Part shown: positions 1-64,000 of the stretch, in pieces
Layout: every line of letters begins with the position of its first letter
Position numbering within the stretch: the stretch's first letter is position 1
Source of the DNA: Ignavibacteriota bacterium
Lineage (GTDB): Bacteria > Bacteroidota > Ignavibacteria > SZUA-365
Assembly: GCA_016218045.1 (NCBI GenBank)
Contig: JACRFB010000045.1
Span: forward strand, 62,001 to 126,000
DNA: 64,000 nucleotides
Direction of reading: 5' to 3'
Position numbers and translations under genes: made by a program
The notes under the pieces: generated by a model
What the model was told of the DNA's origin: nothing
What the model saw: only the letters and a program-made list of their open reading frames with translations
Database searches by the model: none

Positions 1-558
1 GAGCTGTATCGTAGCCGATCCGTCAAAAATCAGAACCCCACCGGATGTGGCCAGGATTATCCTATTGTCTTTATCGATGCATATATCGCGCGTATATCCC
101 GGCTGAGGGAAGTTTGTGGTCCTGACGAAATCGTATTTTACGATGCCTGCCGTAGAGACGTACCAGATGTTCCCATCGTGATCGAGTGTCAGCGATTTAG
201 CCCATGTGTCCCAGCGTTTTGACCACGAACCGGCCGTGTACACGAATATCGCTTGATCAGCGCAGACCCACAGCCGGCCGGCGGTGTCCACAACCATTCC
301 AGTAATTTTGCGATACAGCGGCCCGAACATCGAGTCCAGCTTGAAGACCGTCCATCCAAACCGATCGACTCGTGCCAATCCGGCATCTGTTCCAATCCAG
401 ACGGCCCCGGCGGAGTCCATCACCATCGTGGTGATAATATCGCCAGGTAGCGGGGAGTTGGTCGAATAAAACACCTGCCAGTCCTCTGACTGTGCTCGCA
501 GCACCGAAACGGAAACACCGACGGCGAAAAGTACCATCGCTGCGCAAGAGGTCTTCAT
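1..558 (-). CDS. Secreted beta-propeller (two-component-regulator-propeller-like) protein, 3' part missing
   Basis: The gene starts with ATG at 558 and is open without a stop to the window edge (186 codons visible). AAGGAG lies about 6 bases upstream of the ATG. A signal peptide (MKTSCAAMVLFAVGVSVSV..LRAQ) is followed by propeller-blade repeats of the form 'D..G.vWigT..GlarvD' and 'D..GrlWvcad', typical of Reg_prop blades that form ligand-binding domains outside the cell. Whether it ends as a hybrid histidine kinase sensor, a T9SS cargo or a plain propeller cannot be seen. Function unknown beyond a secreted or periplasmic propeller. Confidence 0.72.
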   Translation of the reverse strand, partial: MKTSCAAMVLFAVGVSVSVLRAQSEDWQVFYSTNSPLPGDIITTMVMDSAGAVWIGTDAGLARVDRFGWTVFKLDSMFGPLYRKITGMVVDTAGRLWVCADQAIFVYTAGSWSKRWDTWAKSLTLDHDGNIWYVSTAGIVKYDFVRTTNFPQPGYTRDICIDKDNRIILATSGGVLIFDGSATIQL

Positions 559-899
559 GACCTGCTCCTTCGTTATTTCTGGCTAACTGTCGCCTGGGCC
601 CGTCCCGAACACGCACGGACGTATCAACGAATGCCACGGACTTTGGAATGACCTGCCTTCTCGAAAACAGTACTGTCTGAACTATTCCACCCACATGCCT
701 GGCACAAGTCCACACAGGACATGCTCCAAGGTTTTGTTCGCCCATGGGCGGTGAGAGAAGGGTAACCCGCTCCGAATCTACCGGTTTGTGGAACGGAAGT
801 CAAGCGGCACGCGCCCGGCGACGTATCGCATGAACAGGTTTACACACGGTCGCCTCCGTCCTTCTCGTCACACGTCCCACACGCAGTCCGCACAGCGCA
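559..899. other. Intergenic stretch, no gene seen
   Basis: This stretch separates two leftward genes, so it should hold the promoter of the propeller gene that starts at 558. I see no convincing protein-coding stretch, RNA gene or terminator hairpin followed by a T run. Confidence 0.5.
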
Positions 900-2972
900 C
901 TACAAGACCTTCAGGACTCGCACGCAGGCGGTATGTGTGCGGATGAAATACATACCGGGGCGCCAGGAGGCCGTGGGGATGATGTGGCTGCCCTCGATAG
1001 TGCCGCGCCAGATTTCACGTGCCAGTGCGTCGGTGATGGACACGTCGCCGTGTACACCGTCGAGTGTGATGTGATCCGCGGCGGGATTGGGGTACACCGT
1101 GAAGCGGACAGGGCTGGACGGATCCTCCACTGCCGACACGGGCGGCAGCAGGGTGATCGGCGTCTGGGCATCAATCGAAAAGGCGTCACGTGTGTCGGAA
1201 GTCACCGTGAGCCGCACGGAATACACACCCGGCGCGAGGCCCGCGGTGTTCCACTCGCCGAGTGAGGCGTTGCGCGCTTCGCGGAACACCGTGTCCGCCA
1301 GCCGTGTCCACTGTGTTTCTCCCTGACGTTGATACGAGAGGACGTATTTCCGGAAATCGAACAGTGCGCTTATTGGTCCGCGATCGATCCACGCCGATCC
1401 GGTCACCGCGACGCGTTCTCCGACACGTGCCGAGGCGGCTGTGCCGATTTCCGCCAGCCAGGTGATGGAGCCCTCGTAGGGGACGGGCTCGCGCAGCAGA
1501 CCCGACTGCACCACGATGAGGATGGATGTGCCGATGGCGCTCGCCGCGCCGTTGCTCAGCGCCGAGTAGGCGAAGACCAGCGCGCCGCTGCGCTCGGAGC
1601 GCACGGGGCAGGTGGCCGACGAAAAACCGTACAGCAGAAACGAAGTATCGGAGGCGAACAGGTAGCCGCCCGAGCCGTCCACCATCACCTTTTCGCAGGT
1701 CATCCGCGACGCGCCGAATGTGCCGATCTCGCCGAGTATACAACCCGTGACGTGTACGACGGAGCGGTCGAACGTGTACAGACTCCAGGTGCTCACGCGT
1801 GTGTTTTCGAGCAGCAGCGTCCTGTCGACAAGCGGCGCGGGAAACTGCGTATATGTGCTGTTGTTCACCAGTCCGCTCACGGCCGTCGAGTCGGCGCCGG
1901 TGAACCAGAGGCCGATGGCCCGTATAGCGGAGTTGCCGATCCGAATATCCGAAGCGGGGGCGGGCATCAGCGCCCACATGACGTTTGTGCAGCGTCTGAG
2001 CGAGGCGGTGTAGTGGATGTTGGCGAGTCCCGGTGTGCCCGCGCCGAATGTGGCACTGTCCACCGCGGCACCGTCGGGGAAGGATGTGTGGAAGGTCTGA
2101 CCTGCCCCGACGCGGAACCACAGCAGCACCGTGTGCGCTTCGCGGAAATCGATACGTGTCTCGTCCTGCAGAATGAACTCGCCCGTCTCGTTGCAGGTGT
2201 CCACGGTCATGCTGCCGCGGCCCGAGAGTCCGCACGTGGTAAAGCCGCGCACTGTGACGGCGCGGTAGCGCACCGAGGCCGAGTCCGTGACGGCGAGCGA
2301 GTGCGACAGACTCCCGTAATCCAGCGTCGAGCGTTCGAACAGCGCGCTGCCTCCGCCGGCCACGATCATGGAGCGCTGATAGAAGTATTCCTGCGGGAAA
2401 AACAATGTGGAGTTCCGCACGACGAGCGCCGCCGATGTGCCCCACACCACCACATTCCCGTATATCGTACAGGAGGCGTTGTCGAAGATCAGCCGTCCCT
2501 GTCCGACAACGAGGATGGCGCCCGTGTGCTCCCACACCCCTGTGATACGCAGCGAGTCGCTGCCGGGACCGACGATGAGAGTGTCCCCCGGTGCAGCGAG
2601 CGTCCGCGCCTGCGGCAGCAACGGCGCGTGGGGGAGCAACCGCGTCGTATCCATTACTCTCGCCGCGTTGTCCACCCGCGACAGCCAGCCGCCGGACTTC
2701 ACCGACGCCAGCACACCTTCCAACCCACGCAGCGCGGCCAAACCGGACAGCGACGGTGCGTCCGTACCCCGCGTTTCCACGCTCGGATTCGTGTGCGACG
2801 GCGTACCGTGCAACAGCAGCGGGGAGGCGGGCAGGGAAGGATGTTGGAATTGGGGAGTGCCGGAGGCGGCACACATCGGCAGTAGGAGAAGAATTGCGAG
2901 GAGCAGGACGCCGCAGGACCAATCGTCCCGGTGTGATGTGGAGAAGGGGTGCCGACTATCGTCCGATCTCAT
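900..2972 (-). CDS. Large secreted protein with T9SS type A sorting domain, function unknown
   Basis: 690 aa from ATG 2972, chosen because it puts a basic stretch and hydrophobic core (CGVLLLAILLLLPMCAASG) at the N-terminus; the frame stays open 204 bases further upstream but that part lacks secretion character. The middle is a series of short beta-rich segments with many Ser/Thr/Gly, like right-handed beta-helix surface proteins, but no named domain is certain. The tail has the T9SS pattern: FTVYPNPAADHITL, then SITDALAREIW, then GMYFIRTH. It is expected to cross the outer membrane by the Por/T9SS machinery. The 5' end lies head-to-head with, and overlaps, the rightward gene at 2949. Confidence 0.82.
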   Translation of the reverse strand: MRSDDSRHPFSTSHRDDWSCGVLLLAILLLLPMCAASGTPQFQHPSLPASPLLLHGTPSHTNPSVETRGTDAPSLSGLAALRGLEGVLASVKSGGWLSRVDNAARVMDTTRLLPHAPLLPQARTLAAPGDTLIVGPGSDSLRITGVWEHTGAILVVGQGRLIFDNASCTIYGNVVVWGTSAALVVRNSTLFFPQEYFYQRSMIVAGGGSALFERSTLDYGSLSHSLAVTDSASVRYRAVTVRGFTTCGLSGRGSMTVDTCNETGEFILQDETRIDFREAHTVLLWFRVGAGQTFHTSFPDGAAVDSATFGAGTPGLANIHYTASLRRCTNVMWALMPAPASDIRIGNSAIRAIGLWFTGADSTAVSGLVNNSTYTQFPAPLVDRTLLLENTRVSTWSLYTFDRSVVHVTGCILGEIGTFGASRMTCEKVMVDGSGGYLFASDTSFLLYGFSSATCPVRSERSGALVFAYSALSNGAASAIGTSILIVVQSGLLREPVPYEGSITWLAEIGTAASARVGERVAVTGSAWIDRGPISALFDFRKYVLSYQRQGETQWTRLADTVFREARNASLGEWNTAGLAPGVYSVRLTVTSDTRDAFSIDAQTPITLLPPVSAVEDPSSPVRFTVYPNPAADHITLDGVHGDVSITDALAREIWRGTIEGSHIIPTASWRPGMYFIRTHTACVRVLKVL

Positions 2973-3440
2973 GCAAGATCCGTTTCGTGCGCGAGTGAGG
3001 AGGCGGGAGAACCGTGTGCCGCAAAGGTCGATGTTCCTTACTCGCGGATCAAGGGCGCCGCGGAAATCTCTGCCTCGGGCGCCGTGCGTTGCCAAAGGCG
3101 CCTCGTCGATGGCGAGCCGCGCGGCCGCACCTGCTGGTACCACGAGAACGGTCTTCTGAAGAACATCGTGCACCACACGGCCGTCCTCTCACGCAGCGAT
3201 TATTTCAGCTTCCGCGAGGGCGGTACCCTACGCGCGGGACTAGCCACCCCCTTAGACGACCACGCCGGCATTCTCTACCGCCACACCTACCCAGGCGGCC
3301 GCCCGCGCTGGGAGTTGGCGGTACGAAACGGCCGTCCCGACGGTGATGAACGCGTGTGGGATGAGGACGGCACGCTGCTGCGCCACGACATGTGGGACGA
3401 CGGATGGCTGCGCGAGGAGCGGGTGCGCATCTCTGAATAA
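2949..3440 (+). CDS. MORN/YwqK-like repeat protein
   Basis: 163 aa with repeats of the kind 'G..R.y.E.G....W' ending in 'DGDERVWDEDGTLLRHDMWDDG', the style of MORN_2 / YwqK 'antitoxin component' repeats. The protein-like part starts near residue 26; the first codons are low-complexity and overlap the start of the leftward gene by 24 bases, so the true start may be an internal GTG or another codon. No signal peptide is visible. YwqK-type proteins are named for a Bacillus toxin-antitoxin context, but no toxin is adjacent, so I give only a repeat-family assignment. Confidence 0.55.
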   Translation: MPTIVRSHARSVSCASEEAGEPCAAKVDVPYSRIKGAAEISASGAVRCQRRLVDGEPRGRTCWYHENGLLKNIVHHTAVLSRSDYFSFREGGTLRAGLATPLDDHAGILYRHTYPGGRPRWELAVRNGRPDGDERVWDEDGTLLRHDMWDDGWLREERVRISE

Positions 3441-3940
3441 CACAGGCTGTATGGATCATGGGAACCGGCAGAATGGAAATGTACGCGCGACTTTAATATG
3501 GAGTTGCGACTTTCATTTTGGGGTTTCGTCTTTTTCCCGCTGAGTCCGCAGAGTTTGCGCGTTCGCGAGCGCGACAAGCGTCGGGACGGCGTTCACACGG
3601 AGAGCGCTGCGGACTTGAAGACGAGCACGTCGGGCACGCGCGGGACGGCGTTCGCTCAATCATCTCGTGCCCGTGGGGAGAGAGAAGCCGAGACGAGGTT
3701 AACAGACGACTGTCGGTTTCCGGGATCGTGACCCAATGATCAACTGTCCCACGCGGGGCGGGACTGTTGATGATCGGGGCGCTGTCCCGCGAGGGCTGCG
3801 AACGGGCACCCACGTTGGCACGTTGCGCGCGCAGTCTGCCGGTCCCGCGTATGGCGCGAGTCGCGGGCAACGGCGCGCACGTCGGCCTGCCCTGCGCGCC
3901 GGGGGGTGGACCAGTAAGTCGGGAGAGTCGAATCTCATCC
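3441..3940. other. Non-coding left flank of the defence island
   Basis: 500 bases between the YwqK-like gene and the last island gene. No coding stretch has protein-like composition and I recognise no transposase remnant. The only clear structure is the imperfect inverted repeat at 3736-3774. The left island boundary probably lies in this interval, but I could not find a direct repeat matching the right side. Confidence 0.45.
3736..3774. repeat. Imperfect inverted repeat at left island flank
   Basis: CAACTGTCCC (3741-3750) pairs with GGGACTGTTG (3760-3769) except for one T:T position, around a 9-base loop. The arms extend outward to 3736 and 3774 with one further mismatch. No T run follows, so it is not a clean terminator. 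It could be a relic of a mobile-element end or a recombination site. Confidence 0.5.
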
Positions 3941-5167
3941 CTACTCGACGTGATATGCCTCGCTCAGCGCGCTGAGCGTGACGATCGCCGGGGCGGTTGC
4001 ATCCTCGGGATCGCGCGCTAGCGCGCCGTCAAGGACGCGCACGTGCGTCCCCGTCTTGAACTCCTTGGGGTGTTGGAGCCGCAGTAGCGCCGCCGTCTTC
4101 GCCGGTAGGTCACGCGCGCGCACGACCACCGCGTCCCAACTCGTCGGTCCGTGCCGCCCGGTGATCTTCAACTCGACATCCCCGAAGTGGCCGTCGTCCG
4201 AGACGACTTGCACGGCGTTTCCCCAGTACGAGTCGCAGAGCTGGCGCACACCGCAGTAGCGACACGACTCGGTGTTCGGGCGTGCCGAGGGAGGGCGCGC
4301 GGCCAGCGCGGCCTCCGCGGTCTGTCGGCGCTCAAAGAGCTCTCGACCTAGATCGTCGATCTCCGATGCACTCGGCGGGGGCACGTCAACGTCCTGGCTC
4401 TCGTACGCGAGCACGAGCCGCTTCACCACCCGACCTGACGGGTTCAGCTCGTCGTCGAGCCGCCACATCACCGCGTACACGCGGACCTGGAACTTGTGCG
4501 TCTCGTCGGCAGCCCCCGTCTTGAAGTCGGTGATCTCGCATGCGCCATCGTCGAGGACGAGGAGGTCGAGCTTCGCCTTCCACCCGATGCTCTTCGCGCG
4601 CACCTCAATCTCTGGGTACGTCCCGTTCAAGAGCGGGAGCCGTGGCGGCGGACTGCTCGACTTCGGCGACGACGGGGCGGTAGGGACCAGCACGCCCTTC
4701 GGCAACCGGAGGCGGCTCAGCATCGACTGCACGCGCGCGCGAAGCGCGGGCACTTGGCCGCGCAGGGTCCGCTGCGCGTGCTCCATCAGCACGCCCGCGC
4801 GCGGGTTGTCGACGAAGCGCTTGAGGAGACGCTTCACGCACTCCTCCACCACCCGCGTGTATCCGCCGAGTTCTCGTAGCACCTGCGGTGCGTTCGGATC
4901 ACCAATGGACGGCACGCCCGCGCTCGCGAGATGCTTCGTGATGATCTCGAGTGCTAAGTGGACGACGCTGCCAGCAAGCGCAGCGACCTGGAGCTTCGGC
5001 GGGTAACCGCGCCCGCTCCAAAGCTCAGGGTACTCAGCGGCGCTCAGCGCCCAGCGTCTCGGGCACTCCTCGATCTCCGCGTGCGTCGACACGCTCATCT
5101 CCGCGGGCGCAGCGGGCCATGTTGCCGGTGTGACGACGCGCCAGTGCGTATTCTCGTTCGCGCTCAC
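3941..5167 (-). CDS. Cas4/RecB-type PD-(D/E)XK nuclease with 4Fe-4S cysteines
   Basis: 408 aa, GTG start behind an AGGGGGA ribosome binding site, 11 bases after the helicase stop. All family landmarks are visible: C35 in 'EECPRRW', motif 'GSVVH' with H70, D201 in 'KLDLL', 'EITDFKTG' giving D214-x-K216, the Q227-x3-Y231 motif, and 'CRYCGVRQLC' (C302, C305, C311) completing a four-cysteine iron-sulfur set as in Cas4, AddB and Dna2. Residues 330-408 form an extra small beta-rich domain. By family it should cut or resect DNA ends. As the last gene of the Druantia-like operon it is probably an effector or end-processing partner. I do not recall such a nuclease in the described Druantia types, so its membership is inferred from gene packing. 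Confidence 0.85.
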   Translation of the reverse strand: MSANENTHWRVVTPATWPAAPAEMSVSTHAEIEECPRRWALSAAEYPELWSGRGYPPKLQVAALAGSVVHLALEIITKHLASAGVPSIGDPNAPQVLRELGGYTRVVEECVKRLLKRFVDNPRAGVLMEHAQRTLRGQVPALRARVQSMLSRLRLPKGVLVPTAPSSPKSSSPPPRLPLLNGTYPEIEVRAKSIGWKAKLDLLVLDDGACEITDFKTGAADETHKFQVRVYAVMWRLDDELNPSGRVVKRLVLAYESQDVDVPPPSASEIDDLGRELFERRQTAEAALAARPPSARPNTESCRYCGVRQLCDSYWGNAVQVVSDDGHFGDVELKITGRHGPTSWDAVVVRARDLPAKTAALLRLQHPKEFKTGTHVRVLDGALARDPEDATAPAIVTLSALSEAYHVE

Positions 5168-5178
5168 CGCGTCCCCCT

Positions 5179-8100
5179 TCAGCCGAGCTTCTCGATGAGC
5201 TTCCGGGTCGCGGCCGGCAGGTTGCGACGCACGATCAACTCGTCTTCGAGGAGAACGGCAAGCGAGGTCGCGTACTCCTTTACGTCCTTGAGCGCCACGT
5301 CAGTCGGCTCGTTGGGCGTCAGCGGACCGTGCAGTCCGATGGCGAACTGCGCGCCGCTCGCGTTGGTCACGAAGATCGGCGCGACGATGTCGCCAAGACC
5401 CACCACAGACACTCTCTTGTCGCGCTCGATCACGAGCCCCTCGATGCCTTGACGATCGAGATCCTGAAACAGAAGGTCAGTCGAACGCGCGACCCGGTCT
5501 GCCGTTAGCATGGGCGCCGCGTTATGCAGGACAAAGCGGAGCAGGCTCGCCCCAAGGTGACGATCGAGCAGGTCGTGCTCGAACTTGTTCTTGTAGCTAC
5601 GAAGGCACCGGTAGCAGGAGCGATCGCAGTTGTCGGGGCAACTCTCCAGGAACTTGAGCGCGTCCTCAAAGATCGTGAGCCCGATCTCCCCGACCCGTTT
5701 GGAGAACCCAGCGCCGCCGGGGAGCGTGTCGTAGAGATAGATCTCGGCTTCGAGGCCGTCACGCCCCTCTGGGCTGAGCGCCGGACGGTACTCGGCCTGA
5801 AGTTCGTTGGCCTCCAACTCCAGTCGCCCGCAAGCGGCCTTCGTCACCGCCTCGCAGATGGTGCGCAGCGCGACATCGGTGGCGAGCATACCTGGAACGA
5901 GCGTGAGCGGCGCGTCGACGCGTACCGCGATCAGGAGCACGTCCGTAATGAAGTCGGTCCCAAGGACCAGACCTTTTGTCGCACCGCCGCCTGGACACAT
6001 TGGCTCGCGTTGATCTGGGTAAGGCTTACTGTGCGCTGCGCCCACGATGCCCTTCGGGCTCGCGGTCGGCTCGATAAGCCCGCACTTCGTGCAGTAAGTG
6101 TAGCCCTCTTGCCGCGGGCCGCGGTTGGTGACGAGTAGGTGTTCGCGCATGTGATGCACACGCAGGCGATCGTTGAGCCGCGTCCACTGGGCGGCCTGCA
6201 TCGAGGCAGTGAGCTTCGCGCGCGTCGCGTAGCTCTTCGCAGGCATATCATCAGGGGATGTGCCTTCCTCCTTCGCCACTGGATGGGCAAAGCCCGGTGG
6301 ACGAAGCCACTGCGTCGCGGGACCGAACGTGCCTGCTTGCCCACATGCTGGGCAGTCCTTTCGCTCGCCGCGCCCGACACCTTCAAACGGCGTTGTCTGC
6401 GCGTAGTGGCAAATGCTGCACTCGAAGTAGAGACGTCGGCTCTGCCAAGCACGGTACCGGTCGTCTCTCATGGGGGAGTAGATCGCGCCCGAGGTCCAAA
6501 GCTTGTTGCCGATCCACACCTCCTTGCCTGGCCCGTATTGAGACAGCGCGGTCGGCAGGCCCTGTGACGGCGTGAACCTGAACGCGGGCCGATAGCCAGA
6601 TCGGTCTTGGTCAAACACGTGGAAGGTGGCGACGTCGGTCGGGAACGCGTACCGAGGGAGCACACCTTTGTAGAGGAGTCGATCGAGGAGGTTCTCGGAC
6701 GCTGGTCCGCGCACGGGTCTTTCTTCGCCTGCCTCCTCTGGCACCTCGACGACGGTGGCGTCTTCCGCGTCGTCATCGGGAGGAGAGGGCGCGCTCACCG
6801 CCGCTGGAGCAGATGGCGCGCCTGCAGGAGCCTCCAGTTCGATCGCGACGTCGATCGGCCTCAGCGTCTCCGGCACCAACTCGTCCAAGAGGCGCTTCCT
6901 CCCCGCCGCCGAGAACTGTTGCGGTAGCCACGTCTCGACCTCGGCCCGCAAGGACGCTTCGTTCGCCTTAAGCCACTTCTCCAGATCCCACCGGTTGAGC
7001 ACCTTCGCGGACTTCTTGAAGTCGGCCACGGTGCCGAGCACCGCGAAGAGGTGCGGCTGCTCCTCCGGTTTGATCGTGGGGAGCTTGTCCTGGTGGTAGC
7101 GCTGAAGCAGATACGCGGTGACGTGTCGGCGGATGATCTCGCTGTTGTCGAGCGTGAGGAGCGGGTCGTCGACGGGGCCTCGGATCATCTGGTCGGGGTT
7201 TGAGAAGTAGTGCTCGTCATGGCTATCCGCGCTGCCGAAAGCGGTGACCGTCGCAACGGCGTTCCCGCGACGACCGGCGCGACCGGCGCGCTGCTGATAG
7301 TTCGCGCGCGCTGGCGGCATGTTCCGTAGCGAAACTCCAGAGAGCGAGCCGATGTCGATACCAACCTCCATCGTGGTCGTGCATGACAGCACGTCGATCG
7401 CGGGTCGGTCATGACCAGTGCCATCAGCGCCGAGGTCTACGTCTTGGAATAGCAGTTCGTGCTCCTCTGCCTTCGAGAACACCTCGTCGGACTGGGCGGT
7501 GTTGAGCTGCGCGGTGTGCTCGGCCGCGATGAGCGCCATCGGCGCGGTCCCGTTTAGTGCCTCGACGGTGCTCGCGCGATAGTACCCTTTGCGGGCGACG
7601 AACACCTTGTCGGTGCTTGGATCAATCGGCGCCGCTGTTGGTTGACCGCAGTTGATGCACGTCGCGCGACCAGGGAGCGGTCGCTGCGCTGTCTTGCAAG
7701 ACTGGCAATAGGCCCAAGCGCCGCCGATGGAGAGCGAGAGCTCACCGCCCTTCAACCTATACTTGCCGGGGGCGATCTGCTCCGCGAACAACGCCAACAG
7801 CGTGGGGACCCAGTCCTGTTCGAACTGTTTCTTGGTCGCCTTGTCTACGAGGAGGTTGTTCAGGTCAGTGAACTTGCCGGAGGTCGGCTTCACGTCTTTC
7901 TTCCACCACGCGGGCGGCATCCTGCTGAGCCAGAATCCAGCACGGCGCCAACAGCGAAGCCAAGCCCGCCCAAGCGCGATCTTCTCGTCCGGCGTCTCGG
8001 CGACGCCGGGAATGTTGGGCAACGCGACGAGCTTCGCGGTGTGCTCCGCGCGTTCAACGATGGAGGCGAGTGCCAGCGCCTCAAGGCCGTAGTAACGATC

Positions 8101-10728
8101 GAGCAGCGAGGTCGTGATCGCCCTCAGCAGCGCCTCGGGGGGCGCGGAGCCACGAAGCCTCACAAGGAGTTGCAGGAGATCCGTATCCCGCGTGAGCGCG
8201 CCTGCGCGAACGGCCTCCTCCACGACGAGTTCGTCTTGAAAGGACTCCCCCAACTTCAACTCTGGACGCAGTCGAACGTGCATGTCCTTCGCCGAGATCA
8301 GGACGCTCAGGTAGAGGTCTTCGAGCGACAGCAGCGGGTTGACGATCGCCGCCCGCACTAGCCGATCGTAGCCCGCCACCATCAACGGTCGCATCGCGTC
8401 TTGGGTCGAGTACGTCTGGAGGTTCGGCGCGAGGCGCGCTGCCGTCTGACGTGAATCGGAGAAGATGAGGACCTTTCGGCCACGCAGCGGCGCGAGCCGC
8501 GTCGCCTCCACTGGGCTCGGTGGTTGCACCTGAATCTGCTTGGCGATGAGCGCCTGGAAGGGCTGATCGCCCTTCGTCTGGTGGTCTTGGACCGACGTCC
8601 GCCCGAAGGACGCGCTCTCGCCGCAGACGGCGCACGGACGAAACTCACCAGGGTTCTCGTCCTGCGGCTCCTCGTCCGTGACGGGCTGATTTCGAGTGGC
8701 CCGGATGTAGACTTTGCGGTTTCGCGCGCCGGTCTTCTGCGGGTTCAGGCGTCCGGTGACGAGATCGTAGTCGGCGGGTTCAGCGTGTTCGACGAACACC
8801 GGCTGCTCGAGGAGGAGATCAAGCGGAGAGATCGCGTCAACGACCCCCGCGAGCGTTCGAAACGCGCCGCCCGGCTCGGACCACAGGAAGTCTGGTTGGT
8901 CGATGTTATCCGTGTACGCGCGAGCGTGGGCGGTCCCGCAGTTTCGGCACGTAAACAACTCCAGCACGCGCGCGCCGCAGTCACATGAGTCACGCGGCTG
9001 GCTGAAGAGCTTGCCTGCTGGTCCGCCGCGCATGGCCGCCGGGAGGCTCGTGCAGTTCGGGTCCATGCAGACCCAGAGGCCCGCGAGGCCACGGTAGAAG
9101 GAATGGACTCGACAGGGCAGGAGGCCCGGCTCTGTCGGCTCCCTGCGCGCCACGCTGCCCAGCGCGATGAGGTTCGTTACGGCGCGCGAAGCGACGGCAG
9201 CCGGGACACCTTCCTCGAAGAGCCTCACGCCCAATTCATCGACCGGCTGCGCCTCAGTCATCGTCGCGTTGACGAGGCTCGACATTGGGCCGAACGACTC
9301 CAGCGCCTTGTAGAGTGAGGGTTGCAGATTCCACGGCGCTTGGACGCCGCGATACTTAAGGAAGCCCTCGATCACCTTGACGCGGTCAGCGTCGCTGGCT
9401 GCATCGTAGAATTCGTTGAGTTCGAAGGCATCCAACGCGGCGGCGTCGGCTGCCGTCCCCTTGGCTGCGCCGGGGCGTTCGAGAAGTTCGCCTTGTACCT
9501 TGCGAAAATCGTCAGGGTCCTTGCCGGTCAGCTGTGCGCCGAACTCGACCGCGTAGTCCGCGTCCTTGAAGCTGGCGCTCGTGCAGATGACCTGAAGTCG
9601 CTCTGGTGGAACGCCCAGTCGGGTGCGCAAGCGCCGAATCAGCAACGCGACCTCGGCGCCCTGTGCGCCGCGATAAAGGTGCGCCTCGTCGATAACCAGG
9701 AGGAACTTCTCGTCGGGGTTCTTCTCCAGCCACTCGCGCGTGTGATCGAAGATGGGGCGCTCGAGCGGGCGCATCAACATGTACTCTAGCATCGAGTAGT
9801 TCGTGACGAGGACGTCGGGCGGTGCCGCGTGGACCTCGTGACGGGTGATGAGTTCGGGGTCGCCGGGGAGCGTGACGCAGCGCTTGAACCGATCGTTCTT
9901 CTTGTCGAAGTAGTGGCCCGACCCGTACCACGTAGTGAGATCCGGTTTCGCCGGCCACTTGCCGCGCTTCTTCAACTCGGCTACGAGCTGTGCAGCGGCA
10001 TCACGCTGCGGTGACGGTTCCGCCCCAGCAGCGACCTCGAGGTTCTTCACATAGTACTTGCCGATCGGCTTGAGCCGATCTCCGTCCCGGTTCTTCTTCG
10101 GGTCCTTGTGGCGCACGCCCGGGTACAGTGTGCGGCTGGTGTAGCGCGCGAATCGCGCGGGCCGCCCTGACCAACCGTCGAAGCGTTGGACGATGCGTGG
10201 ATCGCCGAACAGCAGCCGGAGGCGTCCGAGTTGGTCGTTGACGAGCGCGTTCATCGGGTAGAGCACCAGCGCGCGTACCGCGCTAGTCTCTCCGAATGCC
10301 CCGCCCGTTGCCTTCGCCTCCTTGGCGAGCTTGCCGAGGATCGGGAGCAGGAAGCACTCGGTCTTTCCTGATCCGGTGCCGGTCATGACGACGAGGCTGC
10401 GACCATCGACGAGCGAGAGCTGCGTCGAGAGCGCTTGGTGCTGGTACGGCGGGTCGTGGAGCAGCAGTCCGAGGTCGCCATTCGGCGCCGAGACTGACGT
10501 GAAGATGTCGAGCGCAGCCTGCGGAAGGCCAAGCTCCGCGAACTTCATCCCGGCCTTGTATCGCGGCGTGCTCTCAAGGTACGGGCGCTGGTGGATGACG
10601 CCGACCTTGTCGAGCAGCGCGCCGCGCTGGTCGACGAGCGTCCAGTGGCTCACGTGGTACGCCGCCTCGATGTAATCGCGCAGGGCGCGGTGGAGCTGTT
10701 GGGTCGTCTCTCCGATCGTAAGTGCCAT
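5179..10728 (-). CDS. druE: DruE-like giant DEAH helicase with C-terminal DUF1998
   Basis: 1849 aa from ATG 10728 (AGGAAGA upstream), preferred over a more upstream in-frame codon that would overlap the previous gene. Order of parts: Walker A TGTGSGKTE (116-124), DEAH box 'VIDEAH' (347-350), 'CTSAS' motif III, cysteine-pair clusters between about 600 and 1070, helicase C half with 'TTTMEVGID' (about 1119) and 'RAGRAGRRG' (about 1150), another cysteine cluster, then DUF1998 with 'LYDTLPGGAG' and 'CDRSCYRCL' (about 1700). Very long SF2 helicases with DUF1998 are the shared core of Druantia (DruE); DISARM DrmA and DpdJ carry the same domain but are shorter as I recall. Placement next to a DUF4338 protein argues for DruE. 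Expected to be an ATP-driven DNA translocase or helicase. Confidence 0.83.
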   Translation of the reverse strand: MALTIGETTQQLHRALRDYIEAAYHVSHWTLVDQRGALLDKVGVIHQRPYLESTPRYKAGMKFAELGLPQAALDIFTSVSAPNGDLGLLLHDPPYQHQALSTQLSLVDGRSLVVMTGTGSGKTECFLLPILGKLAKEAKATGGAFGETSAVRALVLYPMNALVNDQLGRLRLLFGDPRIVQRFDGWSGRPARFARYTSRTLYPGVRHKDPKKNRDGDRLKPIGKYYVKNLEVAAGAEPSPQRDAAAQLVAELKKRGKWPAKPDLTTWYGSGHYFDKKNDRFKRCVTLPGDPELITRHEVHAAPPDVLVTNYSMLEYMLMRPLERPIFDHTREWLEKNPDEKFLLVIDEAHLYRGAQGAEVALLIRRLRTRLGVPPERLQVICTSASFKDADYAVEFGAQLTGKDPDDFRKVQGELLERPGAAKGTAADAAALDAFELNEFYDAASDADRVKVIEGFLKYRGVQAPWNLQPSLYKALESFGPMSSLVNATMTEAQPVDELGVRLFEEGVPAAVASRAVTNLIALGSVARREPTEPGLLPCRVHSFYRGLAGLWVCMDPNCTSLPAAMRGGPAGKLFSQPRDSCDCGARVLELFTCRNCGTAHARAYTDNIDQPDFLWSEPGGAFRTLAGVVDAISPLDLLLEQPVFVEHAEPADYDLVTGRLNPQKTGARNRKVYIRATRNQPVTDEEPQDENPGEFRPCAVCGESASFGRTSVQDHQTKGDQPFQALIAKQIQVQPPSPVEATRLAPLRGRKVLIFSDSRQTAARLAPNLQTYSTQDAMRPLMVAGYDRLVRAAIVNPLLSLEDLYLSVLISAKDMHVRLRPELKLGESFQDELVVEEAVRAGALTRDTDLLQLLVRLRGSAPPEALLRAITTSLLDRYYGLEALALASIVERAEHTAKLVALPNIPGVAETPDEKIALGRAWLRCWRRAGFWLSRMPPAWWKKDVKPTSGKFTDLNNLLVDKATKKQFEQDWVPTLLALFAEQIAPGKYRLKGGELSLSIGGAWAYCQSCKTAQRPLPGRATCINCGQPTAAPIDPSTDKVFVARKGYYRASTVEALNGTAPMALIAAEHTAQLNTAQSDEVFSKAEEHELLFQDVDLGADGTGHDRPAIDVLSCTTTMEVGIDIGSLSGVSLRNMPPARANYQQRAGRAGRRGNAVATVTAFGSADSHDEHYFSNPDQMIRGPVDDPLLTLDNSEIIRRHVTAYLLQRYHQDKLPTIKPEEQPHLFAVLGTVADFKKSAKVLNRWDLEKWLKANEASLRAEVETWLPQQFSAAGRKRLLDELVPETLRPIDVAIELEAPAGAPSAPAAVSAPSPPDDDAEDATVVEVPEEAGEERPVRGPASENLLDRLLYKGVLPRYAFPTDVATFHVFDQDRSGYRPAFRFTPSQGLPTALSQYGPGKEVWIGNKLWTSGAIYSPMRDDRYRAWQSRRLYFECSICHYAQTTPFEGVGRGERKDCPACGQAGTFGPATQWLRPPGFAHPVAKEEGTSPDDMPAKSYATRAKLTASMQAAQWTRLNDRLRVHHMREHLLVTNRGPRQEGYTYCTKCGLIEPTASPKGIVGAAHSKPYPDQREPMCPGGGATKGLVLGTDFITDVLLIAVRVDAPLTLVPGMLATDVALRTICEAVTKAACGRLELEANELQAEYRPALSPEGRDGLEAEIYLYDTLPGGAGFSKRVGEIGLTIFEDALKFLESCPDNCDRSCYRCLRSYKNKFEHDLLDRHLGASLLRFVLHNAAPMLTADRVARSTDLLFQDLDRQGIEGLVIERDKRVSVVGLGDIVAPIFVTNASGAQFAIGLHGPLTPNEPTDVALKDVKEYATSLAVLLEDELIVRRNLPAATRKLIEKLG

Positions 10729-10745
10729 CGTTGTCTTCCTGTTTT

Positions 10746-11828
10746 CTACCGGGAACCTGTTGTCATCTCTTCCAGCCAGAGCGCGTGGCGCATGAACCGT
10801 CGCTCCTCGTCGATCTCCGCCCTCGGGATTCGGTAAGCAAAGAGGCTTCCCCTGCTCGGGACGGGCTCGCCGATGGCGTCCCATCGTCTACGGGCCCAAG
10901 CAGGCACCGGCGAGAAGAACTCGAGGACGACAGCTTCTCCGTTGTGGGTGACGCGAAAGCGCTGGGGCACGCCCCGCTGCGCGTCGATCGCCATCTGGAG
11001 GTGCCACGCCTCGTCGCACCCGCGCCACCGACTCCCGCGCTGCGGGAGGTCGATCATCCGCTCAGGTTGCCCGTTCGTCAGGTGGACGTAGCACCAGAGA
11101 TCGGCGCCGTAGGCCTGCTGCCGCCGCCCGACGAAGCGCCCACTTTGTGCCTTCGGCTTGACCCAACGCCCCCTGTAGTACCGGACGGGCTTCGTCGGGT
11201 CGAGCAGCAGGAGCCCGGGGATGTCCCTCGACGGCGGTACGACATCGAGGGCTTGGTCACTCGTAGCCACCGCCTGCGACGCAGTGCAGGGCTTCGGTCC
11301 CTTGAGCCACGCGTCGGCCGCGAGCTCGAGCAAGCCGAGCTGGCGGAGTTCGCCGCGAAGGTCTTCGGTCGGCGACGACGGGATCAGCCGGCGGACGTGC
11401 CCGAGGTACTCGATACGCCGCTCTAACTCTGAGGGCAGCGGTGAGAGTTGGTCGGCGGCGATGCCGAGGAGGACCACGAGACCACTCTGACGGACGACGA
11501 AGCTCGCGGGCGCGGCGTAAAGCAGTAGGCGCGCCGTCGGCATTCCGTCTTGTAACTCGGGCTGCTCGAGGATGTCGCCGTGTGAGATCATTGCCTCGAG
11601 CGTCTCCACGACGAGTTCCTTTGCATTCTGGAGGTCTGGCACCAGGCCCCGCAGCGGACGCACGACGGCGCGCAAGAGCGTCGCCGCAGAGCACGGACAC
11701 AGGTAGCTCGCAGCCCGACGCAGCGCGCCTGCGAGACCCTCCGGCGTCGTCAGGTCGAGCGTCTCCGGATCGAGCCCCAGTTCGCGGATCTTCTGCGCGT
11801 GTACCTCCTCAGCGGTGAGGCGCCTCAT
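10746..11828 (-). CDS. Unknown 360-aa protein of the Druantia-like operon
   Basis: Start set at ATG 11828, whose ATGA overlaps the stop of the upstream gene, a mark of translational coupling; five further codons upstream are possible. The helicase gene follows after 17 bases. I recognise no domain. The N-terminal 140 residues look helical with a possible winged-helix-like stretch (around 'AKELVVETLEAMISHGDIL'), and residues 200-360 are beta-rich with several Trp and basic residues. No transmembrane segment or signal peptide. It could match one of the small Druantia proteins, or a DNA-binding adaptor for the helicase; neither is shown by sequence. Confidence 0.75.
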   Translation of the reverse strand: MRRLTAEEVHAQKIRELGLDPETLDLTTPEGLAGALRRAASYLCPCSAATLLRAVVRPLRGLVPDLQNAKELVVETLEAMISHGDILEQPELQDGMPTARLLLYAAPASFVVRQSGLVVLLGIAADQLSPLPSELERRIEYLGHVRRLIPSSPTEDLRGELRQLGLLELAADAWLKGPKPCTASQAVATSDQALDVVPPSRDIPGLLLLDPTKPVRYYRGRWVKPKAQSGRFVGRRQQAYGADLWCYVHLTNGQPERMIDLPQRGSRWRGCDEAWHLQMAIDAQRGVPQRFRVTHNGEAVVLEFFSPVPAWARRRWDAIGEPVPSRGSLFAYRIPRAEIDEERRFMRHALWLEEMTTGSR

Positions 11829-14731
11829 GCTGACCACCCCCATCCCGCGTAGGTCTCGTCCGCTACGGTCCGTGACTCGAGGTGGCGATCCGTGGCAATG
11901 ACCAAGAACCTGGCAGCTCTTGCAAGAATGGGCACTTCATCGAGTAGCATTCGGATTGCTGGTTTCAGGTCGTGCCTCGCCCTCAGAATGGCCGGATGGC
12001 CGGGTCTGCTGGCGATGCGCAGCGCTAGCTCAGCAAGCCGCTGGGCCTCGTAAGGTGCGGCAGGAACTTGAATGCGAAAGCTGTGAGCTAGCTCCACAAG
12101 GCGCTTCACCCGTGCCTCGATGTCGGAAGTGGCCAACTCGGCGGCCTCAAGAAAAATGGCTGCGGCTATGCCCCGCTGATCAGCGCGGCTCGAAACAGCG
12201 TCCTTTAGAACTGAGATATCTCTAGCTGTACTGGATCCTAGTGCTCTTTCCGCACGTGCCCATTGTTCGCCGCCGAGCAGGGAAACAATGTGGCCAGAAA
12301 ATGCTTGAAGGACGCACCGTCGTTTGTGCGAAGAAAGTATGTCTCCAGAGGATCTGGCCATCTCCCACAGATGGGCATACTCGAGTGCCACAACTACTGC
12401 GTCAGCGGAGCGTGCAATGCCTTCGATTTGTGGGGTAGCCCCGAGATCTGCAAAGTTTCGGATTGTTCTAGGCACTGCGAGGAGGCCCGCAGTGACGCCG
12501 TCGCGTCGTGCCATGAATAGACCGCCCGGTGCTTCAACTGGGAATTCAGGCAGGGGCGACAACTGAACGCGCTTAGTCGGCTGTTCGAAACTGAAGAACA
12601 GAACCTCTGGCTCCCCCGCTGCACCGCTATCATCAACGAGTCGTGCGTTGACACTATCGCCGTGCCGACGGAGTACCCAGCGCAGCGGCTCAAACGCCCT
12701 CTCGCATTCAAGGGTGAACACCCCTAACTCGCTAGCGGCAAAAATGAGGCGACACAGTCGTGCATCGTCGTACCGTCGCTGTACTTGCTTGTTCTCGCGA
12801 AAATACCGCGCGAAGTGGGTTCTCCACTGCGTGGGTAGCAGCGGCAGCGGCATGGGAGGAATTGACACCTCGAGGACTGGGTCGGCACCTGCTCTTTCAA
12901 AGAGTGATAAAACGCACTCGATGCTACGGCCGGTTGGGCCTCGGAGTTCAATATCGACCTTACCCTCCCAGAGTTGTTCGAGTGAGGGCGCGATGGGATC
13001 CAACGACATTTCAAGCGGGCCGTGCGCGGTGGCCCCGGGCGACCAGGGGCGCGCCTCGCGGACCCGCATGACGACGTCCAGGTCGCCGATGACTTCGGAG
13101 TCTGCATCGCTCCCACTACGCGCAGCAACGCTGAATTTGTGGAGCCCGACGGGGAGAGGCGGAAGTTCGACGAAGATCGGCGTACCGGCCGGCGTACCGG
13201 TCAGCAGCAGGGATAGCGACGGGCCTTCTCGCATCGCGATGGTGAGTTCATCGATCGTGTGGTCTGAGCGGATCGCGAGTGTCGGCGTCTCCGATGCGAG
13301 CCACTCGCCATATCCCTCGCCGTCCCATGAGACCGCCGCGAGGCCAGCGGGCCACACCTCGATCGACTTCGCCTGGGTGACCTGGAACTGCTTCAGTGCC
13401 TGCTCCCACTCCGACGTGAGTGCGGCTGGCATGTCGATGAGCACAGCGTGTACCCCTTGGCACGTAAGTTCGACCGGGCGTGCTACGGGTGAGCGGGAAA
13501 ATGGCTCGGTGCTCACAATCAGGTATTTCGAGTCCGCACGCACGCGCAATCCGCGAGACTCGTAGGCAAGGCCATCACTGGCGACCTTGAAGAGCCACGA
13601 AGTGCCAGGACGGAGCATGCACTCAGCGCGTAGGAGGTACTCGAGTTGCGCGTCGGTGTGCTCGAACTTCAGCAGTACATCGTCGGGCCGGGGCCAGCGG
13701 CTGAGCGTGACGCGTAGGGGACCGTGCACGCAGCGCCCCCTCGCGAGCGGGCGCCCCGCCGCGCCCGCGACGGTACATCGCGAATCCGTGAGAATCTCTC
13801 GCACCTGCGGGAAGCGGAGGAGCAGGTGCGAGAGGTCTGGGATTTCGAGCGAGATTTCCCAGCGTGATTTCTCGATGGGTCGCAGTAAGAGGCGCGGCTC
13901 GATGCCGAGTCGTACGACCTCTTCTCGGGCCTCCTCACGTCGCCGGAACGTGGTGTTCGTTGTCCTGCCGATGGTCAGCCCTCGGATCTTCGCCCGCTCC
14001 TCGGCCGCTCGGCGTGCGCCGCGCAGCCAGTCGCGACCACGACGCTCGCGGTCGACGTCATCGCCGATACGCTTAAGCGTCATAGGGTGGAGCAGCGTCT
14101 TGAAGCCCTCCTTCCCCTGGAGGAGGAGCGCGGCGGCGATCTGACCGACGAGCGCCGGCGCCTGCACGAGGTTCTGGAAGCGCGCCGACGCGTTCCAACT
14201 CCGCGCCGCGATGAAGTCCCCTAGGCGCTGCGGCTCGTCGAAGAGTTCGCCAGAGAACGAGTGCCGAAGTTCGTAGAGGATGCGCGCGAGTTGCTGTTGC
14301 AGGTCGCACGGGAGGATTGCGTGCGTGATAGGCCACGCAATGATCGAGAACTGCTCCGCCCACGGGCCAGACGGCTTGGCACCCGCGAACTTCCTCTGGA
14401 AGTCGTCAAAGGCATCCCGAATCCAGTTGCGCTTGCCGTTCAACGTCCAACCTGGCGTCTTATCCTCGAAGGTCTGCCAGTACTCATTCCCCGCGTAGCC
14501 GTAACCGAGTTCGGTAGCGTAAACTATCCAAGGGAGAGTGTGATCGTTGGAAGGCGCGTAATTTGCGATGTGAGTTCGTACACTATTCGCTAGTGCCTGT
14601 AACTCAGTGGTTTCGAGCCCGTGTTCGAGTGCGAAAATGGGTGTGCTTCCACCAGCGCCATTTCGTTGTGAAGCGAGGTCCTGAAAATGAGCAGTGAGGT
14701 GCTGCTGCCAGTGAGAGAGATCGCTGTTCAT
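11825..14731 (-). CDS. Unknown 968-aa protein of the Druantia-like operon
   Basis: The ATG at 14731 directly follows the TAG of the druA-like gene (no spacer), so the two are co-translated. I recognise no enzyme motif, Walker box or cysteine cluster. The first 250 residues are helix-rich and aromatic; the middle (about 290-560) alternates beta strands with charged loops, and the C-terminal third is helical. It sits where type I Druantia has DruB/DruC and is similar in size to the uncharacterised type III DruH as I remember it, but I cannot claim homology. The 3' third of the gene is visibly more AT-rich than the middle. Confidence 0.8.
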   Translation of the reverse strand: MNSDLSHWQQHLTAHFQDLASQRNGAGGSTPIFALEHGLETTELQALANSVRTHIANYAPSNDHTLPWIVYATELGYGYAGNEYWQTFEDKTPGWTLNGKRNWIRDAFDDFQRKFAGAKPSGPWAEQFSIIAWPITHAILPCDLQQQLARILYELRHSFSGELFDEPQRLGDFIAARSWNASARFQNLVQAPALVGQIAAALLLQGKEGFKTLLHPMTLKRIGDDVDRERRGRDWLRGARRAAEERAKIRGLTIGRTTNTTFRRREEAREEVVRLGIEPRLLLRPIEKSRWEISLEIPDLSHLLLRFPQVREILTDSRCTVAGAAGRPLARGRCVHGPLRVTLSRWPRPDDVLLKFEHTDAQLEYLLRAECMLRPGTSWLFKVASDGLAYESRGLRVRADSKYLIVSTEPFSRSPVARPVELTCQGVHAVLIDMPAALTSEWEQALKQFQVTQAKSIEVWPAGLAAVSWDGEGYGEWLASETPTLAIRSDHTIDELTIAMREGPSLSLLLTGTPAGTPIFVELPPLPVGLHKFSVAARSGSDADSEVIGDLDVVMRVREARPWSPGATAHGPLEMSLDPIAPSLEQLWEGKVDIELRGPTGRSIECVLSLFERAGADPVLEVSIPPMPLPLLPTQWRTHFARYFRENKQVQRRYDDARLCRLIFAASELGVFTLECERAFEPLRWVLRRHGDSVNARLVDDSGAAGEPEVLFFSFEQPTKRVQLSPLPEFPVEAPGGLFMARRDGVTAGLLAVPRTIRNFADLGATPQIEGIARSADAVVVALEYAHLWEMARSSGDILSSHKRRCVLQAFSGHIVSLLGGEQWARAERALGSSTARDISVLKDAVSSRADQRGIAAAIFLEAAELATSDIEARVKRLVELAHSFRIQVPAAPYEAQRLAELALRIASRPGHPAILRARHDLKPAIRMLLDEVPILARAARFLVIATDRHLESRTVADETYAGWGWSA

Positions 14732-15925
14732 CTACCATGCAGGCCCTGGTCCACCATTCTGCAAGCACTCAATGATGCGCTTTCGTGCAAATCTCGTATA
14801 CCGCTTATCACGTTCCGCCCTAGGCAACACCCAGCGCTCGAGGCAGAACGTCACTATGTCACCAAGGGGGAGCGTCATTGAACGGACATTCCGATGCTGG
14901 CCGAGCAGTATCTCACGCCAATTTCTCGCAAGCGGGACAGCATATACCTCTCGCTCAATCCCGTGCTTGAGTACCGCATTGCCGTCAATACCAATTGCTT
15001 CAAGCGCCGTCCGCGCGACCCGAATCTTCCAGTTAGGCCCCATACCAAATCTGTGTCCGGATGCGTATGGATGGCCGATCTCTTCGAGATAGCTACGTAA
15101 TGAGTCGAATACATGACCTGAGAGATGAAAATGCCCGAAACCCTTTGTTGCGCCGATGCGTACAAAGCGAGGGCCATCAGGGATGTTGAGCCGGTTGTAG
15201 ATTGACGACCGCCCAAGCGCAGAGGTTGTTGTCAGGAGAACTAATCTGGCTCGGTGCTCATTGCCACTGATCACAGCTTCGCGCCCAAGATACTTGCGGT
15301 CATAAGCAGCCTTGACTTCGTCGCTACCCATCGTCGCAGCCACGAGTTTGCCACCAAGCAGGAAGGAATACGGAGGCATTGCTCCAACAACGTATGCATC
15401 CATCACATGAACTAGGCGTTCACTCCGGTCTTTGTGGGTCCACCCAACCCATGTGTCTCGTGCGGAGAGATTGAAGACCGGATCTCCCAGCGCGAAAAGG
15501 CCGATCAGGCAACCATTCTGGCGATCACGCACGAGAAACCGTAGTCGCCTGCCAAAGCCTTGTGAAACAGGAACAGACCAAAGTAGGCATGCGAGTCGGA
15601 ACAACCGAGCCTCGGGTGTCCCAGAACTGACTTCTACTAGTTCTGGGTCGATTGCCGCTGGATCCACTTGGCGGCCTGTTGCAAAAGAATCGATCAACCC
15701 TGCGGCGTAGGTCTCTACGAAGGCCTGGTTCTGTTGAAGGACGTCTTTGCGATGGGCGGAGTGAAGGTCGCGGATGCGCTGCTTTGATACATCTCCTTCT
15801 AGGAAGTAGCCAGTACAGTTCTTTGAAAAGCCAAGGCCTAACAAGTGTTCATCAACTTCCCGCTGCAGGGCTATAGCCTTCTCTCCGGCCTTTTCAGACC
15901 AGCTCTCTTTTGTTTTTTCGCTCAT
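14732..15925 (-). CDS. druA: DruA-like DUF4338 anti-phage protein
   Basis: 397 aa from ATG 15925; a TTG codon 42 bases upstream extends the frame but neither start has a strong ribosome binding site. The central block is the DUF4338 signature: 'RLRFLVRDRQNG..IGL', 'LGDPVFNLSARDTWVGW' and 'VMDAYVVGAMPPYSFLLGGK' (about residues 127-193). DUF4338 is the DruA family of type I Druantia; its biochemical role is not settled as far as I recall. It is the first gene of the operon and precedes the 968-aa gene with zero spacing. Codon choice and base composition are more AT-rich than the chromosome on either side, in line with horizontal transfer. Confidence 0.8.
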   Translation of the reverse strand: MSEKTKESWSEKAGEKAIALQREVDEHLLGLGFSKNCTGYFLEGDVSKQRIRDLHSAHRKDVLQQNQAFVETYAAGLIDSFATGRQVDPAAIDPELVEVSSGTPEARLFRLACLLWSVPVSQGFGRRLRFLVRDRQNGCLIGLFALGDPVFNLSARDTWVGWTHKDRSERLVHVMDAYVVGAMPPYSFLLGGKLVAATMGSDEVKAAYDRKYLGREAVISGNEHRARLVLLTTTSALGRSSIYNRLNIPDGPRFVRIGATKGFGHFHLSGHVFDSLRSYLEEIGHPYASGHRFGMGPNWKIRVARTALEAIGIDGNAVLKHGIEREVYAVPLARNWREILLGQHRNVRSMTLPLGDIVTFCLERWVLPRAERDKRYTRFARKRIIECLQNGGPGPAW

Positions 15926-16159
15926 TGTCGAGGTGTCACAAACACATGGTGCCTTTTCTTTGGACAAAGTCGGATGGGGGCCAATAATTGAATCTCATGA
16001 GAGTGTTTTTTATAAGGTCCACCTACACATTCTGATTTGTACGCCCATTAGATTCGGGTTTATCCGACCAACATTGCCGGGATTATCGCTAAAACATTCG
16101 GAGCGACACGGCGAAACACGTATAACATATGTTGGTGGACGGATTAACGCAAAGTCTAG
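15926..16159. other. AT-rich upstream region of the defence operon
   Basis: The leader and promoter of the leftward operon must lie here. The stretch is clearly AT-richer than the surroundings. It holds the palindrome AACATATGTT (16124-16133) and TCTCATGAGA (15993-16002). No canonical -35/-10 pair or TAnnTTTG box stands out on the minus strand, so I do not name a promoter. Confidence 0.4.
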
Positions 16160-16351
16160 GGCCTTCGAGACTACCACAACGGCAAAGAGCTGCGGGAAGG
16201 GCTCGAATGGTACCTGACGTTTTACAACACCAAGCGCAAGCATCAGGCGCTTGGCTACCGGACGCCACACGAGGCGTTTCTGGAGCGGCTGCTCCCAACA
16301 TCCTGAGCCCGCCTGGGCCGTTTGGGGGCACCGCGGGCCGGTCTCATGAGA
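15993..16351. repeat. Pair of identical 10-bp palindromes flanking the transposase remnant
   Basis: TCTCATGAGA occurs at 15993-16002 and again at 16342-16351, one on each side of the IS3 remnant. Because the word is palindromic it can be read as direct or inverted copies. It may be an operator, an old target-site relic or chance; flanking bases match only weakly. Confidence 0.35.
16160..16306 (+). pseudogene. IS3-family transposase (OrfB/integrase core) C-terminal remnant
   Basis: After an in-frame TAG at 16157, 48 codons read GLRDYHNGKELREGLEWY, then LTFYNTKRKHQALGYRTP, then HEAFLERLLPTS and a stop at 16304. 'FYN..R.HQALGYRTP' is the standard end of the DDE integrase domain of IS3-group transposases (the last catalytic Glu lies before this segment). 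All upstream catalytic parts are missing, so it cannot be active. It marks past mobile-element activity at the right edge of the defence island. Confidence 0.88.
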
Positions 16352-16585
16352 CTCGTGAACTCACCACCTACTCTCGCCTAAATCACCCATCAAATTGTCC
16401 AAAGGAAAGGGGTAACCTCAATGAGAATCGTAGACTCAATCATTCAGGTTCCTGAATATGTTCCTCGGATGAACATCCAATCGTGTGCTTTCCTACTTTT
16501 TTCCTACCCGAATCCGTTACACCCCGTCACGATCCGGGTATCCGGACTGCGAGGTCCGTTTTGTCCCAACCTCATGAAAAACAGA
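16307..16585. other. Non-coding interval between IS remnant and tRNA terminator
   Basis: No gene is supported. The interval contains the near-perfect palindrome ATTCAGG-TT-CCTGAAT at 16442-16457, an operator- or hairpin-like site with no gene obviously next to it. An apparent reading frame from 16421 runs through the terminator and tRNA and is not a gene. Confidence 0.5.
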
Positions 16586-16611
16586 AAAACCGCCCATTTC
16601 TGGGCGGTTTT
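16586..16611 (-). terminator. Rho-independent terminator of tRNA-Lys
   Basis: AAAACCGCCCA (16586-16596), loop TTTC, TGGGCGGTTTT (16601-16611): an 11-bp perfect stem. Read leftward, the stem ends in a T tract just past the tRNA 3' end. Its symmetry could also stop rightward transcription. Confidence 0.85.
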
Positions 16612-16623
16612 CCGTGCTTTCGC

Positions 16624-16699
<76 letters not shown>

Positions 16700-16796
16700 G
16701 GGGTCAATATGCGAAAGCAGGGGATTTTTTCCAAATGGACTGGCGGTCGTGGAACTGCGTTTTCAGGCAACAGCGCTCTGTGCGCTGTGTCTTGTG

Positions 16797-17141
16797 CACG
16801 AATCGAATCCAGCACGAGGCACGAATCGAATCCAACGAGAGGCACGAATCGAATCCACCACGATGCACGAATCGAATCCAACGGGAGTCAGGAATCGAAT
16901 CCACCACGAGGCATGAATCGAATTCAACACGAGGCATGAATCGAATCCAACGGGAGGCAGGAATCGAATCCACCACGAGGCACGAATCGAATCCAACGAG
17001 AGGCACGAATCGAATCCACCACGAAGCACAAATCGATTCCAACAAGAGGCACGAATCGAATCGACCACGAGGCACGAATCGAATCCAACGAGAAGCACGA
17101 ATCGAATCCAACAAGAGGCACGAATCGATTCCAGCGTGAGA
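16797..17141. repeat. 23-bp tandem repeat array, 15 copies
   Basis: Units are a conserved 14-mer (cacgaatcgaatcc) followed by a 9-mer that mostly alternates between two types, near AACGAGAGG and ACCACGAGG, giving a 46-bp higher-order period. Copies 6, 11, 12 and 15 carry point changes in the core. The period is not a multiple of three and no real gene covers it. The 'spacers' recur, so it is not a CRISPR array. It lies between the tRNA and the promoter region of the 1347-aa surface protein gene. Confidence 0.95.
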
Positions 17142-17165
17142 GACGGGGCAATTCGATCGATTGTG

Positions 17166-17173
17166 TATCTTTG
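17166..17173 (+). promoter_or_regulatory. Possible Bacteroidota -7 promoter box
   Basis: TATCTTTG fits the Bacteroidota TAnnTTTG -7 consensus and lies 46 bases before the ATG at 17220. A matching TTTG -33 box at the usual 19-21 base spacing is not seen, so this is tentative. Confidence 0.3.
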
Positions 17174-17219
17174 TGCCTCTGACATTCATTCTTCCCGCAC
17201 ACCCGCATCGGACACCAGC

Positions 17220-20200
17220 ATGGCACGTTTGCTCGCCTTGATCCTGCTCCTTTCCCTTACCGCCGCAGCGCAGTTGCGCGAGCCAGTGCCGCAGGCGGGC
17301 AATACGGCGCGCCCCGACTGGGTGCGTGTGCTGGAGGACGATCCCCTGGATACCCGCACAGTGGATTCGGCCTTCGATGCCTGGTACGCGCAACGGCCCG
17401 TCGTGCGCGACGAATTCACGCAGTACTACAAGCGCTACCGCCGCTGGCGCGCGCCATATGTGGAGGCCGACGGACGCATCCGCCTGCCCGATGCGGCGAA
17501 ACAGGCCGCGACGGAACGGCGCCTGCGCGCGGAACGCGAGGGGCTTGCGAAGTCCGGCGCGGCGGGGCGGTGGACCTTCATCGGACCCAAAACCACACGC
17601 GCGACGGGCGCGGAGAACACCACGGTCACCTGGCAAACCAACGTCTATTGCCTCGACCAAAGTGTTTCGGACCCGAATATCCTGTATGCCGGCGGCGAGA
17701 CGGGCGGCATGTGGCGTTCGTCGGACCGCGGCCTGACGTGGTCGCAGATTTCGAAGGGCATCGTACACGGCAGCGTGCGGCCGGTGAAAATCGATCCGGT
17801 GGATCCGTCCGTCGTGTACGCGGGCACCGACGGCCGCCTGGTGAAAAGCACGGACGCGGGGCAGACGTGGAACACCGTGTACGCGGAGAGCGGCCTGTGG
17901 ACACACGACATGCTGGTGGCGGCCGACGATCCGCGTCTGTTGTGCGCGGCGACCAACAAGGGACTGCTGCACAGCGCCGACGCGGGGCAGACGTGGACAA
18001 AGCCGCTTACGAGCGAGTGCTGGTCCGTCGCCGCCCATCCAACCGATCCGCGCATCGTGTACACCGTGCGCGACAGCGCCAACGCCGCGCTGTTCTGCCG
18101 TTCGACCGATCACGGCGCACACTTCAGCGCGGGTGCGCCGGGCTGGTGGCAGCCCTCGTCGAAGCAGGAGGTGTACGGCGTGCGCCTCACCGTCAGCGCC
18201 GCCGCGCCCGACCGCGTGTACGCGCTGATCGGCGCCAGCATGCCCGATCCCGACGTGTTACACAATTACGCGGGTGTGTTCATGAGCAGCGACGCGGGCC
18301 GCACGTGGGTGAACACCAATCCCGGCGGACTGGTGGGCGAACCGTACAGCGTGCCCGGGCACACCAACCTCTCGGCCGCCGACGGCATCGACGGACTCTC
18401 GCAGGGCTTCTACGATTTTGCGATCATCGCCGATCCGGCCGACGCCGACAACCTGGTCGCGGGCGGCACGAGCTGGTGGCGCAGCAGCGACGCGGGCGCC
18501 ACGTGGACCGCGCTCGGCGGCTACGCGGGCGGCCTGCCCTGGGCGCATCCCGACATGCAATGGTTGCATGCGCGCAGCGGCGAGCTGTGGATCTGTTCCG
18601 ACGGCGGCATCAACTACTCGCGGGACTTCGCGCTTACACACGAGCCGCGTATGGACGGTGTGAGCGGCAGCGACTTCTGGGGTTTCGACGGCGGCTGGAA
18701 CGACGACGTGTTTGTCGGCGGCCGCTATCACAACGGCAACACCGCCTTCATCGAAGGCTATCCCGACGGGCGTTTCCTGCGAATGGGCGGCGGCGAGGCC
18801 GCCACGGGCTACATCCATCCCGACAACAACCGCCGCGCCTACTTCTCCGACATCGGCGGCTACGAACTGCCGCGCACAATATCGGACGAACCCATCCCAT
18901 TTTCCGTCGGCCTGTGGCCGAACGAAAGTTACTACCACTCCGAATTCAGCGGCATGACTTTCGATCCGCGCTGTTCGGGCACCGTGTACATCGGCTTCAA
19001 GAGCGGCCTGTGGAAGAGCACCGACGCGGGCGCCTCGTACCGGCTGCTGCATCGCTTCGCGCTGGCGCAGGATACCAACGCCGTGGTGGAACACATACGG
19101 ATACCGCGCGCGAATCCGTCGGTGCTGTACGTGTCGGTGCGTTCAAACGTCGTGTGGGACGCGGCGATATGGCGCAGCGATGACGCGGGCGCGACGTGGA
19201 CGCCCTGCAGTCTGCTTCCCAACACCAACGGCGGCCAGCGGCGTGTGATGACCATCGCGGCGGGCGGCGACAACGACCGCGAGCTGTGGGTGGCGTTGCG
19301 TTCCGGCGGCACGTCGGGCAAGGTGTTCAAATCCGACGACGGCGGCGCGACATGGACAAACTGGACCACACCCGTGATCGAGCAGTCGCGGCCCTCGTAC
19401 ATCGTGCATCAGCTCGGCACCGACGGGGGTGTGTATCTCGGCACCGCGCCCGGATCCGTGTACTACCGCAACAACACGATGAGCGACTGGGCGCCCTATG
19501 CCGACGGCCTGCCCGTGTCGCTGGCGACGCGTGTGCTGCGTCCGTTTTATCGCGACGGGAAAATCCGCAGCGGATCCGACATGGGCATCTGGGAAGCGCC
19601 GTTGTACGAGACCTCGAAACCCGTCGCGCAGATATCGGTGGACAAACAGCGCACCGACTGTCCGCGCGACACATTTTATTTTGCGGACCGGTCCGTGCTG
19701 CGCGGCGGGTCGGGGAACACGTGGGTGTGGACGTTCCCCGGCGCGTCTCACGTCGCGGGCGCGGCGACAAAAAATCCGCGCGTCGTGTACGCGGCGCCGG
19801 GTGTGTACAGCGTGACCCTGCGCGTCACGGAGGGATCGGAAGTCAGCACGCAGACACTCACCGACTTCATCACCGTCGAGGCAGGCGGCTGCGCCCCCGA
19901 TTCGCTGCCGGGCCAGGCGGTCGCGCTCGGAGGCAATACGGATCCGGGTCTGGTGGAAGTGCCGCCGCTGGGCTTGCGCACGAACCGATTCACCTTCAGC
20001 GCGTGGGTGAAGCCCGACGGCATACAGCCCTCGTTTGCGGCCATCATTTCCGGCAACCGCGTCGAGATCAATGTAGACGGCGATAACGAGCTGCATTACT
20101 ACTGGCCGCCGCACGGGCGCTGGTGGATCGGATCGGGACTGCGCGTTGCGCCCGGCGAATGGTCACACGTCGCCCTCGTCGCCACACCCGACAGCATCAC

Positions 20201-21263
20201 GCTGTACGTGAACGGCAGGGGATGGTCGGCACATCACGCGAACGACACCGTGGCCTTCACGGCGGGCATGCTGCTCGGCAATTACAATCACTGGGGGAGC
20301 CGCTACTTCAAGGGATTGATCGACGAGGTGAGTTTCTACGATCGCGCGCTCTCGCGCGAGGAGATCCGCGAGCGGATACATCTGACACGCAACAGCGCGC
20401 GCTTCCCCTCGGCCGCCGACAACGGACTCGTCGCCTATTATCAATTCAACGAGAATGACGGACGCGCGGGCGACCGCGTCGCGACACGACACGCGCAGCT
20501 TGTCGGGTCTGCCGCCCGCACCGCATCCACAGTGCCCGTCGCCGCGGGAGTCAGCGCGCGGCGCGTGGTGAACGGCGAGGGAGCACACACGTTTGCGGGT
20601 ACGGGTGTCACGTTCGTCGTTCCGCCGGCGGGTCAACCGCCCGCGGGCGAGGTGGTGGTGTCGCGCCTGGAGGCGCAGCCCGACACACGGCCCTCGCTGT
20701 CGCCCGGAAGCCGCAGCTACTGGGTGGCCGACAATTACGGTACACAGGCAACGATCACTCCGCCCGCGGCCATCGTGTTCGAAGGATACGGACCCGTGAC
20801 ACAAAACCAGGCGGGTGAGCCGGGCATATACTCGCTGTATCAGCGGTCCGCCAACGCCGAGGGCGCGACATGGGGATCCGCGCGCGACAAGGCCGATTCG
20901 GCCGTGGCGGGAGCGGACGGGACCATCGTGTTTTCGGCGGGCAATTCTCTCACGGCACTCGGGCAGTTCTATGTGTCGCGCGAGGGCACACCGTCGGCGC
21001 TGCATCCGCCGGACGGTGCCGCGCCGCGCGAGGCCTATCATTATCCGTCCGTTGCGCGCGCGGGTGACGCGATCACCGTGGAAACGCGCGGTGCGGGCGG
21101 ACGAGTCACCGTGTTGCTCTCGGATCTGCAGGGGCGCCGCATCGTGCTGCGCGACCTGCGCGGCGGCGAGCGTTTCTCCACCGCCGGACTCGCTCCCGGG
21201 GCCTATCCCTATTGGCTGGAACATGCCGGCCGCCTGATCCGCGGCATGCTGGTGCTGCGCTAG
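17220..21263 (+). CDS. Giant secreted Asp-box (sortilin/BNR-like) protein with PKD, LamG-like and T9SS domains
   Basis: 1347 aa from ATG 17220, chosen for its signal peptide (MARLLALILLLSLTAAAQ). Residues about 100-820 contain many Asp-box motifs of the S-x-D-x-G-x-T-W kind (SSDRGLTW, STDAGQTW, SADAGQTW, SSDAGATW), so a multi-bladed propeller of the VPS10/BNR type is likely. A PKD-like domain follows (ending 'PGVYSVTLRVTEG'), then a concanavalin/LamG-like domain around 'FTFSAWVKPDG' and 'GLIDEVSFYDRALS', and a C-terminal T9SS strand set ('LSDLQGRRIVL', 'GAYPYWLEH'). Expected to be exported and anchored to the cell surface. Substrate unknown; glycan or protein binding is possible from the LamG-like part. 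Confidence 0.88.
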   Translation: MARLLALILLLSLTAAAQLREPVPQAGNTARPDWVRVLEDDPLDTRTVDSAFDAWYAQRPVVRDEFTQYYKRYRRWRAPYVEADGRIRLPDAAKQAATERRLRAEREGLAKSGAAGRWTFIGPKTTRATGAENTTVTWQTNVYCLDQSVSDPNILYAGGETGGMWRSSDRGLTWSQISKGIVHGSVRPVKIDPVDPSVVYAGTDGRLVKSTDAGQTWNTVYAESGLWTHDMLVAADDPRLLCAATNKGLLHSADAGQTWTKPLTSECWSVAAHPTDPRIVYTVRDSANAALFCRSTDHGAHFSAGAPGWWQPSSKQEVYGVRLTVSAAAPDRVYALIGASMPDPDVLHNYAGVFMSSDAGRTWVNTNPGGLVGEPYSVPGHTNLSAADGIDGLSQGFYDFAIIADPADADNLVAGGTSWWRSSDAGATWTALGGYAGGLPWAHPDMQWLHARSGELWICSDGGINYSRDFALTHEPRMDGVSGSDFWGFDGGWNDDVFVGGRYHNGNTAFIEGYPDGRFLRMGGGEAATGYIHPDNNRRAYFSDIGGYELPRTISDEPIPFSVGLWPNESYYHSEFSGMTFDPRCSGTVYIGFKSGLWKSTDAGASYRLLHRFALAQDTNAVVEHIRIPRANPSVLYVSVRSNVVWDAAIWRSDDAGATWTPCSLLPNTNGGQRRVMTIAAGGDNDRELWVALRSGGTSGKVFKSDDGGATWTNWTTPVIEQSRPSYIVHQLGTDGGVYLGTAPGSVYYRNNTMSDWAPYADGLPVSLATRVLRPFYRDGKIRSGSDMGIWEAPLYETSKPVAQISVDKQRTDCPRDTFYFADRSVLRGGSGNTWVWTFPGASHVAGAATKNPRVVYAAPGVYSVTLRVTEGSEVSTQTLTDFITVEAGGCAPDSLPGQAVALGGNTDPGLVEVPPLGLRTNRFTFSAWVKPDGIQPSFAAIISGNRVEINVDGDNELHYYWPPHGRWWIGSGLRVAPGEWSHVALVATPDSITLYVNGRGWSAHHANDTVAFTAGMLLGNYNHWGSRYFKGLIDEVSFYDRALSREEIRERIHLTRNSARFPSAADNGLVAYYQFNENDGRAGDRVATRHAQLVGSAARTASTVPVAAGVSARRVVNGEGAHTFAGTGVTFVVPPAGQPPAGEVVVSRLEAQPDTRPSLSPGSRSYWVADNYGTQATITPPAAIVFEGYGPVTQNQAGEPGIYSLYQRSANAEGATWGSARDKADSAVAGADGTIVFSAGNSLTALGQFYVSREGTPSALHPPDGAAPREAYHYPSVARAGDAITVETRGAGGRVTVLLSDLQGRRIVLRDLRGGERFSTAGLAPGAYPYWLEHAGRLIRGMLVLR

Positions 21264-21351
21264 GAAGCGCGGGCGGATATGGTCCGCCACGGCGTCGCTG
21301 CGTATCTTGTACGCCAGCGTCCGAAGACATTCCGCCACCCTTTCCCATTCC

Positions 21352-22800
21352 ATGCACACACCGTTGACACCCGATACACATGTGCGGACCCTGTCCGAAG
21401 TGACACGCGGGCTCGAGCAGGTCTTCGCAAAATACACGTCGACGTTCTGGGTGCAGGCCGAGGTCGGCAGCGCGGCCGAGCGCGGCGGTCACATGTACGG
21501 GACACTTGTCGAAATGCAGGGCGGGAAGCAGATCGCAAAAATGGATTTTACGATCTGGAACTCCGATATACGCGGCATCCGCGCGCGCTTCGCGTCGGCG
21601 GACCTCCAATTCACCCTCACCGCGGGCATCAAGGCCTGCCTGCTCTGCCGCCTGTCCTTCCATCCCGTGTTCGGGCTGAAGCTGCAGGTCGTGGACGCCG
21701 ATCCGCGCTTCGCGCTGGGCGAGCTCGAGCAGCGCAAGCGCGAGCTGATCGCGCGTCTGCTTGCCGAGGGCGCAGAGGCGCGCAACAAGGCGCTGAGTGT
21801 GCCGCTGCTGCCCCTGCGCATCGGCCTGATCACGAGCCGCGACAGCGCCGCGTATCACGACATACTCAAGACCCTGCGCGACGGCGGCTTCGGCTATCGC
21901 GTGCTGCTGGCGGATGCGCTGATGCAGGGCGAGCAGGCCCCGGCCAGCGTCTCGGCCGCGTTTACCGCGCTCGAGCGGCTTGCGCCCGACCTGATCGTGC
22001 TTGCGCGCGGAGGCGGAAACCGGACGGAACTCGCCTCGCTCGACAGCGAGCAGATCGCGCGGCGCATCGTCGCGTGTCCTTTCCCGGTCTGGACGGCCAT
22101 CGGCCACGAGATCGACAGCGGCGTGCCCGACGTGGTGTCGCACCGGAGTTTCAAAACACCGACCGCGCTGGCGGAGGAGATCGTGGCGCGTTTCCGGCGC
22201 GAGAGCGACCGCGCGGCGGCCGCGGCCGATCTGCTGCGCCGCGAATGGCAGCACCGCTTCGAGCGCGAGGAGACTCATGCGCGCGACAATCTGACCGGCA
22301 TACGCCAGGGCACGCGCAAACTGGCCGAGCAGCGCCGCGCCGAGCTGCTGGCCTCGGCCGAAACCCTGCACGTGTACGTCGAGCGCCGCCTCTCGGCGCA
22401 GTTGCGCGCGCTGCACGTGGCGACACAGCGCGCGGGGGGCGACACGCGCAGGCACACCGCCCTCGCGGCGGCGGGCATCGAACGGCTTCGGACGGCACTC
22501 CACATCGCGGCCGCGGGCGCGCTGCGCGCCGAGCACGAGCGCGGGCGGACGCGGCGGCAGCGCCTCGACATGACACGTGTGCTGCAGCGCCTCACCGCGC
22601 AGCGCGAGCGTTGCGACGACCGTCTGCGGCTTGTGGCCGCGCAGGATCCACACAACGCCCTGCGCCGCGGGTACGCCATCGTGCACGCTCCAAGCGGCGC
22701 GATTGCCACGGCCGCAGCCGCGCTGCAACCCGCGGACGCGGTGCGCATCGAATTCCACGACGGATCAGTATCTGCAACGATTACAGACAAGGACGCTTGA
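21352..22800 (+). CDS. xseA: Exodeoxyribonuclease VII large subunit
   Basis: 482 aa from ATG 21352. An N-terminal OB fold ('FWVQAEVGSAAERGGHMYG') binds single-stranded DNA. The catalytic domain shows 'IGLITSRDSAAYHDIL', 'LARGGGNRTELASLD' and 'WTAIGHEIDSGVPDVV', followed by the long helical coiled-coil region and the C-terminal 'DPHNALRRGYAIV' block. With XseB it degrades single-stranded DNA from both ends into oligonucleotides, in repair. Length is slightly above the E. coli protein. The partner gene begins one base after the stop. Confidence 0.96.
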   Translation: MHTPLTPDTHVRTLSEVTRGLEQVFAKYTSTFWVQAEVGSAAERGGHMYGTLVEMQGGKQIAKMDFTIWNSDIRGIRARFASADLQFTLTAGIKACLLCRLSFHPVFGLKLQVVDADPRFALGELEQRKRELIARLLAEGAEARNKALSVPLLPLRIGLITSRDSAAYHDILKTLRDGGFGYRVLLADALMQGEQAPASVSAAFTALERLAPDLIVLARGGGNRTELASLDSEQIARRIVACPFPVWTAIGHEIDSGVPDVVSHRSFKTPTALAEEIVARFRRESDRAAAAADLLRREWQHRFEREETHARDNLTGIRQGTRKLAEQRRAELLASAETLHVYVERRLSAQLRALHVATQRAGGDTRRHTALAAAGIERLRTALHIAAAGALRAEHERGRTRRQRLDMTRVLQRLTAQRERCDDRLRLVAAQDPHNALRRGYAIVHAPSGAIATAAAALQPADAVRIEFHDGSVSATITDKDA

Positions 22801-22801
22801 A

Positions 22802-23020
22802 ATGACACAACAGCAGACCTATGAGGAGAAAGCCGCGCGGCTCGAGGAAATCCTCACGCGGCTTGATAATTCCGAAACACCCATCGACCGCCTTGCCGAC
22901 GACGTGAAGGAAGGCGTGCGGCTGATCAAGGAAATGAGCGCCACACTCAAGAAGGTGGAACTCGAAGTGAAGGACGCGTTCCGTGAGCTGGAAGAGCTCG
23001 GCAGCTCCGGCGCCGAATAG
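22802..23020 (+). CDS. xseB: Exodeoxyribonuclease VII small subunit
   Basis: 72 aa, with 'YEEKAARLEEILTRLDNSETPIDRL' style heptads (first part MTQQQTYEEKAARLEEIL) and 'LIKEMSATLKKVE', the two-helix small subunit that binds along the XseA coiled coil. The ATG is one base past the xseA stop, so translation is coupled. Typical length for the family. Confidence 0.94.
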   Translation: MTQQQTYEEKAARLEEILTRLDNSETPIDRLADDVKEGVRLIKEMSATLKKVELEVKDAFRELEELGSSGAE

Positions 23021-23168
23021 CCGCTTCCACAACAGGTTCCGGGAGAATATCTGTTGATAATGCGCATTTCCATGCAACTTTTCGCTCCGGGGCTTGTCTC
23101 TTTATCAGCAATTGGCGATCCTTGAAAGATTTCCCTCCGCAATCCGCCCAGACATCCCTGGAGTTCTC

Positions 23169-24134
23169 ATGACACCGTTCCGCGCACTATCCGGCGCCCT
23201 TCTCTGCGCATGCGCCGTGCTGTTTTCCTCCTGTGGTTCTTCGGACGACAACACCACAAATCCCGGCAACAACACTACGGTGCTTGAGCACGTCGGGAGC
23301 ATGGTGCTGATCCCGTCCGCGGGCAAATCGTTCTCGATGGGATCCGGCACGGGCAATGCCGACGAAAAGCCCGTACACAGCGTGACGTTCTCCTACAGTT
23401 ACTGGATCGACACCACCGAAGTGACACAGGCGCTCTACATGAGTGTCATGCAGGCCGCGCATCCCTCGTTCCAGGCGCCCGCGTGGGCCGCGCCGTACGG
23501 CGTGGGTTCCACACATGCGGCCTACCTTGTGGAGTGGGACGACGCCGTGCTGTTCTGCAATGCGCGAAGCAAGGCGGCCGGTCTCGACACGGTGTACACA
23601 TACACCGGGATCACGGGCACGCCGGGCAACGGCTGCAAGCTCGAGGGTGTCACGACCCGCTTCACCACGAACGGGTACCGCCTGCCGACAGAAGCCGAGT
23701 GGGAGTACGCGTATCGTGCCGGCGGCAGCTCCGATTTTTATTGGGGGAAAAACGCCACGACCGGATATCCTTCCAGCACGTCGGATTCGTCCGAAATACA
23801 TGCGCGCGCCATCTGGTCGGGCAATGCGTGGAATCTGAATTCCGACAGCCCCGAGTTCGGCGTACACCGCGTGGCGAGCAAGCTGCCGAACGCGTACGGA
23901 CTGTACGACATGAGCGGCAATCTCTGGGAATGGTGCCATGACTGGTACGACGAAACGTATTACACGGCGAATCCGGCGACGGATCCCACCGGACCGGCCG
24001 CGGGCAGTTGGCACACGTTGCGCGGAGGGAGCTGGGGCAATGACGCCGCGGCGTTGCGCGCGGCGCAGCGCACCTTCAGCGTGCCCGACTACGTGTACTA
24101 CTTCATCGGCTTCCGCACCGTGCGGCGCAAATAA
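23169..24134 (+). CDS. SUMF1/formylglycine-generating-enzyme-like lipoprotein
   Basis: 321 aa. ATG 23169 gives a lipoprotein signal (ALLCACAVLFSSC-GSS), followed by a Thr/Asn linker. The domain has FGE-sulfatase landmarks: 'FSMGSGTGNADEKPVH', 'YWIDTTEVTQALY', 'YRLPTEAEWEYAYRAG', 'MSGNLWEWCHDWYDETY', 'LRGGSWGNDA' and a final 'YYFIGFRTVR'. Many bacterial members are non-catalytic fold homologues that bind ligands or sit beside surface proteins; I do not see enough to claim formylglycine formation, and no sulfatase gene is nearby. Membrane-anchored, facing periplasm or surface. Confidence 0.88.
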   Translation: MTPFRALSGALLCACAVLFSSCGSSDDNTTNPGNNTTVLEHVGSMVLIPSAGKSFSMGSGTGNADEKPVHSVTFSYSYWIDTTEVTQALYMSVMQAAHPSFQAPAWAAPYGVGSTHAAYLVEWDDAVLFCNARSKAAGLDTVYTYTGITGTPGNGCKLEGVTTRFTTNGYRLPTEAEWEYAYRAGGSSDFYWGKNATTGYPSSTSDSSEIHARAIWSGNAWNLNSDSPEFGVHRVASKLPNAYGLYDMSGNLWEWCHDWYDETYYTANPATDPTGPAAGSWHTLRGGSWGNDAAALRAAQRTFSVPDYVYYFIGFRTVRRK

Positions 24135-24139
24135 TCCGT

Positions 24140-25708
24140 ATGCCGCGGCCCATGACACGACTCCTCGCCCTCGCCCTCCTGTTCGTCGCGGTCGCGCCGC
24201 TGCGCGCGCAGCAGGCCGATTCCACCGACCTGCTCTTCGACGACAGCGTGATGCACGACTTCACGCTCACGTTTTATGTGGACGGCTGGGAGGATTCGCT
24301 GCGTTGGAACTATGAACACGGCGAATTGTACATGCCCGCGCGGGTCGAGTACGGCGGGGTGGTGTTCGACAGCGTGGGCGTGCGGTACAAGGGGAATTCC
24401 TCGTACGTCCAGTCGCGCAGCACGCCGAAAAAGCCGCTCAAGTTCAAGTTCGACGAATACCGCAGCAAGCAGACCTTTTACGGAGTCAAACGTCTGAATT
24501 TCAGCAACGCGGTGAAGGATCCGACCTTCATGCGCGAGAAACTCGCCTACGACATTCTCGGCACCCTGCTCCCGGCGCCGCGCGCGGCCTATGCGCGGGT
24601 CACCGTGAACGGCACGCCGCTCGGCCTGTACACGATGGTCGAGCAGCTCGACAAGGTGTTTCTCAAGCGGCATTTCAGCGACAACGGTTTCAACCTCTAC
24701 AAGGCCGCCGACAACGGCGCCACGCTCGAGTACCGGGGCGAGGAGAAGGACGCCTACAAAACCGAGTACGAGTTGGAGACCAACGAATCGAAGGACAACT
24801 GGTCGCGTTTCATCACGCTGCTCGCGGCGCTGCAGAACACGTCGCGCGAGTCTTTCGTCGAGGAACTCGGCGCGCAGCTCGACTTCGATCGCGCGATATC
24901 GGTACTTGCCTTCAACATGGCCGTGTCGAACTTCGACAGCTATACCGGGTCGGGTCGCAATTTCTATCTGTACGACGACGAGGCGAGCGGCCGATTCTCG
25001 CTGCTGCCCTGGGATCCGAACGAGGCCTTCGGCGCGTACGCCAACAACTGGAACGTGATGACACAGGACGTGGTGGCGATACCCAATCTCGCGAAGCGTC
25101 CGCTCACACGCAGAATTTTCGAGAACGACTCGCTGCGCCACGTGTATCTGGCACGGATACGCTCGATCATCGAGGGTCCGGCCTCGGTCGATTCGATGAT
25201 CGCGCGCACGTCGCGGTTGAAGGCCTTCCTCGACGCTGCGGTGCAGGCCGACATACACAAGCTGTACACGTATCAGCAGTTCCTCGAGAACATCGAGCAC
25301 GAGGTCTACGTGGGCATCGGCCTCCCGGTGCCCGGCCTCATCGACTTTGCCCGCGCGCGCACAACGCGGGTGCTGGAACAGCTTTCGGTGCACGACAACG
25401 TGTACGAGAACGGACCCTTCCCCTCGCAGCCGATACCGCAGGTGTGGAATTATCCGAATCCCTTCGCGACCTCCACCACGCTCAAGTTCCATCTGCTGCG
25501 CGGCGGCGAGGTGACGGTGCTGATCCACTCCATGCTCGGCGAGGAAGTGCTGCGTTTCGACGCCGGAGTGCTGCCCGCGGGCGTGCGCGAGGTGTCGATG
25601 AGCGGGACAGGACTCGCCGCGGGTGTGTACTCCGCGCGTATCCTGCTCGCGCATCCGACCGGCGGCGCATACGCCAGCGCCACACACGCGCTGCTGATCG
25701 TGAAATAA
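24140..25708 (+). CDS. Secreted CotH-kinase-family protein with T9SS domain
   Basis: 522 aa, starting 5 bases after the previous stop; signal peptide ending 'APLRAQ'. The CotH fold is shown by 'VGVRYKGNSSY', 'KKPLKFKFDEY', 'RLNFSNAVKDPTFMREKLAY', 'YTMVEQLDKVFLKRHF' and 'FDSYTGSGRNFYLY' with 'LLPWDPNEAFG'. The C-terminus has a T9SS domain ('YPNPFATSTTLKFHLLRGG'). CotH proteins are atypical protein kinases first found in spore coats; Bacteroidota homologues often stand next to VTC and DUF4956 genes, as here (three genes downstream). Substrate unknown. Confidence 0.9.
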   Translation: MPRPMTRLLALALLFVAVAPLRAQQADSTDLLFDDSVMHDFTLTFYVDGWEDSLRWNYEHGELYMPARVEYGGVVFDSVGVRYKGNSSYVQSRSTPKKPLKFKFDEYRSKQTFYGVKRLNFSNAVKDPTFMREKLAYDILGTLLPAPRAAYARVTVNGTPLGLYTMVEQLDKVFLKRHFSDNGFNLYKAADNGATLEYRGEEKDAYKTEYELETNESKDNWSRFITLLAALQNTSRESFVEELGAQLDFDRAISVLAFNMAVSNFDSYTGSGRNFYLYDDEASGRFSLLPWDPNEAFGAYANNWNVMTQDVVAIPNLAKRPLTRRIFENDSLRHVYLARIRSIIEGPASVDSMIARTSRLKAFLDAAVQADIHKLYTYQQFLENIEHEVYVGIGLPVPGLIDFARARTTRVLEQLSVHDNVYENGPFPSQPIPQVWNYPNPFATSTTLKFHLLRGGEVTVLIHSMLGEEVLRFDAGVLPAGVREVSMSGTGLAAGVYSARILLAHPTGGAYASATHALLIVK

Positions 25709-25738
25709 CAGATCCACTCATCCTTTATTCTGTCCGCG

Positions 25739-27313
25739 ATGTCATCCATCATACATTCCCGAAACATCCAGACGGCGTTGGTATTCTGCGCCATCCTGCT
25801 GTGTATCACCGCGGCGCCGCTCGTCTCGCAGACGGCCTACGAGGGCTACACGCTGTTTAATCCCACAAACAGCCGCAGCACGTACCTGATCGACATGAAA
25901 GGCACGACGGTCAAGACGTGGACGAACGCGCAGAGCGGCGGCTACTCGGTGTATCTGCTCCCCAACGGCAACATCATCCGACCCGCCACGTACGGATCGG
26001 CCGTGCTGCGCGGCGCGGCGTATTCGGGACTGATTCACCAGACCGACTGGAGCGGCAAGGTCGTGTGGTCGTACATCTATTCGGGCCCGACCTACATCGC
26101 ACATCACGACATCTGTCCCATGCCCAACGGCAACGTGGTGTTGATCGCGTGGGAGTCGAAGACCGCGGCCGAAGCCACGGCGTTGGGGCGCAGCAACGCG
26201 GCCACGATGTGGCCGGACCATCTCGTGGAGGTGAAACCGACGGGCGCTACCACCGGCGAGATCGTGTGGGAATGGCACGCGTGGGACCATCTCGTGCAGG
26301 ACAAAGATCCGGCAAAACCGAACTACGGCGTGATCTCCGAGAACCCCGGGCGTCTTAACATCAACCTCGGTTCGGTGGGTGGTGGTCCGGGCGGCGGCGA
26401 CTGGCTGCACATCAACGGCGTCAGCTACAATGCCGAGGACGACTTGATCGTGATCTCGTCACATTTTATGAACGAGTTCTACGTAATCGATCACAGCACC
26501 ACAACCGAGGAAGCGCGCGGCCGCACGGGTGGACGGCACGGAAAGGGCGGCGACATCCTGTACCGCTGGGGCAAGCCGTCGAATTACGGCGCGACGGGCG
26601 CCACCGTCTTTGATGTGGTGCACTGTTCGTGGTGGATTCCGAAAGGCCTTCCCGGCGAGGGACACATACTGGCGTTCAACAACGGCGCGAGCAAACGCGC
26701 GTCCACCATCGTCGAAATCGTGCCTCCCCGCGACGCCGAGGGCCGGTTCTTGAAGACGACCGGGACCGCGTTTGGACCCGCCTCGCCCGTGTGGAGTTAT
26801 TCCAACGGCACACTTTTTTATTCGACACATCTCGGGGGCAATCAGCGTCTTCCGAACGGCAACACCCACATCACCGAGGCGACGGCGGGGCATCTTCTGG
26901 AAGTGAGCAGCGACGGCACCATCGTGTGGGACTACCAGTACAGCCGCGAGATCGCGCGTTCTCTGCGGTACGGGAAGGACTATCCCGGACTCGCCGCGCT
27001 TGTGACGGGCACGGACGACGTCCCCGCCGCGGCACGCACCCTGCATCTCGACGCGGCCGCTCCGAATCCTTTTCACGGCACGACGGGACTGCGTTTCGAC
27101 CTGCCGGCGGACGCAACGGGGCGGCTCGTGATTTACGACGCGCTCGGTCGTATGGTGCGCACGCTGGCCGAGTCGTCGCGCGGTCCGGGCAGTTTCACCG
27201 CGGCATGGGACGGTCTCGACGCCTCGGGACGCCCCGCATCGGCAGGCACCTATTTCTGCCGGCTTGAAAGCACTGCAGGCGTGCGGCTGCAGACACTGGT
27301 ACTCAGCAGATAA
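25739..27313 (+). CDS. Arylsulfotransferase (ASST)-like propeller protein with T9SS domain
   Basis: 524 aa with an N-terminal signal segment (ALVFCAILLCITAAPLVSQ). The body is a six-bladed-propeller-type sequence with 'YTLFNPTNSRSTYLIDMKG', 'VYLLPNGNIIRPATYG', 'AHHDICPMPNGNVVLIAWE' and 'RLPNGNTHITEATAGHLLEV'. These match the aryl-sulfate sulfotransferase / PQQ-like family, in which conserved His residues transfer sulfate from a phenolic donor. The C-terminus ends in a FlgD/T9SS-like Ig fold ('APNPFHGTTGLRFDLP'). Export to the cell surface is expected; actual sulfotransfer is unproven. Confidence 0.82.
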   Translation: MSSIIHSRNIQTALVFCAILLCITAAPLVSQTAYEGYTLFNPTNSRSTYLIDMKGTTVKTWTNAQSGGYSVYLLPNGNIIRPATYGSAVLRGAAYSGLIHQTDWSGKVVWSYIYSGPTYIAHHDICPMPNGNVVLIAWESKTAAEATALGRSNAATMWPDHLVEVKPTGATTGEIVWEWHAWDHLVQDKDPAKPNYGVISENPGRLNINLGSVGGGPGGGDWLHINGVSYNAEDDLIVISSHFMNEFYVIDHSTTTEEARGRTGGRHGKGGDILYRWGKPSNYGATGATVFDVVHCSWWIPKGLPGEGHILAFNNGASKRASTIVEIVPPRDAEGRFLKTTGTAFGPASPVWSYSNGTLFYSTHLGGNQRLPNGNTHITEATAGHLLEVSSDGTIVWDYQYSREIARSLRYGKDYPGLAALVTGTDDVPAAARTLHLDAAAPNPFHGTTGLRFDLPADATGRLVIYDALGRMVRTLAESSRGPGSFTAAWDGLDASGRPASAGTYFCRLESTAGVRLQTLVLSR

Positions 27314-27373
27314 GAACCGGTCCGCCGCAGCCGCACTCGGGGCGGCATACGCGGAACGCGGGATGTCACACAC

Positions 27374-28447
27374 ATGAAATCACAGAAAAGAACCTACACG
27401 ATCGGCGCGCTTGTCCTATGCATTCTGGCGGCCGCCTTCGTGCTGCCCATCAGTGTGCCGTACACGATCACAACCACGGGCATCGTGCTGCCGTCGAAGG
27501 AGTGGGTGTTGTTGCGCGGAGCGGGAGGGCAGATCCAGTCGGTGCTCCGCGACAATGAACGCGGCAGCGTGGGCGAGTATGCGCTTATGGAAGCGGCCCG
27601 CGGTGATGCCATGACCTTTCAGCTCTCGCCGTCGATACGGTCGCGTGCGGCCGTGCAGGCGGGTGATACGGTGGGCTGGGTGTCGTCGCCCGAACTCGCG
27701 CAGCAGCTCGCGGCGCTGGAGGGCGATCTTGCCGTGGCCCGCGCCACACTCGACGTGTCGCGCACGGGCGAAAAGCCGGCGACGGTGGAGCAGGCGACCA
27801 GGCAGGTGAATTACGCGCGCACGGCCTTCGAGGAGCAGCAGGCCATACACGCGCGGAACATGGAATTACACGGGCGGCAGGCAATTTCGGATCAGGAGTT
27901 CCAGATCTCGCGCGACCGGCTCGCTCTGCTGCGCATCGGCATCGACATCGCGCGCGCGCAGCTCGACGTGGTGTCGACCGGCATGAAGAGCGAGGAGCAG
28001 CAGGCTCGCGCCGCCTTGATCGACGCCCGCCGCGCCGAGATTGAGGCGCTGCGCCGGCGTTTGATGCGGCTCGTGCGTGTCTCGCCCCTCAGCGGTCTCG
28101 TGCGCGCATCATGGTCGCCCGACACGCTGCTCGTCGTGCAGGACACCAGCGCCAGCGCCCTGCTGCTTCCGGTGCGCATCGCACACGCGCAGCATCTGCA
28201 TGCGGATCAGGAAGTGCGTCTTTCGCTGCGCGGCACCGACATGAGCGGCACCGCGCGCATCACACGCGCGGGCGAGGGCGCGCAGACCATCGCGGGCGAG
28301 ATGTTCGTGATCGCCGCGGCGCAAGTACGCGCCGTGTCGATGCTGCCGCCCGCGGGAACACGTCTGCGCTGCACCATCGCCTGCGGCGACGTGTCGCTCG
28401 GCGAGTATCTGCGCAGGACGGTGCAGGATTGGACGAGGGGCCGGTGA
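27374..28447 (+). CDS. HlyD-like membrane fusion / periplasmic adaptor protein
   Basis: 357 aa with one N-terminal membrane segment (about 11-30), a broken lipoyl-like beta hairpin, a long coiled coil (about 115-235, 'VARATLDVSRTGEKPATVEQ' through 'ARRAEIEALRRRLMRL') and a second beta half. This is the adaptor shape used by ABC or RND exporters. No transporter gene is adjacent, so the partner is unknown. The stop overlaps the GTG of the VTC gene (GTGA), tying its expression to the CotH/VTC cluster. Confidence 0.8.
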   Translation: MKSQKRTYTIGALVLCILAAAFVLPISVPYTITTTGIVLPSKEWVLLRGAGGQIQSVLRDNERGSVGEYALMEAARGDAMTFQLSPSIRSRAAVQAGDTVGWVSSPELAQQLAALEGDLAVARATLDVSRTGEKPATVEQATRQVNYARTAFEEQQAIHARNMELHGRQAISDQEFQISRDRLALLRIGIDIARAQLDVVSTGMKSEEQQARAALIDARRAEIEALRRRLMRLVRVSPLSGLVRASWSPDTLLVVQDTSASALLLPVRIAHAQHLHADQEVRLSLRGTDMSGTARITRAGEGAQTIAGEMFVIAAAQVRAVSMLPPAGTRLRCTIACGDVSLGEYLRRTVQDWTRGR

Positions 28448-29250
28448 TTCCCTCGAAGTGCGAATACAAGTACCTCGTGCCCGTCGATCGCATCGACGCG
28501 TTGCGCGAGGCGCTGTTGCCGTACACGGTGCTCGATCCCTACGCGGCCAGGACGGGGCAGGGTGAATACACCGTGCGCTCGGTGTATCTCGACACGCCCG
28601 ACATGGCCGCGTACCGCGAGAAGATCGAAGGAGTGCGCGCGCGGCGCAAGTATCGCATCCGCAGTTACAATCAGTACGATCCCGAGGCGGCCGCCTTCCT
28701 GGAGATCAAACGCAAGGAGGGAAGCCGCGTCTCGAAATTCCGCGCGCGGCTGGCCCTGAAGGATCTCCCCTCGTTGTACAGCAACGGCGAGGGTTTCGGT
28801 GGCACGCCGCAGCCGATGCCGCAGAACGCCGACGCGGACGGCATCGGCATGTTTCTCGGCCGCTGCCGTATGCTCCGGCTCAGGCCCGTCGTGCTTGTTG
28901 TGTACGAACGCGAGCCCTTCCTCGGGCGGGTGCAGCCGAGTCTGCGCATCACGCTCGACAAGAACCTGCGCGGCGCGCCGGCCCCGCTGCCATCCGCGCT
29001 GTTCGAGGACGGCGTGTCCTTCACCGCGATGCGCCGCCATTGCACGCTCGAGGTGAAGTTCGAACACGGCATGCCCGGCTGGCTGCGCGAAATTCTGTTC
29101 CGCTTCGGACTGCAACGCCGCGCCCTTTCGAAGTACACCCTCTGTTACGATGCCATCACGAGCACGCCCGGCGGCCTCCGCGCCTCGCTTCCCGCCAGTG
29201 CAGGCAGCGGGCCCGCCGCCGTGCACGAATGGCTCTTCCCCGTACACTGA
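28444..29250 (+). CDS. VTC-domain (polyphosphate polymerase-type) protein
   Basis: 268 aa from GTG 28444, overlapping the previous stop by 4 bases. The TTM/VTC tunnel pattern is visible: 'KCEYKYLV' at the start, 'VRSVYLDTPDMAAY', 'RARRKYRIRSYN', 'FLEIKRKEGSRVSKFRAR', 'TLEVKFEHGMPGWL' and 'ALSKYTLCYDAI'. In yeast Vtc4 this fold makes polyphosphate from ATP; bacterial homologues beside CotH and DUF4956 are common but mostly untested. No transmembrane segment; probably works with the DUF4956 membrane protein encoded 15 bases downstream. Confidence 0.9.
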   Translation: MIPSKCEYKYLVPVDRIDALREALLPYTVLDPYAARTGQGEYTVRSVYLDTPDMAAYREKIEGVRARRKYRIRSYNQYDPEAAAFLEIKRKEGSRVSKFRARLALKDLPSLYSNGEGFGGTPQPMPQNADADGIGMFLGRCRMLRLRPVVLVVYEREPFLGRVQPSLRITLDKNLRGAPAPLPSALFEDGVSFTAMRRHCTLEVKFEHGMPGWLREILFRFGLQRRALSKYTLCYDAITSTPGGLRASLPASAGSGPAAVHEWLFPVH

Positions 29251-29265
29251 TCAACGGGTCACCAC

Positions 29266-29940
29266 GTGTTTTCCGACTTCCAATCGCTCGATCTCTTCCC
29301 CTCGTCGCCCGGCGACATCCTCTGGAACCTCGTCCTGGCGCTGTTGTGCGGACTCGCCATCGCCTTTGTGTACCGGCGCACCGCGAACGGCTCAGGATAC
29401 GCGCCCTCCTTCCTCAACTCGCTCGTGCTGCTGACGCTGATCACCGCGCTCGTGATAATGATCATCGGCAACAATCTGGCGCGCGCGTTCGGTCTCGTCG
29501 GCGCAATGTCCATTATCCGTTTCCGCACCGCCGTGAAGGACACGATCGACATCGTCTTTATTTTCTTCGCGCTCGGCGTCGGACTTGCCGCCGGCTCGGG
29601 ATCACACGCGATAGCCGTGACGGGCACGATCTTCATCGGCGCGGTCATCATGCTGCTGTCGCGTATGCCCGCCACCGCCGGACGCCGCCGGGAATATCTG
29701 CTGCGCATCTCACTCGAGGGCGGCGATGCGGCATCGACGGCGCATCTCGACGTCATCGAGCGCTACTGCCGCAAACACCGCATGGTGGACGTCACCGCGC
29801 GGGGCGGCAGCGAGGCCATGGAGCTGTCGTATTACGTACACGTGAAGGACGCCGACCGCAATCAGGAGTTCATCCGCGACCTGCGCGCGGTCCCGAGTAT
29901 CGGACACGTCAGTCTCTTTTTCGACGACGAGCAGTACTGA
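29266..29940 (+). CDS. DUF4956 membrane protein
   Basis: 224 aa, GTG start. Three to four transmembrane segments (about 18-36, 50-70, 90-110, 115-132) precede a soluble C-terminal domain. The signature 'LVGAMSIIRFRTAVKDT' is diagnostic of DUF4956. Families of this kind are paired with VTC-domain proteins. The cluster CotH, VTC, DUF4956 recurs in bacteria, so joint work on a phosphate- or polyphosphate-based surface process is an inference from context. Confidence 0.88.
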   Translation: MFSDFQSLDLFPSSPGDILWNLVLALLCGLAIAFVYRRTANGSGYAPSFLNSLVLLTLITALVIMIIGNNLARAFGLVGAMSIIRFRTAVKDTIDIVFIFFALGVGLAAGSGSHAIAVTGTIFIGAVIMLLSRMPATAGRRREYLLRISLEGGDAASTAHLDVIERYCRKHRMVDVTARGGSEAMELSYYVHVKDADRNQEFIRDLRAVPSIGHVSLFFDDEQY

Positions 29941-29959
29941 TCCGCGCGCCGCGCGTGTT

Positions 29960-31924
29960 TCAGCGCGCGATGAGGGTGCGCGCCGCCGATCCGGCCGCGG
30001 TCGAGACCGTGATCCGGTACAATCCCGGCGCGGCGCCGCCGGCGTCCCACACAAACGTGGACACACCGGGTGTTGCCTGCTCGAGGGTGTGACGCGCGAC
30101 ACAGCGGCCCAGCGCGTCGAAGATGCGCAGGTCCGCGAGACCCGCGCGCGGCAGCTCGAGCGTGATGGTCGCGCGGCCATCGACGGGGTGCGGCGTGCAG
30201 CCGAGTATGCGTGGCGCGGCCGCGGGAGCGCCGCGTTGTTCTAGGCCTGTGCGTCCTGTCATCACACGCACCAGACGCGTCACACGACCGGTGCAGGGAC
30301 CGTTCGACGTCTCGAGCGTGACGGTGAACACGCCGATGCGATCGAAGGTGTGTGTAACCGCGGCGCCTGTGGATAGGGGAGTACCATCTCCGAAATTCCA
30401 CGACTGTGTGACGGCCCCGCGCGTGGTGTCGGTGCACAGCACGCGTCCACCCTCGTCGAGGTACACCGTGTCGTGATCCGTCGTGAAGCCGGCCGCGAGT
30501 TTCTCGGCGACTGTCACTGTATGCTGCGCCCACCCGCGCCCGACGAAGTTTTCGTTGAAGAAGCTGATCGTGTGTGAGCCTGGCACGGGCATCACGCGTG
30601 AGAGCAGCGAATCGCGGCCTATCCACAGCGGATGGCGCTCGTCGTACGGCAGTCCGGCCGCCTTCACCGCGTTTGAATCGCCCGCGAACCAGAGCATGTT
30701 TCCGTCGAGCGCGCCCCGCGCGATGAAGGTCGGGGCGTCGCCCGCGCAGACCGCCGTGGGCGCCTCGATCATCGGCGCGGGCACGGGCGGGCGCGCTGCA
30801 ATGATCGAGGTCTTGGGATCGCCCACAACGACAGCCATCCACGACATCGTCGGATTCGCCATGTAGAAACTTTCGGCAAGATTGTATCCCGAGGTGTAGC
30901 GGTCGAACAGGGTGTTCACCCAGGTCAGCGCCACGCTGAACGGCTCGAAGACGTAGCCGCTTGCGCCGGTGCAGCCCTCGGCGATCAGATCGGCGATGCG
31001 CGATTGGCCGGCAGTCTGCCCGGGAGTGAAATTCCGCGCCGAGGTCGACACGTAGGTCTCCGCGACGGATCCGGGCAGCCACGTGTTCGCGGGTCGCGCG
31101 AACTGCGCGTAGTGGTGATCGAAATGGTCGTTCGATCCCCAGCTCGTGTAGCCGAGAACGGAGCGCTGCTGTGTCACGTAGATCGAATCGCGATTCAGCA
31201 GCACGCGCCAGCCGCGGCTCTGGAGTATCTGCGCGGCCGCCGGAAGATTGTTGTTGTACGTCGCGTCGATCGGCACGGGATCCATGTCGAGCACAAACTG
31301 CGCGCTGTCGCGGTTCACCATTGTGAACGGTCCGCTCCGGTCGATGAGCGCGAAGACGTCGGCGCGTGTCAGGCCGGTGAGGCGCGTCACCAGGAACATG
31401 TCGTAGAATGTGGAGTTGTTCGGAATGGTTTTCCTGCGCGCGTAGTGCTCGGTCTGTCGGAAATAGGGATGCACACGGATGGAACTGGGCGGCACTATCA
31501 GTGTCGCCTGCCCGATGTGTGTGCTCCACTGCCCGAGGATCAGCATGAGTTCGGCGTCGACAGACGCGGACCTGGAATTGAGATCGCCCCCCGTGCCGCC
31601 CCTGTCCACGCGGTGCGGCAGTCCCTTTGTCAGCACGAGATAATTGAGCGAATCGACCAGCCGCGTGCCGGTGAGATACTGCTCGATCTGCGCGCGCAGG
31701 ACGGTGAAAACACTGTCGTTGATCGTCTCGTTCGCGGGGACACGGACGCGGATGATGTTGCGCGCGGGCAGTCCGCGCTTCTGCGCGAAGTACTCGCCGA
31801 TGGCGACGGAATTCGAATCGTTGTCATTGATGACCAGGCCGACATCGCGGTAATCGACTGGTGCTTGCCCGCGGAGCTGCGGGGCGAGGAGGACGAGTAG
31901 AAGTACCATCAGGAACCGGTGCAT
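29960..31924 (-). CDS. TIGR03790-family secreted protein with PKD and T9SS domains
   Basis: 654 aa from ATG 31924 (signal peptide MHRFLMVLLLVLLAPQLRGQ). The N-terminal block is the TIGR03790 type: 'VGLVINDNDSNSVAIGEYFA', 'KRGLPARNIIRVRVP', 'NYLVLTKGLPHRV', later 'EGCTGASGYVFEPF' and 'MAVVVGDPKTS'. This is followed by PKD-like Ig strands ('TQSWNFGDGTPLS', 'RIGVFTVTLETSNG') and a C-terminal T9SS domain ('GCTPHPVDGRATITLELPRA'). The biochemical role of TIGR03790 is unknown; a caspase-like fold has been suggested for related gingipain-like families but I see no clear His/Cys dyad. First of four leftward surface-protein genes. Confidence 0.85.
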   Translation of the reverse strand: MHRFLMVLLLVLLAPQLRGQAPVDYRDVGLVINDNDSNSVAIGEYFAQKRGLPARNIIRVRVPANETINDSVFTVLRAQIEQYLTGTRLVDSLNYLVLTKGLPHRVDRGGTGGDLNSRSASVDAELMLILGQWSTHIGQATLIVPPSSIRVHPYFRQTEHYARRKTIPNNSTFYDMFLVTRLTGLTRADVFALIDRSGPFTMVNRDSAQFVLDMDPVPIDATYNNNLPAAAQILQSRGWRVLLNRDSIYVTQQRSVLGYTSWGSNDHFDHHYAQFARPANTWLPGSVAETYVSTSARNFTPGQTAGQSRIADLIAEGCTGASGYVFEPFSVALTWVNTLFDRYTSGYNLAESFYMANPTMSWMAVVVGDPKTSIIAARPPVPAPMIEAPTAVCAGDAPTFIARGALDGNMLWFAGDSNAVKAAGLPYDERHPLWIGRDSLLSRVMPVPGSHTISFFNENFVGRGWAQHTVTVAEKLAAGFTTDHDTVYLDEGGRVLCTDTTRGAVTQSWNFGDGTPLSTGAAVTHTFDRIGVFTVTLETSNGPCTGRVTRLVRVMTGRTGLEQRGAPAAAPRILGCTPHPVDGRATITLELPRAGLADLRIFDALGRCVARHTLEQATPGVSTFVWDAGGAAPGLYRITVSTAAGSAARTLIAR

Positions 31925-32050
31925 GGGAAACAGGTCTCTCCGTACAATGAGGGCGGGATCGTGTGTTTCGATCGTAAACACAAATATTTCCCCCGCCTCC
32001 CCCGAATAAAAGGACAAAGAGAGACGATGTTGCAAATATTGCAGACGTCC

Positions 32051-34807
32051 CTAGAGTCGCTGGAAACGTGTGAAGTGCCGCCCGCCGTGTGTGTCGCAGA
32101 CTTCGAGTATGTACATGCCCGGGGCGGGGAGTGTGGAGGTGTCGAAGGTGCCGCGTCCGTCGATCTCGAGCAGCGCGGTGATGTCGGCGGCACGCCTCCC
32201 GAGCGCGTCGTACAGCACCGCCGTGTGTACGCCCGGGACATCGGCCAGAATCTCGACCGCACCGCGCGTGGGATTGGGCCACAGCGTGATGCGCGGCACG
32301 CGAGGCGCGGGTGGCGGCGCGAGAGCGGCGGGACCGTCGCGCGCGACGAGTATGACGGACGAGTAGGGCGCCAGCACCACGGAGCCCCGCACGAGATTGC
32401 TGTCGAGATCCACGTACACACCGCGGGGCACATCAATGCGCCGCGCGGCCCCGCTTTCGTTGACGAGGATCGGGAAAAGGGAATCGACCGGCAGCAACGC
32501 GGCGTTCACCCGTGTCACCACAATGTTGTCGAGCCAGTACTGCGAGTTCGACGAGACACACTCGAGTCGCGCGCGCACCTGTGCCTTCGGCCGGAAGACA
32601 TAAGCGTACTCGCGCCGCGCGCGTGTGGTGAGGAAGAGACGCTCGTGCAGCACGTTCCACACCGCGGCGTCCTCGCGGAAACGTATAGCCACGCGTCCGA
32701 TGTTGGAGGGATCCGAAACGCTGAAACGCACGAGGTAGGTGTTCGCGGTGTCGAGCCGCTGCGTCAGCATCGTCCAGAACGTCTTGCCGCCCGTGCTGTT
32801 TTTTTTCAGGCGCACGCAGCGGCCGTCGAGCACGCCCTCGACAATGCTGGCGCTGTCGGAGAAGAACCAGCCCTGCAGCCCCGTTTCGAAGGTGGAATTT
32901 GCGACGAGCGAAACACCGAGCGTGTCAAACACGCGGTACTCGTGGGGGAGGGTCGCGAAGCCCGCCGTGGTGTTGCGGTCGTGTCCCGTCCCGCGCCAGC
33001 CGCGCAGATCCCACAGCAGTTCGCCCGATGACGAATCGGGTTTCTGCCGCACGACGGGGAATTCGGTGTACGGATTCCAGTAGCGGTTGCTGTCGATGTC
33101 GCTCGCGTCGGGTTCCATGAGGAAATTTTCCCAGCGCAGGGAACAGGCGAGAGGATCGACGGAGAAAAACGTGTTGGATGTGACGGTGTTCTGGAGCGGA
33201 CCCGGAGTTTTGCGGTTCATGGTGAACGCGGCCACGCGCGCGCCGTACACGGTGTTGCGCGTGACGTGTTCCTGCTTCGCATTGGTGAGACCGATGCCGA
33301 CCACCACGCCGATCACGGTGTTGTTCCGAATCGTGTCGCCGCTGCGGAAATCCGGATATATGCCGCGCGCGCCATTCGCCGCGAACTGCGGGAAGGGGCC
33401 GTAACTCGACCGCACGATGTTCTCCTCGTGCACACTCGCGCCCAGCGGCATCAGGCCGCCGCAGTCGTTGTACGACAGGCACGGTTCGTCGATCACGTTG
33501 CCGCGCACATGTACGCCCGGACCTCCCGCCGTGATGCCCTGCCTGCCGCAGCGCAGCATGCGGTTCTCCTCGATGACGGTGTTGATGCCGCTCGCTTGTA
33601 TGCCGATCCCGTAGTCGTAATACCCGTAGCCGCGCCACTGGTCGGGCTTGCTGTTTTGACCCAGCGCATTTCGTATACCGATGTCCGAAAATGTGTTGCC
33701 GCGCAGCGTGCCTTCCTCGAGGTTGCGCGCGTCGATGCCGGTGCGCAGCGTGTGCTCGAAGCGGCACCCGATGACGCGTACGAGACGGACGCGCACTTCG
33801 GGCGGACCGCCGCTGCCCCACACTTGCACGCCGTGTTTCATGCCGGTGAAATGGCAGCGTTCGATGGTCACATCGTCGGAACGTATGCACCAGATCCCGG
33901 CGATTTTCTGATTGCGGAACGAGATATCTCGCACCACGATGTGCGGAGTCTGCCAGGCGTTGATGCCGAACGACGTCGAACTCGCGAGCAGGGTGTCGCC
34001 CGCGGCCGGCGGCCTGCCTCCCGCGAATCGCACCCACAGCCGGCGCGCCGCGGCGTCGTAATACCATTCGTCGTCCGCGTCGAGATAGGCGAGTCCCGCC
34101 GAGAGGAAATACAAACGATTCCCGATAAACGCGGCGCCGCGCAGTGTGTCCATCGCGGCCCTGCCGGTCGCGGGATCGTATGAACGGATTTCACGCGTCG
34201 AGACGCCGTAGGGATCGTAGGCCGTGACGTGTGTGCCGACGAGGTCGGTCGCGCGTGGAAACGGCATCCGTAGCGCGCTGTCGGTGAAGACGAGCGAGTA
34301 TTCGCAGCAGTGGCTGCCCGGATTGCCGCCGGTCACGGCTTGTGCGACGAGGTATCCCTCGTTGGGGTGCCGCGCCGGCGTCAGCACGCGGCCGTTGAAA
34401 AACAGGTTGGCCGGCTCGCCGTCGTTCATCGCGGTCATGCTCACGTTGTCGTGCACAAATATCCCGCGGCCCGCGGAGGTCCATCCCGTGACGGGAAGGG
34501 ACGTCGCGCCGCACAGCACGGGCGCGTCGCCGTTGCCGTACGCGCCATACACGACGGGCCGCGACGGACTTCCCGCTTTTGCCGCGATCTCGCCGAAGAA
34601 GACGTCGCCTCTGTGGAAGTACACTGTGTCGCCGCCCTTCAGCGCGAGCTGATTTACGCGCGCGATACTCCGGAACGCCGAGGCGGGCGTGCGCCCGTCG
34701 AAGGTGTCGTTGCCCGCGCGCGCGTCGACGTACCACGTGTCGGCAGCGGCCGCGGCCCACGGAAGCAGGCAGAGACACACCCCGAGCCGAAGCACCGCGC
34801 GCCGCAT
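32051..34807 (-). CDS. Parallel beta-helix surface protein with carbohydrate-binding-like and T9SS domains
   Basis: 918 aa from ATG 34807 (signal peptide MRRAVLRLGVCLCLLPWAAA). 'TWYVDARAGNDTFDGRTPASAF' is the usual opening of right-handed beta-helix (pectate-lyase-like) proteins. Helix repeats follow with 'N.i.....GI......G....V..N.i' spacing at about 300-560. A beta-sandwich with 'NSTFETGLQGWFFS' (about 655-790) looks like a carbohydrate-binding module. The tail 'RITLWPNPTRGAVEI..LYDALGRR' is a T9SS domain. Polysaccharide binding or cleavage is plausible; catalytic residues were not identified. It begins 7 bases after the stop of the upstream gene. Confidence 0.85.
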   Translation of the reverse strand: MRRAVLRLGVCLCLLPWAAAAADTWYVDARAGNDTFDGRTPASAFRSIARVNQLALKGGDTVYFHRGDVFFGEIAAKAGSPSRPVVYGAYGNGDAPVLCGATSLPVTGWTSAGRGIFVHDNVSMTAMNDGEPANLFFNGRVLTPARHPNEGYLVAQAVTGGNPGSHCCEYSLVFTDSALRMPFPRATDLVGTHVTAYDPYGVSTREIRSYDPATGRAAMDTLRGAAFIGNRLYFLSAGLAYLDADDEWYYDAAARRLWVRFAGGRPPAAGDTLLASSTSFGINAWQTPHIVVRDISFRNQKIAGIWCIRSDDVTIERCHFTGMKHGVQVWGSGGPPEVRVRLVRVIGCRFEHTLRTGIDARNLEEGTLRGNTFSDIGIRNALGQNSKPDQWRGYGYYDYGIGIQASGINTVIEENRMLRCGRQGITAGGPGVHVRGNVIDEPCLSYNDCGGLMPLGASVHEENIVRSSYGPFPQFAANGARGIYPDFRSGDTIRNNTVIGVVVGIGLTNAKQEHVTRNTVYGARVAAFTMNRKTPGPLQNTVTSNTFFSVDPLACSLRWENFLMEPDASDIDSNRYWNPYTEFPVVRQKPDSSSGELLWDLRGWRGTGHDRNTTAGFATLPHEYRVFDTLGVSLVANSTFETGLQGWFFSDSASIVEGVLDGRCVRLKKNSTGGKTFWTMLTQRLDTANTYLVRFSVSDPSNIGRVAIRFREDAAVWNVLHERLFLTTRARREYAYVFRPKAQVRARLECVSSNSQYWLDNIVVTRVNAALLPVDSLFPILVNESGAARRIDVPRGVYVDLDSNLVRGSVVLAPYSSVILVARDGPAALAPPPAPRVPRITLWPNPTRGAVEILADVPGVHTAVLYDALGRRAADITALLEIDGRGTFDTSTLPAPGMYILEVCDTHGGRHFTRFQRL

Positions 34808-34814
34808 GTGTGCC

Positions 34815-37175
34815 TCAGGGAAGCACAACAAACGCGCGCGCCGTGCCCGCAGCAGCGTGTCTGGCACGGATGAAATACAGTCCCGGTCCCGGCAACGCGG
34901 ACGCGTCGAGTACGCCGCCCGATGTCGGATTCACGCGCAGCACTTCACGGCCGAGCCGGTCCAGAACCACCGCGCCCTGATCCAACACCATTGAACGAAT
35001 GACCGCACGTCCATGTAACGGGACCGGATTCGGGAAGATTTCTATACCACTTTCCGATGAGATGCCAAGCACGCGTGCTATCGGTGAATACGTGTGTGTG
35101 CCGTCGGCATCCACACCGCGGACGCGGTACTCGAGCGCGATGTTCGGTGCATTGCGGTCGTGTGTTTCGTATTCCGCCGCACGTCCGCGCGCCTGCAGCA
35201 CCGCGACCGGTGTCCATGGCTCCGCACCATCCGCGGCGCGGCGCTCGACCTCGTGAATGACGGCCTTGCGCTCATCGGCGGTACTCCAGCGAAGTGCGAC
35301 ATCGTGACCGTCTCTCACAGCGCTGATGGCGGTGAATCGCACGGGTACCATCACGCCCGAGCGGTACACACCGTCGGTCAGATTACCCAGATACAGGTAT
35401 TGGTCCGCTGCGACGTGCAGTGTGGTGATGGTTCCCGGCGGAAGGTCCCCGGTGATGTTTGTCCAACGGTCGCCACTGTTGGCAGATGTGAAGACGGAAT
35501 CAGTCCATGCAGCAAAGATGTGCCCGTTGACCTGGTTGATCGCGAGCGAGGCGGTACCTTGTAACGCACTCCGCGCCGGGAGTTTCTTCGTCCATGTTGA
35601 ACCGCCGTCGATCGACCTGTAGATGCCGTCGTTGCCGGCTGCGAACACCGCGCCGTCGGCGCTGCGCACAGCGAGACGCAGCACACGGGTGAACGGCACG
35701 CCGGTGATTTCGGTCCATGAAACGCCATTGTTGGTGGAGCGGTGCAGACCTCCGACCTGCGCCGACCCCGCGAGGAAAGTGCCCGCACCGACGGCTGCGA
35801 GACAGGACACGTCGCGCGACGCAACACTCCCCGTCGCACGCGCCCATGTCACGCCGTCGTTCACGGTGCGAAACACGCCGCTGTCGGATGCGCCCACGAG
35901 GATGAGCCCGGCCGCGCCAAGCACTATGTCGTTGCACATGCGTGAACGAAATCCGGGCATGGAATGGGACCAGGTAAGACCGCGGTTTGTTGATTGCGAG
36001 AGCCCCCTGCTGCCGGCCACGAACCACGTGCTGTCGGGAAGGCGCGAGACGAATGCGGCGACATCGACTCCGCCGAGTCCGTGTCGCTGCCACAGAGCGC
36101 CCTGATTTATTGTGCGGAAGAGGCCGCCGAAGCGTACGCCGGCCACGAGTCCGCCGGCCGCATCCGTCGCGAGACAGCGCATCCAGGCGATGTCGAGCCC
36201 GTTGTCCTTCGGCCACCAGTTGGCGCCGTTGTTCGAGGACTTCCATACGCCGTTTCCGTAGGTGGCGGCGACAAGATCCGCGTGCTGATTCAGTATCACG
36301 TTGCGTACATCGCCGTTGGGGATTCCCGCGCCTATCTGCGACCATGTCACCCCGAGGTCGTCGCTCTGGAACACCCCGTTGCCCGCGGTGGAGGCATGTA
36401 TGGTCAGACTCGTCACTCCCATGGTGAGGTGCTGCACGACATACGGCACAAGACCTCCTTGCGACCAGGTCGCGCCGTTGTCACTGGATTGCAGCACGCC
36501 GCCGGAGGCGGTGCCCGCGTAGAGATGGTTGTTTGTGGGAACAAACAGCAGCGCGGTGATGCTCGCCGTGGTGATACCCGTGTTGGCGGGCAGCCACGTA
36601 TCGGCCGCATCAGTACTGCGGAAGACGCCGCCGCCGGCAGTCCCGGCGAAGATGTGCCCATTCGGTTTGGTCGCGAGACAGAGGATGTCGGTGGAAGCGA
36701 GTCCACTCGTGCGCAGCGACCAACTGAATCCGTTGTTTGTGCTGCGCCATATGCCGTCCGTTGAGGCGGCCACTATCACACCGCCGCCCGGGAAGGCGCA
36801 ATCGACAATGTTTTTACTCGGAGGACCGATGGAAGTCCAGGTCTGCGCGGTATCGGTTGATACATACACGCCATTCAGCGCGGTGCATAGATAGAGGTGA
36901 TCGGTGAGGGGGTCGCGGGCGATATTTGTGGCCCAATTGCCGCCAAGCCCCGTCGATGCGTCGCGCCAGGACTCCGCGTGATCTGTCGAACGGTACACGC
37001 GTCCGTACGCGGTGGTCAGAACGATCACACCGCCGGGATGTTTGTGCACTTGTGTACATGGCGCGGCCGCAGGTCCGGCCGTACGGATCCAATTCCATTG
37101 ACCGTGCGCAACTCCGGCGCACAGTGTCGCACCAACGACTGCGACGATGAGGGTTCTCTGAAGGAGCGGCATCAT
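34815..37175 (-). CDS. Secreted Asp-box/sortilin-like propeller protein with T9SS domain
   Basis: 786 aa; two adjacent ATGs at 37175 and 37172, with GAGG upstream fitting the second slightly better. Signal peptide LIVAVVGATLCAGVAHGQ. About fifteen blade repeats of 40-45 residues contain 'RSTDHAESW', 'VSTDTAQTW', 'RSTNNGFSW', 'QSSDNGATW', 'KSSNNGANW' and similar Asp boxes. An Fn3-like stretch ('VALRWSTADERKAVIHEVER') and a T9SS tail ('IEIFPNPVPLHGRAV') complete it. Likely surface displayed; ligand unknown. The highly similar blades make this DNA internally repetitive. Confidence 0.87.
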   Translation of the reverse strand: MMPLLQRTLIVAVVGATLCAGVAHGQWNWIRTAGPAAAPCTQVHKHPGGVIVLTTAYGRVYRSTDHAESWRDASTGLGGNWATNIARDPLTDHLYLCTALNGVYVSTDTAQTWTSIGPPSKNIVDCAFPGGGVIVAASTDGIWRSTNNGFSWSLRTSGLASTDILCLATKPNGHIFAGTAGGGVFRSTDAADTWLPANTGITTASITALLFVPTNNHLYAGTASGGVLQSSDNGATWSQGGLVPYVVQHLTMGVTSLTIHASTAGNGVFQSDDLGVTWSQIGAGIPNGDVRNVILNQHADLVAATYGNGVWKSSNNGANWWPKDNGLDIAWMRCLATDAAGGLVAGVRFGGLFRTINQGALWQRHGLGGVDVAAFVSRLPDSTWFVAGSRGLSQSTNRGLTWSHSMPGFRSRMCNDIVLGAAGLILVGASDSGVFRTVNDGVTWARATGSVASRDVSCLAAVGAGTFLAGSAQVGGLHRSTNNGVSWTEITGVPFTRVLRLAVRSADGAVFAAGNDGIYRSIDGGSTWTKKLPARSALQGTASLAINQVNGHIFAAWTDSVFTSANSGDRWTNITGDLPPGTITTLHVAADQYLYLGNLTDGVYRSGVMVPVRFTAISAVRDGHDVALRWSTADERKAVIHEVERRAADGAEPWTPVAVLQARGRAAEYETHDRNAPNIALEYRVRGVDADGTHTYSPIARVLGISSESGIEIFPNPVPLHGRAVIRSMVLDQGAVVLDRLGREVLRVNPTSGGVLDASALPGPGLYFIRARHAAAGTARAFVVLP

Positions 37176-37306
37176 GCACCTCGGCGTTGGTTCAGGGACA
37201 TTCCGAACGCTGAAATCTACGATGTTTCATATCTACTTGCAGGGAATTATTCGGTCGCCTGGAAAAAATATCACATGCGCAAGTTCCGCATCACAGGAAT
37301 AAAAAA

Positions 37307-37333
37307 ACGGAGGCCGCGCGTGGCGGCCTCCGT
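37307..37333 (-). terminator. Strong rho-independent terminator
   Basis: ACGGAGGCCGC (37307-37317), loop GCGTG, GCGGCCTCCGT (37323-37333): an 11-bp perfect stem which, read leftward, runs straight into seven Ts (37300-37306). It ends the transcript of the T9SS cargo gene at 37372-39384. Confidence 0.93.
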
Positions 37334-37371
37334 CCAGTGCGCGGTCGGGAGTGTTCCCGACCGGCGTCAGA

Positions 37372-39384
37372 TTACTTGACCAGTGTCATCGACCGGGCGG
37401 TGGTGAAGCGGCCGCTCTCGAGACGGTACATGTACACACCGCTCGGCAGAGCCGACGCGTCGAACAGCACCTGATGCGAACCGGCTTCGAGCTGCTGATC
37501 GAAGACGCTTGCCACTTCGCGGCCGAGGGTGTTGTACACCTTCAGCGACGTGTGACCCGCCTGCGGCAGCGTGAACGCGATGGTCGTGCTCGGGTTGAAG
37601 GGGTTCGGATAATTCTGCGCGAGGCGGAAATCGCCCGGGGCATCCGAGATCTTTTCGACGCTCAGTACCGCATCGACTTTCACACCCTTGACATACCACA
37701 TGATGTTGTCCGAATTGTTCGGATCGTCGTCGACGCGTTCGCCGACACCCCACTCGGTGAAGACCATGTGCATTTCACCGCCATTGCCTGCGAAGTGCGC
37801 AAGCTTCGTGTACTTCACGTCCACTTCGGTGCTGTTGGTCACCTTGGCGGGAGCGGTCCAACCCATGTTGCCGCCGCGGCTGTCGACGTGACGACCGGCG
37901 ACCCACGCGTTGCGGATCGTATCGGAGAAGAGCACGAGCTGATTCTGAGAATTAATCGCGGCATAGGGGTGCTTCAAGGTCGAGTCGACTTCCACCCATT
38001 TTGCGTAGACTTTGTCGCCCGCGACGTTCACTGCCCAATGCGGTTCGTGATAGATCACATCCGCGCGGCCCGCGGACGGCTGATACGATGCACGGAAACC
38101 GCGGATCTCACGGAGCGGCGCGATCAGGTTCATGTAGTAATTCGAACCCTGACGTCCGACTTCGCACAGGTACGTGCTGTCGACGTGGGTGATCGAGAAC
38201 TGATTGCTGTCGGCCGATGCAAGCGGATTGTACGGGTTGTTATCCGTCGAAGCCGTCACGAGGAAGTGCGGTTCGCCGTACTTGTCGTACACGACGTCGA
38301 GATCGCCGACGGAAAGCTGCGGGGCGATGCCCTGGCCCGCGTCCACGTTCAGCGGCGCCGGAAGGTTCGGCAGGTCCTGCAGACTGATGTAGTTCGGATC
38401 GACCGGCCACGTCGCGCCACCGTCGGTGGATTCGAGGTAGGCGATGCGGTGTTCCGCGTTGATGTAATTATACGTGTCGTCCTGATTGAGCTGGATTGCG
38501 ATGTACGCAAAGATGACCTTCTGTCCGTCACGGCTCACGTCGGCGCAGATGCCCGTCGCGCTTGTGCCCGCCGGGATGTTTGCGGTGGACCAGGAAGGAT
38601 CGAGATTCGGATTCACGGGTTCCCAGGTCAGGCCGCCGTCGGTCGATGCGAGCAGATGGTAACCGCCCGTGCTCTGACCGTTGGAGGGCTCGACTGCGTC
38701 GGCGAAGGTGTACACCTTGTTGGCGCCGTTGGCAACCATAATCTGCATCGGGATCGACCAGTTCGGAGGCGTCGGCCATTTTTTGTACTGACGACTACCC
38801 GCTGCAAACGTGCTCGTGAGGGCGTTCACTTCGCCCCAGGTCGGATCGACGCCGGGATACGGGACAACCTGCGGCCACAGCACCACGACCTTCGCGTCGG
38901 CGGGCGTGGTGGACTGCGTCGGATTGTAGATGCCGACGTTCGGATAACGCGGCGATGTGGAGGTGGCGACGTTTGTCGACGGTGCGCTCCACGTAGCGCC
39001 GTGATCGGAAGAATAACGCATGATGATCGTGTTGCCGACGCTCGCGGAGGCGCGGTCGTTGCCGCGATGCACCGCAACCACGGTGTTGGTCGCGGGATCA
39101 CAGGCGATCTGAAGACGGTTGGAACCGATTGTTGCGAACGTGTTGGCCATAAGACCAATCTGGAACAGCTCGTTCGCGACACGCGGGGGCTGCTGGGAAG
39201 CGGTCTTGCGCATAGGCGCAGGGGCGGGTTCCAGTGCCAAGTCCGCCGCGGGACGGGCGGTTTCGGATACGGGGATGTTGATGAGTGCCGACTTGAGATG
39301 CTCGGGCACCCGCACATGCGTCTGCTGCGCGCGTCCCGTCGTAACGAGCACGACGAGCGCCGCCAGAAGTAACGCTTTTCTCAT
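37372..39384 (-). CDS. Secreted protein with sialidase-like repeats and canonical T9SS domain
   Basis: 670 aa from ATG 39384, with GGAGG upstream and a signal peptide (MRKALLLAALVVLVTTGRAQ). Asp-box-like motifs ('YSSDHGATWS', 'ASTDGGLTWE', 'ESTDGGATWP') suggest a BNR propeller. The C-terminus is a textbook type A domain: 'LAQNYPNPFNPSTTIAF', 'LKVYNTLGREVASV', 'ALPSGVYMYRLESG'. With its own ribosome binding site, long leader and strong terminator, it looks like a well-expressed single-gene unit, perhaps a major surface or extracellular protein. No catalytic sialidase residues are claimed. Confidence 0.9.
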   Translation of the reverse strand: MRKALLLAALVVLVTTGRAQQTHVRVPEHLKSALINIPVSETARPAADLALEPAPAPMRKTASQQPPRVANELFQIGLMANTFATIGSNRLQIACDPATNTVVAVHRGNDRASASVGNTIIMRYSSDHGATWSAPSTNVATSTSPRYPNVGIYNPTQSTTPADAKVVVLWPQVVPYPGVDPTWGEVNALTSTFAAGSRQYKKWPTPPNWSIPMQIMVANGANKVYTFADAVEPSNGQSTGGYHLLASTDGGLTWEPVNPNLDPSWSTANIPAGTSATGICADVSRDGQKVIFAYIAIQLNQDDTYNYINAEHRIAYLESTDGGATWPVDPNYISLQDLPNLPAPLNVDAGQGIAPQLSVGDLDVVYDKYGEPHFLVTASTDNNPYNPLASADSNQFSITHVDSTYLCEVGRQGSNYYMNLIAPLREIRGFRASYQPSAGRADVIYHEPHWAVNVAGDKVYAKWVEVDSTLKHPYAAINSQNQLVLFSDTIRNAWVAGRHVDSRGGNMGWTAPAKVTNSTEVDVKYTKLAHFAGNGGEMHMVFTEWGVGERVDDDPNNSDNIMWYVKGVKVDAVLSVEKISDAPGDFRLAQNYPNPFNPSTTIAFTLPQAGHTSLKVYNTLGREVASVFDQQLEAGSHQVLFDASALPSGVYMYRLESGRFTTARSMTLVK

Positions 39385-39692
39385 GAAAGAAATCCTCCAG
39401 GTGTTGAAATAAATCGACACGATTCCGGTTCGAATCTGTCTATGAATGAGTGAACGTATTTCCATGGATGTGTTCCAATGCACTCCTGTATCGCCGCGAG
39501 CGAGAATGTTGTGCCGGAAAGCGGGCTTTGGATGTCGCTGCGGCGCGACTGCAAGGAGGAAATGTAGACCTTTTTATGGAAAAGACCTATTCGATCAGGG
39601 ATGCGAGAGGTCGGGAATGCTGCGGGTCTGGGGACGGGCGGGCACAACCTTCCATTCTTCGAAAGACACCGAAGATAGTTGCAAAGTAACGT
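39385..39692. other. Long leader of the T9SS cargo gene
   Basis: 308 bases between two leftward genes. It carries the GGAGG ribosome binding site just upstream of 39384. No second gene, RNA gene or clear terminator is visible; a promoter for the downstream gene is expected here. Confidence 0.45.
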
Positions 39693-41012
39693 TTACGGCG
39701 ATGCTTTTTTTTGCGACTGTGGTATTTCGATCAAAAATGCCCCCTTTTCCACCGAATTCCTGATAGCTCGCAAGTAATTTTCAGCGTCGGCCCGTGTGGA
39801 AAACGGCCCGACATCCACCACATACAGGGCGCTTCCCGTCTTCATCGACACTGCCATGTTGGCGGGGTAGCCGCGCTGCACGAGCCGGTTTTTCTCCCCA
39901 GCCGCAACATCGCGGTTGCGATAACTCCCGACACGCACGACAAAACCTTTGGCGGGGGACGACTGTGTCGTCCCGCTCTGCGGTGACACGGCCTGTTTCT
40001 GTCCGCCGCCGCCCAGTTCGGGCTGCATGACCGGAGGACCCTCGACGGCCGGGACGGTCGGATCGTAGCGCGCACTGTCGAGAAATGCATCACGATACTG
40101 CCTGCGCAGCGAATCACGCATGAGCAGGCCCGTGCCGCGGTCAGGATACGGACCAACACGCACGCGGTAATAGGTGCGTTTGTACCGCTGGACGAATTCC
40201 GGTTCTGTCGTTGCAGGCCAGCCCTGCCGCTTTAACGCGTTGGCCACCACCTGCGCACTTGGATTGCGCGGCTGCGAGGCGACCTGCACGAAGTAGTCCC
40301 ACTCGCGCGCTGTCGGCGGCGCCGGGGCGGAATCTTTTCGCGCCGCGTCGGGCGCCGCGTTGTGTGTTTTGTCCATTTCGCGCGAACGCGGCGCTTTTCT
40401 GCGCGGCGAACGCGGATCCTTTTCAGGCGCCTTGGTCGAAAACAATTCCTCGAAGCCCTCGCGGATATCGGGGAAGGGGTTCACAAACCAGATAAAGGAG
40501 ATGCTGAGCAACAGCACAATAATCGCGAGGAAGCCGTAGATCGGTGCGCGTCCTCCCTGTGGGGGCGGAGGCGCCTCGTCCTGCATGCCGGGTTCCTCGA
40601 TCTCGGAGAATGGGATGTGATTCTCCTCTATCAAAGACGGCGCGGCCGGGTGCCGAATCGCGGACTCTGGATCCGCCACGATTTCAGATCCCGGCGCGGG
40701 GATGCCTTCGACCGCGGGTTGGTGCGTCGAGCGGGGTTGTTCAGGCCGCGGTGCTGGCGGACGTGTTTCCGAAACCGGCTGCGTCGCCCGTTCGTGTGCC
40801 TTTGCCGACGATCCCGAGGCGGGGGGAGCGGGCGCGGCGGGTGGCCGCGGGGACGGAATGTCGCGGCTCGGCCGTTTCTCCTCGGGAGCCGCGGCGCTCT
40901 CGCCGGGCGTTTGTGGCGCTGATCCGTCGGAGAAAAAAGACGGGGAAGAGTAGATCTTCTTCCCCGTCTTGGTGTTCTCGTTGTCGTCGGTCGCGAAGTT
41001 GAAATCAGTCAC
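39693..41012 (-). CDS. SPOR-domain membrane protein
   Basis: 439 aa. An acidic, Pro/Ala-rich cytoplasmic stretch (1-155), one membrane segment (about 157-178, 'YGFLAIIVLLLSISFIWF'), a charged linker, and two SPOR-type repeats at about 235-300 ('DYFVQVASQPRNPSAQVVAN') and 355-430 ('FVVRVGSYRNRDVAAGEK'). SPOR domains bind denuded peptidoglycan glycan strands at division sites. Ends with a basic tail. Starts 39 bases after the TPR gene, probably co-transcribed. A septal or cell-envelope role is inferred from the family. Confidence 0.88.
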   Translation of the reverse strand: MTDFNFATDDNENTKTGKKIYSSPSFFSDGSAPQTPGESAAAPEEKRPSRDIPSPRPPAAPAPPASGSSAKAHERATQPVSETRPPAPRPEQPRSTHQPAVEGIPAPGSEIVADPESAIRHPAAPSLIEENHIPFSEIEEPGMQDEAPPPPQGGRAPIYGFLAIIVLLLSISFIWFVNPFPDIREGFEELFSTKAPEKDPRSPRRKAPRSREMDKTHNAAPDAARKDSAPAPPTAREWDYFVQVASQPRNPSAQVVANALKRQGWPATTEPEFVQRYKRTYYRVRVGPYPDRGTGLLMRDSLRRQYRDAFLDSARYDPTVPAVEGPPVMQPELGGGGQKQAVSPQSGTTQSSPAKGFVVRVGSYRNRDVAAGEKNRLVQRGYPANMAVSMKTGSALYVVDVGPFSTRADAENYLRAIRNSVEKGAFLIEIPQSQKKASP

Positions 41013-41051
41013 GATGACTTCCCCGTATGGAACAAGGTTCCGTGCCGCGTG

Positions 41052-42197
41052 TTATTTCTTCCGCCACACCGTGATCTGGCGCACATTGATTCGGGCCTGC
41101 CGCACATCGAGTGTGTTCGAATTTTTCGGCACCATGTCAAGATAGGTCGTGTAACATTCGAGGGCCTTCTGCAGATCGTTCAGACGCACGTAGGTGTCGC
41201 CCAGCAGTTTGTGTGTCTTCGCGAAATCGCGGTCGAACTCGCGCGCGACCAGCAGATTCTTTTCCGCGTCGGAATACTTGCCGAGGTTCAGGAGGAACTT
41301 GCCGAGATTCACGCGCGATTTGGTCAGGAAAGGATTGACGCGCAGCGCCTCGCGTACTTTCGCGATGCCGTCGTCGCGGGTCTCTTCGCGCGCCATCAGA
41401 CGTTCGCCCGTCTTTGCGAGCATGTCGGCTTCCTTCACCTTGTCGAAGCCCGACGAGTCGTAGATGCCGTAGCGGAGATGGTTCGGCAGGAAATCGAGCG
41501 TGATGATGTATCGGTCGATGAGATTCTTGTCCGACGCCTTGGTGCCGGCGGGATGTGTGCGGAAATCGAGGAAGAGTTCCTTGCGATTGTCGTAGTTGAT
41601 GTCGGAGAATGCCGCCGAAATCGACTGCGTCGTTTTCTTTCCGTCGATCATCCCGTCTTTCTGTGTCCATGAAATGAGAATCACGGTCAGGCCCTGCTTC
41701 ATCCCGAGAATGAGGCCCTTGGATTCGGGTGTTCCATCGGGCAGGGTGTACGTGTTCTGCACGTAGAGCTGCACGCCCTCGTCCAGCGTGTTGATCGGAC
41801 GGATCAGCGCCGAACCCGGCTGCAGCGTCAGCACGTCGAGCAACTGGAACGAGCCGCCGCCGGCGGGCACCAGCGTGGCGAGCACGTTGCAGGCGGGTGA
41901 TGCCGCCTGGTTGGTATAGAGGACCCAGATCTCCTCTTTTCCATCGCCGTCAAAATCGGCCTGGTAGCCGGTGAGCTGTCCGCCCGCTGTCGGCAGCAGG
42001 CAGGCATCCTTCTCCGTGAGTCCCTCCTTGCCGGATTTGACGATCTCGGACCATGTGGCCGCAGGGATGCTGACTTTCGCGTAGGCATCGTCCTTCGCGA
42101 CGAAGTTCTGCATGCCGAAGGCAAATTGCGCCTGTGTGGCGCTGTGAGCGAGTAGGAACAGGGAGACCGCGATGAGGAGGGAGAGACGCGTGTTCAT
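41052..42197 (-). CDS. Secreted TPR-repeat protein
   Basis: 381 aa with a signal peptide (LIAVSLFLLAHSATQAQ). The first part contains 'ADFDGDGKEEIWVLYTN' and 'INYDNRKELFLDF', FG-GAP/VCBS-like calcium-loop motifs. The last 130 residues are TPR helices ('GIAKVREALRVNPFLTKSRV', 'YSDAEKNLLVAREFDRDF', 'LQKALECYTTYLDM'). Probably periplasmic. It is the upstream partner of the SPOR gene, suggesting an envelope role, but no specific function is recognisable. Confidence 0.8.
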   Translation of the reverse strand: MNTRLSLLIAVSLFLLAHSATQAQFAFGMQNFVAKDDAYAKVSIPAATWSEIVKSGKEGLTEKDACLLPTAGGQLTGYQADFDGDGKEEIWVLYTNQAASPACNVLATLVPAGGGSFQLLDVLTLQPGSALIRPINTLDEGVQLYVQNTYTLPDGTPESKGLILGMKQGLTVILISWTQKDGMIDGKKTTQSISAAFSDINYDNRKELFLDFRTHPAGTKASDKNLIDRYIITLDFLPNHLRYGIYDSSGFDKVKEADMLAKTGERLMAREETRDDGIAKVREALRVNPFLTKSRVNLGKFLLNLGKYSDAEKNLLVAREFDRDFAKTHKLLGDTYVRLNDLQKALECYTTYLDMVPKNSNTLDVRQARINVRQITVWRKK

Positions 42198-42375
42198 GGG
42201 GGGAACTGCCTGTTGGTGGACAGAAACGGTGTCCGCGAAAAATACGTCGCCATGCGGCCACTTGCAACCGCGCGCGGCGATGCCGTTTCCGGAGCTTCGG
42301 ACGCGGCGCGGTTTTGTTTTCCGCGGCGGTGATGATGATTTTTACGGACCATTCCTCGCACCATTTCCCGGCGCC

Positions 42376-43734
42376 ATGCAGTCGATCAATCCGGCCACCG
42401 GCCTCCTCATCGAAGAATTTTCCGAGCACACTCCGTCCGAGGTCGAGTCCATCCTCGCGGATGCGCATCATGCTTTCACCGGGTGGAAGGACGTCTCCTT
42501 CGACGAACGCGCGCGTCACATGCTGGCGGCCGCGGCAGCTCTGCGGGCCGATGCGGAAGTCCATGCGCAGACCATGACACGCGAGATGGGCAAACCGATA
42601 ACACAGGCCCGCGCCGAGGTGGAAAAATGCGCGTGGGTGTGCGAGTATTATGCAGGCAACGCCGAACATATGCTGGCGCCAGAGGAGGCCGTGTCCGACG
42701 GCAGCCGCGCGTATGTGCGGCACGACCCGCTCGGTCCGGTGCTTGCGGTGATGCCGTGGAATTTCCCGTACTGGCAGGTCTTCCGCTTCGCGGCGCCGGC
42801 CCTGATGGCGGGCAATGCGGGTGTGCTGAAACACGCGTCGAACGTGACACGCTGCGCGCTGCGCATCGAGGAGGTGTTCCGCGCGGCCGGATTTCCCGAC
42901 GGCCTGTTCCGCTCGCTGCTCATCGGATCAGGGCGCGTCGCCGATGTGCTGCGTCATCCGCGCATCACCGCCGCGACACTGACCGGAAGCGAACCTGCCG
43001 GCGCGGCGGTCGCGTCGCTCGCCGGAAGTCTGTTGAAAAAAACGGTGCTTGAACTCGGCGGCAGCGATCCCTTCATGGTGCTCGACGACGCCGACATCGA
43101 AAAGGCCGCCGTCACGGCTGCCGCGGCGCGCTGTTTGAACACGGGCCAGAGCTGCATCGCCGCCAAGCGTTTTATCGTGATGGATGCGGTCGCGGAGCGT
43201 TTCGAGGAATTGTTTGTGCGCGCCATGGCCGCGCGCCGCGTGGGTGATCCGATGCGCGACGACACGGATATCGGCCCCCTCGCGCGTCCGGATCTTGTGG
43301 ACGATCTCGAGAGGCAGGTGCGCGACACGCTCGCGGCGGGCGCGCGCCTGCTGCACGGCGGAAAAAGGATATCCGGGTCCGGATATTTTTACGAACCGAC
43401 GGTACTCGGCGGCGTGACGCCCGGTATGGCCGCACACGACGAGGAGACCTTCGGTCCCGTCGCGGTTGTTGTGCGTGTGGCCGATGCCGACGAGGCGGTG
43501 GCGGTCGCAAACGCGACACCTTTTGGACTCGGCGCGAGTGTGTGGACGAGGGATACCGCCCGCGCGGAACACATCGCCGCCGCGATCGAGACGGGCAGCG
43601 TGTGTATCAATGGGCTCGTCAAATCCGATCCGCGGCTGCCGTTCGGAGGTGTCAAACGCAGCGGATACGGCCGTGAATTGTCGTGGCACGGCATCCGCGA
43701 ATTTGTGAACACAAAGACGGTCTGGATCGCATGA
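42376..43734 (+). CDS. NAD(P)-dependent aldehyde dehydrogenase, succinate-semialdehyde type
   Basis: 452 aa from ATG 42376. Key residues: 'MPWNFPYWQ' with the substrate Asn, 'LTGSEPAGA' nucleotide loop, catalytic Glu226 in 'LELGGSDPF' and nucleophile Cys260 in 'NTGQSCIAAKRF', then 'EETFGPVA' and 'PFGGVKRSGYG'. The short length and 'GGSDPFMVLDDADI' resemble the Sad/YneI group that oxidises succinate semialdehyde. Exact substrate cannot be fixed. Its TGA overlaps the ATG of the following secreted phospholipase-D-like gene, an odd functional pairing. Confidence 0.92.
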   Translation: MQSINPATGLLIEEFSEHTPSEVESILADAHHAFTGWKDVSFDERARHMLAAAAALRADAEVHAQTMTREMGKPITQARAEVEKCAWVCEYYAGNAEHMLAPEEAVSDGSRAYVRHDPLGPVLAVMPWNFPYWQVFRFAAPALMAGNAGVLKHASNVTRCALRIEEVFRAAGFPDGLFRSLLIGSGRVADVLRHPRITAATLTGSEPAGAAVASLAGSLLKKTVLELGGSDPFMVLDDADIEKAAVTAAAARCLNTGQSCIAAKRFIVMDAVAERFEELFVRAMAARRVGDPMRDDTDIGPLARPDLVDDLERQVRDTLAAGARLLHGGKRISGSGYFYEPTVLGGVTPGMAAHDEETFGPVAVVVRVADADEAVAVANATPFGLGASVWTRDTARAEHIAAAIETGSVCINGLVKSDPRLPFGGVKRSGYGRELSWHGIREFVNTKTVWIA

Positions 43735-44963
43735 CTCTGCGACGACATCACTTCCGCGCGGCAGCGCTGCCTGCCCTGATCGGCATTCTCCTCGCATGGA
43801 GCGGGGCGGCCGCGCAGCAGCCGCGCATCGACTTGGTCGAGAGTGTTCCGGAGGAGACCGTCCTGGGACTCGCCTACACGGGAAGGACGGCCGCCGTGTG
43901 GAAAAACCTCATCGACGGCGCCCGCGCGACGCTCGACATCGAACAATTCTATATCGCGACGGCGCCCGGAGAGGCGCTGGAGCCGGTACTCGCGTCGGTG
44001 GAGGCGGCCGCGGCGCGTGGAGTGCGCGTTCGCGTCATCGCCGAAAAAAAATTCGCGGAAAAATATCCGTCGACTCTCGAGGCCTGGTCACGCACCGCCA
44101 ATATGGATGTGCGTATTCTGGATTTTTCGCGCCTGTCGGGCCGCGGGGTGCAGCACGCGAAGTTCTTCGTCGTGGACGGGGAGCGCGCGTTTCTGGGAAG
44201 CCAGAATTTCGACTGGCGCTCGCTGTCGCAGATCCACGAAACGGGTGTGTCGATCAGCAGCGCGCCGCTGGCCCGCGCACTCGGATCGGTGTTCGAGATG
44301 GATTGGATCTTCGCCGCGGCGCACGATACGGCGGCCGCGCGCAGGGACGCCCCCGCGTGTGATTGCGCGCCGCAGCGACTGCGCGTGGCGGGCGGCGGCA
44401 GCGTGACGGTGCGGCCGGTCTTCAGTCCGCGCACCTTCCTGCCGCGCGGCGCCGAGTGGGATCTCCCCGCCCTCGTGCGCATCATCGACGGCGCGCGGCG
44501 CTCGGTGTGTGTGCAGGTGCTTTCGTACGGCGCGAAGGACGATACGACACTCGACGCTGCTTTGCGCCGCGCCGCCGCGCGCGGCGTGACTGTACGGCTG
44601 CTCGTGTCGAACTGGTCGCTGGGCGCCGCGCGGCAGAACGCGCTCAAGGCGCTGGTCGGCAAGGGCGTGCGCGTGCGCTTCACATCCATCCCGCAGCATT
44701 CGCGAGGATTTATTTCCTTCGCGCGTGTCGAACACTGCAAATACATGGTTGTGGACGGGCGCACCACATGGATCGGCACGGCCAACTGGTCGCCCGATTA
44801 TTTTCACGACTCGCGGAATGTCGGTCTTATCGCCGAAGGCCGGGCTCTGGCGTCGCGGCTCACCCGTGTATTCGACACGAGCTGGTCGGGCCCCTACGCC
44901 GCGGACCTCGATCCGGCGAAAAGCTACAGTCCGCCCAAAACCGATGACGGGAGCGGAAAATGA
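43731..44963 (+). CDS. Secreted phospholipase-D-like protein with two HKD motifs
   Basis: 410 aa; the ATG at 43731 overlaps the upstream stop. Signal peptide (ALPALIGILLAWSGAAAQQ). Two complete HxKx4D motifs: 'HAKFFVVDGERAFLGSQNFD' and 'HCKYMVVDGRTTWIGTANWS', so the active site is intact. Families with this layout include cardiolipin-synthase-like and nuclease-like enzymes; the secreted form and the 'NFDWRS' motif suggest a PLD3/4- or vaccinia-K4-like group. Substrate (lipid or nucleic acid) not decided. Confidence 0.87.
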   Translation: MTLRRHHFRAAALPALIGILLAWSGAAAQQPRIDLVESVPEETVLGLAYTGRTAAVWKNLIDGARATLDIEQFYIATAPGEALEPVLASVEAAAARGVRVRVIAEKKFAEKYPSTLEAWSRTANMDVRILDFSRLSGRGVQHAKFFVVDGERAFLGSQNFDWRSLSQIHETGVSISSAPLARALGSVFEMDWIFAAAHDTAAARRDAPACDCAPQRLRVAGGGSVTVRPVFSPRTFLPRGAEWDLPALVRIIDGARRSVCVQVLSYGAKDDTTLDAALRRAAARGVTVRLLVSNWSLGAARQNALKALVGKGVRVRFTSIPQHSRGFISFARVEHCKYMVVDGRTTWIGTANWSPDYFHDSRNVGLIAEGRALASRLTRVFDTSWSGPYAADLDPAKSYSPPKTDDGSGK

Positions 44964-45484
44964 GTCCGATGGGACGTCGCGCGTTTCGCGATTTTTTTTC
45001 TCGCTTTCATGTGGAAATGCTCGCGGCCGACGCGTCCGCCGTCAACCGACGCCTGCGCATCATCCTGCTGCTGCACATCTACGTGTTGTCGCTATGCCTG
45101 CCTGTCACTTCGGGTGTGCTGTTCGGCCTCGCGTATCTCCCTCTCTTCGAGGAGAATCCCGACGTGCACGGGTTGATGGCGGTGTCGACGGGCATACTCG
45201 GCGTGCTGGTGTTTTTTATCTTTCTCTTCAAGTATCAGATCACGGCCCTGCTCGACTTCCGCCACCGCGTGCTTTTTCTGCTTCTGCATGCGACCGTGAC
45301 AGCGGTGCTGTTCTTCACCGTCATCTGGCTCGGCTTTGCGTCGCCCTGGCACGCGACCCCGTACTGGGGCTCCTACGATCTGAACACCGCCGCGCGCAGT
45401 TGGGTGATATCCGTGATTGTGATCGGATCGATCACGCTGCTCGGCAGCATCTTCGATCTGTTCCGCCGCCTGACGAGCCGCTGA
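44960..45484 (+). CDS. Four-helix membrane protein, function unknown
   Basis: 174 aa, ATG at 44960 overlapping the previous stop by 4 bases. Hydrophobic segments at about 33-57, 70-90, 102-124 and 146-166. No family recognised and no charged or metal-binding residues stand out within the helices. Third gene of a translationally coupled trio. Confidence 0.72.
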   Translation: MSPMGRRAFRDFFSRFHVEMLAADASAVNRRLRIILLLHIYVLSLCLPVTSGVLFGLAYLPLFEENPDVHGLMAVSTGILGVLVFFIFLFKYQITALLDFRHRVLFLLLHATVTAVLFFTVIWLGFASPWHATPYWGSYDLNTAARSWVISVIVIGSITLLGSIFDLFRRLTSR

Positions 45485-45489
45485 CCCTC

Positions 45490-47517
45490 TCAGCGCGGGC
45501 CAGCCACCGCCGTTCCGAGATTCCGTTCCAGTGTGATCGCAATAAGAGAGGAAAGGATCTCGAACTCCGGTAATTCGCGCTCGCGTGCCGTGACCGGGGC
45601 TCCTCTGTCCGTGGAGATCGCGACATCCTTTTTCCCGAGTTCGATCAGCAGGCCCGTGGCGACGTGCTGTACGTCCTGCCGCGCGCGTTCGGCGGTGACA
45701 AACGCCGCGCCGCCGACGTCGAGCACGGGGCGCACGACGATGCGGTCGCCATTGTTCAGGCGCGCGGCGATGTCGCGCAGCAGCTCGCGTGTGGAGCGGC
45801 CTTCGCTGCTGGCTCCGAGATCCGCGCTGCGAATCACATAGGTCGATGTGGAACGGACGTCGACCTCGCGTCCGCCGGTGGAATCGCCCGCGAAGGCGAA
45901 ACCCAGCGCGTCGGTGGCGGTGATGATGGTGCCCGTGGTATCGGTCACATCGAAGCGGGCGTAGAGTGGCGGCAGGTCGGAATTTGCGCCGCCGCCGAAC
46001 AGAAGGCCGACGTCCAGATCGCGCTGCGCGGCGGCATCGTCGCTGGAATACCGCGCGATTTCCTTGTCCTTGTGCATGATCGTGATCGACCAGTCGCGGA
46101 GGGCTTCGGCGTTTCTGATTGTCGGATCCAGATTGATCGGCGTGGTGATGAAATTCTCGACCATCCAGTCGGTGGTCAGTGGCGCGAAGGCGGCGCGCGA
46201 CGCACTGCGGAATTCGACGCACCGGAGCTGCGCCGGGTTGGTGTACCGAGCGGGGCGTGCGACACGTGTTTCGATTTGTATCCGCGATGCCGGCAGGTCC
46301 CAGATGGTGCGGAGATAGTACTGCACCGCCTCGGCGCGCGCTTCGGCCATGGCGCCGGGCTCGTCGGGCGAGGCCGATCCGACAATCGTCAGTGACGCCG
46401 TGGGATTTTCAGTGAGCCGCAGCCCGATGACATTCAGGATCTGGTAGTACTGCTCGGCGGCGTGCAGGCGGATCAGGCGGCGCGTCGAGAACGAGAAGCG
46501 GGTGGCGCGCGATATCTGCGCGTAGCGACCAGGGATCTGCGCCGAATTTTTGTCGAAAAACACGAAGGGGATGAGCGGCGCGCTCTGCCGGTAATACTGC
46601 TGTGCGGTGCGCACCATGGCTCTGCTGATCCGTTCGCCGTTGCCGCCGACACTGAAGAGCCGTATGGTGGCCTCGAGCGGGAGTGCCGCGCGCGCAAGCG
46701 GTGCGGCGGTGTCGACCACCACCGGGGCGGGTTCGAGCGGTTCGGGTTCCGCGTCCTCGGGTTCCCCATGCAGCGAGATGGACAGCCCCGCGCCGATGCT
46801 GAAGGCCCTGACGCCAAGACCGAGTCCGAGCGCCGCCGCATCGGCGCGCGAATGGATGTTCCACGCGATGGATGTCGTGCCGCTGAGGGGCGACGCAAAG
46901 CGGAATGCGAGCGCGATGCCGCCGTGCGTCCGCGCCCCTGCGAGTGCATCGTCACTGCGCAGCACGCGTGTGGTTGTGCCGCTTTCGGGGAAGGCGGCAT
47001 TGGATGGCGCGAGCAGGAATTCGGTGAGCGAGGTCCGGCCGTCGAAACGATGCGTGATCCACGGGCCGGCGTCGAGCGTGACGTATTCGGTAAGCGCGAT
47101 GGAAGCGAGCGCCTCGAGCCGCGCGAAGGGTGCGTCGCTGCGCGCTTCGAAACGTGCCAGCGCGGTCACCACGCGGCTGCTGCGCGGATCGAAGAAGGGC
47201 GAGGTGGTGTACTGGTCGGATGTAAAAAGTCCGGAAGAGAAACCGAGCGCGCCGCGCAGAGTCAGGCCCGCTCCCTCGGCAAAGAGCCCGGGCCAGCGCA
47301 CGTCGCCCGACAGACTCGCTTCGTGATTCGACGAATATCCCTTTGGATCGCAGTCGCACCACGAGACGCGGCCGTCGCGGCGCTCGAGATGCAGTGGCAC
47401 GCCGAACGAGTACTCGACTCCGGCGGTCCAATCCCTGCCGGTCTGACCGGGCATACACGCGGGCAGCAGCAGCAGAACCAGCGCACACAGCGCGCGTGTT
47501 TCAGAAGTACGCGCCAT
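45490..47517 (-). CDS. OmpA-like outer-membrane-associated protein
   Basis: 675 aa with a signal peptide (ALCALVLLLLPACMPGQ). Residues 25-260 look like outer membrane beta strands (alternating hydrophobic, aromatic-ended). The OmpA-like peptidoglycan-binding pattern is seen at about 310-420: 'FVFFDKNSAQIPGRY', 'LTIVGSASPDEPGAMAEARA' and 'DLPASRIQIETR'. A second, shorter OmpA-type block lies near the end ('LNNGDRIVVRPVLDVGG', 'AERARQDVQHVA'). Likely links outer membrane and peptidoglycan. Its start lies inside the 3' end of the lipoprotein gene (17-base overlap). Confidence 0.8.
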   Translation of the reverse strand: MARTSETRALCALVLLLLPACMPGQTGRDWTAGVEYSFGVPLHLERRDGRVSWCDCDPKGYSSNHEASLSGDVRWPGLFAEGAGLTLRGALGFSSGLFTSDQYTTSPFFDPRSSRVVTALARFEARSDAPFARLEALASIALTEYVTLDAGPWITHRFDGRTSLTEFLLAPSNAAFPESGTTTRVLRSDDALAGARTHGGIALAFRFASPLSGTTSIAWNIHSRADAAALGLGLGVRAFSIGAGLSISLHGEPEDAEPEPLEPAPVVVDTAAPLARAALPLEATIRLFSVGGNGERISRAMVRTAQQYYRQSAPLIPFVFFDKNSAQIPGRYAQISRATRFSFSTRRLIRLHAAEQYYQILNVIGLRLTENPTASLTIVGSASPDEPGAMAEARAEAVQYYLRTIWDLPASRIQIETRVARPARYTNPAQLRCVEFRSASRAAFAPLTTDWMVENFITTPINLDPTIRNAEALRDWSITIMHKDKEIARYSSDDAAAQRDLDVGLLFGGGANSDLPPLYARFDVTDTTGTIITATDALGFAFAGDSTGGREVDVRSTSTYVIRSADLGASSEGRSTRELLRDIAARLNNGDRIVVRPVLDVGGAAFVTAERARQDVQHVATGLLIELGKKDVAISTDRGAPVTARERELPEFEILSSLIAITLERNLGTAVAGPR

Positions 47518-48064
47518 CGAAACGTCCGTTTGACAGGATCACCTGTTTGCCCGCACCGCTCTGTATCACGCCGGAGTAGGAACCACGGACGCGGCGCGAC
47601 ATGGGATCAGAAAGTACCAGCATCTGTGTCGCTCCGGTGATCGACACGTATTCCACGTTCCCGATAAGTATCCGCACCTTGCACTTCGCCGCGGGGTCCT
47701 GCAGGGCGTTCGACCAGGAAAAATTTCCGCTCCCGCCGCCGGGCACCGAGAGATGCACCACGACCGCCACGCGGTCGCCGCGTGGTCCGACAATGGTGTC
47801 GGCATTGAGGATGCTTGTCACATCGTCGGAGGCGAAGTAGTACGCGCGCGCGCTCCGCGGCTGCAGGTTGAACACACCGGATTTGTACCCGTCGCCGTCG
47901 AGCACAAAGGCATTGTCGGACAGCGAGTCCGGCCCCGCTACGCCGTCCCAATCGCTCGGCAGACGGTCTTCACAGGCCGAGAGGAGGCACGTCAGCGTCC
48001 AGAAAAACGCGGGTGCGATTCGTATGAGAGCGCGTCTGTTCAGTATGTTGCGGATGGTGTGCAT
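47501..48064 (-). CDS. Small lipoprotein, function unknown
   Basis: 187 aa from ATG 48064; 'FFWTLTCLLSAC-EDRL' is a lipobox with the acylated Cys. The mature part is beta-rich with a Ser/Gly turn region; no named domain. Overlaps the OmpA-like gene by 17 bases, so they form one unit. Divergent from the ECF sigma gene with about 100 bases between the starts, which may make it a sigma target. Confidence 0.75.
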   Translation of the reverse strand: MHTIRNILNRRALIRIAPAFFWTLTCLLSACEDRLPSDWDGVAGPDSLSDNAFVLDGDGYKSGVFNLQPRSARAYYFASDDVTSILNADTIVGPRGDRVAVVVHLSVPGGGSGNFSWSNALQDPAAKCKVRILIGNVEYVSITGATQMLVLSDPMSRRVRGSYSGVIQSGAGKQVILSNGRFDGAYF

Positions 48065-48165
48065 CACAAATGACCCGACCGTGCAAAAGTACAACGAGAT
48101 CGCGTCCCGCGATACACCCCGGGTCCGGATTTATTTTTTCCGTGCTGTCAGGAATTGTGTCCCTT

Positions 48166-48840
48166 ATGAGTCATGATTCCGACCAGCAGCCGGAACTCCG
48201 GCCTCAAAGAATGTTTCTCTTCATTTCCACGGCAAAAAAGCAGAAATCCCGAATGAGCGCACCGCACATAGTGTCCGACGATGCGGCCCTCATGGACCGC
48301 CATCTCGGCGGCGACGATGACGCGTTTCTGGAGCTTTTTCAGCGCCTGAACGGCCGTCTTCACATGTTTGCCCTGCGCTTCCTTGGAAATGCGGAGCAAG
48401 CGGACGACGTGATACAGGAAGTGTGGGAAAAGGTGATACTCATGCGCCGCACGCCGTCGCGTGTCGAGAATCCGGCCGCGTACATCTTTATGATGGTGCG
48501 CAATTGTTGTCTGAACTCGATCAAATACCGGCGGCGGACCTCGCCGTTTTCGACAATGGAAGAAGACTCGCATCCGCGGTCATCGGGTGATGAGAGAACC
48601 GAGATGGAGGAAATCGTTTTTGCCGCGCTGCACTCGTTGCCGCACGAATACCGTGAAGTACTCGTTTTGAACGTGTACAGCGGGTACAGTCTCGGCGAAA
48701 TAGCGGCATTGATGGACAAGAGTCCGGAGGCGATCTGGAAACGCGCCTCCAGGGCACGTGAAAAACTTCGTTCCGCCGTTCTCGCAATGGCGGAAGGACA
48801 GCGCCTGGATATGCCGGCGTTGGGCGGCTCAATAGCGTGA
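48166..48840 (+). CDS. ECF-type sigma-70 factor
   Basis: 224 aa from ATG 48166 (AGGAA upstream); a later ATG at 48253 is also possible and would match the usual length better. Region 2: 'LFQRLNGRLHMFALRFLGNA' and 'ADDVIQEVWEKVIL'; region 4: 'LHSLPHEYREVLVLNVYSGY' and 'SLGEIAALMDKSPEAIWKRA'. These recognise the -10 and -35 elements respectively. Followed after 13 bases by a small membrane protein that is probably its anti-sigma factor. Confidence 0.9.
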   Translation: MSHDSDQQPELRPQRMFLFISTAKKQKSRMSAPHIVSDDAALMDRHLGGDDDAFLELFQRLNGRLHMFALRFLGNAEQADDVIQEVWEKVILMRRTPSRVENPAAYIFMMVRNCCLNSIKYRRRTSPFSTMEEDSHPRSSGDERTEMEEIVFAALHSLPHEYREVLVLNVYSGYSLGEIAALMDKSPEAIWKRASRAREKLRSAVLAMAEGQRLDMPALGGSIA

Positions 48841-48853
48841 CGAGGATACACAC

Positions 48854-49510
48854 ATGAACACGATGAATATGGAACGACTGATTGAAAAATACTTCGACGG
48901 CGCCCTGTCGCCGGCCGAACGTTTGGACTTTGAGCGGCTTGCCGCCGGCGATCCAGCGCTTATGCGTTCAATACAGGCCGAGGGATCGATTCGCGAGGTG
49001 TTCGCGCGTGATCGCGCACGGATGCACACGGATTCGGGGGCTCTGCAGACGCATCTTGCGGGTATGCTGAAACAGGTGCCCGGTACACCCGCTTCTCTCC
49101 CCGCGGCGGGCGGCGCATCCACCTGGCTCGGCGCTGCTGCCACGATAAAAATCACGTCGATAGCTGTCGCGGTGCTCGGCATACTCGGCGCCACGTACTT
49201 TCTGACGCCCGATCCGGGCCCGGCCGACAGTCTGCGCGCAACCACGGAAGAAACCGTCGCACCCGCCGCTGCAGCTCCCGCACCCGCACAGGCGCCTGTC
49301 GAAAACACCGTCACAGGTGCCACGCGGAATGATGCAGGGGGCAGAACATCCGCGGTCCGGCCGGAGGATGAAATCCGCGTACTCGAGACGGATCAGGTGC
49401 GCGACGCGGGAACGGGTGTCGCGACCGGCTCGGCGGTGATGACCTCCGACACCGTGCGGACACGTGTCAATGTGAATCTTAACCCGATCAAAAAAGACGA
49501 AAATATCTGA
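48854..49510 (+). CDS. Putative anti-sigma factor (single-pass membrane protein)
   Basis: 218 aa with GAGGATA upstream. A short helical N-terminal region ('MERLIEKYFDGALSPAERLDFERL') resembles the cytoplasmic zinc-less anti-sigma domain seen in many ECF partners. One membrane segment follows at about 95-115 ('IKITSIAVAVLGILGATYFL') and an Ala/Pro/Thr-rich outer part. No HxxxCxxC zinc motif. The assignment rests on size, topology and position directly after the sigma gene. Confidence 0.68.
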   Translation: MNTMNMERLIEKYFDGALSPAERLDFERLAAGDPALMRSIQAEGSIREVFARDRARMHTDSGALQTHLAGMLKQVPGTPASLPAAGGASTWLGAAATIKITSIAVAVLGILGATYFLTPDPGPADSLRATTEETVAPAAAAPAPAQAPVENTVTGATRNDAGGRTSAVRPEDEIRVLETDQVRDAGTGVATGSAVMTSDTVRTRVNVNLNPIKKDENI

Positions 49511-49550
49511 TACTCCTACGAACGCGCGAATGCGCGCTCCTCCTCGCATG

Positions 49551-49580
49551 CGCCCGGTGCCGTTTCGACTGCACCGGGCG
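49551..49580 (+). terminator. Rho-independent terminator after the sigma/anti-sigma pair
   Basis: CGCCCGGTGC (49551-49560), 10-base loop, GCACCGGGCG (49571-49580): a 10-bp perfect stem followed by TCTGCGTTTT. The T run is slightly displaced, so termination strength is uncertain. Confidence 0.65.
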
Positions 49581-49658
49581 TCTGCGTTTTGTGCGGCGCT
49601 GTGGAAAATGTCCGTAATTCTTTGTAGACTTCGCGAGTACCTTCACTCGCGGAATCGT

Positions 49659-51626
49659 ATGTCACCACGCACCGTTCCCGGCTTCCTTCTTCTCCTGTCG
49701 CTGCCCCTGTGCCTTCATGCACAGTGGTCGGGCATGCCGGACGTCAACAACCCAGTCTGCCTTGCCGATTCGTCGCAGAGGAACATCGACATGGTGTCGG
49801 ACGGACGGGGCGGTTCGATACTCGTGTGGGAGGACGATCGCGGCACGTCCGGAAGCCCCGACATCTACGCGCAGAGAATGTCGGCCATCGGCATACCGAA
49901 ATGGGGCGTTGACGGCACACCGGTCTGTATCATGCCGGGAGCGCAGAAACGCCCCCGCATCATCAGCGACGGCGCGGGTGGTGTCATCGCCGTGTGGGAC
50001 GACACGCGCAACGGTGATGCCGACCTGTACGCGCAGCGGCTCGACTCGAGCGGTGTGCCGTGCTGGTCGTTGAACGGCGTGCCTGTCATCACAGTGTCAT
50101 GGTCACAGCAATATCCCGCGCTCGCGTCCGACGGACAGGGAGGCGCGATAGTCGTGTGGCAGGACACACGCAGCACCGGGTTCACCATCTACGCGCAGCA
50201 TCTCGCATCGACCGGCATGATACTTTGGGGCGACGCGGGCCGGCGTGTCTCAGGAGGCAGTCAGGCCGCGGTATTGCCGCAGGTTCTGGCTGATGGAATG
50301 AAGGGAGCCGTGATCGTGTGGGAAGACGGGCGCGCGCCCTCGAGCGGTGCCGACATCTATGCGCAGCGTATCGATTCGGTCGGAGCACTGCTCTGGAATG
50401 CGGACGGCGTCCCACTCTGTACCGCGACGGGAGCACAGAAGTCTCCGCGCATCGCGCCCGTGTCATCGGCCGGCGCCTGTATCGTCTGGCAGGATCAGCG
50501 CGCGAGCGCCACCATGTCCGACATCTACGCGCAGTTGATCGATTCCGCCGGGCGCGTCCAATGGCTCAGCAACGGTCTGGCGATCTGCAAGGCTTCCGAC
50601 AATCAGTTTTCGCCCGAGATCGTGAGTGACGGAGCGGGCGGCGCCATCATCGCGTGGCTCGATGCACGCTTCGGCTATACGGTGCGGCCCTTCGCGCAAC
50701 GCCTGAATCCGGCGGGCAATCTGTTATGGCAGTTGAACGGCTACGACCTCTGCCCGTCGGCGCAGGACGCGGACCATCTGCGGCTTTCACCGGACGGTTC
50801 AAACGGGGTCGTGGTCGCGTGGGCCGACAATCGCAGCGGCAATTACAACATCTACGCGCAGCGCATCGAGAGCGGCGGATCACGCGTCTGGGGCGCCGCG
50901 GGTGTGGCGGTGTGTGTGGCGTCGGGAGATCAACTGGATGTGGAACTCACGGCCACCGGCATGGGTGGATGGATACTTGCGTGGATCGACCTCCGCGGTG
51001 GTCGTGTGTTTACCGACATCTATGCGAGCTACCTGTACGCGGGCGGCTTCATCCCCGTACGGCTGCTGAGTTTTACCGCCGAGGAAGAAGCAGGCGCTGC
51101 CGTTCTGCGCTGGATCACCGAGACGGAATGTCTCAACGCCGGCTTCGACATTCAGCGGTCGCATGACGGGGAGACTTGGACCAGCATCGGATTTGCCGAG
51201 GGCAGTGCTTCGTGCAGTATCGGCAGGAGCTACGAATTCATCGATCCGCTGCCGCTGTCGCGCCATCCACTTGGTGATATTCTGTACCGGTTGCGGCAGA
51301 TCGACTACGACGGACACAGCACCATGCTCCCGTTCGCACGGCTTGTCTATGCTCCGCGCGTGGAAAGCATTGTCATCAGCGCCGCACCGAATCCGGCCGC
51401 CGGCCGCACCTCGCTCGCGGTGTTTTTTCCCCGTCGTATGGATGCGACGGTGCGCCTGCACGACGCCTGCGGCCGCCTCGTCACCACGCTGCTCGAAGCG
51501 ACACCCGTCGAGCGCGGTGCGCGGCATTTTTCCTTCGACGTCTCATCACTTCCTTGCGGCGTGTATTTCCTGACTGCGGAATCCGGTGCTTCGGCGGCGG
51601 TGCACCGCCTCGTGCGCGGCGACTGA
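49659..51626 (+). CDS. Secreted eight-repeat surface protein with T9SS domain
   Basis: 655 aa from ATG 49659, which starts a signal peptide (GFLLLLSLPLCLHAQ). Eight repeats of about 45-60 residues have the form 'sDG.GG.ivvW.D.R......IyAQR.ds.G...W', a propeller-like pattern common in Bacteroidota surface proteins. A C-terminal Fn3/Ig-like part ('LRWITETECLNAGFDIQRSH') precedes a T9SS tail ('SAAPNPAAGRTSLAVFF', 'GVYFLTAESG'). Ligand unknown. Confidence 0.87.
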   Translation: MSPRTVPGFLLLLSLPLCLHAQWSGMPDVNNPVCLADSSQRNIDMVSDGRGGSILVWEDDRGTSGSPDIYAQRMSAIGIPKWGVDGTPVCIMPGAQKRPRIISDGAGGVIAVWDDTRNGDADLYAQRLDSSGVPCWSLNGVPVITVSWSQQYPALASDGQGGAIVVWQDTRSTGFTIYAQHLASTGMILWGDAGRRVSGGSQAAVLPQVLADGMKGAVIVWEDGRAPSSGADIYAQRIDSVGALLWNADGVPLCTATGAQKSPRIAPVSSAGACIVWQDQRASATMSDIYAQLIDSAGRVQWLSNGLAICKASDNQFSPEIVSDGAGGAIIAWLDARFGYTVRPFAQRLNPAGNLLWQLNGYDLCPSAQDADHLRLSPDGSNGVVVAWADNRSGNYNIYAQRIESGGSRVWGAAGVAVCVASGDQLDVELTATGMGGWILAWIDLRGGRVFTDIYASYLYAGGFIPVRLLSFTAEEEAGAAVLRWITETECLNAGFDIQRSHDGETWTSIGFAEGSASCSIGRSYEFIDPLPLSRHPLGDILYRLRQIDYDGHSTMLPFARLVYAPRVESIVISAAPNPAAGRTSLAVFFPRRMDATVRLHDACGRLVTTLLEATPVERGARHFSFDVSSLPCGVYFLTAESGASAAVHRLVRGD

Positions 51627-51633
51627 CGCGCGC

Positions 51634-52446
51634 ATGGCTCCCGGACAGTTTTTGTTGGTTGTACTGGCGGGCGTCGGCACGGGTTTGCTCGGCGGCGTGT
51701 TCGGCATCGGCGGCGGAATTTTTCTCATCCCCGTCCTGACCATTGGATTCGGCCTGCCCATGCATGAGGCGCTTGCCGCCAGCATCGTCACGGTGATCGC
51801 CACCTCGAGTGCGACAGCGTCGATATACGTGCGCAAGGGAATCAGCAATGTGCGCCTCGGCATGTCGTTGGAGGTCATGACCACAATCGGCGCGGTGCTG
51901 GGCGGCTTCGGCGCGGCCATGCTGCCGGGCGATGTGCTTCGCACGTTCTTCGCGGTATTCCTTCTCTGCATGGCGGCGCTGATGTGGTGGCGCGCGCGTA
52001 AACACGGTGAAGGAGTGATACGCGACGATGCCGGCGCGTCTATCCGCGGCTCGTTTTTTGATCCGGCCGAAGGCAGGCAGATCTCGTACAGCGTGCGAAA
52101 CCTGCGCGCGGGCATGCTTGTGTCGTTCTTCGCCGGGAACATCAGCGGCCTGCTCGGTGTGGGCGGCGGCATCATCAAAGTGCCCGTGATGAACATGGTC
52201 TGCGGCGTCCCGATGAAGGCCGCGACGGCGACAAGCAACCTGATGATCGGTGTCACCGCCGTCGCCAGCGCCGTCATCTATTTTGCGCACGGCTACGTGC
52301 ACCCGTACTACACGGGCGCCGCGGTGCTGGGCGTCCTCGCGGGCTCCGCGCTGGGGACGCGTGTCGCGGCGCGTGTGCGCGGACGCACGCTGATCTATCT
52401 GTTTGTGTTTCTCATGCTGGCCACGTCGGTGAGGATGTTCCTGTGA
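51634..52446 (+). CDS. TauE/SafE-family anion exporter
   Basis: 270 aa from ATG 51634. Hallmark repeats: 'GLLGGVFGIGGGIFLIPVL' in the first half and 'GLLGVGGGIIKVPVMNMV' in the second, with about eight membrane segments and 'ATATSNLMIGVTA' between. The family moves sulfite, organosulfonates or related anions across the inner membrane. Its TGA overlaps the GTG of the DUF1634 gene. Confidence 0.92.
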   Translation: MAPGQFLLVVLAGVGTGLLGGVFGIGGGIFLIPVLTIGFGLPMHEALAASIVTVIATSSATASIYVRKGISNVRLGMSLEVMTTIGAVLGGFGAAMLPGDVLRTFFAVFLLCMAALMWWRARKHGEGVIRDDAGASIRGSFFDPAEGRQISYSVRNLRAGMLVSFFAGNISGLLGVGGGIIKVPVMNMVCGVPMKAATATSNLMIGVTAVASAVIYFAHGYVHPYYTGAAVLGVLAGSALGTRVAARVRGRTLIYLFVFLMLATSVRMFL

Positions 52447-52808
52447 ACCGTCCGTCGGTGGAGAGGGCGCTCGAGCGTATTGTCAGTCTGACTCTGCGCG
52501 CGGGACTGGCCGTCAGCGCCCTGCTGCTTTGCGTCGGCCTCGGCCTCTCGCTGCTCTCCCCCGGCGTCTCTGTGATCGGAACCTCGTGGTCGCTGTCGCG
52601 GTACGCGGTTCAATCGCCCGCGCAGACCATCGCTGATCCTGCCGCGTGGCTGCTTGCCGGCATCTGCGTGCTGATGTCCACACCCGTGCTGCGCGTCCTC
52701 ATCGCGGCGACTGCCTTCGCCGCCGAGAAGGACTGGCGCTACGTGCTGATCTCGTCGATGGTGCTTTCCGTGCTCGCCGTGAGTGTGGCGCTCGCCTGGA
52801 TGTTCTGA
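52443..52808 (+). CDS. DUF1634 membrane protein
   Basis: 121 aa, GTG start overlapping the TauE stop (GTGA). Three membrane segments (about 18-40, 66-86, 95-118) with the DUF1634 order. The family is habitually found directly behind TauE/SafE transporters, so it is presumed an accessory subunit. Confidence 0.88.
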   Translation: MNRPSVERALERIVSLTLRAGLAVSALLLCVGLGLSLLSPGVSVIGTSWSLSRYAVQSPAQTIADPAAWLLAGICVLMSTPVLRVLIAATAFAAEKDWRYVLISSMVLSVLAVSVALAWMF

Positions 52809-52823
52809 CGGAAGAGGTGACGA

Positions 52824-53666
52824 TCAGCGGTACGAGAAGATCATCGCGTAGATGATCAGCAGCACCATGCCGAGACCCAGGACGACGGCAACGGTTCCGA
52901 ATGCCCGCACCGCGCGAAGAACGATGGGCTGATACGGCTCCACAAGATTGTCCTTCAACGTGCCGCTTTCGACCAGCGCCTTGTATTCGCCCGGCTTGTC
53001 CTCTTCCAGTTCCTCGACCGACATCCGGCCGGTAAAGATGACGGTGTCCATCGGGAATTTTTCAGGACGCAGGTGCGTGTTGAAGAAGTGCACGGTGAAA
53101 ATGAAGCCCACCGCGAGCAGCGCCTCGTCGCTGTGCACGATCGTTGCGATGTTCAGCATCCATCCCGGAATGACGAGCGTGAAGAATTCCGGGAACCACA
53201 GCGTGAGGCCGGTGGACCCGATGACGACCATTCCCCAGAACACGGCGAAGTAGTCGAATTTTTCCCAGTACGTCCATCGTCCGAATTCCGGTCGGGGCCC
53301 CTTGCCGGTGAACCATTTCAACGAGGCGATAAGATCGTTCAGGTCCTTGCGGTTGAACATCATCGAATCGGGGCCGAACACAAAACGTTTCCAACTGACC
53401 TTCTGCCGTTTGCGCGTGCGGACAAGGTCGACGATGTGCACGCCGAACATGATGATCATCAACGCGGCCGCGAGGCGGTGTATGGAACCTGCGCCCTCGA
53501 ATCCGCCGAACAGCCGCGCGAGGAAGGCCGCCCAGCCCGTGTACGCGAATTTCAACGACATGCCCGTGAGGGCAAGACTGATGAAACTCACAATCATGAC
53601 GATGTGGAGGATGCGTTGCAGTCGCGTGAAACGCTGGAATTGCAGGCGTCCGTGTGATTCGGCCAT
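52824..53666 (-). CDS. Cytochrome b-type membrane subunit of the multiheme operon
   Basis: 280 aa with four to five membrane segments. Histidine pairs for b hemes sit in 'SIHRLAAALMIIMFGVH' and 'IVHSDEALLAVGFIFTVH', as in the formate-dehydrogenase gamma / cytochrome b561 group. It resembles the C-terminal half of the 13-heme fusion protein ('YFAVFWGMVVIGSTG' against 'YWALVWGNIVMGATG'). Role by family: quinol oxidation or reduction in the inner membrane. It follows the 19-heme gene by 52 bases and ends 15 bases from the convergent DUF1634 gene. Confidence 0.88.
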   Translation of the reverse strand: MAESHGRLQFQRFTRLQRILHIVMIVSFISLALTGMSLKFAYTGWAAFLARLFGGFEGAGSIHRLAAALMIIMFGVHIVDLVRTRKRQKVSWKRFVFGPDSMMFNRKDLNDLIASLKWFTGKGPRPEFGRWTYWEKFDYFAVFWGMVVIGSTGLTLWFPEFFTLVIPGWMLNIATIVHSDEALLAVGFIFTVHFFNTHLRPEKFPMDTVIFTGRMSVEELEEDKPGEYKALVESGTLKDNLVEPYQPIVLRAVRAFGTVAVVLGLGMVLLIIYAMIFSYR

Positions 53667-53718
53667 GGAAGATCTATCCTTTTAGCGGCGTGGTTCGAGA
53701 GGCGGAAAATTCGAGATG

Positions 53719-55746
53719 TCAGGCGTCCTGCGAGGGCTCGTCCTGCGAGGGTTCATCCGGCGACGCGGCGGCGGCTTCGCGGGCTTTGCGGGCCTTGCGC
53801 ATTTGCAGCGCGCGCGGCAGCCACAGCAGCGTGTGTACGCCGCCGACAAAAAATGTCACGAGCAGCAGGCCGGTCATGCCCCAGAACGCGTAGAAGAGCA
53901 CCGGGTACTTTTCGGGATCATGGTGTGTCGCATGTGTCAGATACCCGGCGAAACGGCGGTTGGCGCCGGGATGACATTTCATGCAGGTCCCGACCACGTT
54001 CTCGCGGCTGAGATGCGACTTGGGATCCGAGACGCGGAGTATGTCGTGCGCGCCGTGGCAATCGTAACATTTTGCCGTCTTGGTGTAGCCGAGCAGCGAC
54101 ACTTTGCCGTGATACGTGTCGAAGTACGTCTCGGCGATCTTCTCGTGGCAGCGGCCGCACTGCTGCATGATCTGCAGCTTGAACCCGTCCGCGTCGGCGC
54201 GCTGAATAGTGTGCGCGGAATGGCAGTCGTCGCACACCGGAAGCACCTTGTCGGTTTTGCCCACCATGGTTGCGTGGATGCTCGATTCGAACTGTTCCTC
54301 GATGCCGTGATGGCAGACCCCGCAGGTCTTCGGCACGTTTGCGCGGTTCACGCTCGAGGCGGGATCCGACTTCGGAAGAATCTGATGCGACGTGTGGCAG
54401 TTTGTACACGTGGCGGTAACGGTCAGACCGCTTTTGACGAGTCCGTGACCGTGTATGCTCTCGGCGTAATGTGCGACGGCGGTGCGTCCCTCGCCCTTCA
54501 TGCGCAGGGCCGCCTTCTCACCTTCGCGGTGGCATGTCCCGCACAGCGCGGGGATGTTTGTCGGGAAGGTGGGGGACGAAGGATCGTGTTTCCCGCGCAC
54601 GTGGTGGGTGCCGTGGCACTCCTTGCACGTGGGCGCGTTCTTGTCGTTTTTCGCGAGCAGTATGCCGTGGATGCTGCGGCGATGCTGCACGCCGATCTCT
54701 TCGTGGCACGAGGCGCAGTCCACCGTGGTGGTGATCGTTTCGCAGGGCCGCGTCTTGGATGGAGTCACTGTCGAATGGCACTGACTGCAGGCGACGTTGG
54801 CATGTTTCGACTGCGCGAGATCGCGTATGTCGACGGTGAGATCGTGTCCGTTTTTTGACGAGCGCAGGCCCTTGGTCTCGTGGCAGCGCAGGCAGTCGCG
54901 GTTCGCCATGCTCTGCGTGTAGAACACCTTGCGCACTTTGTGCGGTTGATGGCAGTCCACGCAGGCGGGAAGGACGTGCGCCTCGCGTTCCCAGAGTTTT
55001 CCGTTGATCACCTTGCGGTGCACGTTCTCGATGCTCGCATGGCAGTTCGCGCAGGTCTTCGAGATATTGCGACGGCTGATCGACGAGAGCGGATCGGTGT
55101 GTGGAAGAATGGAATGCGCGGTGTGGCACGACGCGCAGTTCGGCGCGACGATGAGTCCCTTCCGGAGCAGGCCTTCGCCGTGAATACTCTCGGAGTAGTT
55201 CTCGAGTATGTGGTCCTGATGAATGACGCGCTGCTTCATCACGACGGATCCCTCCTGATGGCATTTGCCGCAGAGGTAGGGAACACGCAGCGGCGCGACC
55301 TGCGAGCGGGGATCCTTCACGGGATAGATCTCGTGTGAACCGTGGCAGTCCCTGCAGCGCGGCGCGAGTCCGTCGCCGCGGGCCAGCGCCTTTCCATGCA
55401 GCGAGCGCGCGTGCAATTTCTGGATGTCGCCGTGGCACGTGCCGCAGTCGACCGGCTTCAGATCGTCCTCATGCGGGAGTTCCTTGCCGTCGAGATCGGC
55501 GTGGCAGCCGACGCAGGGAAGATCCTTGTGCGCCGAGCCGCCGAATTTTTTCTCGTCGACATACACGGGCATGGTGCGGCCTGCGCGTTTGCCTGTGAGG
55601 GACTTGTCGGAATGGCACATCAGGCAGTCGCTGTTGTCCTGCGCCCGGGCTGTGCCGGCCGCCGCCGCGAGGAGGAACAGCATGGAGATGGTGACGCGGC
55701 ACGCGAACAGGGACGCCGCGCGCGCGCGTGAATGTGATTCAAACAT
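53719..55746 (-). CDS. Nineteen-heme cytochrome c, membrane anchored
   Basis: 675 aa from ATG 55746; signal peptide 'SMLFLLAAAAGTARAQ'. I count nineteen CxxCH motifs, from CLMCH and CVGCH near the N-terminus to CYDCH and CMKCH near the C-terminus. A single C-terminal membrane segment ('YAFWGMTGLLLVTFFVGG') is followed by a short cytoplasmic tail ending in two DEPSQD repeats. Repeated modules of about four hemes suggest internal duplication. Periplasmic electron wire between the cytochrome b proteins and further acceptors is the natural reading; the acceptor is unknown. Confidence 0.93.
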   Translation of the reverse strand: MFESHSRARAASLFACRVTISMLFLLAAAAGTARAQDNSDCLMCHSDKSLTGKRAGRTMPVYVDEKKFGGSAHKDLPCVGCHADLDGKELPHEDDLKPVDCGTCHGDIQKLHARSLHGKALARGDGLAPRCRDCHGSHEIYPVKDPRSQVAPLRVPYLCGKCHQEGSVVMKQRVIHQDHILENYSESIHGEGLLRKGLIVAPNCASCHTAHSILPHTDPLSSISRRNISKTCANCHASIENVHRKVINGKLWEREAHVLPACVDCHQPHKVRKVFYTQSMANRDCLRCHETKGLRSSKNGHDLTVDIRDLAQSKHANVACSQCHSTVTPSKTRPCETITTTVDCASCHEEIGVQHRRSIHGILLAKNDKNAPTCKECHGTHHVRGKHDPSSPTFPTNIPALCGTCHREGEKAALRMKGEGRTAVAHYAESIHGHGLVKSGLTVTATCTNCHTSHQILPKSDPASSVNRANVPKTCGVCHHGIEEQFESSIHATMVGKTDKVLPVCDDCHSAHTIQRADADGFKLQIMQQCGRCHEKIAETYFDTYHGKVSLLGYTKTAKCYDCHGAHDILRVSDPKSHLSRENVVGTCMKCHPGANRRFAGYLTHATHHDPEKYPVLFYAFWGMTGLLLVTFFVGGVHTLLWLPRALQMRKARKAREAAAASPDEPSQDEPSQDA

Positions 55747-55808
55747 GGGTGCGGCCTTCCGATCCTGTCCGTGTTCTGGGCGTGTGGATGCTCTCATTCT
55801 CGTTGCCT

Positions 55809-57968
55809 TCACATCGTCGGCGCGTCGTCGCGCGGGACATCCGGGGCGATCGAAACGGATTCTTCCGCTGCCTTGATGCGTTCGAGTTCGAGTGCGTGTT
55901 CGTCCGCCATCTCTTCCTCGGAAAGTGTGCCTTTGAGCCATGCCAGGTTCATCGGATACGCATCGGGATTGAAGATGACAAAATAGATGTGCCACACAAG
56001 GATCGCAAGGAAGGCGAGCCATGCCTCGTAGTAGTGGACGGTGCGCGCGATATCCCACCCCAGCTTGGTGAGGATGCCCATGAAGTAATTGTCGAACCAC
56101 ATGATGAAACCCGTGGCGCCCATGACGATGTTGCCCCAGACCAGCGCCCAATACTCGCTCTTTTCGATGTAGCTGAAGCGGTCGAATTTCGGCTTCACCT
56201 TCGAGAACCCGAAGTTGTACTTCAGTACGGCGATGGCGTCGGTGGCGTCGGACAGGCGGGGAAGCAGGTCCATGAACAACTGGCGTCCGCGCTTCGTGAA
56301 GGCGAGATAGCCCACATGGTACACGCTGGCTGCGATCATCACGGCGCCCGCGACACGGTGTATGACGCTGCGCGCGTCGAAGACGCTGTCGCTCAGTCCG
56401 CGGATGAGCACAACCCACCATGCGTCGGGGAAGCGCAGCATGAATCCGGTGAAAACGAGCACAAAGAAACTGACGAGCAGAGACACGTGCTGCAGCCGCT
56501 CATTGCCGGTCATGCGCACGTACAGGCGGTGCGACACGTGATGCGGCGCCTGCGCCGCGCCCCTGCGCACCTTCAGTTTATGAATCGCCTTGCGGCGGAA
56601 ATCCGCGATGTTGTGCACGAGCATGCCGCCGATGATCACAAAGATCATGATCAGGTATATCGTCGAGATCCAGTACAGAAGCGGTTCGTCGGTTTCCGAT
56701 TCTGTGACGTGAATTTTCCCGACTGTGAAGGCCTCGTTCGCGCCGGGATGGCATTTGCCGCAGGTGGTCGCGAGGTTGGCCTTGTTGACGGTCGATGCCG
56801 GATCGCTCGACGGCCGGATGTTGTGGACGCTGTGGCAGCTCGCGCAGTTGGCGACTTCCTTCTGGCCGCCGCGCTGGGCGAGGCCGTGGAAGCTTGCGTT
56901 GTAACTTGCGACCTTGCCCGTCGAGATGCCGTATTTCTCCGAAAGACGCACGGAGCTGTGGCACGGTGTGCAGATCCGCGCTGAGACGTTCTTCTCGTTC
57001 ACCGCCGCCGACGGATCATCGGGGCGGAGAATGCTGTGCTCGCCGTGGCAGTCGGTGCAGGACGGCGCGTCCTTGACACCCTCGCGCAATGCAATACCGT
57101 GACTGCTTGCAGTGTACTCCTTGCTGATCGCCTGATGACACTTGCCGCACAACTCGGGGATGTGTGTCTTGTTGGTCGAGGATTCCGATTTAAAGCCGGG
57201 CTGCATGGCGTGGCTGCCGTGGCAATCGACGCAGCTCGCGGCCCGGCCGTTGCCGCGCTGCAACGCCGCGCCGTGCACGCTCATATCATAGGCCCGCACG
57301 AAGTTCTTCGCCGTGGTCATGCGCGCGCGCACGTCGGGATTGTCGAGGTGGCACGAAAGGCAGACGCGTTCCTGCGCGCGTTTGACCGCCGCGGTGTCGG
57401 CTCCGGCCGCCGGGTACGTGATATCGTGGGAATGGCACCCGGTACACTTCGGCGCGCCCGGTTGACCCGACGCGAGGGCCTTGCCATGCGCCGACTGCGA
57501 GAAGATTCCGACAACGTCGGTATGACAGGTTTCACAACTGCCCGCGCCCTTGCCGGCGGACGGCGCGACCACGTTATGCGTGCCGTGACATTTTTTACAT
57601 GCCTGGTCCAGCGCGCCGCGTTTTTTCTCGGCCCGCAACTGCGCCGCATGAAATTGGTGTTTCATTTCGGCGTTGGCGTGGCACGAGGAACAGCGCACCG
57701 GCGTGATCTTCTCCTTGTGCGGCACGTTCTCGGCATCAAAACCGGTATGGCACGCGATACAATTCTGGCGCGCATGCGGCGAACGGTTCAGGATGGCGGG
57801 ATTGACAAACAACGACACATCCTTCCCCGCGCGCTCCATCGTCAACGAATTGTCGTTGTGACAGGCGAGGCACTCGTCCTTGGTCTGCGCACCCGCGGCG
57901 GCGGCAAGAACGATGGTGAGGGAAAGAATCCGGAAAAGGGAGCGAAGGGAGGGTGTGAGGTACGTCAT
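55809..57968 (-). CDS. Thirteen-heme cytochrome c fused to cytochrome b
   Basis: 719 aa from ATG 57968 (a TTG four codons upstream is possible). Signal segment 'LTIVLAAAAGAQ', then thirteen CxxCH motifs in residues 25-415. After that come a membrane segment ('WISTIYLIMIFVIIGGML') and a cytochrome b domain with four further helices and His pairs in 'VIHRVAGAVMIAASVYH' and 'VHYYEAWLAFLAILVWH'. Such a fusion could pass electrons between quinone and periplasmic hemes in one chain. First gene of the operon; 62 bases to the 19-heme gene. Confidence 0.93.
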   Translation of the reverse strand: MTYLTPSLRSLFRILSLTIVLAAAAGAQTKDECLACHNDNSLTMERAGKDVSLFVNPAILNRSPHARQNCIACHTGFDAENVPHKEKITPVRCSSCHANAEMKHQFHAAQLRAEKKRGALDQACKKCHGTHNVVAPSAGKGAGSCETCHTDVVGIFSQSAHGKALASGQPGAPKCTGCHSHDITYPAAGADTAAVKRAQERVCLSCHLDNPDVRARMTTAKNFVRAYDMSVHGAALQRGNGRAASCVDCHGSHAMQPGFKSESSTNKTHIPELCGKCHQAISKEYTASSHGIALREGVKDAPSCTDCHGEHSILRPDDPSAAVNEKNVSARICTPCHSSVRLSEKYGISTGKVASYNASFHGLAQRGGQKEVANCASCHSVHNIRPSSDPASTVNKANLATTCGKCHPGANEAFTVGKIHVTESETDEPLLYWISTIYLIMIFVIIGGMLVHNIADFRRKAIHKLKVRRGAAQAPHHVSHRLYVRMTGNERLQHVSLLVSFFVLVFTGFMLRFPDAWWVVLIRGLSDSVFDARSVIHRVAGAVMIAASVYHVGYLAFTKRGRQLFMDLLPRLSDATDAIAVLKYNFGFSKVKPKFDRFSYIEKSEYWALVWGNIVMGATGFIMWFDNYFMGILTKLGWDIARTVHYYEAWLAFLAILVWHIYFVIFNPDAYPMNLAWLKGTLSEEEMADEHALELERIKAAEESVSIAPDVPRDDAPTM

Positions 57969-58166
57969 ACGTGCTTTCAATGTGCCGGGGATTCGGGGAG
58001 ACCGAGGTTCAAGCGGATAATTCAGACAAATAGGGCAAGATTCATGCCACGCACCTGTGGACCAATCCGGTCCGGCCGAGGCAATCGGCTACAATATAGT
58101 GGGATAATTCGCCCTTTTGCTTCCCAAACGCGAGAAATCAGCGAAAACACTCAAAAAAAAGAAAAA

Positions 58167-58193
58167 GTACTGTTGTGTTTTCCTGCACAGTAC
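58167..58193 (-). terminator. Terminator-like hairpin in the leader of the cytochrome operon
   Basis: GTACTGT (58167-58173) and ACAGTAC (58187-58193) pair around a 13-base loop. Read leftward, five Ts follow and then a further T-rich run, giving an intrinsic-terminator look about 200 bases upstream of the cytochrome start. It could be an attenuator, an operator or a minor terminator. Confidence 0.45.
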
Positions 58194-58213
58194 CTGCCGC
58201 GGAACGGAAGCCC

Positions 58214-58250
58214 CCGGGTCGCTGTTGGCGGATGGACAACCTGGACCCGG
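58214..58250 (+). promoter_or_regulatory. Structured leader overlapping the ribosome binding site of the hydrolase gene
   Basis: CCGGGTC (58214-58220) pairs with GACCCGG (58244-58250), then GTTG (58224-58227) pairs with CAAC (58237-58240) inside, with a 3x3 internal loop and a 9-base loop. The last two Gs of the stem are part of the GGAGG at 58249-58253, so folding would hide the ribosome binding site. This suggests translational control; no known riboswitch class is recognised. Confidence 0.5.
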
Positions 58251-58260
58251 AGGAAAACGT

Positions 58261-59034
58261 ATGGACACATCGATGGCTGGGCAATCGGGCGCGCGCGTGC
58301 CGCTCCTTCTTTTTCACGCGTTCCCTTTTCATGCGGGAATGTGGGAGGCGCAGGTGGAGGCGCTCTCGGCATCGAGGACGGTCGTGACCTTCGACTGCCC
58401 GGGTTTCGGCGGGGGCGGTGAGGCGGTGTCGGGACTCTCGCTTGCCGACTGTGCGCGTCTTGGCTCCGAAAAACTCGACGGACTCGGTATCGACCGTGTT
58501 GTTGTAGGCGGACTCTCGATGGGCGGCTACATCGCCATGGCCTTTCTCCGCGCTTTCCCTGAGCGCACCGCGGGGCTCGTGCTGGCCAACACACGCGCGG
58601 GCGCGGACTCGGAGGCCGCGCGTCAAATGCGTCACACGCAAGCCGCGGGCGTGCGCGCGTCGGGTGTGCAGGTCGTGGCCGATGCCATGCTTCCGCGGCT
58701 TCTTTCCGAGACGAGTGTGAACGAAATTCCTGATCTTCGCGACCGTGTGCGCGGCATGATGATGAACGCCAGCGCGGAAGGCACCGCGGTGATGCTCGAG
58801 GCAATGGCGGCACGGCCCGATTCGGGCGAGCTGCTCTCCGCATGCACGCTGCCGGCCTGCATCATCGTGGGAGAGTCCGACGTGTTGACGCCGCCCGACG
58901 AGGCGCGCGCCATGCACTCCATGCTGCGCGGGTCGGAACTGCACATACTCGATGGAGCAGGCCATCTGTCGAATCTCGAAGCGCCGATCCGTTTTAATAC
59001 GATCCTCTCGCGCTTCCTCGACGGCATCGATTAA
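58261..59034 (+). CDS. Alpha/beta hydrolase
   Basis: 257 aa from ATG 58261, with GGAGG 7 bases upstream. Fold landmarks: 'LLLFHAFPFHAGMWEAQVEA' oxyanion region, nucleophile elbow 'GGLSMGGYIAMAF' (Ser), 'IIVGESDVLTPPDEA' (likely Asp) and 'LDGAGHLSNLEAP' (His). No signal peptide, so cytoplasmic. Resembles esterase, 3-oxoadipate enol-lactonase and haloperoxidase-like members; substrate not fixed. Confidence 0.9.
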   Translation: MDTSMAGQSGARVPLLLFHAFPFHAGMWEAQVEALSASRTVVTFDCPGFGGGGEAVSGLSLADCARLGSEKLDGLGIDRVVVGGLSMGGYIAMAFLRAFPERTAGLVLANTRAGADSEAARQMRHTQAAGVRASGVQVVADAMLPRLLSETSVNEIPDLRDRVRGMMMNASAEGTAVMLEAMAARPDSGELLSACTLPACIIVGESDVLTPPDEARAMHSMLRGSELHILDGAGHLSNLEAPIRFNTILSRFLDGID

Positions 59035-59127
59035 TCGCGCTCCGATGCGGGCAGTATTCCGTGCATTGCCGGCGATTCGCCCGGCCTGCTGTTGAATATT
59101 TCTCGGCCGTGGGTCTATCTTGCCCCG

Positions 59128-59829
59128 ATGAAAGATCGCACCGCATTCTTCGCACGTTCAGCCGGCGGCGGCATTCCGCGCCATTTCACGGCCCTCGCCT
59201 TCATCCTGCTGCTGCTGCCCGCGCTCGCGGCAGCGCAGCCGCGCTTTCAACTGCGCCGCACCACACAACAGTCGTCGCCATTTATGGTGCGCCTGTTTGC
59301 GGGCTACAACGGCGTGACGGAACCGTCGGACGCCCTGCAGGACATGATCGAAAACACCTGGAACACCTCGTGGGGCGGGCTGATGCTCGGCCTGCAAGGA
59401 GCCGTCGTTGTCGACACCATCGGCATACCCGTGCTTGTGGGCGGGGAGGTGTACTATCACCGCATGGCCAAACGATACCTGGGGGTAGTGCCAGGCACCT
59501 TTTACACCAGCGACAGCAGCCGCGTCTCCCTCGACGAGTATATCGGCGGATACGGCGCTCAGCTTCTTCTGATTCTGGAACCCTTCCCACGCACACATAT
59601 CATGTTCGGCGCGGGATTGCTGTACCTCAACGGATCGGTGGAGACCGAATCGGAAATCACCGGCCTGTTTCCGGATATCTGGATGGGCACCGTGTCGGCG
59701 AGTCTCGCCTACGCCCTGCTGAAATACGATCAGGGAAGTATCGACGCGATGTTCCGGCTCACGAAGGGATTCGGAACCTACGGGAGTCTGCAGTTCCAAT
59801 CGCTCCTGAACTTTACGTTCCTGTTCTGA
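59128..59829 (+). CDS. Outer membrane beta-barrel protein
   Basis: 233 aa from ATG 59128. Signal peptide 'ALAFILLLLPALAAAQ', then alternating hydrophobic strands and a C-terminal aromatic strand ending 'LLNFTFLF', the classic barrel insertion signal. No enzyme motif. Function unknown. Confidence 0.72.
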   Translation: MKDRTAFFARSAGGGIPRHFTALAFILLLLPALAAAQPRFQLRRTTQQSSPFMVRLFAGYNGVTEPSDALQDMIENTWNTSWGGLMLGLQGAVVVDTIGIPVLVGGEVYYHRMAKRYLGVVPGTFYTSDSSRVSLDEYIGGYGAQLLLILEPFPRTHIMFGAGLLYLNGSVETESEITGLFPDIWMGTVSASLAYALLKYDQGSIDAMFRLTKGFGTYGSLQFQSLLNFTFLF

Positions 59830-59842
59830 TCCCGCGCACGAT

Positions 59843-60742
59843 TTATTTCGAGAACGGCACGTTCTTTTCGCTCTGGAAAGACGCCTCGACCTCGATGTAG
59901 CGGTCCGTCCCGAAGCCCTGCACGAGACGGTCGTCGCTCCCGCGTTTTATGAACAGGCGAAAGTAATACCGTGCCGTGCCGCGCACGAGGCGGCCGAAAT
60001 AAATGCGTCCCTTCTGTGAAACGGCGTTGTCGAGTATGATGCTCGACGCGGTGTATGTGCTGGATGCGGGCGAGGACGTCGCAGGAGAGTCGTCGAGCGA
60101 GGCCGCCTCAACATAGGGCGACGTCGAAAACTCGGTGCGCTGTCCGGGATTTGCGGCGAGATGCGGGCTGGTTATTTCAACGATGCCCGAGACGAGCGGG
60201 GAGTACACGAAGAAATCCCCGCGTGCGGCGAAGGCCGCGGACGTGACCTGCAGGACTTCCGCGCGTGCGCTGTCGACGAAGAGGTCCACGCCCGAAGGCA
60301 GAGCCGACGCGCTGGTGTACACGCGGATCGGCGCGCCCGCGACGTCGCGTGTCACACGCGGCGACGGCGCCCATTCGACCACGGCCGAATCGGCGCTGCG
60401 GTTCCCCGCGGTGGAAAACGCGTGAAGACTGATCTGGTACCTGTGGCCGTTGTGCAGCGCGCGCAGCAGCATGGTGGTTGTGCCCTTCGGGACGTCGTAC
60501 CGCGTGACGCTTGACGCGTACTTGTCCCACACCGTAAGGACGTATTTGTCGAAATTGGTCTGCCACTCCGACGACGAGCCATTCCACCGCAATCCGATGG
60601 TCGAATCCGCCGACCATGCGCGGAGGTTCGAAGGCCCGGCCAGCGGCGCATCACTCGGAGCTGTCCCGGAATCGGAACATGCCGCGCATATCAGGGCAAG
60701 CAGCAGCGCCGGGAGAAGGGTTCTATGGATCTCGTGTTTCAT
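59843..60742 (-). CDS. Lipoprotein with fibronectin-III-like domain
   Basis: 299 aa. Lipobox 'LLALICAAC-SDSG'. Residues 30-130 look like an Fn3 domain ('APLAGPSNLRAWSADSTIGL', 'HNGHRYQISLHAFSTAGNRS'); the rest is beta-rich with no known family. Converges with the barrel-protein gene, 13 bases between the stops. Confidence 0.78.
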   Translation of the reverse strand: MKHEIHRTLLPALLLALICAACSDSGTAPSDAPLAGPSNLRAWSADSTIGLRWNGSSSEWQTNFDKYVLTVWDKYASSVTRYDVPKGTTTMLLRALHNGHRYQISLHAFSTAGNRSADSAVVEWAPSPRVTRDVAGAPIRVYTSASALPSGVDLFVDSARAEVLQVTSAAFAARGDFFVYSPLVSGIVEITSPHLAANPGQRTEFSTSPYVEAASLDDSPATSSPASSTYTASSIILDNAVSQKGRIYFGRLVRGTARYYFRLFIKRGSDDRLVQGFGTDRYIEVEASFQSEKNVPFSK

Positions 60743-60850
60743 CGGGTCGAGGTGTTGTGATTGCAGGGGAATGTAGTCCTGTTTGTCGCGATTGACAAGC
60801 GTGTTTACGGGCGCGGCTGCAATAATTACATGCAGGGGCGAGGGATCGAA

Positions 60851-62602
60851 TCAACGACCGCCCTCGAGAAGCAGCCGCTGCACATCCACGGAATGCCCGT
60901 CGTCGAGCCGCGCGTAATACAGGCCCGCCGGAATTGCCCTCGCATCAAATACGACTGTCGTGAGTCCGATATTATCCACGGCGCTGTCGAAGAGTGTGGC
61001 GACGCGCTCGCCGGCGGTGTTGTACAGCACAAGCCGATACACACCCGGTTCGAAGACGTTGAACGGCAGCGTGATGCCGCGCCTTCCGGGTTGCGGATAT
61101 GGATGGTGCAGTCTGAAGCCCTTGTCCCGCGCATCGAAGTCCCCCACGAGTTCCTCGAGTCCCGTCGGATCGCCATCCTCGTAATACGGATTCCCGAGTT
61201 CGATCCAGCGCCACTGCGCAAAATCAGGGGCATGCAGGACGACGATGTCGGCGTGGACGTGTTGTTTGCGGTCCGCATTGTTCGCCATTCGCTGCGGCGT
61301 CCCGTTGCCCGTCGTGTACACAAAACCCTGCCGGCCCGATCCATGCGCGGAGCCGATCCCCGGAAATCCGATCTCCTGAATTCGCCAGCTCTCCTGCACT
61401 TTCTGCGCGAGCCGCGTGTAGTACGCCTTGCCCACAACACTGAGTTTGCCGCTGTCCTGCAGGGAGTAGAGTACGTCCATCGCCGTGACCACGCCGGGGC
61501 GGAACGGCATACTGTGCAGGGAGTCGCGTCCGTGTTCACGCAGTCCATGCGAAGTGACAGCGACATCGGTGAACGTGCGCTGCACCGTGATGCGTCCTGA
61601 GCCGGGTGGATTCCCGCGGTACTGGCTGGGATTCACCGCAATCTGCACCACCGGCACGCGGTGTCCCTGCCCGGCTTCGCGTGTGATCTCCTCGCGGAAT
61701 TCGCGCCGCAGCTCGTCGAGATTCTCACCGGCGACGAGCTGCACCCAGGAACCGGGCTGGTAGAGCAGTTCGTCCCAGCGGAGTTCGCGGCGATTGCCGA
61801 GTTCGCCCTGCGTGCCGCTGCCCGCGTCATAACTGAAGCGGTGCCAGTAATCGCCGGCCACGCCGTCGACGCTGTCGATAAAATGTGTGGCGGATGCAGG
61901 ATCCCAGTGATAGGCGATCCTGATGCCGTTGTCTCGCGCGACCGTCAGCAGCACGTCGAACAGCGAGTAATACCCAGGGGTGAAAATATCGGGCCTGACA
62001 GTCCGAATCTCCCGCTGTTCCGGCGCAAAGGGATACGCGGTTCCGCGTATCACCGCGGCCGATCCCTGCACGGGCAGGACGCCCGCGCCGCTGTTGAGTC
62101 GGCCCGGTGTGCGCAGTTGGTTGTAGGACATGGACGCGGGAAAGAAATGACAGGGCCTGCAGGCGTTGTCCGCGGGCAGCTCCGTGTGGAAGCGGTGCAG
62201 TTGTTTCGTGCGCAGTGCAGAGCCGTTTCCGCCGTCGATGTGGCACGTGTTGCAGTCGGCTTGTGCGGGAAGCATGTGCCATGATCGCGCGCGGGCACCT
62301 GCAAGCACAGGCAGGTATCCGCCATCGGGGATGCCCGCCGCGTGCACACGCCCGAGCGAATCGGACGGCGGGAGCGTGATACGCCCGCCATCGGGGCGCA
62401 GCAGAACCATGGTGGAACCAGCGGCGGGACTGCCTCCCGCGTATGCGTTGAACACGGTGCCTGCAACACCGAAGCCGGGGTGACAACCCGTACACGACTC
62501 GCCGGGAACATGTGTGCGTTGGCCCGGCGCGGGCGACACACACCAGAACACGGCGAACACGGTTAGAATTGCGCGGCGGCTCCCCGATTGGTTCGTCGAC
62601 AT
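60851..62602 (-). CDS. Secreted three-heme-motif protein with T9SS sorting domain
   Basis: 583 aa; ATG 62602 with GAGGA upstream. Signal segment 'AILTVFAVFWCVSPAPGQ'. Three CxxCH motifs (CTGCH, CNTCH, CRPCH) occur within the first 160 residues, the first with an adjacent carboxypeptidase-regulatory-like strand set. The middle is unassigned. The C-terminus has 'LPFNVFEPGVYRLVLYNTAG' and 'AIPAGLYYARLDDG', T9SS-like. A cytochrome c that is itself a T9SS cargo would be displayed at the cell surface. Heme attachment is inferred from motifs only. Confidence 0.82.
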   Translation of the reverse strand: MSTNQSGSRRAILTVFAVFWCVSPAPGQRTHVPGESCTGCHPGFGVAGTVFNAYAGGSPAAGSTMVLLRPDGGRITLPPSDSLGRVHAAGIPDGGYLPVLAGARARSWHMLPAQADCNTCHIDGGNGSALRTKQLHRFHTELPADNACRPCHFFPASMSYNQLRTPGRLNSGAGVLPVQGSAAVIRGTAYPFAPEQREIRTVRPDIFTPGYYSLFDVLLTVARDNGIRIAYHWDPASATHFIDSVDGVAGDYWHRFSYDAGSGTQGELGNRRELRWDELLYQPGSWVQLVAGENLDELRREFREEITREAGQGHRVPVVQIAVNPSQYRGNPPGSGRITVQRTFTDVAVTSHGLREHGRDSLHSMPFRPGVVTAMDVLYSLQDSGKLSVVGKAYYTRLAQKVQESWRIQEIGFPGIGSAHGSGRQGFVYTTGNGTPQRMANNADRKQHVHADIVVLHAPDFAQWRWIELGNPYYEDGDPTGLEELVGDFDARDKGFRLHHPYPQPGRRGITLPFNVFEPGVYRLVLYNTAGERVATLFDSAVDNIGLTTVVFDARAIPAGLYYARLDDGHSVDVQRLLLEGGR

Positions 62603-62717
62603 CACATGTCCTCAGTTTGCGGAAGGGAAACAGAACCGAAGCGGGAATGTGTTATTTTTCCGGCTTCCGATCCAGCGTGTCCGGCCCGCGAGCCGGATCA
62701 AATGAAAGATGGTATCA

Positions 62718-64000
62718 ATGCAACGAATACACGAAGAACTCCAGCTCCTCGATCGTGCCGCCGCCTACGATCTGGCGGTGGAGGCGCGCACACCCTCGTA
62801 CTGCGCCGGGTGCCCCCATCGCGGAACATCGAGCGCGATACTCGAGCTGCGCGCGCGCCTCATCGATCCGGACTACATGCGCCGCGTGCACGGTACGGAA
62901 CCGGTCGACATCATCGCCCACGGCGGCATCGGCTGCTACTCGCTCAACTTCCTCCCGCCATTTCGCGACATGCACAACATGGCGGCGATGGGATTGGGCG
63001 GCGCGGCCGGCATGGGCGCGTATCCCTTCACGAAGAACAAACACTACGTCCTGTGCGGCGACTCGACGTTTTTCCATTCCGAGATGTCGACACTGTCGAA
63101 CGCAATCAAGGACAGGCAGGACATCCTCTACATCATACTCGACAACAAAAACACCGCGATGACGGGGCATCAGGTGACCGCGGGCTCGGCGTACGACATC
63201 ATGGGATACAAGACGATACAGCAGGACATCGAATCGGTGGTCCGCGGCATGGACCGCGACGGCCAGGTGTTCCTGCGCCGCGTCAATCCCACCGACCGCG
63301 ACACGTATCTGGAACTGCTCGAGCACGCCTTCCTGCGCGACGGTGTGCGCGTCGTCGTCGCCGATCGCGAGTGCGGCATCACGTTTCACAAGCGTAAACG
63401 CGCCGCCGCACGCGCGGTGATCCGGCGTGAGGGTTTTCTGCGGCGCGAGAAACACATCAACGTCGCGGCGGAGACCTGCGAGAACTGCCGCGAGTGTACG
63501 CTCGCAACCGGATGTCCCGGACTGACGATCGTCGACACGCCGTACGGCGAAAAAATCGGCATTGATCCGAGCATCTGTGTCGATGACACGTATTGCACCA
63601 AGGTCAAGGCCTGTCCCTCCTTCGAGGAGGTGCACATCACGCGCCGGTCGGCTCCGCCCGCGCGCACAGGGACCTGGGACCTCTGGATGCGGGATGTGCC
63701 CGAACCCGCGCATCCGCTGCTCGGCGACGCCGAGGGACAGAGGCGCAGCTTCGCGGTGTTTGTCCCGGGCGTAGGGGGTATGGGACTCGGCTTTGTCGCC
63801 AAGCTGCTGACACAGGCGGGGGCGAAAGAGGACTATGAAGTCCGATTTTATCACCAGAAGGGCCTGGCGCAGCGGAACGGCGCCGTGGTTTCGCACGTCC
63901 TGTATTCCACGCCCGGCCTGCGACTTTCGCAGCGCATTCCCGAGGGCAAGGCCGATCTCGTTCTCGGACTCGACTATCTCGAAACGCTGCGCGGCCTGCG
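62718..64000 (+). CDS. Indolepyruvate:ferredoxin oxidoreductase-type fusion, 3' end missing
   Basis: 427 codons from ATG 62718, open to the window end. The TPP-binding half shows 'SYCAGCPHRGTSSAI', 'AHGGIGCYSLNFLPPF', 'GDSTFFHSEMSTLSNA' and 'IILDNKNTAMTGHQ'. A ferredoxin-like cysteine region follows ('CENCRECTLATGCPG', 'CVDDTYCTKVKACPS'), then the start of a gamma/beta-type domain ('VFVPGVGGMGLGFVAKLL', 'YHQKGLAQRNGAVVSHV'). The enzyme decarboxylates aryl-2-oxo acids to acyl-CoA with ferredoxin as electron acceptor in anaerobic or fermentative amino acid metabolism. Fusion of large subunit and gamma-like part in one chain is noteworthy. Confidence 0.92.
   Translation, partial: MQRIHEELQLLDRAAAYDLAVEARTPSYCAGCPHRGTSSAILELRARLIDPDYMRRVHGTEPVDIIAHGGIGCYSLNFLPPFRDMHNMAAMGLGGAAGMGAYPFTKNKHYVLCGDSTFFHSEMSTLSNAIKDRQDILYIILDNKNTAMTGHQVTAGSAYDIMGYKTIQQDIESVVRGMDRDGQVFLRRVNPTDRDTYLELLEHAFLRDGVRVVVADRECGITFHKRKRAAARAVIRREGFLRREKHINVAAETCENCRECTLATGCPGLTIVDTPYGEKIGIDPSICVDDTYCTKVKACPSFEEVHITRRSAPPARTGTWDLWMRDVPEPAHPLLGDAEGQRRSFAVFVPGVGGMGLGFVAKLLTQAGAKEDYEVRFYHQKGLAQRNGAVVSHVLYSTPGLRLSQRIPEGKADLVLGLDYLETLRGL

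Follow-up and report, generated by a model that had tools for sequence, protein, structure and literature searches.

The question raised by this locus is what two adjacent proteins of 968 and 360 aa, encoded in the core of a putative defence operon of an Ignavibacteriota bacterium (GCA_016218045.1, contig JACRFB010000045.1), are and what they might contribute to immunity. The window, that is, the whole stretch of DNA analysed, comprises 64,000 nt (positions 62,001-126,000 of the contig). An earlier note, made from this DNA, had listed both proteins as unrecognised, which holds for the larger one (hereafter X), as it has zero matches in Pfam, PADLOC, and NCBIfam, but not for the smaller one, which matches DruD1.

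Operon layout and identity of the 360-aa protein

The window contains a compact minus-strand operon with the order DruA-X-DruD-DruE, followed by a Cas4/AddB-like nuclease gene (Table 1). Of the families that mark membership of Druantia type I, DruA (DUF4338), DruD, and DruE1 (PDLC00013, 1930 bits) are present, and these PADLOC and Pfam matches bear out the previous reading of the region as a defence operon of the Druantia kind. The DrmA/DrmB pair of DISARM was not found in the operon, where the helicase is DruE1 and cross-matches to DrmA are only weak.

Table 1. Features of the X-containing operon (coordinates are those of the window)
Feature	Coordinates	Strand	Evidence
DruA (DUF4338), short form, 411 aa ORF, probable start ATG 15925	14732..15967	-	PF14236 E 2.2e-86; PADLOC DruA1 E 1.2e-138
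Protein X, 968 aa, core component without library model, in DruB+DruC position	11825..14731	-	No family match; 77/80 loci; AF2 pLDDT 87.8
X residues 1-275, predicted helical N-terminal domain	13907..14731	-	AF2 model; common to SNF2-partner family
X residues 280-770, predicted Ig/FnIII-like beta-domain array	12422..13894	-	AF2 model; fold searches
X residues 776-954, predicted helical C-terminal domain	11870..12406	-	AF2 model
X residues ~590-968, apparent exchanged/hypervariable cassette	11828..12964	-	Sharp DNA-identity drop at codon ~590
DruD, 360 aa, N-terminal part winged-helix-like	10746..11828	-	PADLOC DruD1 E 2.5e-118; AF2 pLDDT 94.3; weak winged-helix matches
DruE1, YprA-family helicase (DEAD, Helicase_C, MZB), 1849 aa	5179..10728	-	PADLOC DruE1 E 0, 1930 bits; Pfam
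PD-(D/E)XK Cas4/AddB-like Fe-S nuclease (P0005), 408 aa, optional	3941..5167	-	PF12705 E 1.5e-18; DruK/Cas4-like; conserved catalytic and Fe-S residues; after DruE in 22/80 loci

Both ORFs are present on the minus strand where the earlier note had placed them, and the translational coupling that it described is seen in the DNA: DruA and X meet with zero gap in a TAG-ATG junction (...GCATGGTAG directly followed by ATGAACAGC), and the ends of X and DruD overlap in an ATGA motif (...TCAGC ATGA GG). The length of 360 aa for DruD is counted from the ATG at 11828, and the ORF as called mechanically begins at 11843 and has 365 aa. Because the closest homologues of DruE begin there, its start is most likely at 10728, which is residue 53 of a 1901-aa ORF.

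Full-length matches to PADLOC DruD1 (PDLC00010, E 2.5e-118; PDLC00012, E 1e-106) assign the 360-aa protein to a described defence family, so that it is, on profile evidence, DruD and already represented in defence libraries, an outcome that the earlier note had itself named as refuting its claim and that does so for this protein; nothing significant was detected for it in Pfam or NCBIfam. It is only distantly related to DruD of Escherichia coli and other canonical loci (hhalign probability 35%, E 4e-4; no match with phmmer). Its structure was predicted with confidence (AF2 pLDDT 94.3). A fold search against solved structures returned no whole-protein match, and the N-terminal part weakly resembles winged-helix DNA-binding domains (Foldseek probability 0.66-0.87, E > 0.1). 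Sequence searches of the PDB with DruD and X gave only Ig-type and designed-repeat noise, and no close relatives of either protein were found in the viral contigs searched.

Several observations concern the surroundings of the operon. A tRNA-Lys(CTT) gene lies just upstream of it (window 16624-16699), with an apparent IS3-type transposase remnant, recognised by eye, between this gene and DruA (about 16130-16300). A minisatellite with ~23-bp units (GCACGAATCGAATCCA...) lies next to the tRNA gene, at 16773-16998. Integration of the operon at the tRNA-Lys gene via flanking direct repeats (att-like) was considered, and no such repeats were among those listed. Across loci L008-L087, two forms of DruA accompany one X-DruD-DruE core, namely a short form (~410 aa) upstream and a long form (~670 aa) downstream, often on the opposite strand.

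Conservation, predicted architecture, and tail of protein X

By scanning 84,980 genomes for DruD, 90 relatives were identified, and 80 loci distributed over 12 phyla were kept. X is encoded immediately upstream of DruD in 77 of them; two of the other three start at DruD on a contig end, leaving one real exception (L053). Considering that the X-DruD order, with its small gaps or overlaps, is kept in these 77 fetched loci, the two ORFs are not chance frames. Sampling by DruD might have forced the association between the two proteins, a worry that is answered in part by one locus in the window's own phylum that was recovered with the X profile alone and reads DruA-X-DruD-DruE. The system is rare in this phylum (2 of 395 genomes), as expected for a mobile defence system. 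Ten diverse homologues of X gave nothing convincing against PADLOC and Pfam either; thus, judged from sequence comparison, X is a real and conserved core component without a model in the searched libraries (Pfam, PADLOC, and NCBIfam). No paper describing the X variant was found in a literature search, and the supplementary tables of the original Druantia study may list it unnamed. One locus, in Mycobacterium sp. E2733 (L071), carries two X genes (2181-5318 and 7092-10001; 31-48% identical by segment) with a single DruD/DruE set, and it is possible that the second serves as a spare specificity subunit.

Structure prediction and a fold search of X, which the earlier note had proposed, were carried out. 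In the AlphaFold2 model (pLDDT 87.8, pTM 0.51), the individual domains are confident and their mutual placement is not, with low-confidence linkers at residues 249-263 and 561-570. The fold search returned mostly Ig, FnIII, and macroglobulin/antibody-type beta arrays with low TM-scores, so that the Ig/FnIII-like fold class predicted for the middle of X is supported and a specific structural relative is not. Many invariant residues are located in the N-terminal domain (E36, H37, G76, Y77, W85, and W95; E74 is nearly invariant), and the invariant residues of X are dominated by aromatic residues, Gly, and Pro.

The most variable part of X is its C-terminal tail. We compared the window with its closest relatives, found in Allochromatium (L009), Halotalea (L010), Desulfobulbus (L008), and Polyangiaceae (L016), to which DruD is 82-87% and DruE 78-81% identical and X only 61-66%. 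By segment, X is 82-91% identical to these relatives over residues 121-590 and 34-43% over 591-968; for the closest, L009, the values are 90% (121-600) and 38% (601-968). At the DNA level, identity drops abruptly at codon ~590, with a second drop upstream of codon ~70. Synonymous divergence (dS) between window and L009 is 0.34 in the middle (121-600) and saturated or >2 in the tail (601-968), which rules out faster amino-acid evolution alone for this pair; since synonymous sites are saturated only in the tail, this segment appears to have been replaced. Informative sites point the same way: over codons 71-590, the window groups with L009 rather than L022 at 167 sites to 11, whereas after codon 590 it groups with L022 rather than L009 at 102 to 27 (Fisher p 2e-42 for the two regions). 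Because the window's tail thus sides with another lineage, the tail of X is, on this evidence, an exchangeable cassette in the group formed by the window, L008, L009, L010, and L016, a claim that does not extend to the family as a whole. Within the group, L008 and L009 are also ~90% identical up to residue 590 and differ in their tails; in most other close pairs, the tail evolves only moderately faster than the core.

Over 35 loci, the tail is the fastest part measured, with a mean pairwise distance of 0.67 compared with 0.55 for the X core and 0.37 for DruE. Its distance tracks that of DruD once the DruE signal is removed (partial r 0.53). The sharing of both a short DruA and a tail between the window and L022 had suggested that the cassette moves together with DruA, an idea that was rejected after a partial correlation of -0.13 over the 35 loci.

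Relation of X to known defence families

The operon resembles Druantia type I (DruA-DruB-DruC-DruD-DruE) in its DruA, DruD, and DruE families, gene order, and compactness, and differs from it in lacking DruB and DruC, in carrying X instead, and in the added Cas4-like nuclease. In canonical type I loci of E. coli (L093) and Pseudomonas putida (L088), DruB and DruC occupy the position of X. Neither was detected in the window operon with PADLOC or in related X loci with DruB and DruC queries, and in a tree (branch support values not inspected) the DruE proteins of X-type loci form a clade separate from canonical DruE. The earlier note had proposed profile comparisons of its unnamed proteins with DruB, DruC, DruH, and STY4851-type proteins; when these were run, X showed no relation to DruB or DruC at accepted thresholds (hhalign probability 0.4% and 0.1%, respectively, each against a profile of two sequences). 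Considering that DruB and DruC are absent and that X resembles neither by profile, DruA-X-DruD-DruE plus nuclease is best classified, from its sequences, as a variant of Druantia type I with X in place of DruB and DruC. The alternative that this is a plain canonical type I operon, with X as a diverged DruB-DruC fusion, would fit the position of X and its length (968 aa against 548+627 aa in E. coli). However, the profile comparison speaks against such a fusion strongly enough for us to reject it, X loci yield nothing to DruB or DruC queries, DruC is coiled-coil-like, unlike X, and X is related to another family instead (see below), so that we consider this reading highly improbable.

That family accompanies SNF2 helicases. 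The N-terminal third of X aligns (tblastn) with large plasmid-encoded proteins of Rhizobium, Leisingera, and Azospirillum, with 27-30% identity to the Rhizobium and Leisingera proteins over the N-terminal 260-313 residues (BLASTP). Profile-profile alignment with the SNF2-partner family covers about 745 columns with an hhalign probability of 100% (E 7e-43), by which X is homologous to these proteins over most of its length; PADLOC lacks a model for them too. In the Rhizobium and Leisingera loci, a gene for an SNF2-type helicase comes after the X-like gene. The SNF2 partners (L005, L007, and L006/L090, in DISARM-like and Druantia-like settings) adjoin YprA-family defence helicases, as X does, but those of L005 and L006 are paired with an SNF2 helicase, none of which was seen in X operons. 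The Rhizobium locus encodes DISARM DrmA (E 3e-205) and DrmB (E 4.5e-84), and in the Leisingera locus a long DruA occurs together with a DruE-like helicase and a DruD-like protein. On the Rhizobium and Azospirillum plasmids (L005 and L007), the X-like protein lies beside UvrD and NERD helicases, which in L005 sit with the DrmA/DrmB homologues and the SNF2-type helicase. On a plasmid of Leisingera sp. S132 (L090, 7207-27009), the long DruA, DruE-like helicase, and DruD-like protein are joined by a NERD protein and a divergent pair of SNF2 and X-like genes.

A further comparison concerns DruH (STY4851/ECs_5259) of Druantia type III, the only partner protein of a Druantia helicase to have been characterised. 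It has Ig-like domains, diverges more than DruE does, and has been proposed as the phage sensor, a case called indirect by its own authors (PMC13192584, preprint). The same preprint reports that DruH is a dimer-dependent nuclease and that DruE of Druantia III acts on ssDNA-containing DNA. Like DruH, X is one large partner of a DruE helicase, has predicted Ig-like domains, and is highly divergent; type III, unlike the X operon, lacks DruA and DruD. X has zero match to PADLOC DruH, so that the pairing of DruH with DruE that marks type III is not found here, and full-profile comparison gave no accepted homology with DruH/STY4851-type proteins (probability 0.7%). Restricted to the N-terminal domains, the alignment of X and DruH is in register and outscores 40 shuffled controls, at a probability of only 5.9%. 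Homology between the two is thus not established, and the N-domain likeness is kept as a lead. Considering that X has the same broad features as DruH, it most likely acts in the manner of DruH, as a variable recognition or activation subunit on a conserved helicase core.

Possible role of X in Druantia immunity

In type I systems, DruE is predicted to carry an inactive nuclease domain at its C-terminus (PMC12458937). In the nuclease encoded after DruE in the window (P0005; PF12705, E 1.5e-18), H70, D201, D214-x-K216, and C35/C302/C305/C311 are conserved among 22 sequences. It shares the family domain and the conserved catalytic and Fe-S residues of DruK and Cas4 PD-(D/E)XK nucleases, but scores weakly on DruK models and is here an optional add-on. 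With the DruE nuclease predicted inactive and these residues intact, it is the best candidate for the DNA cutter of the window locus. Since only 22 of the 80 loci carry it directly after DruE (the other 58 lack it there, some being cut by contig ends), the core would have to be able to cut or block DNA on its own.

Gene content, conservation, absence of DruB and DruC, predicted architecture, cassette exchange, and the relation to SNF2 partners were computed; all functional steps of X, DruD, DruE, and the nuclease given below are ones that we infer. Our preferred reading, which we hold at about even confidence, is that in this type I variant X is the recognition/activation subunit and would act like DruH of Druantia III. 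Its helical N-terminal domain and first Ig-like domains would anchor X to DruD and/or DruE, the shared machinery, and its C-terminal third would be a swappable cassette sensing a phage trigger, either a protein or a DNA state. DruD, with its winged-helix-like N-terminal part, may be a DNA-contacting adaptor; DruE would translocate along the targeted DNA and unwind it; and the Cas4/AddB-like nuclease, where present, would degrade or cut the DNA in lieu of the C-terminal nuclease of DruE, which is predicted to be inactive.

Two other roles for X have to be weighed against that of a recognition subunit. X might be a structural scaffold replacing DruB and DruC, which holds DruE on DNA and joins DruD and DruA and whose tail varies to dodge phage-encoded inhibitors. 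Its position in the operon, the frequent use of Ig-like arrays as scaffolds, and the correlation of tail distance with DruD distance are consistent with this role, but by sequence X is related to neither DruB nor DruC and replacement of a whole cassette seems more than evasion of inhibitors requires, and we regard the scaffold as rather unlikely. X might also be an enzyme itself, cutting or remodelling DNA in the core system; the DruH precedent (PMC13192584) and the lack of an extra nuclease directly after DruE in most X loci argue for such an activity, yet no catalytic motif is evident among the invariant residues and fold searches returned no convincing match to an enzyme active-site domain, which makes an enzymatic X more unlikely still.

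Beyond the recognition role in this operon, a wider and more tentative possibility, which we put well short of even, is that X represents an undescribed phage-recognition family with exchangeable C-terminal cassettes that serves both Druantia and DISARM-like YprA-helicase immunity, with DruH as a remote cousin, and thus forms a shared, re-targetable sensor layer. Current libraries label DruA, DruD, and DruE and have no model for X, the second-largest core protein, which occurs in at least 12 phyla, so that X-type operons may be called incomplete or 'other'. No described trigger for Druantia type I was found in the literature search; if X is a sensor, the natural cassette swaps would provide ready-made pairs for probing what this system recognises. 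X also ties Druantia to DISARM-like loci via a component other than the helicase.
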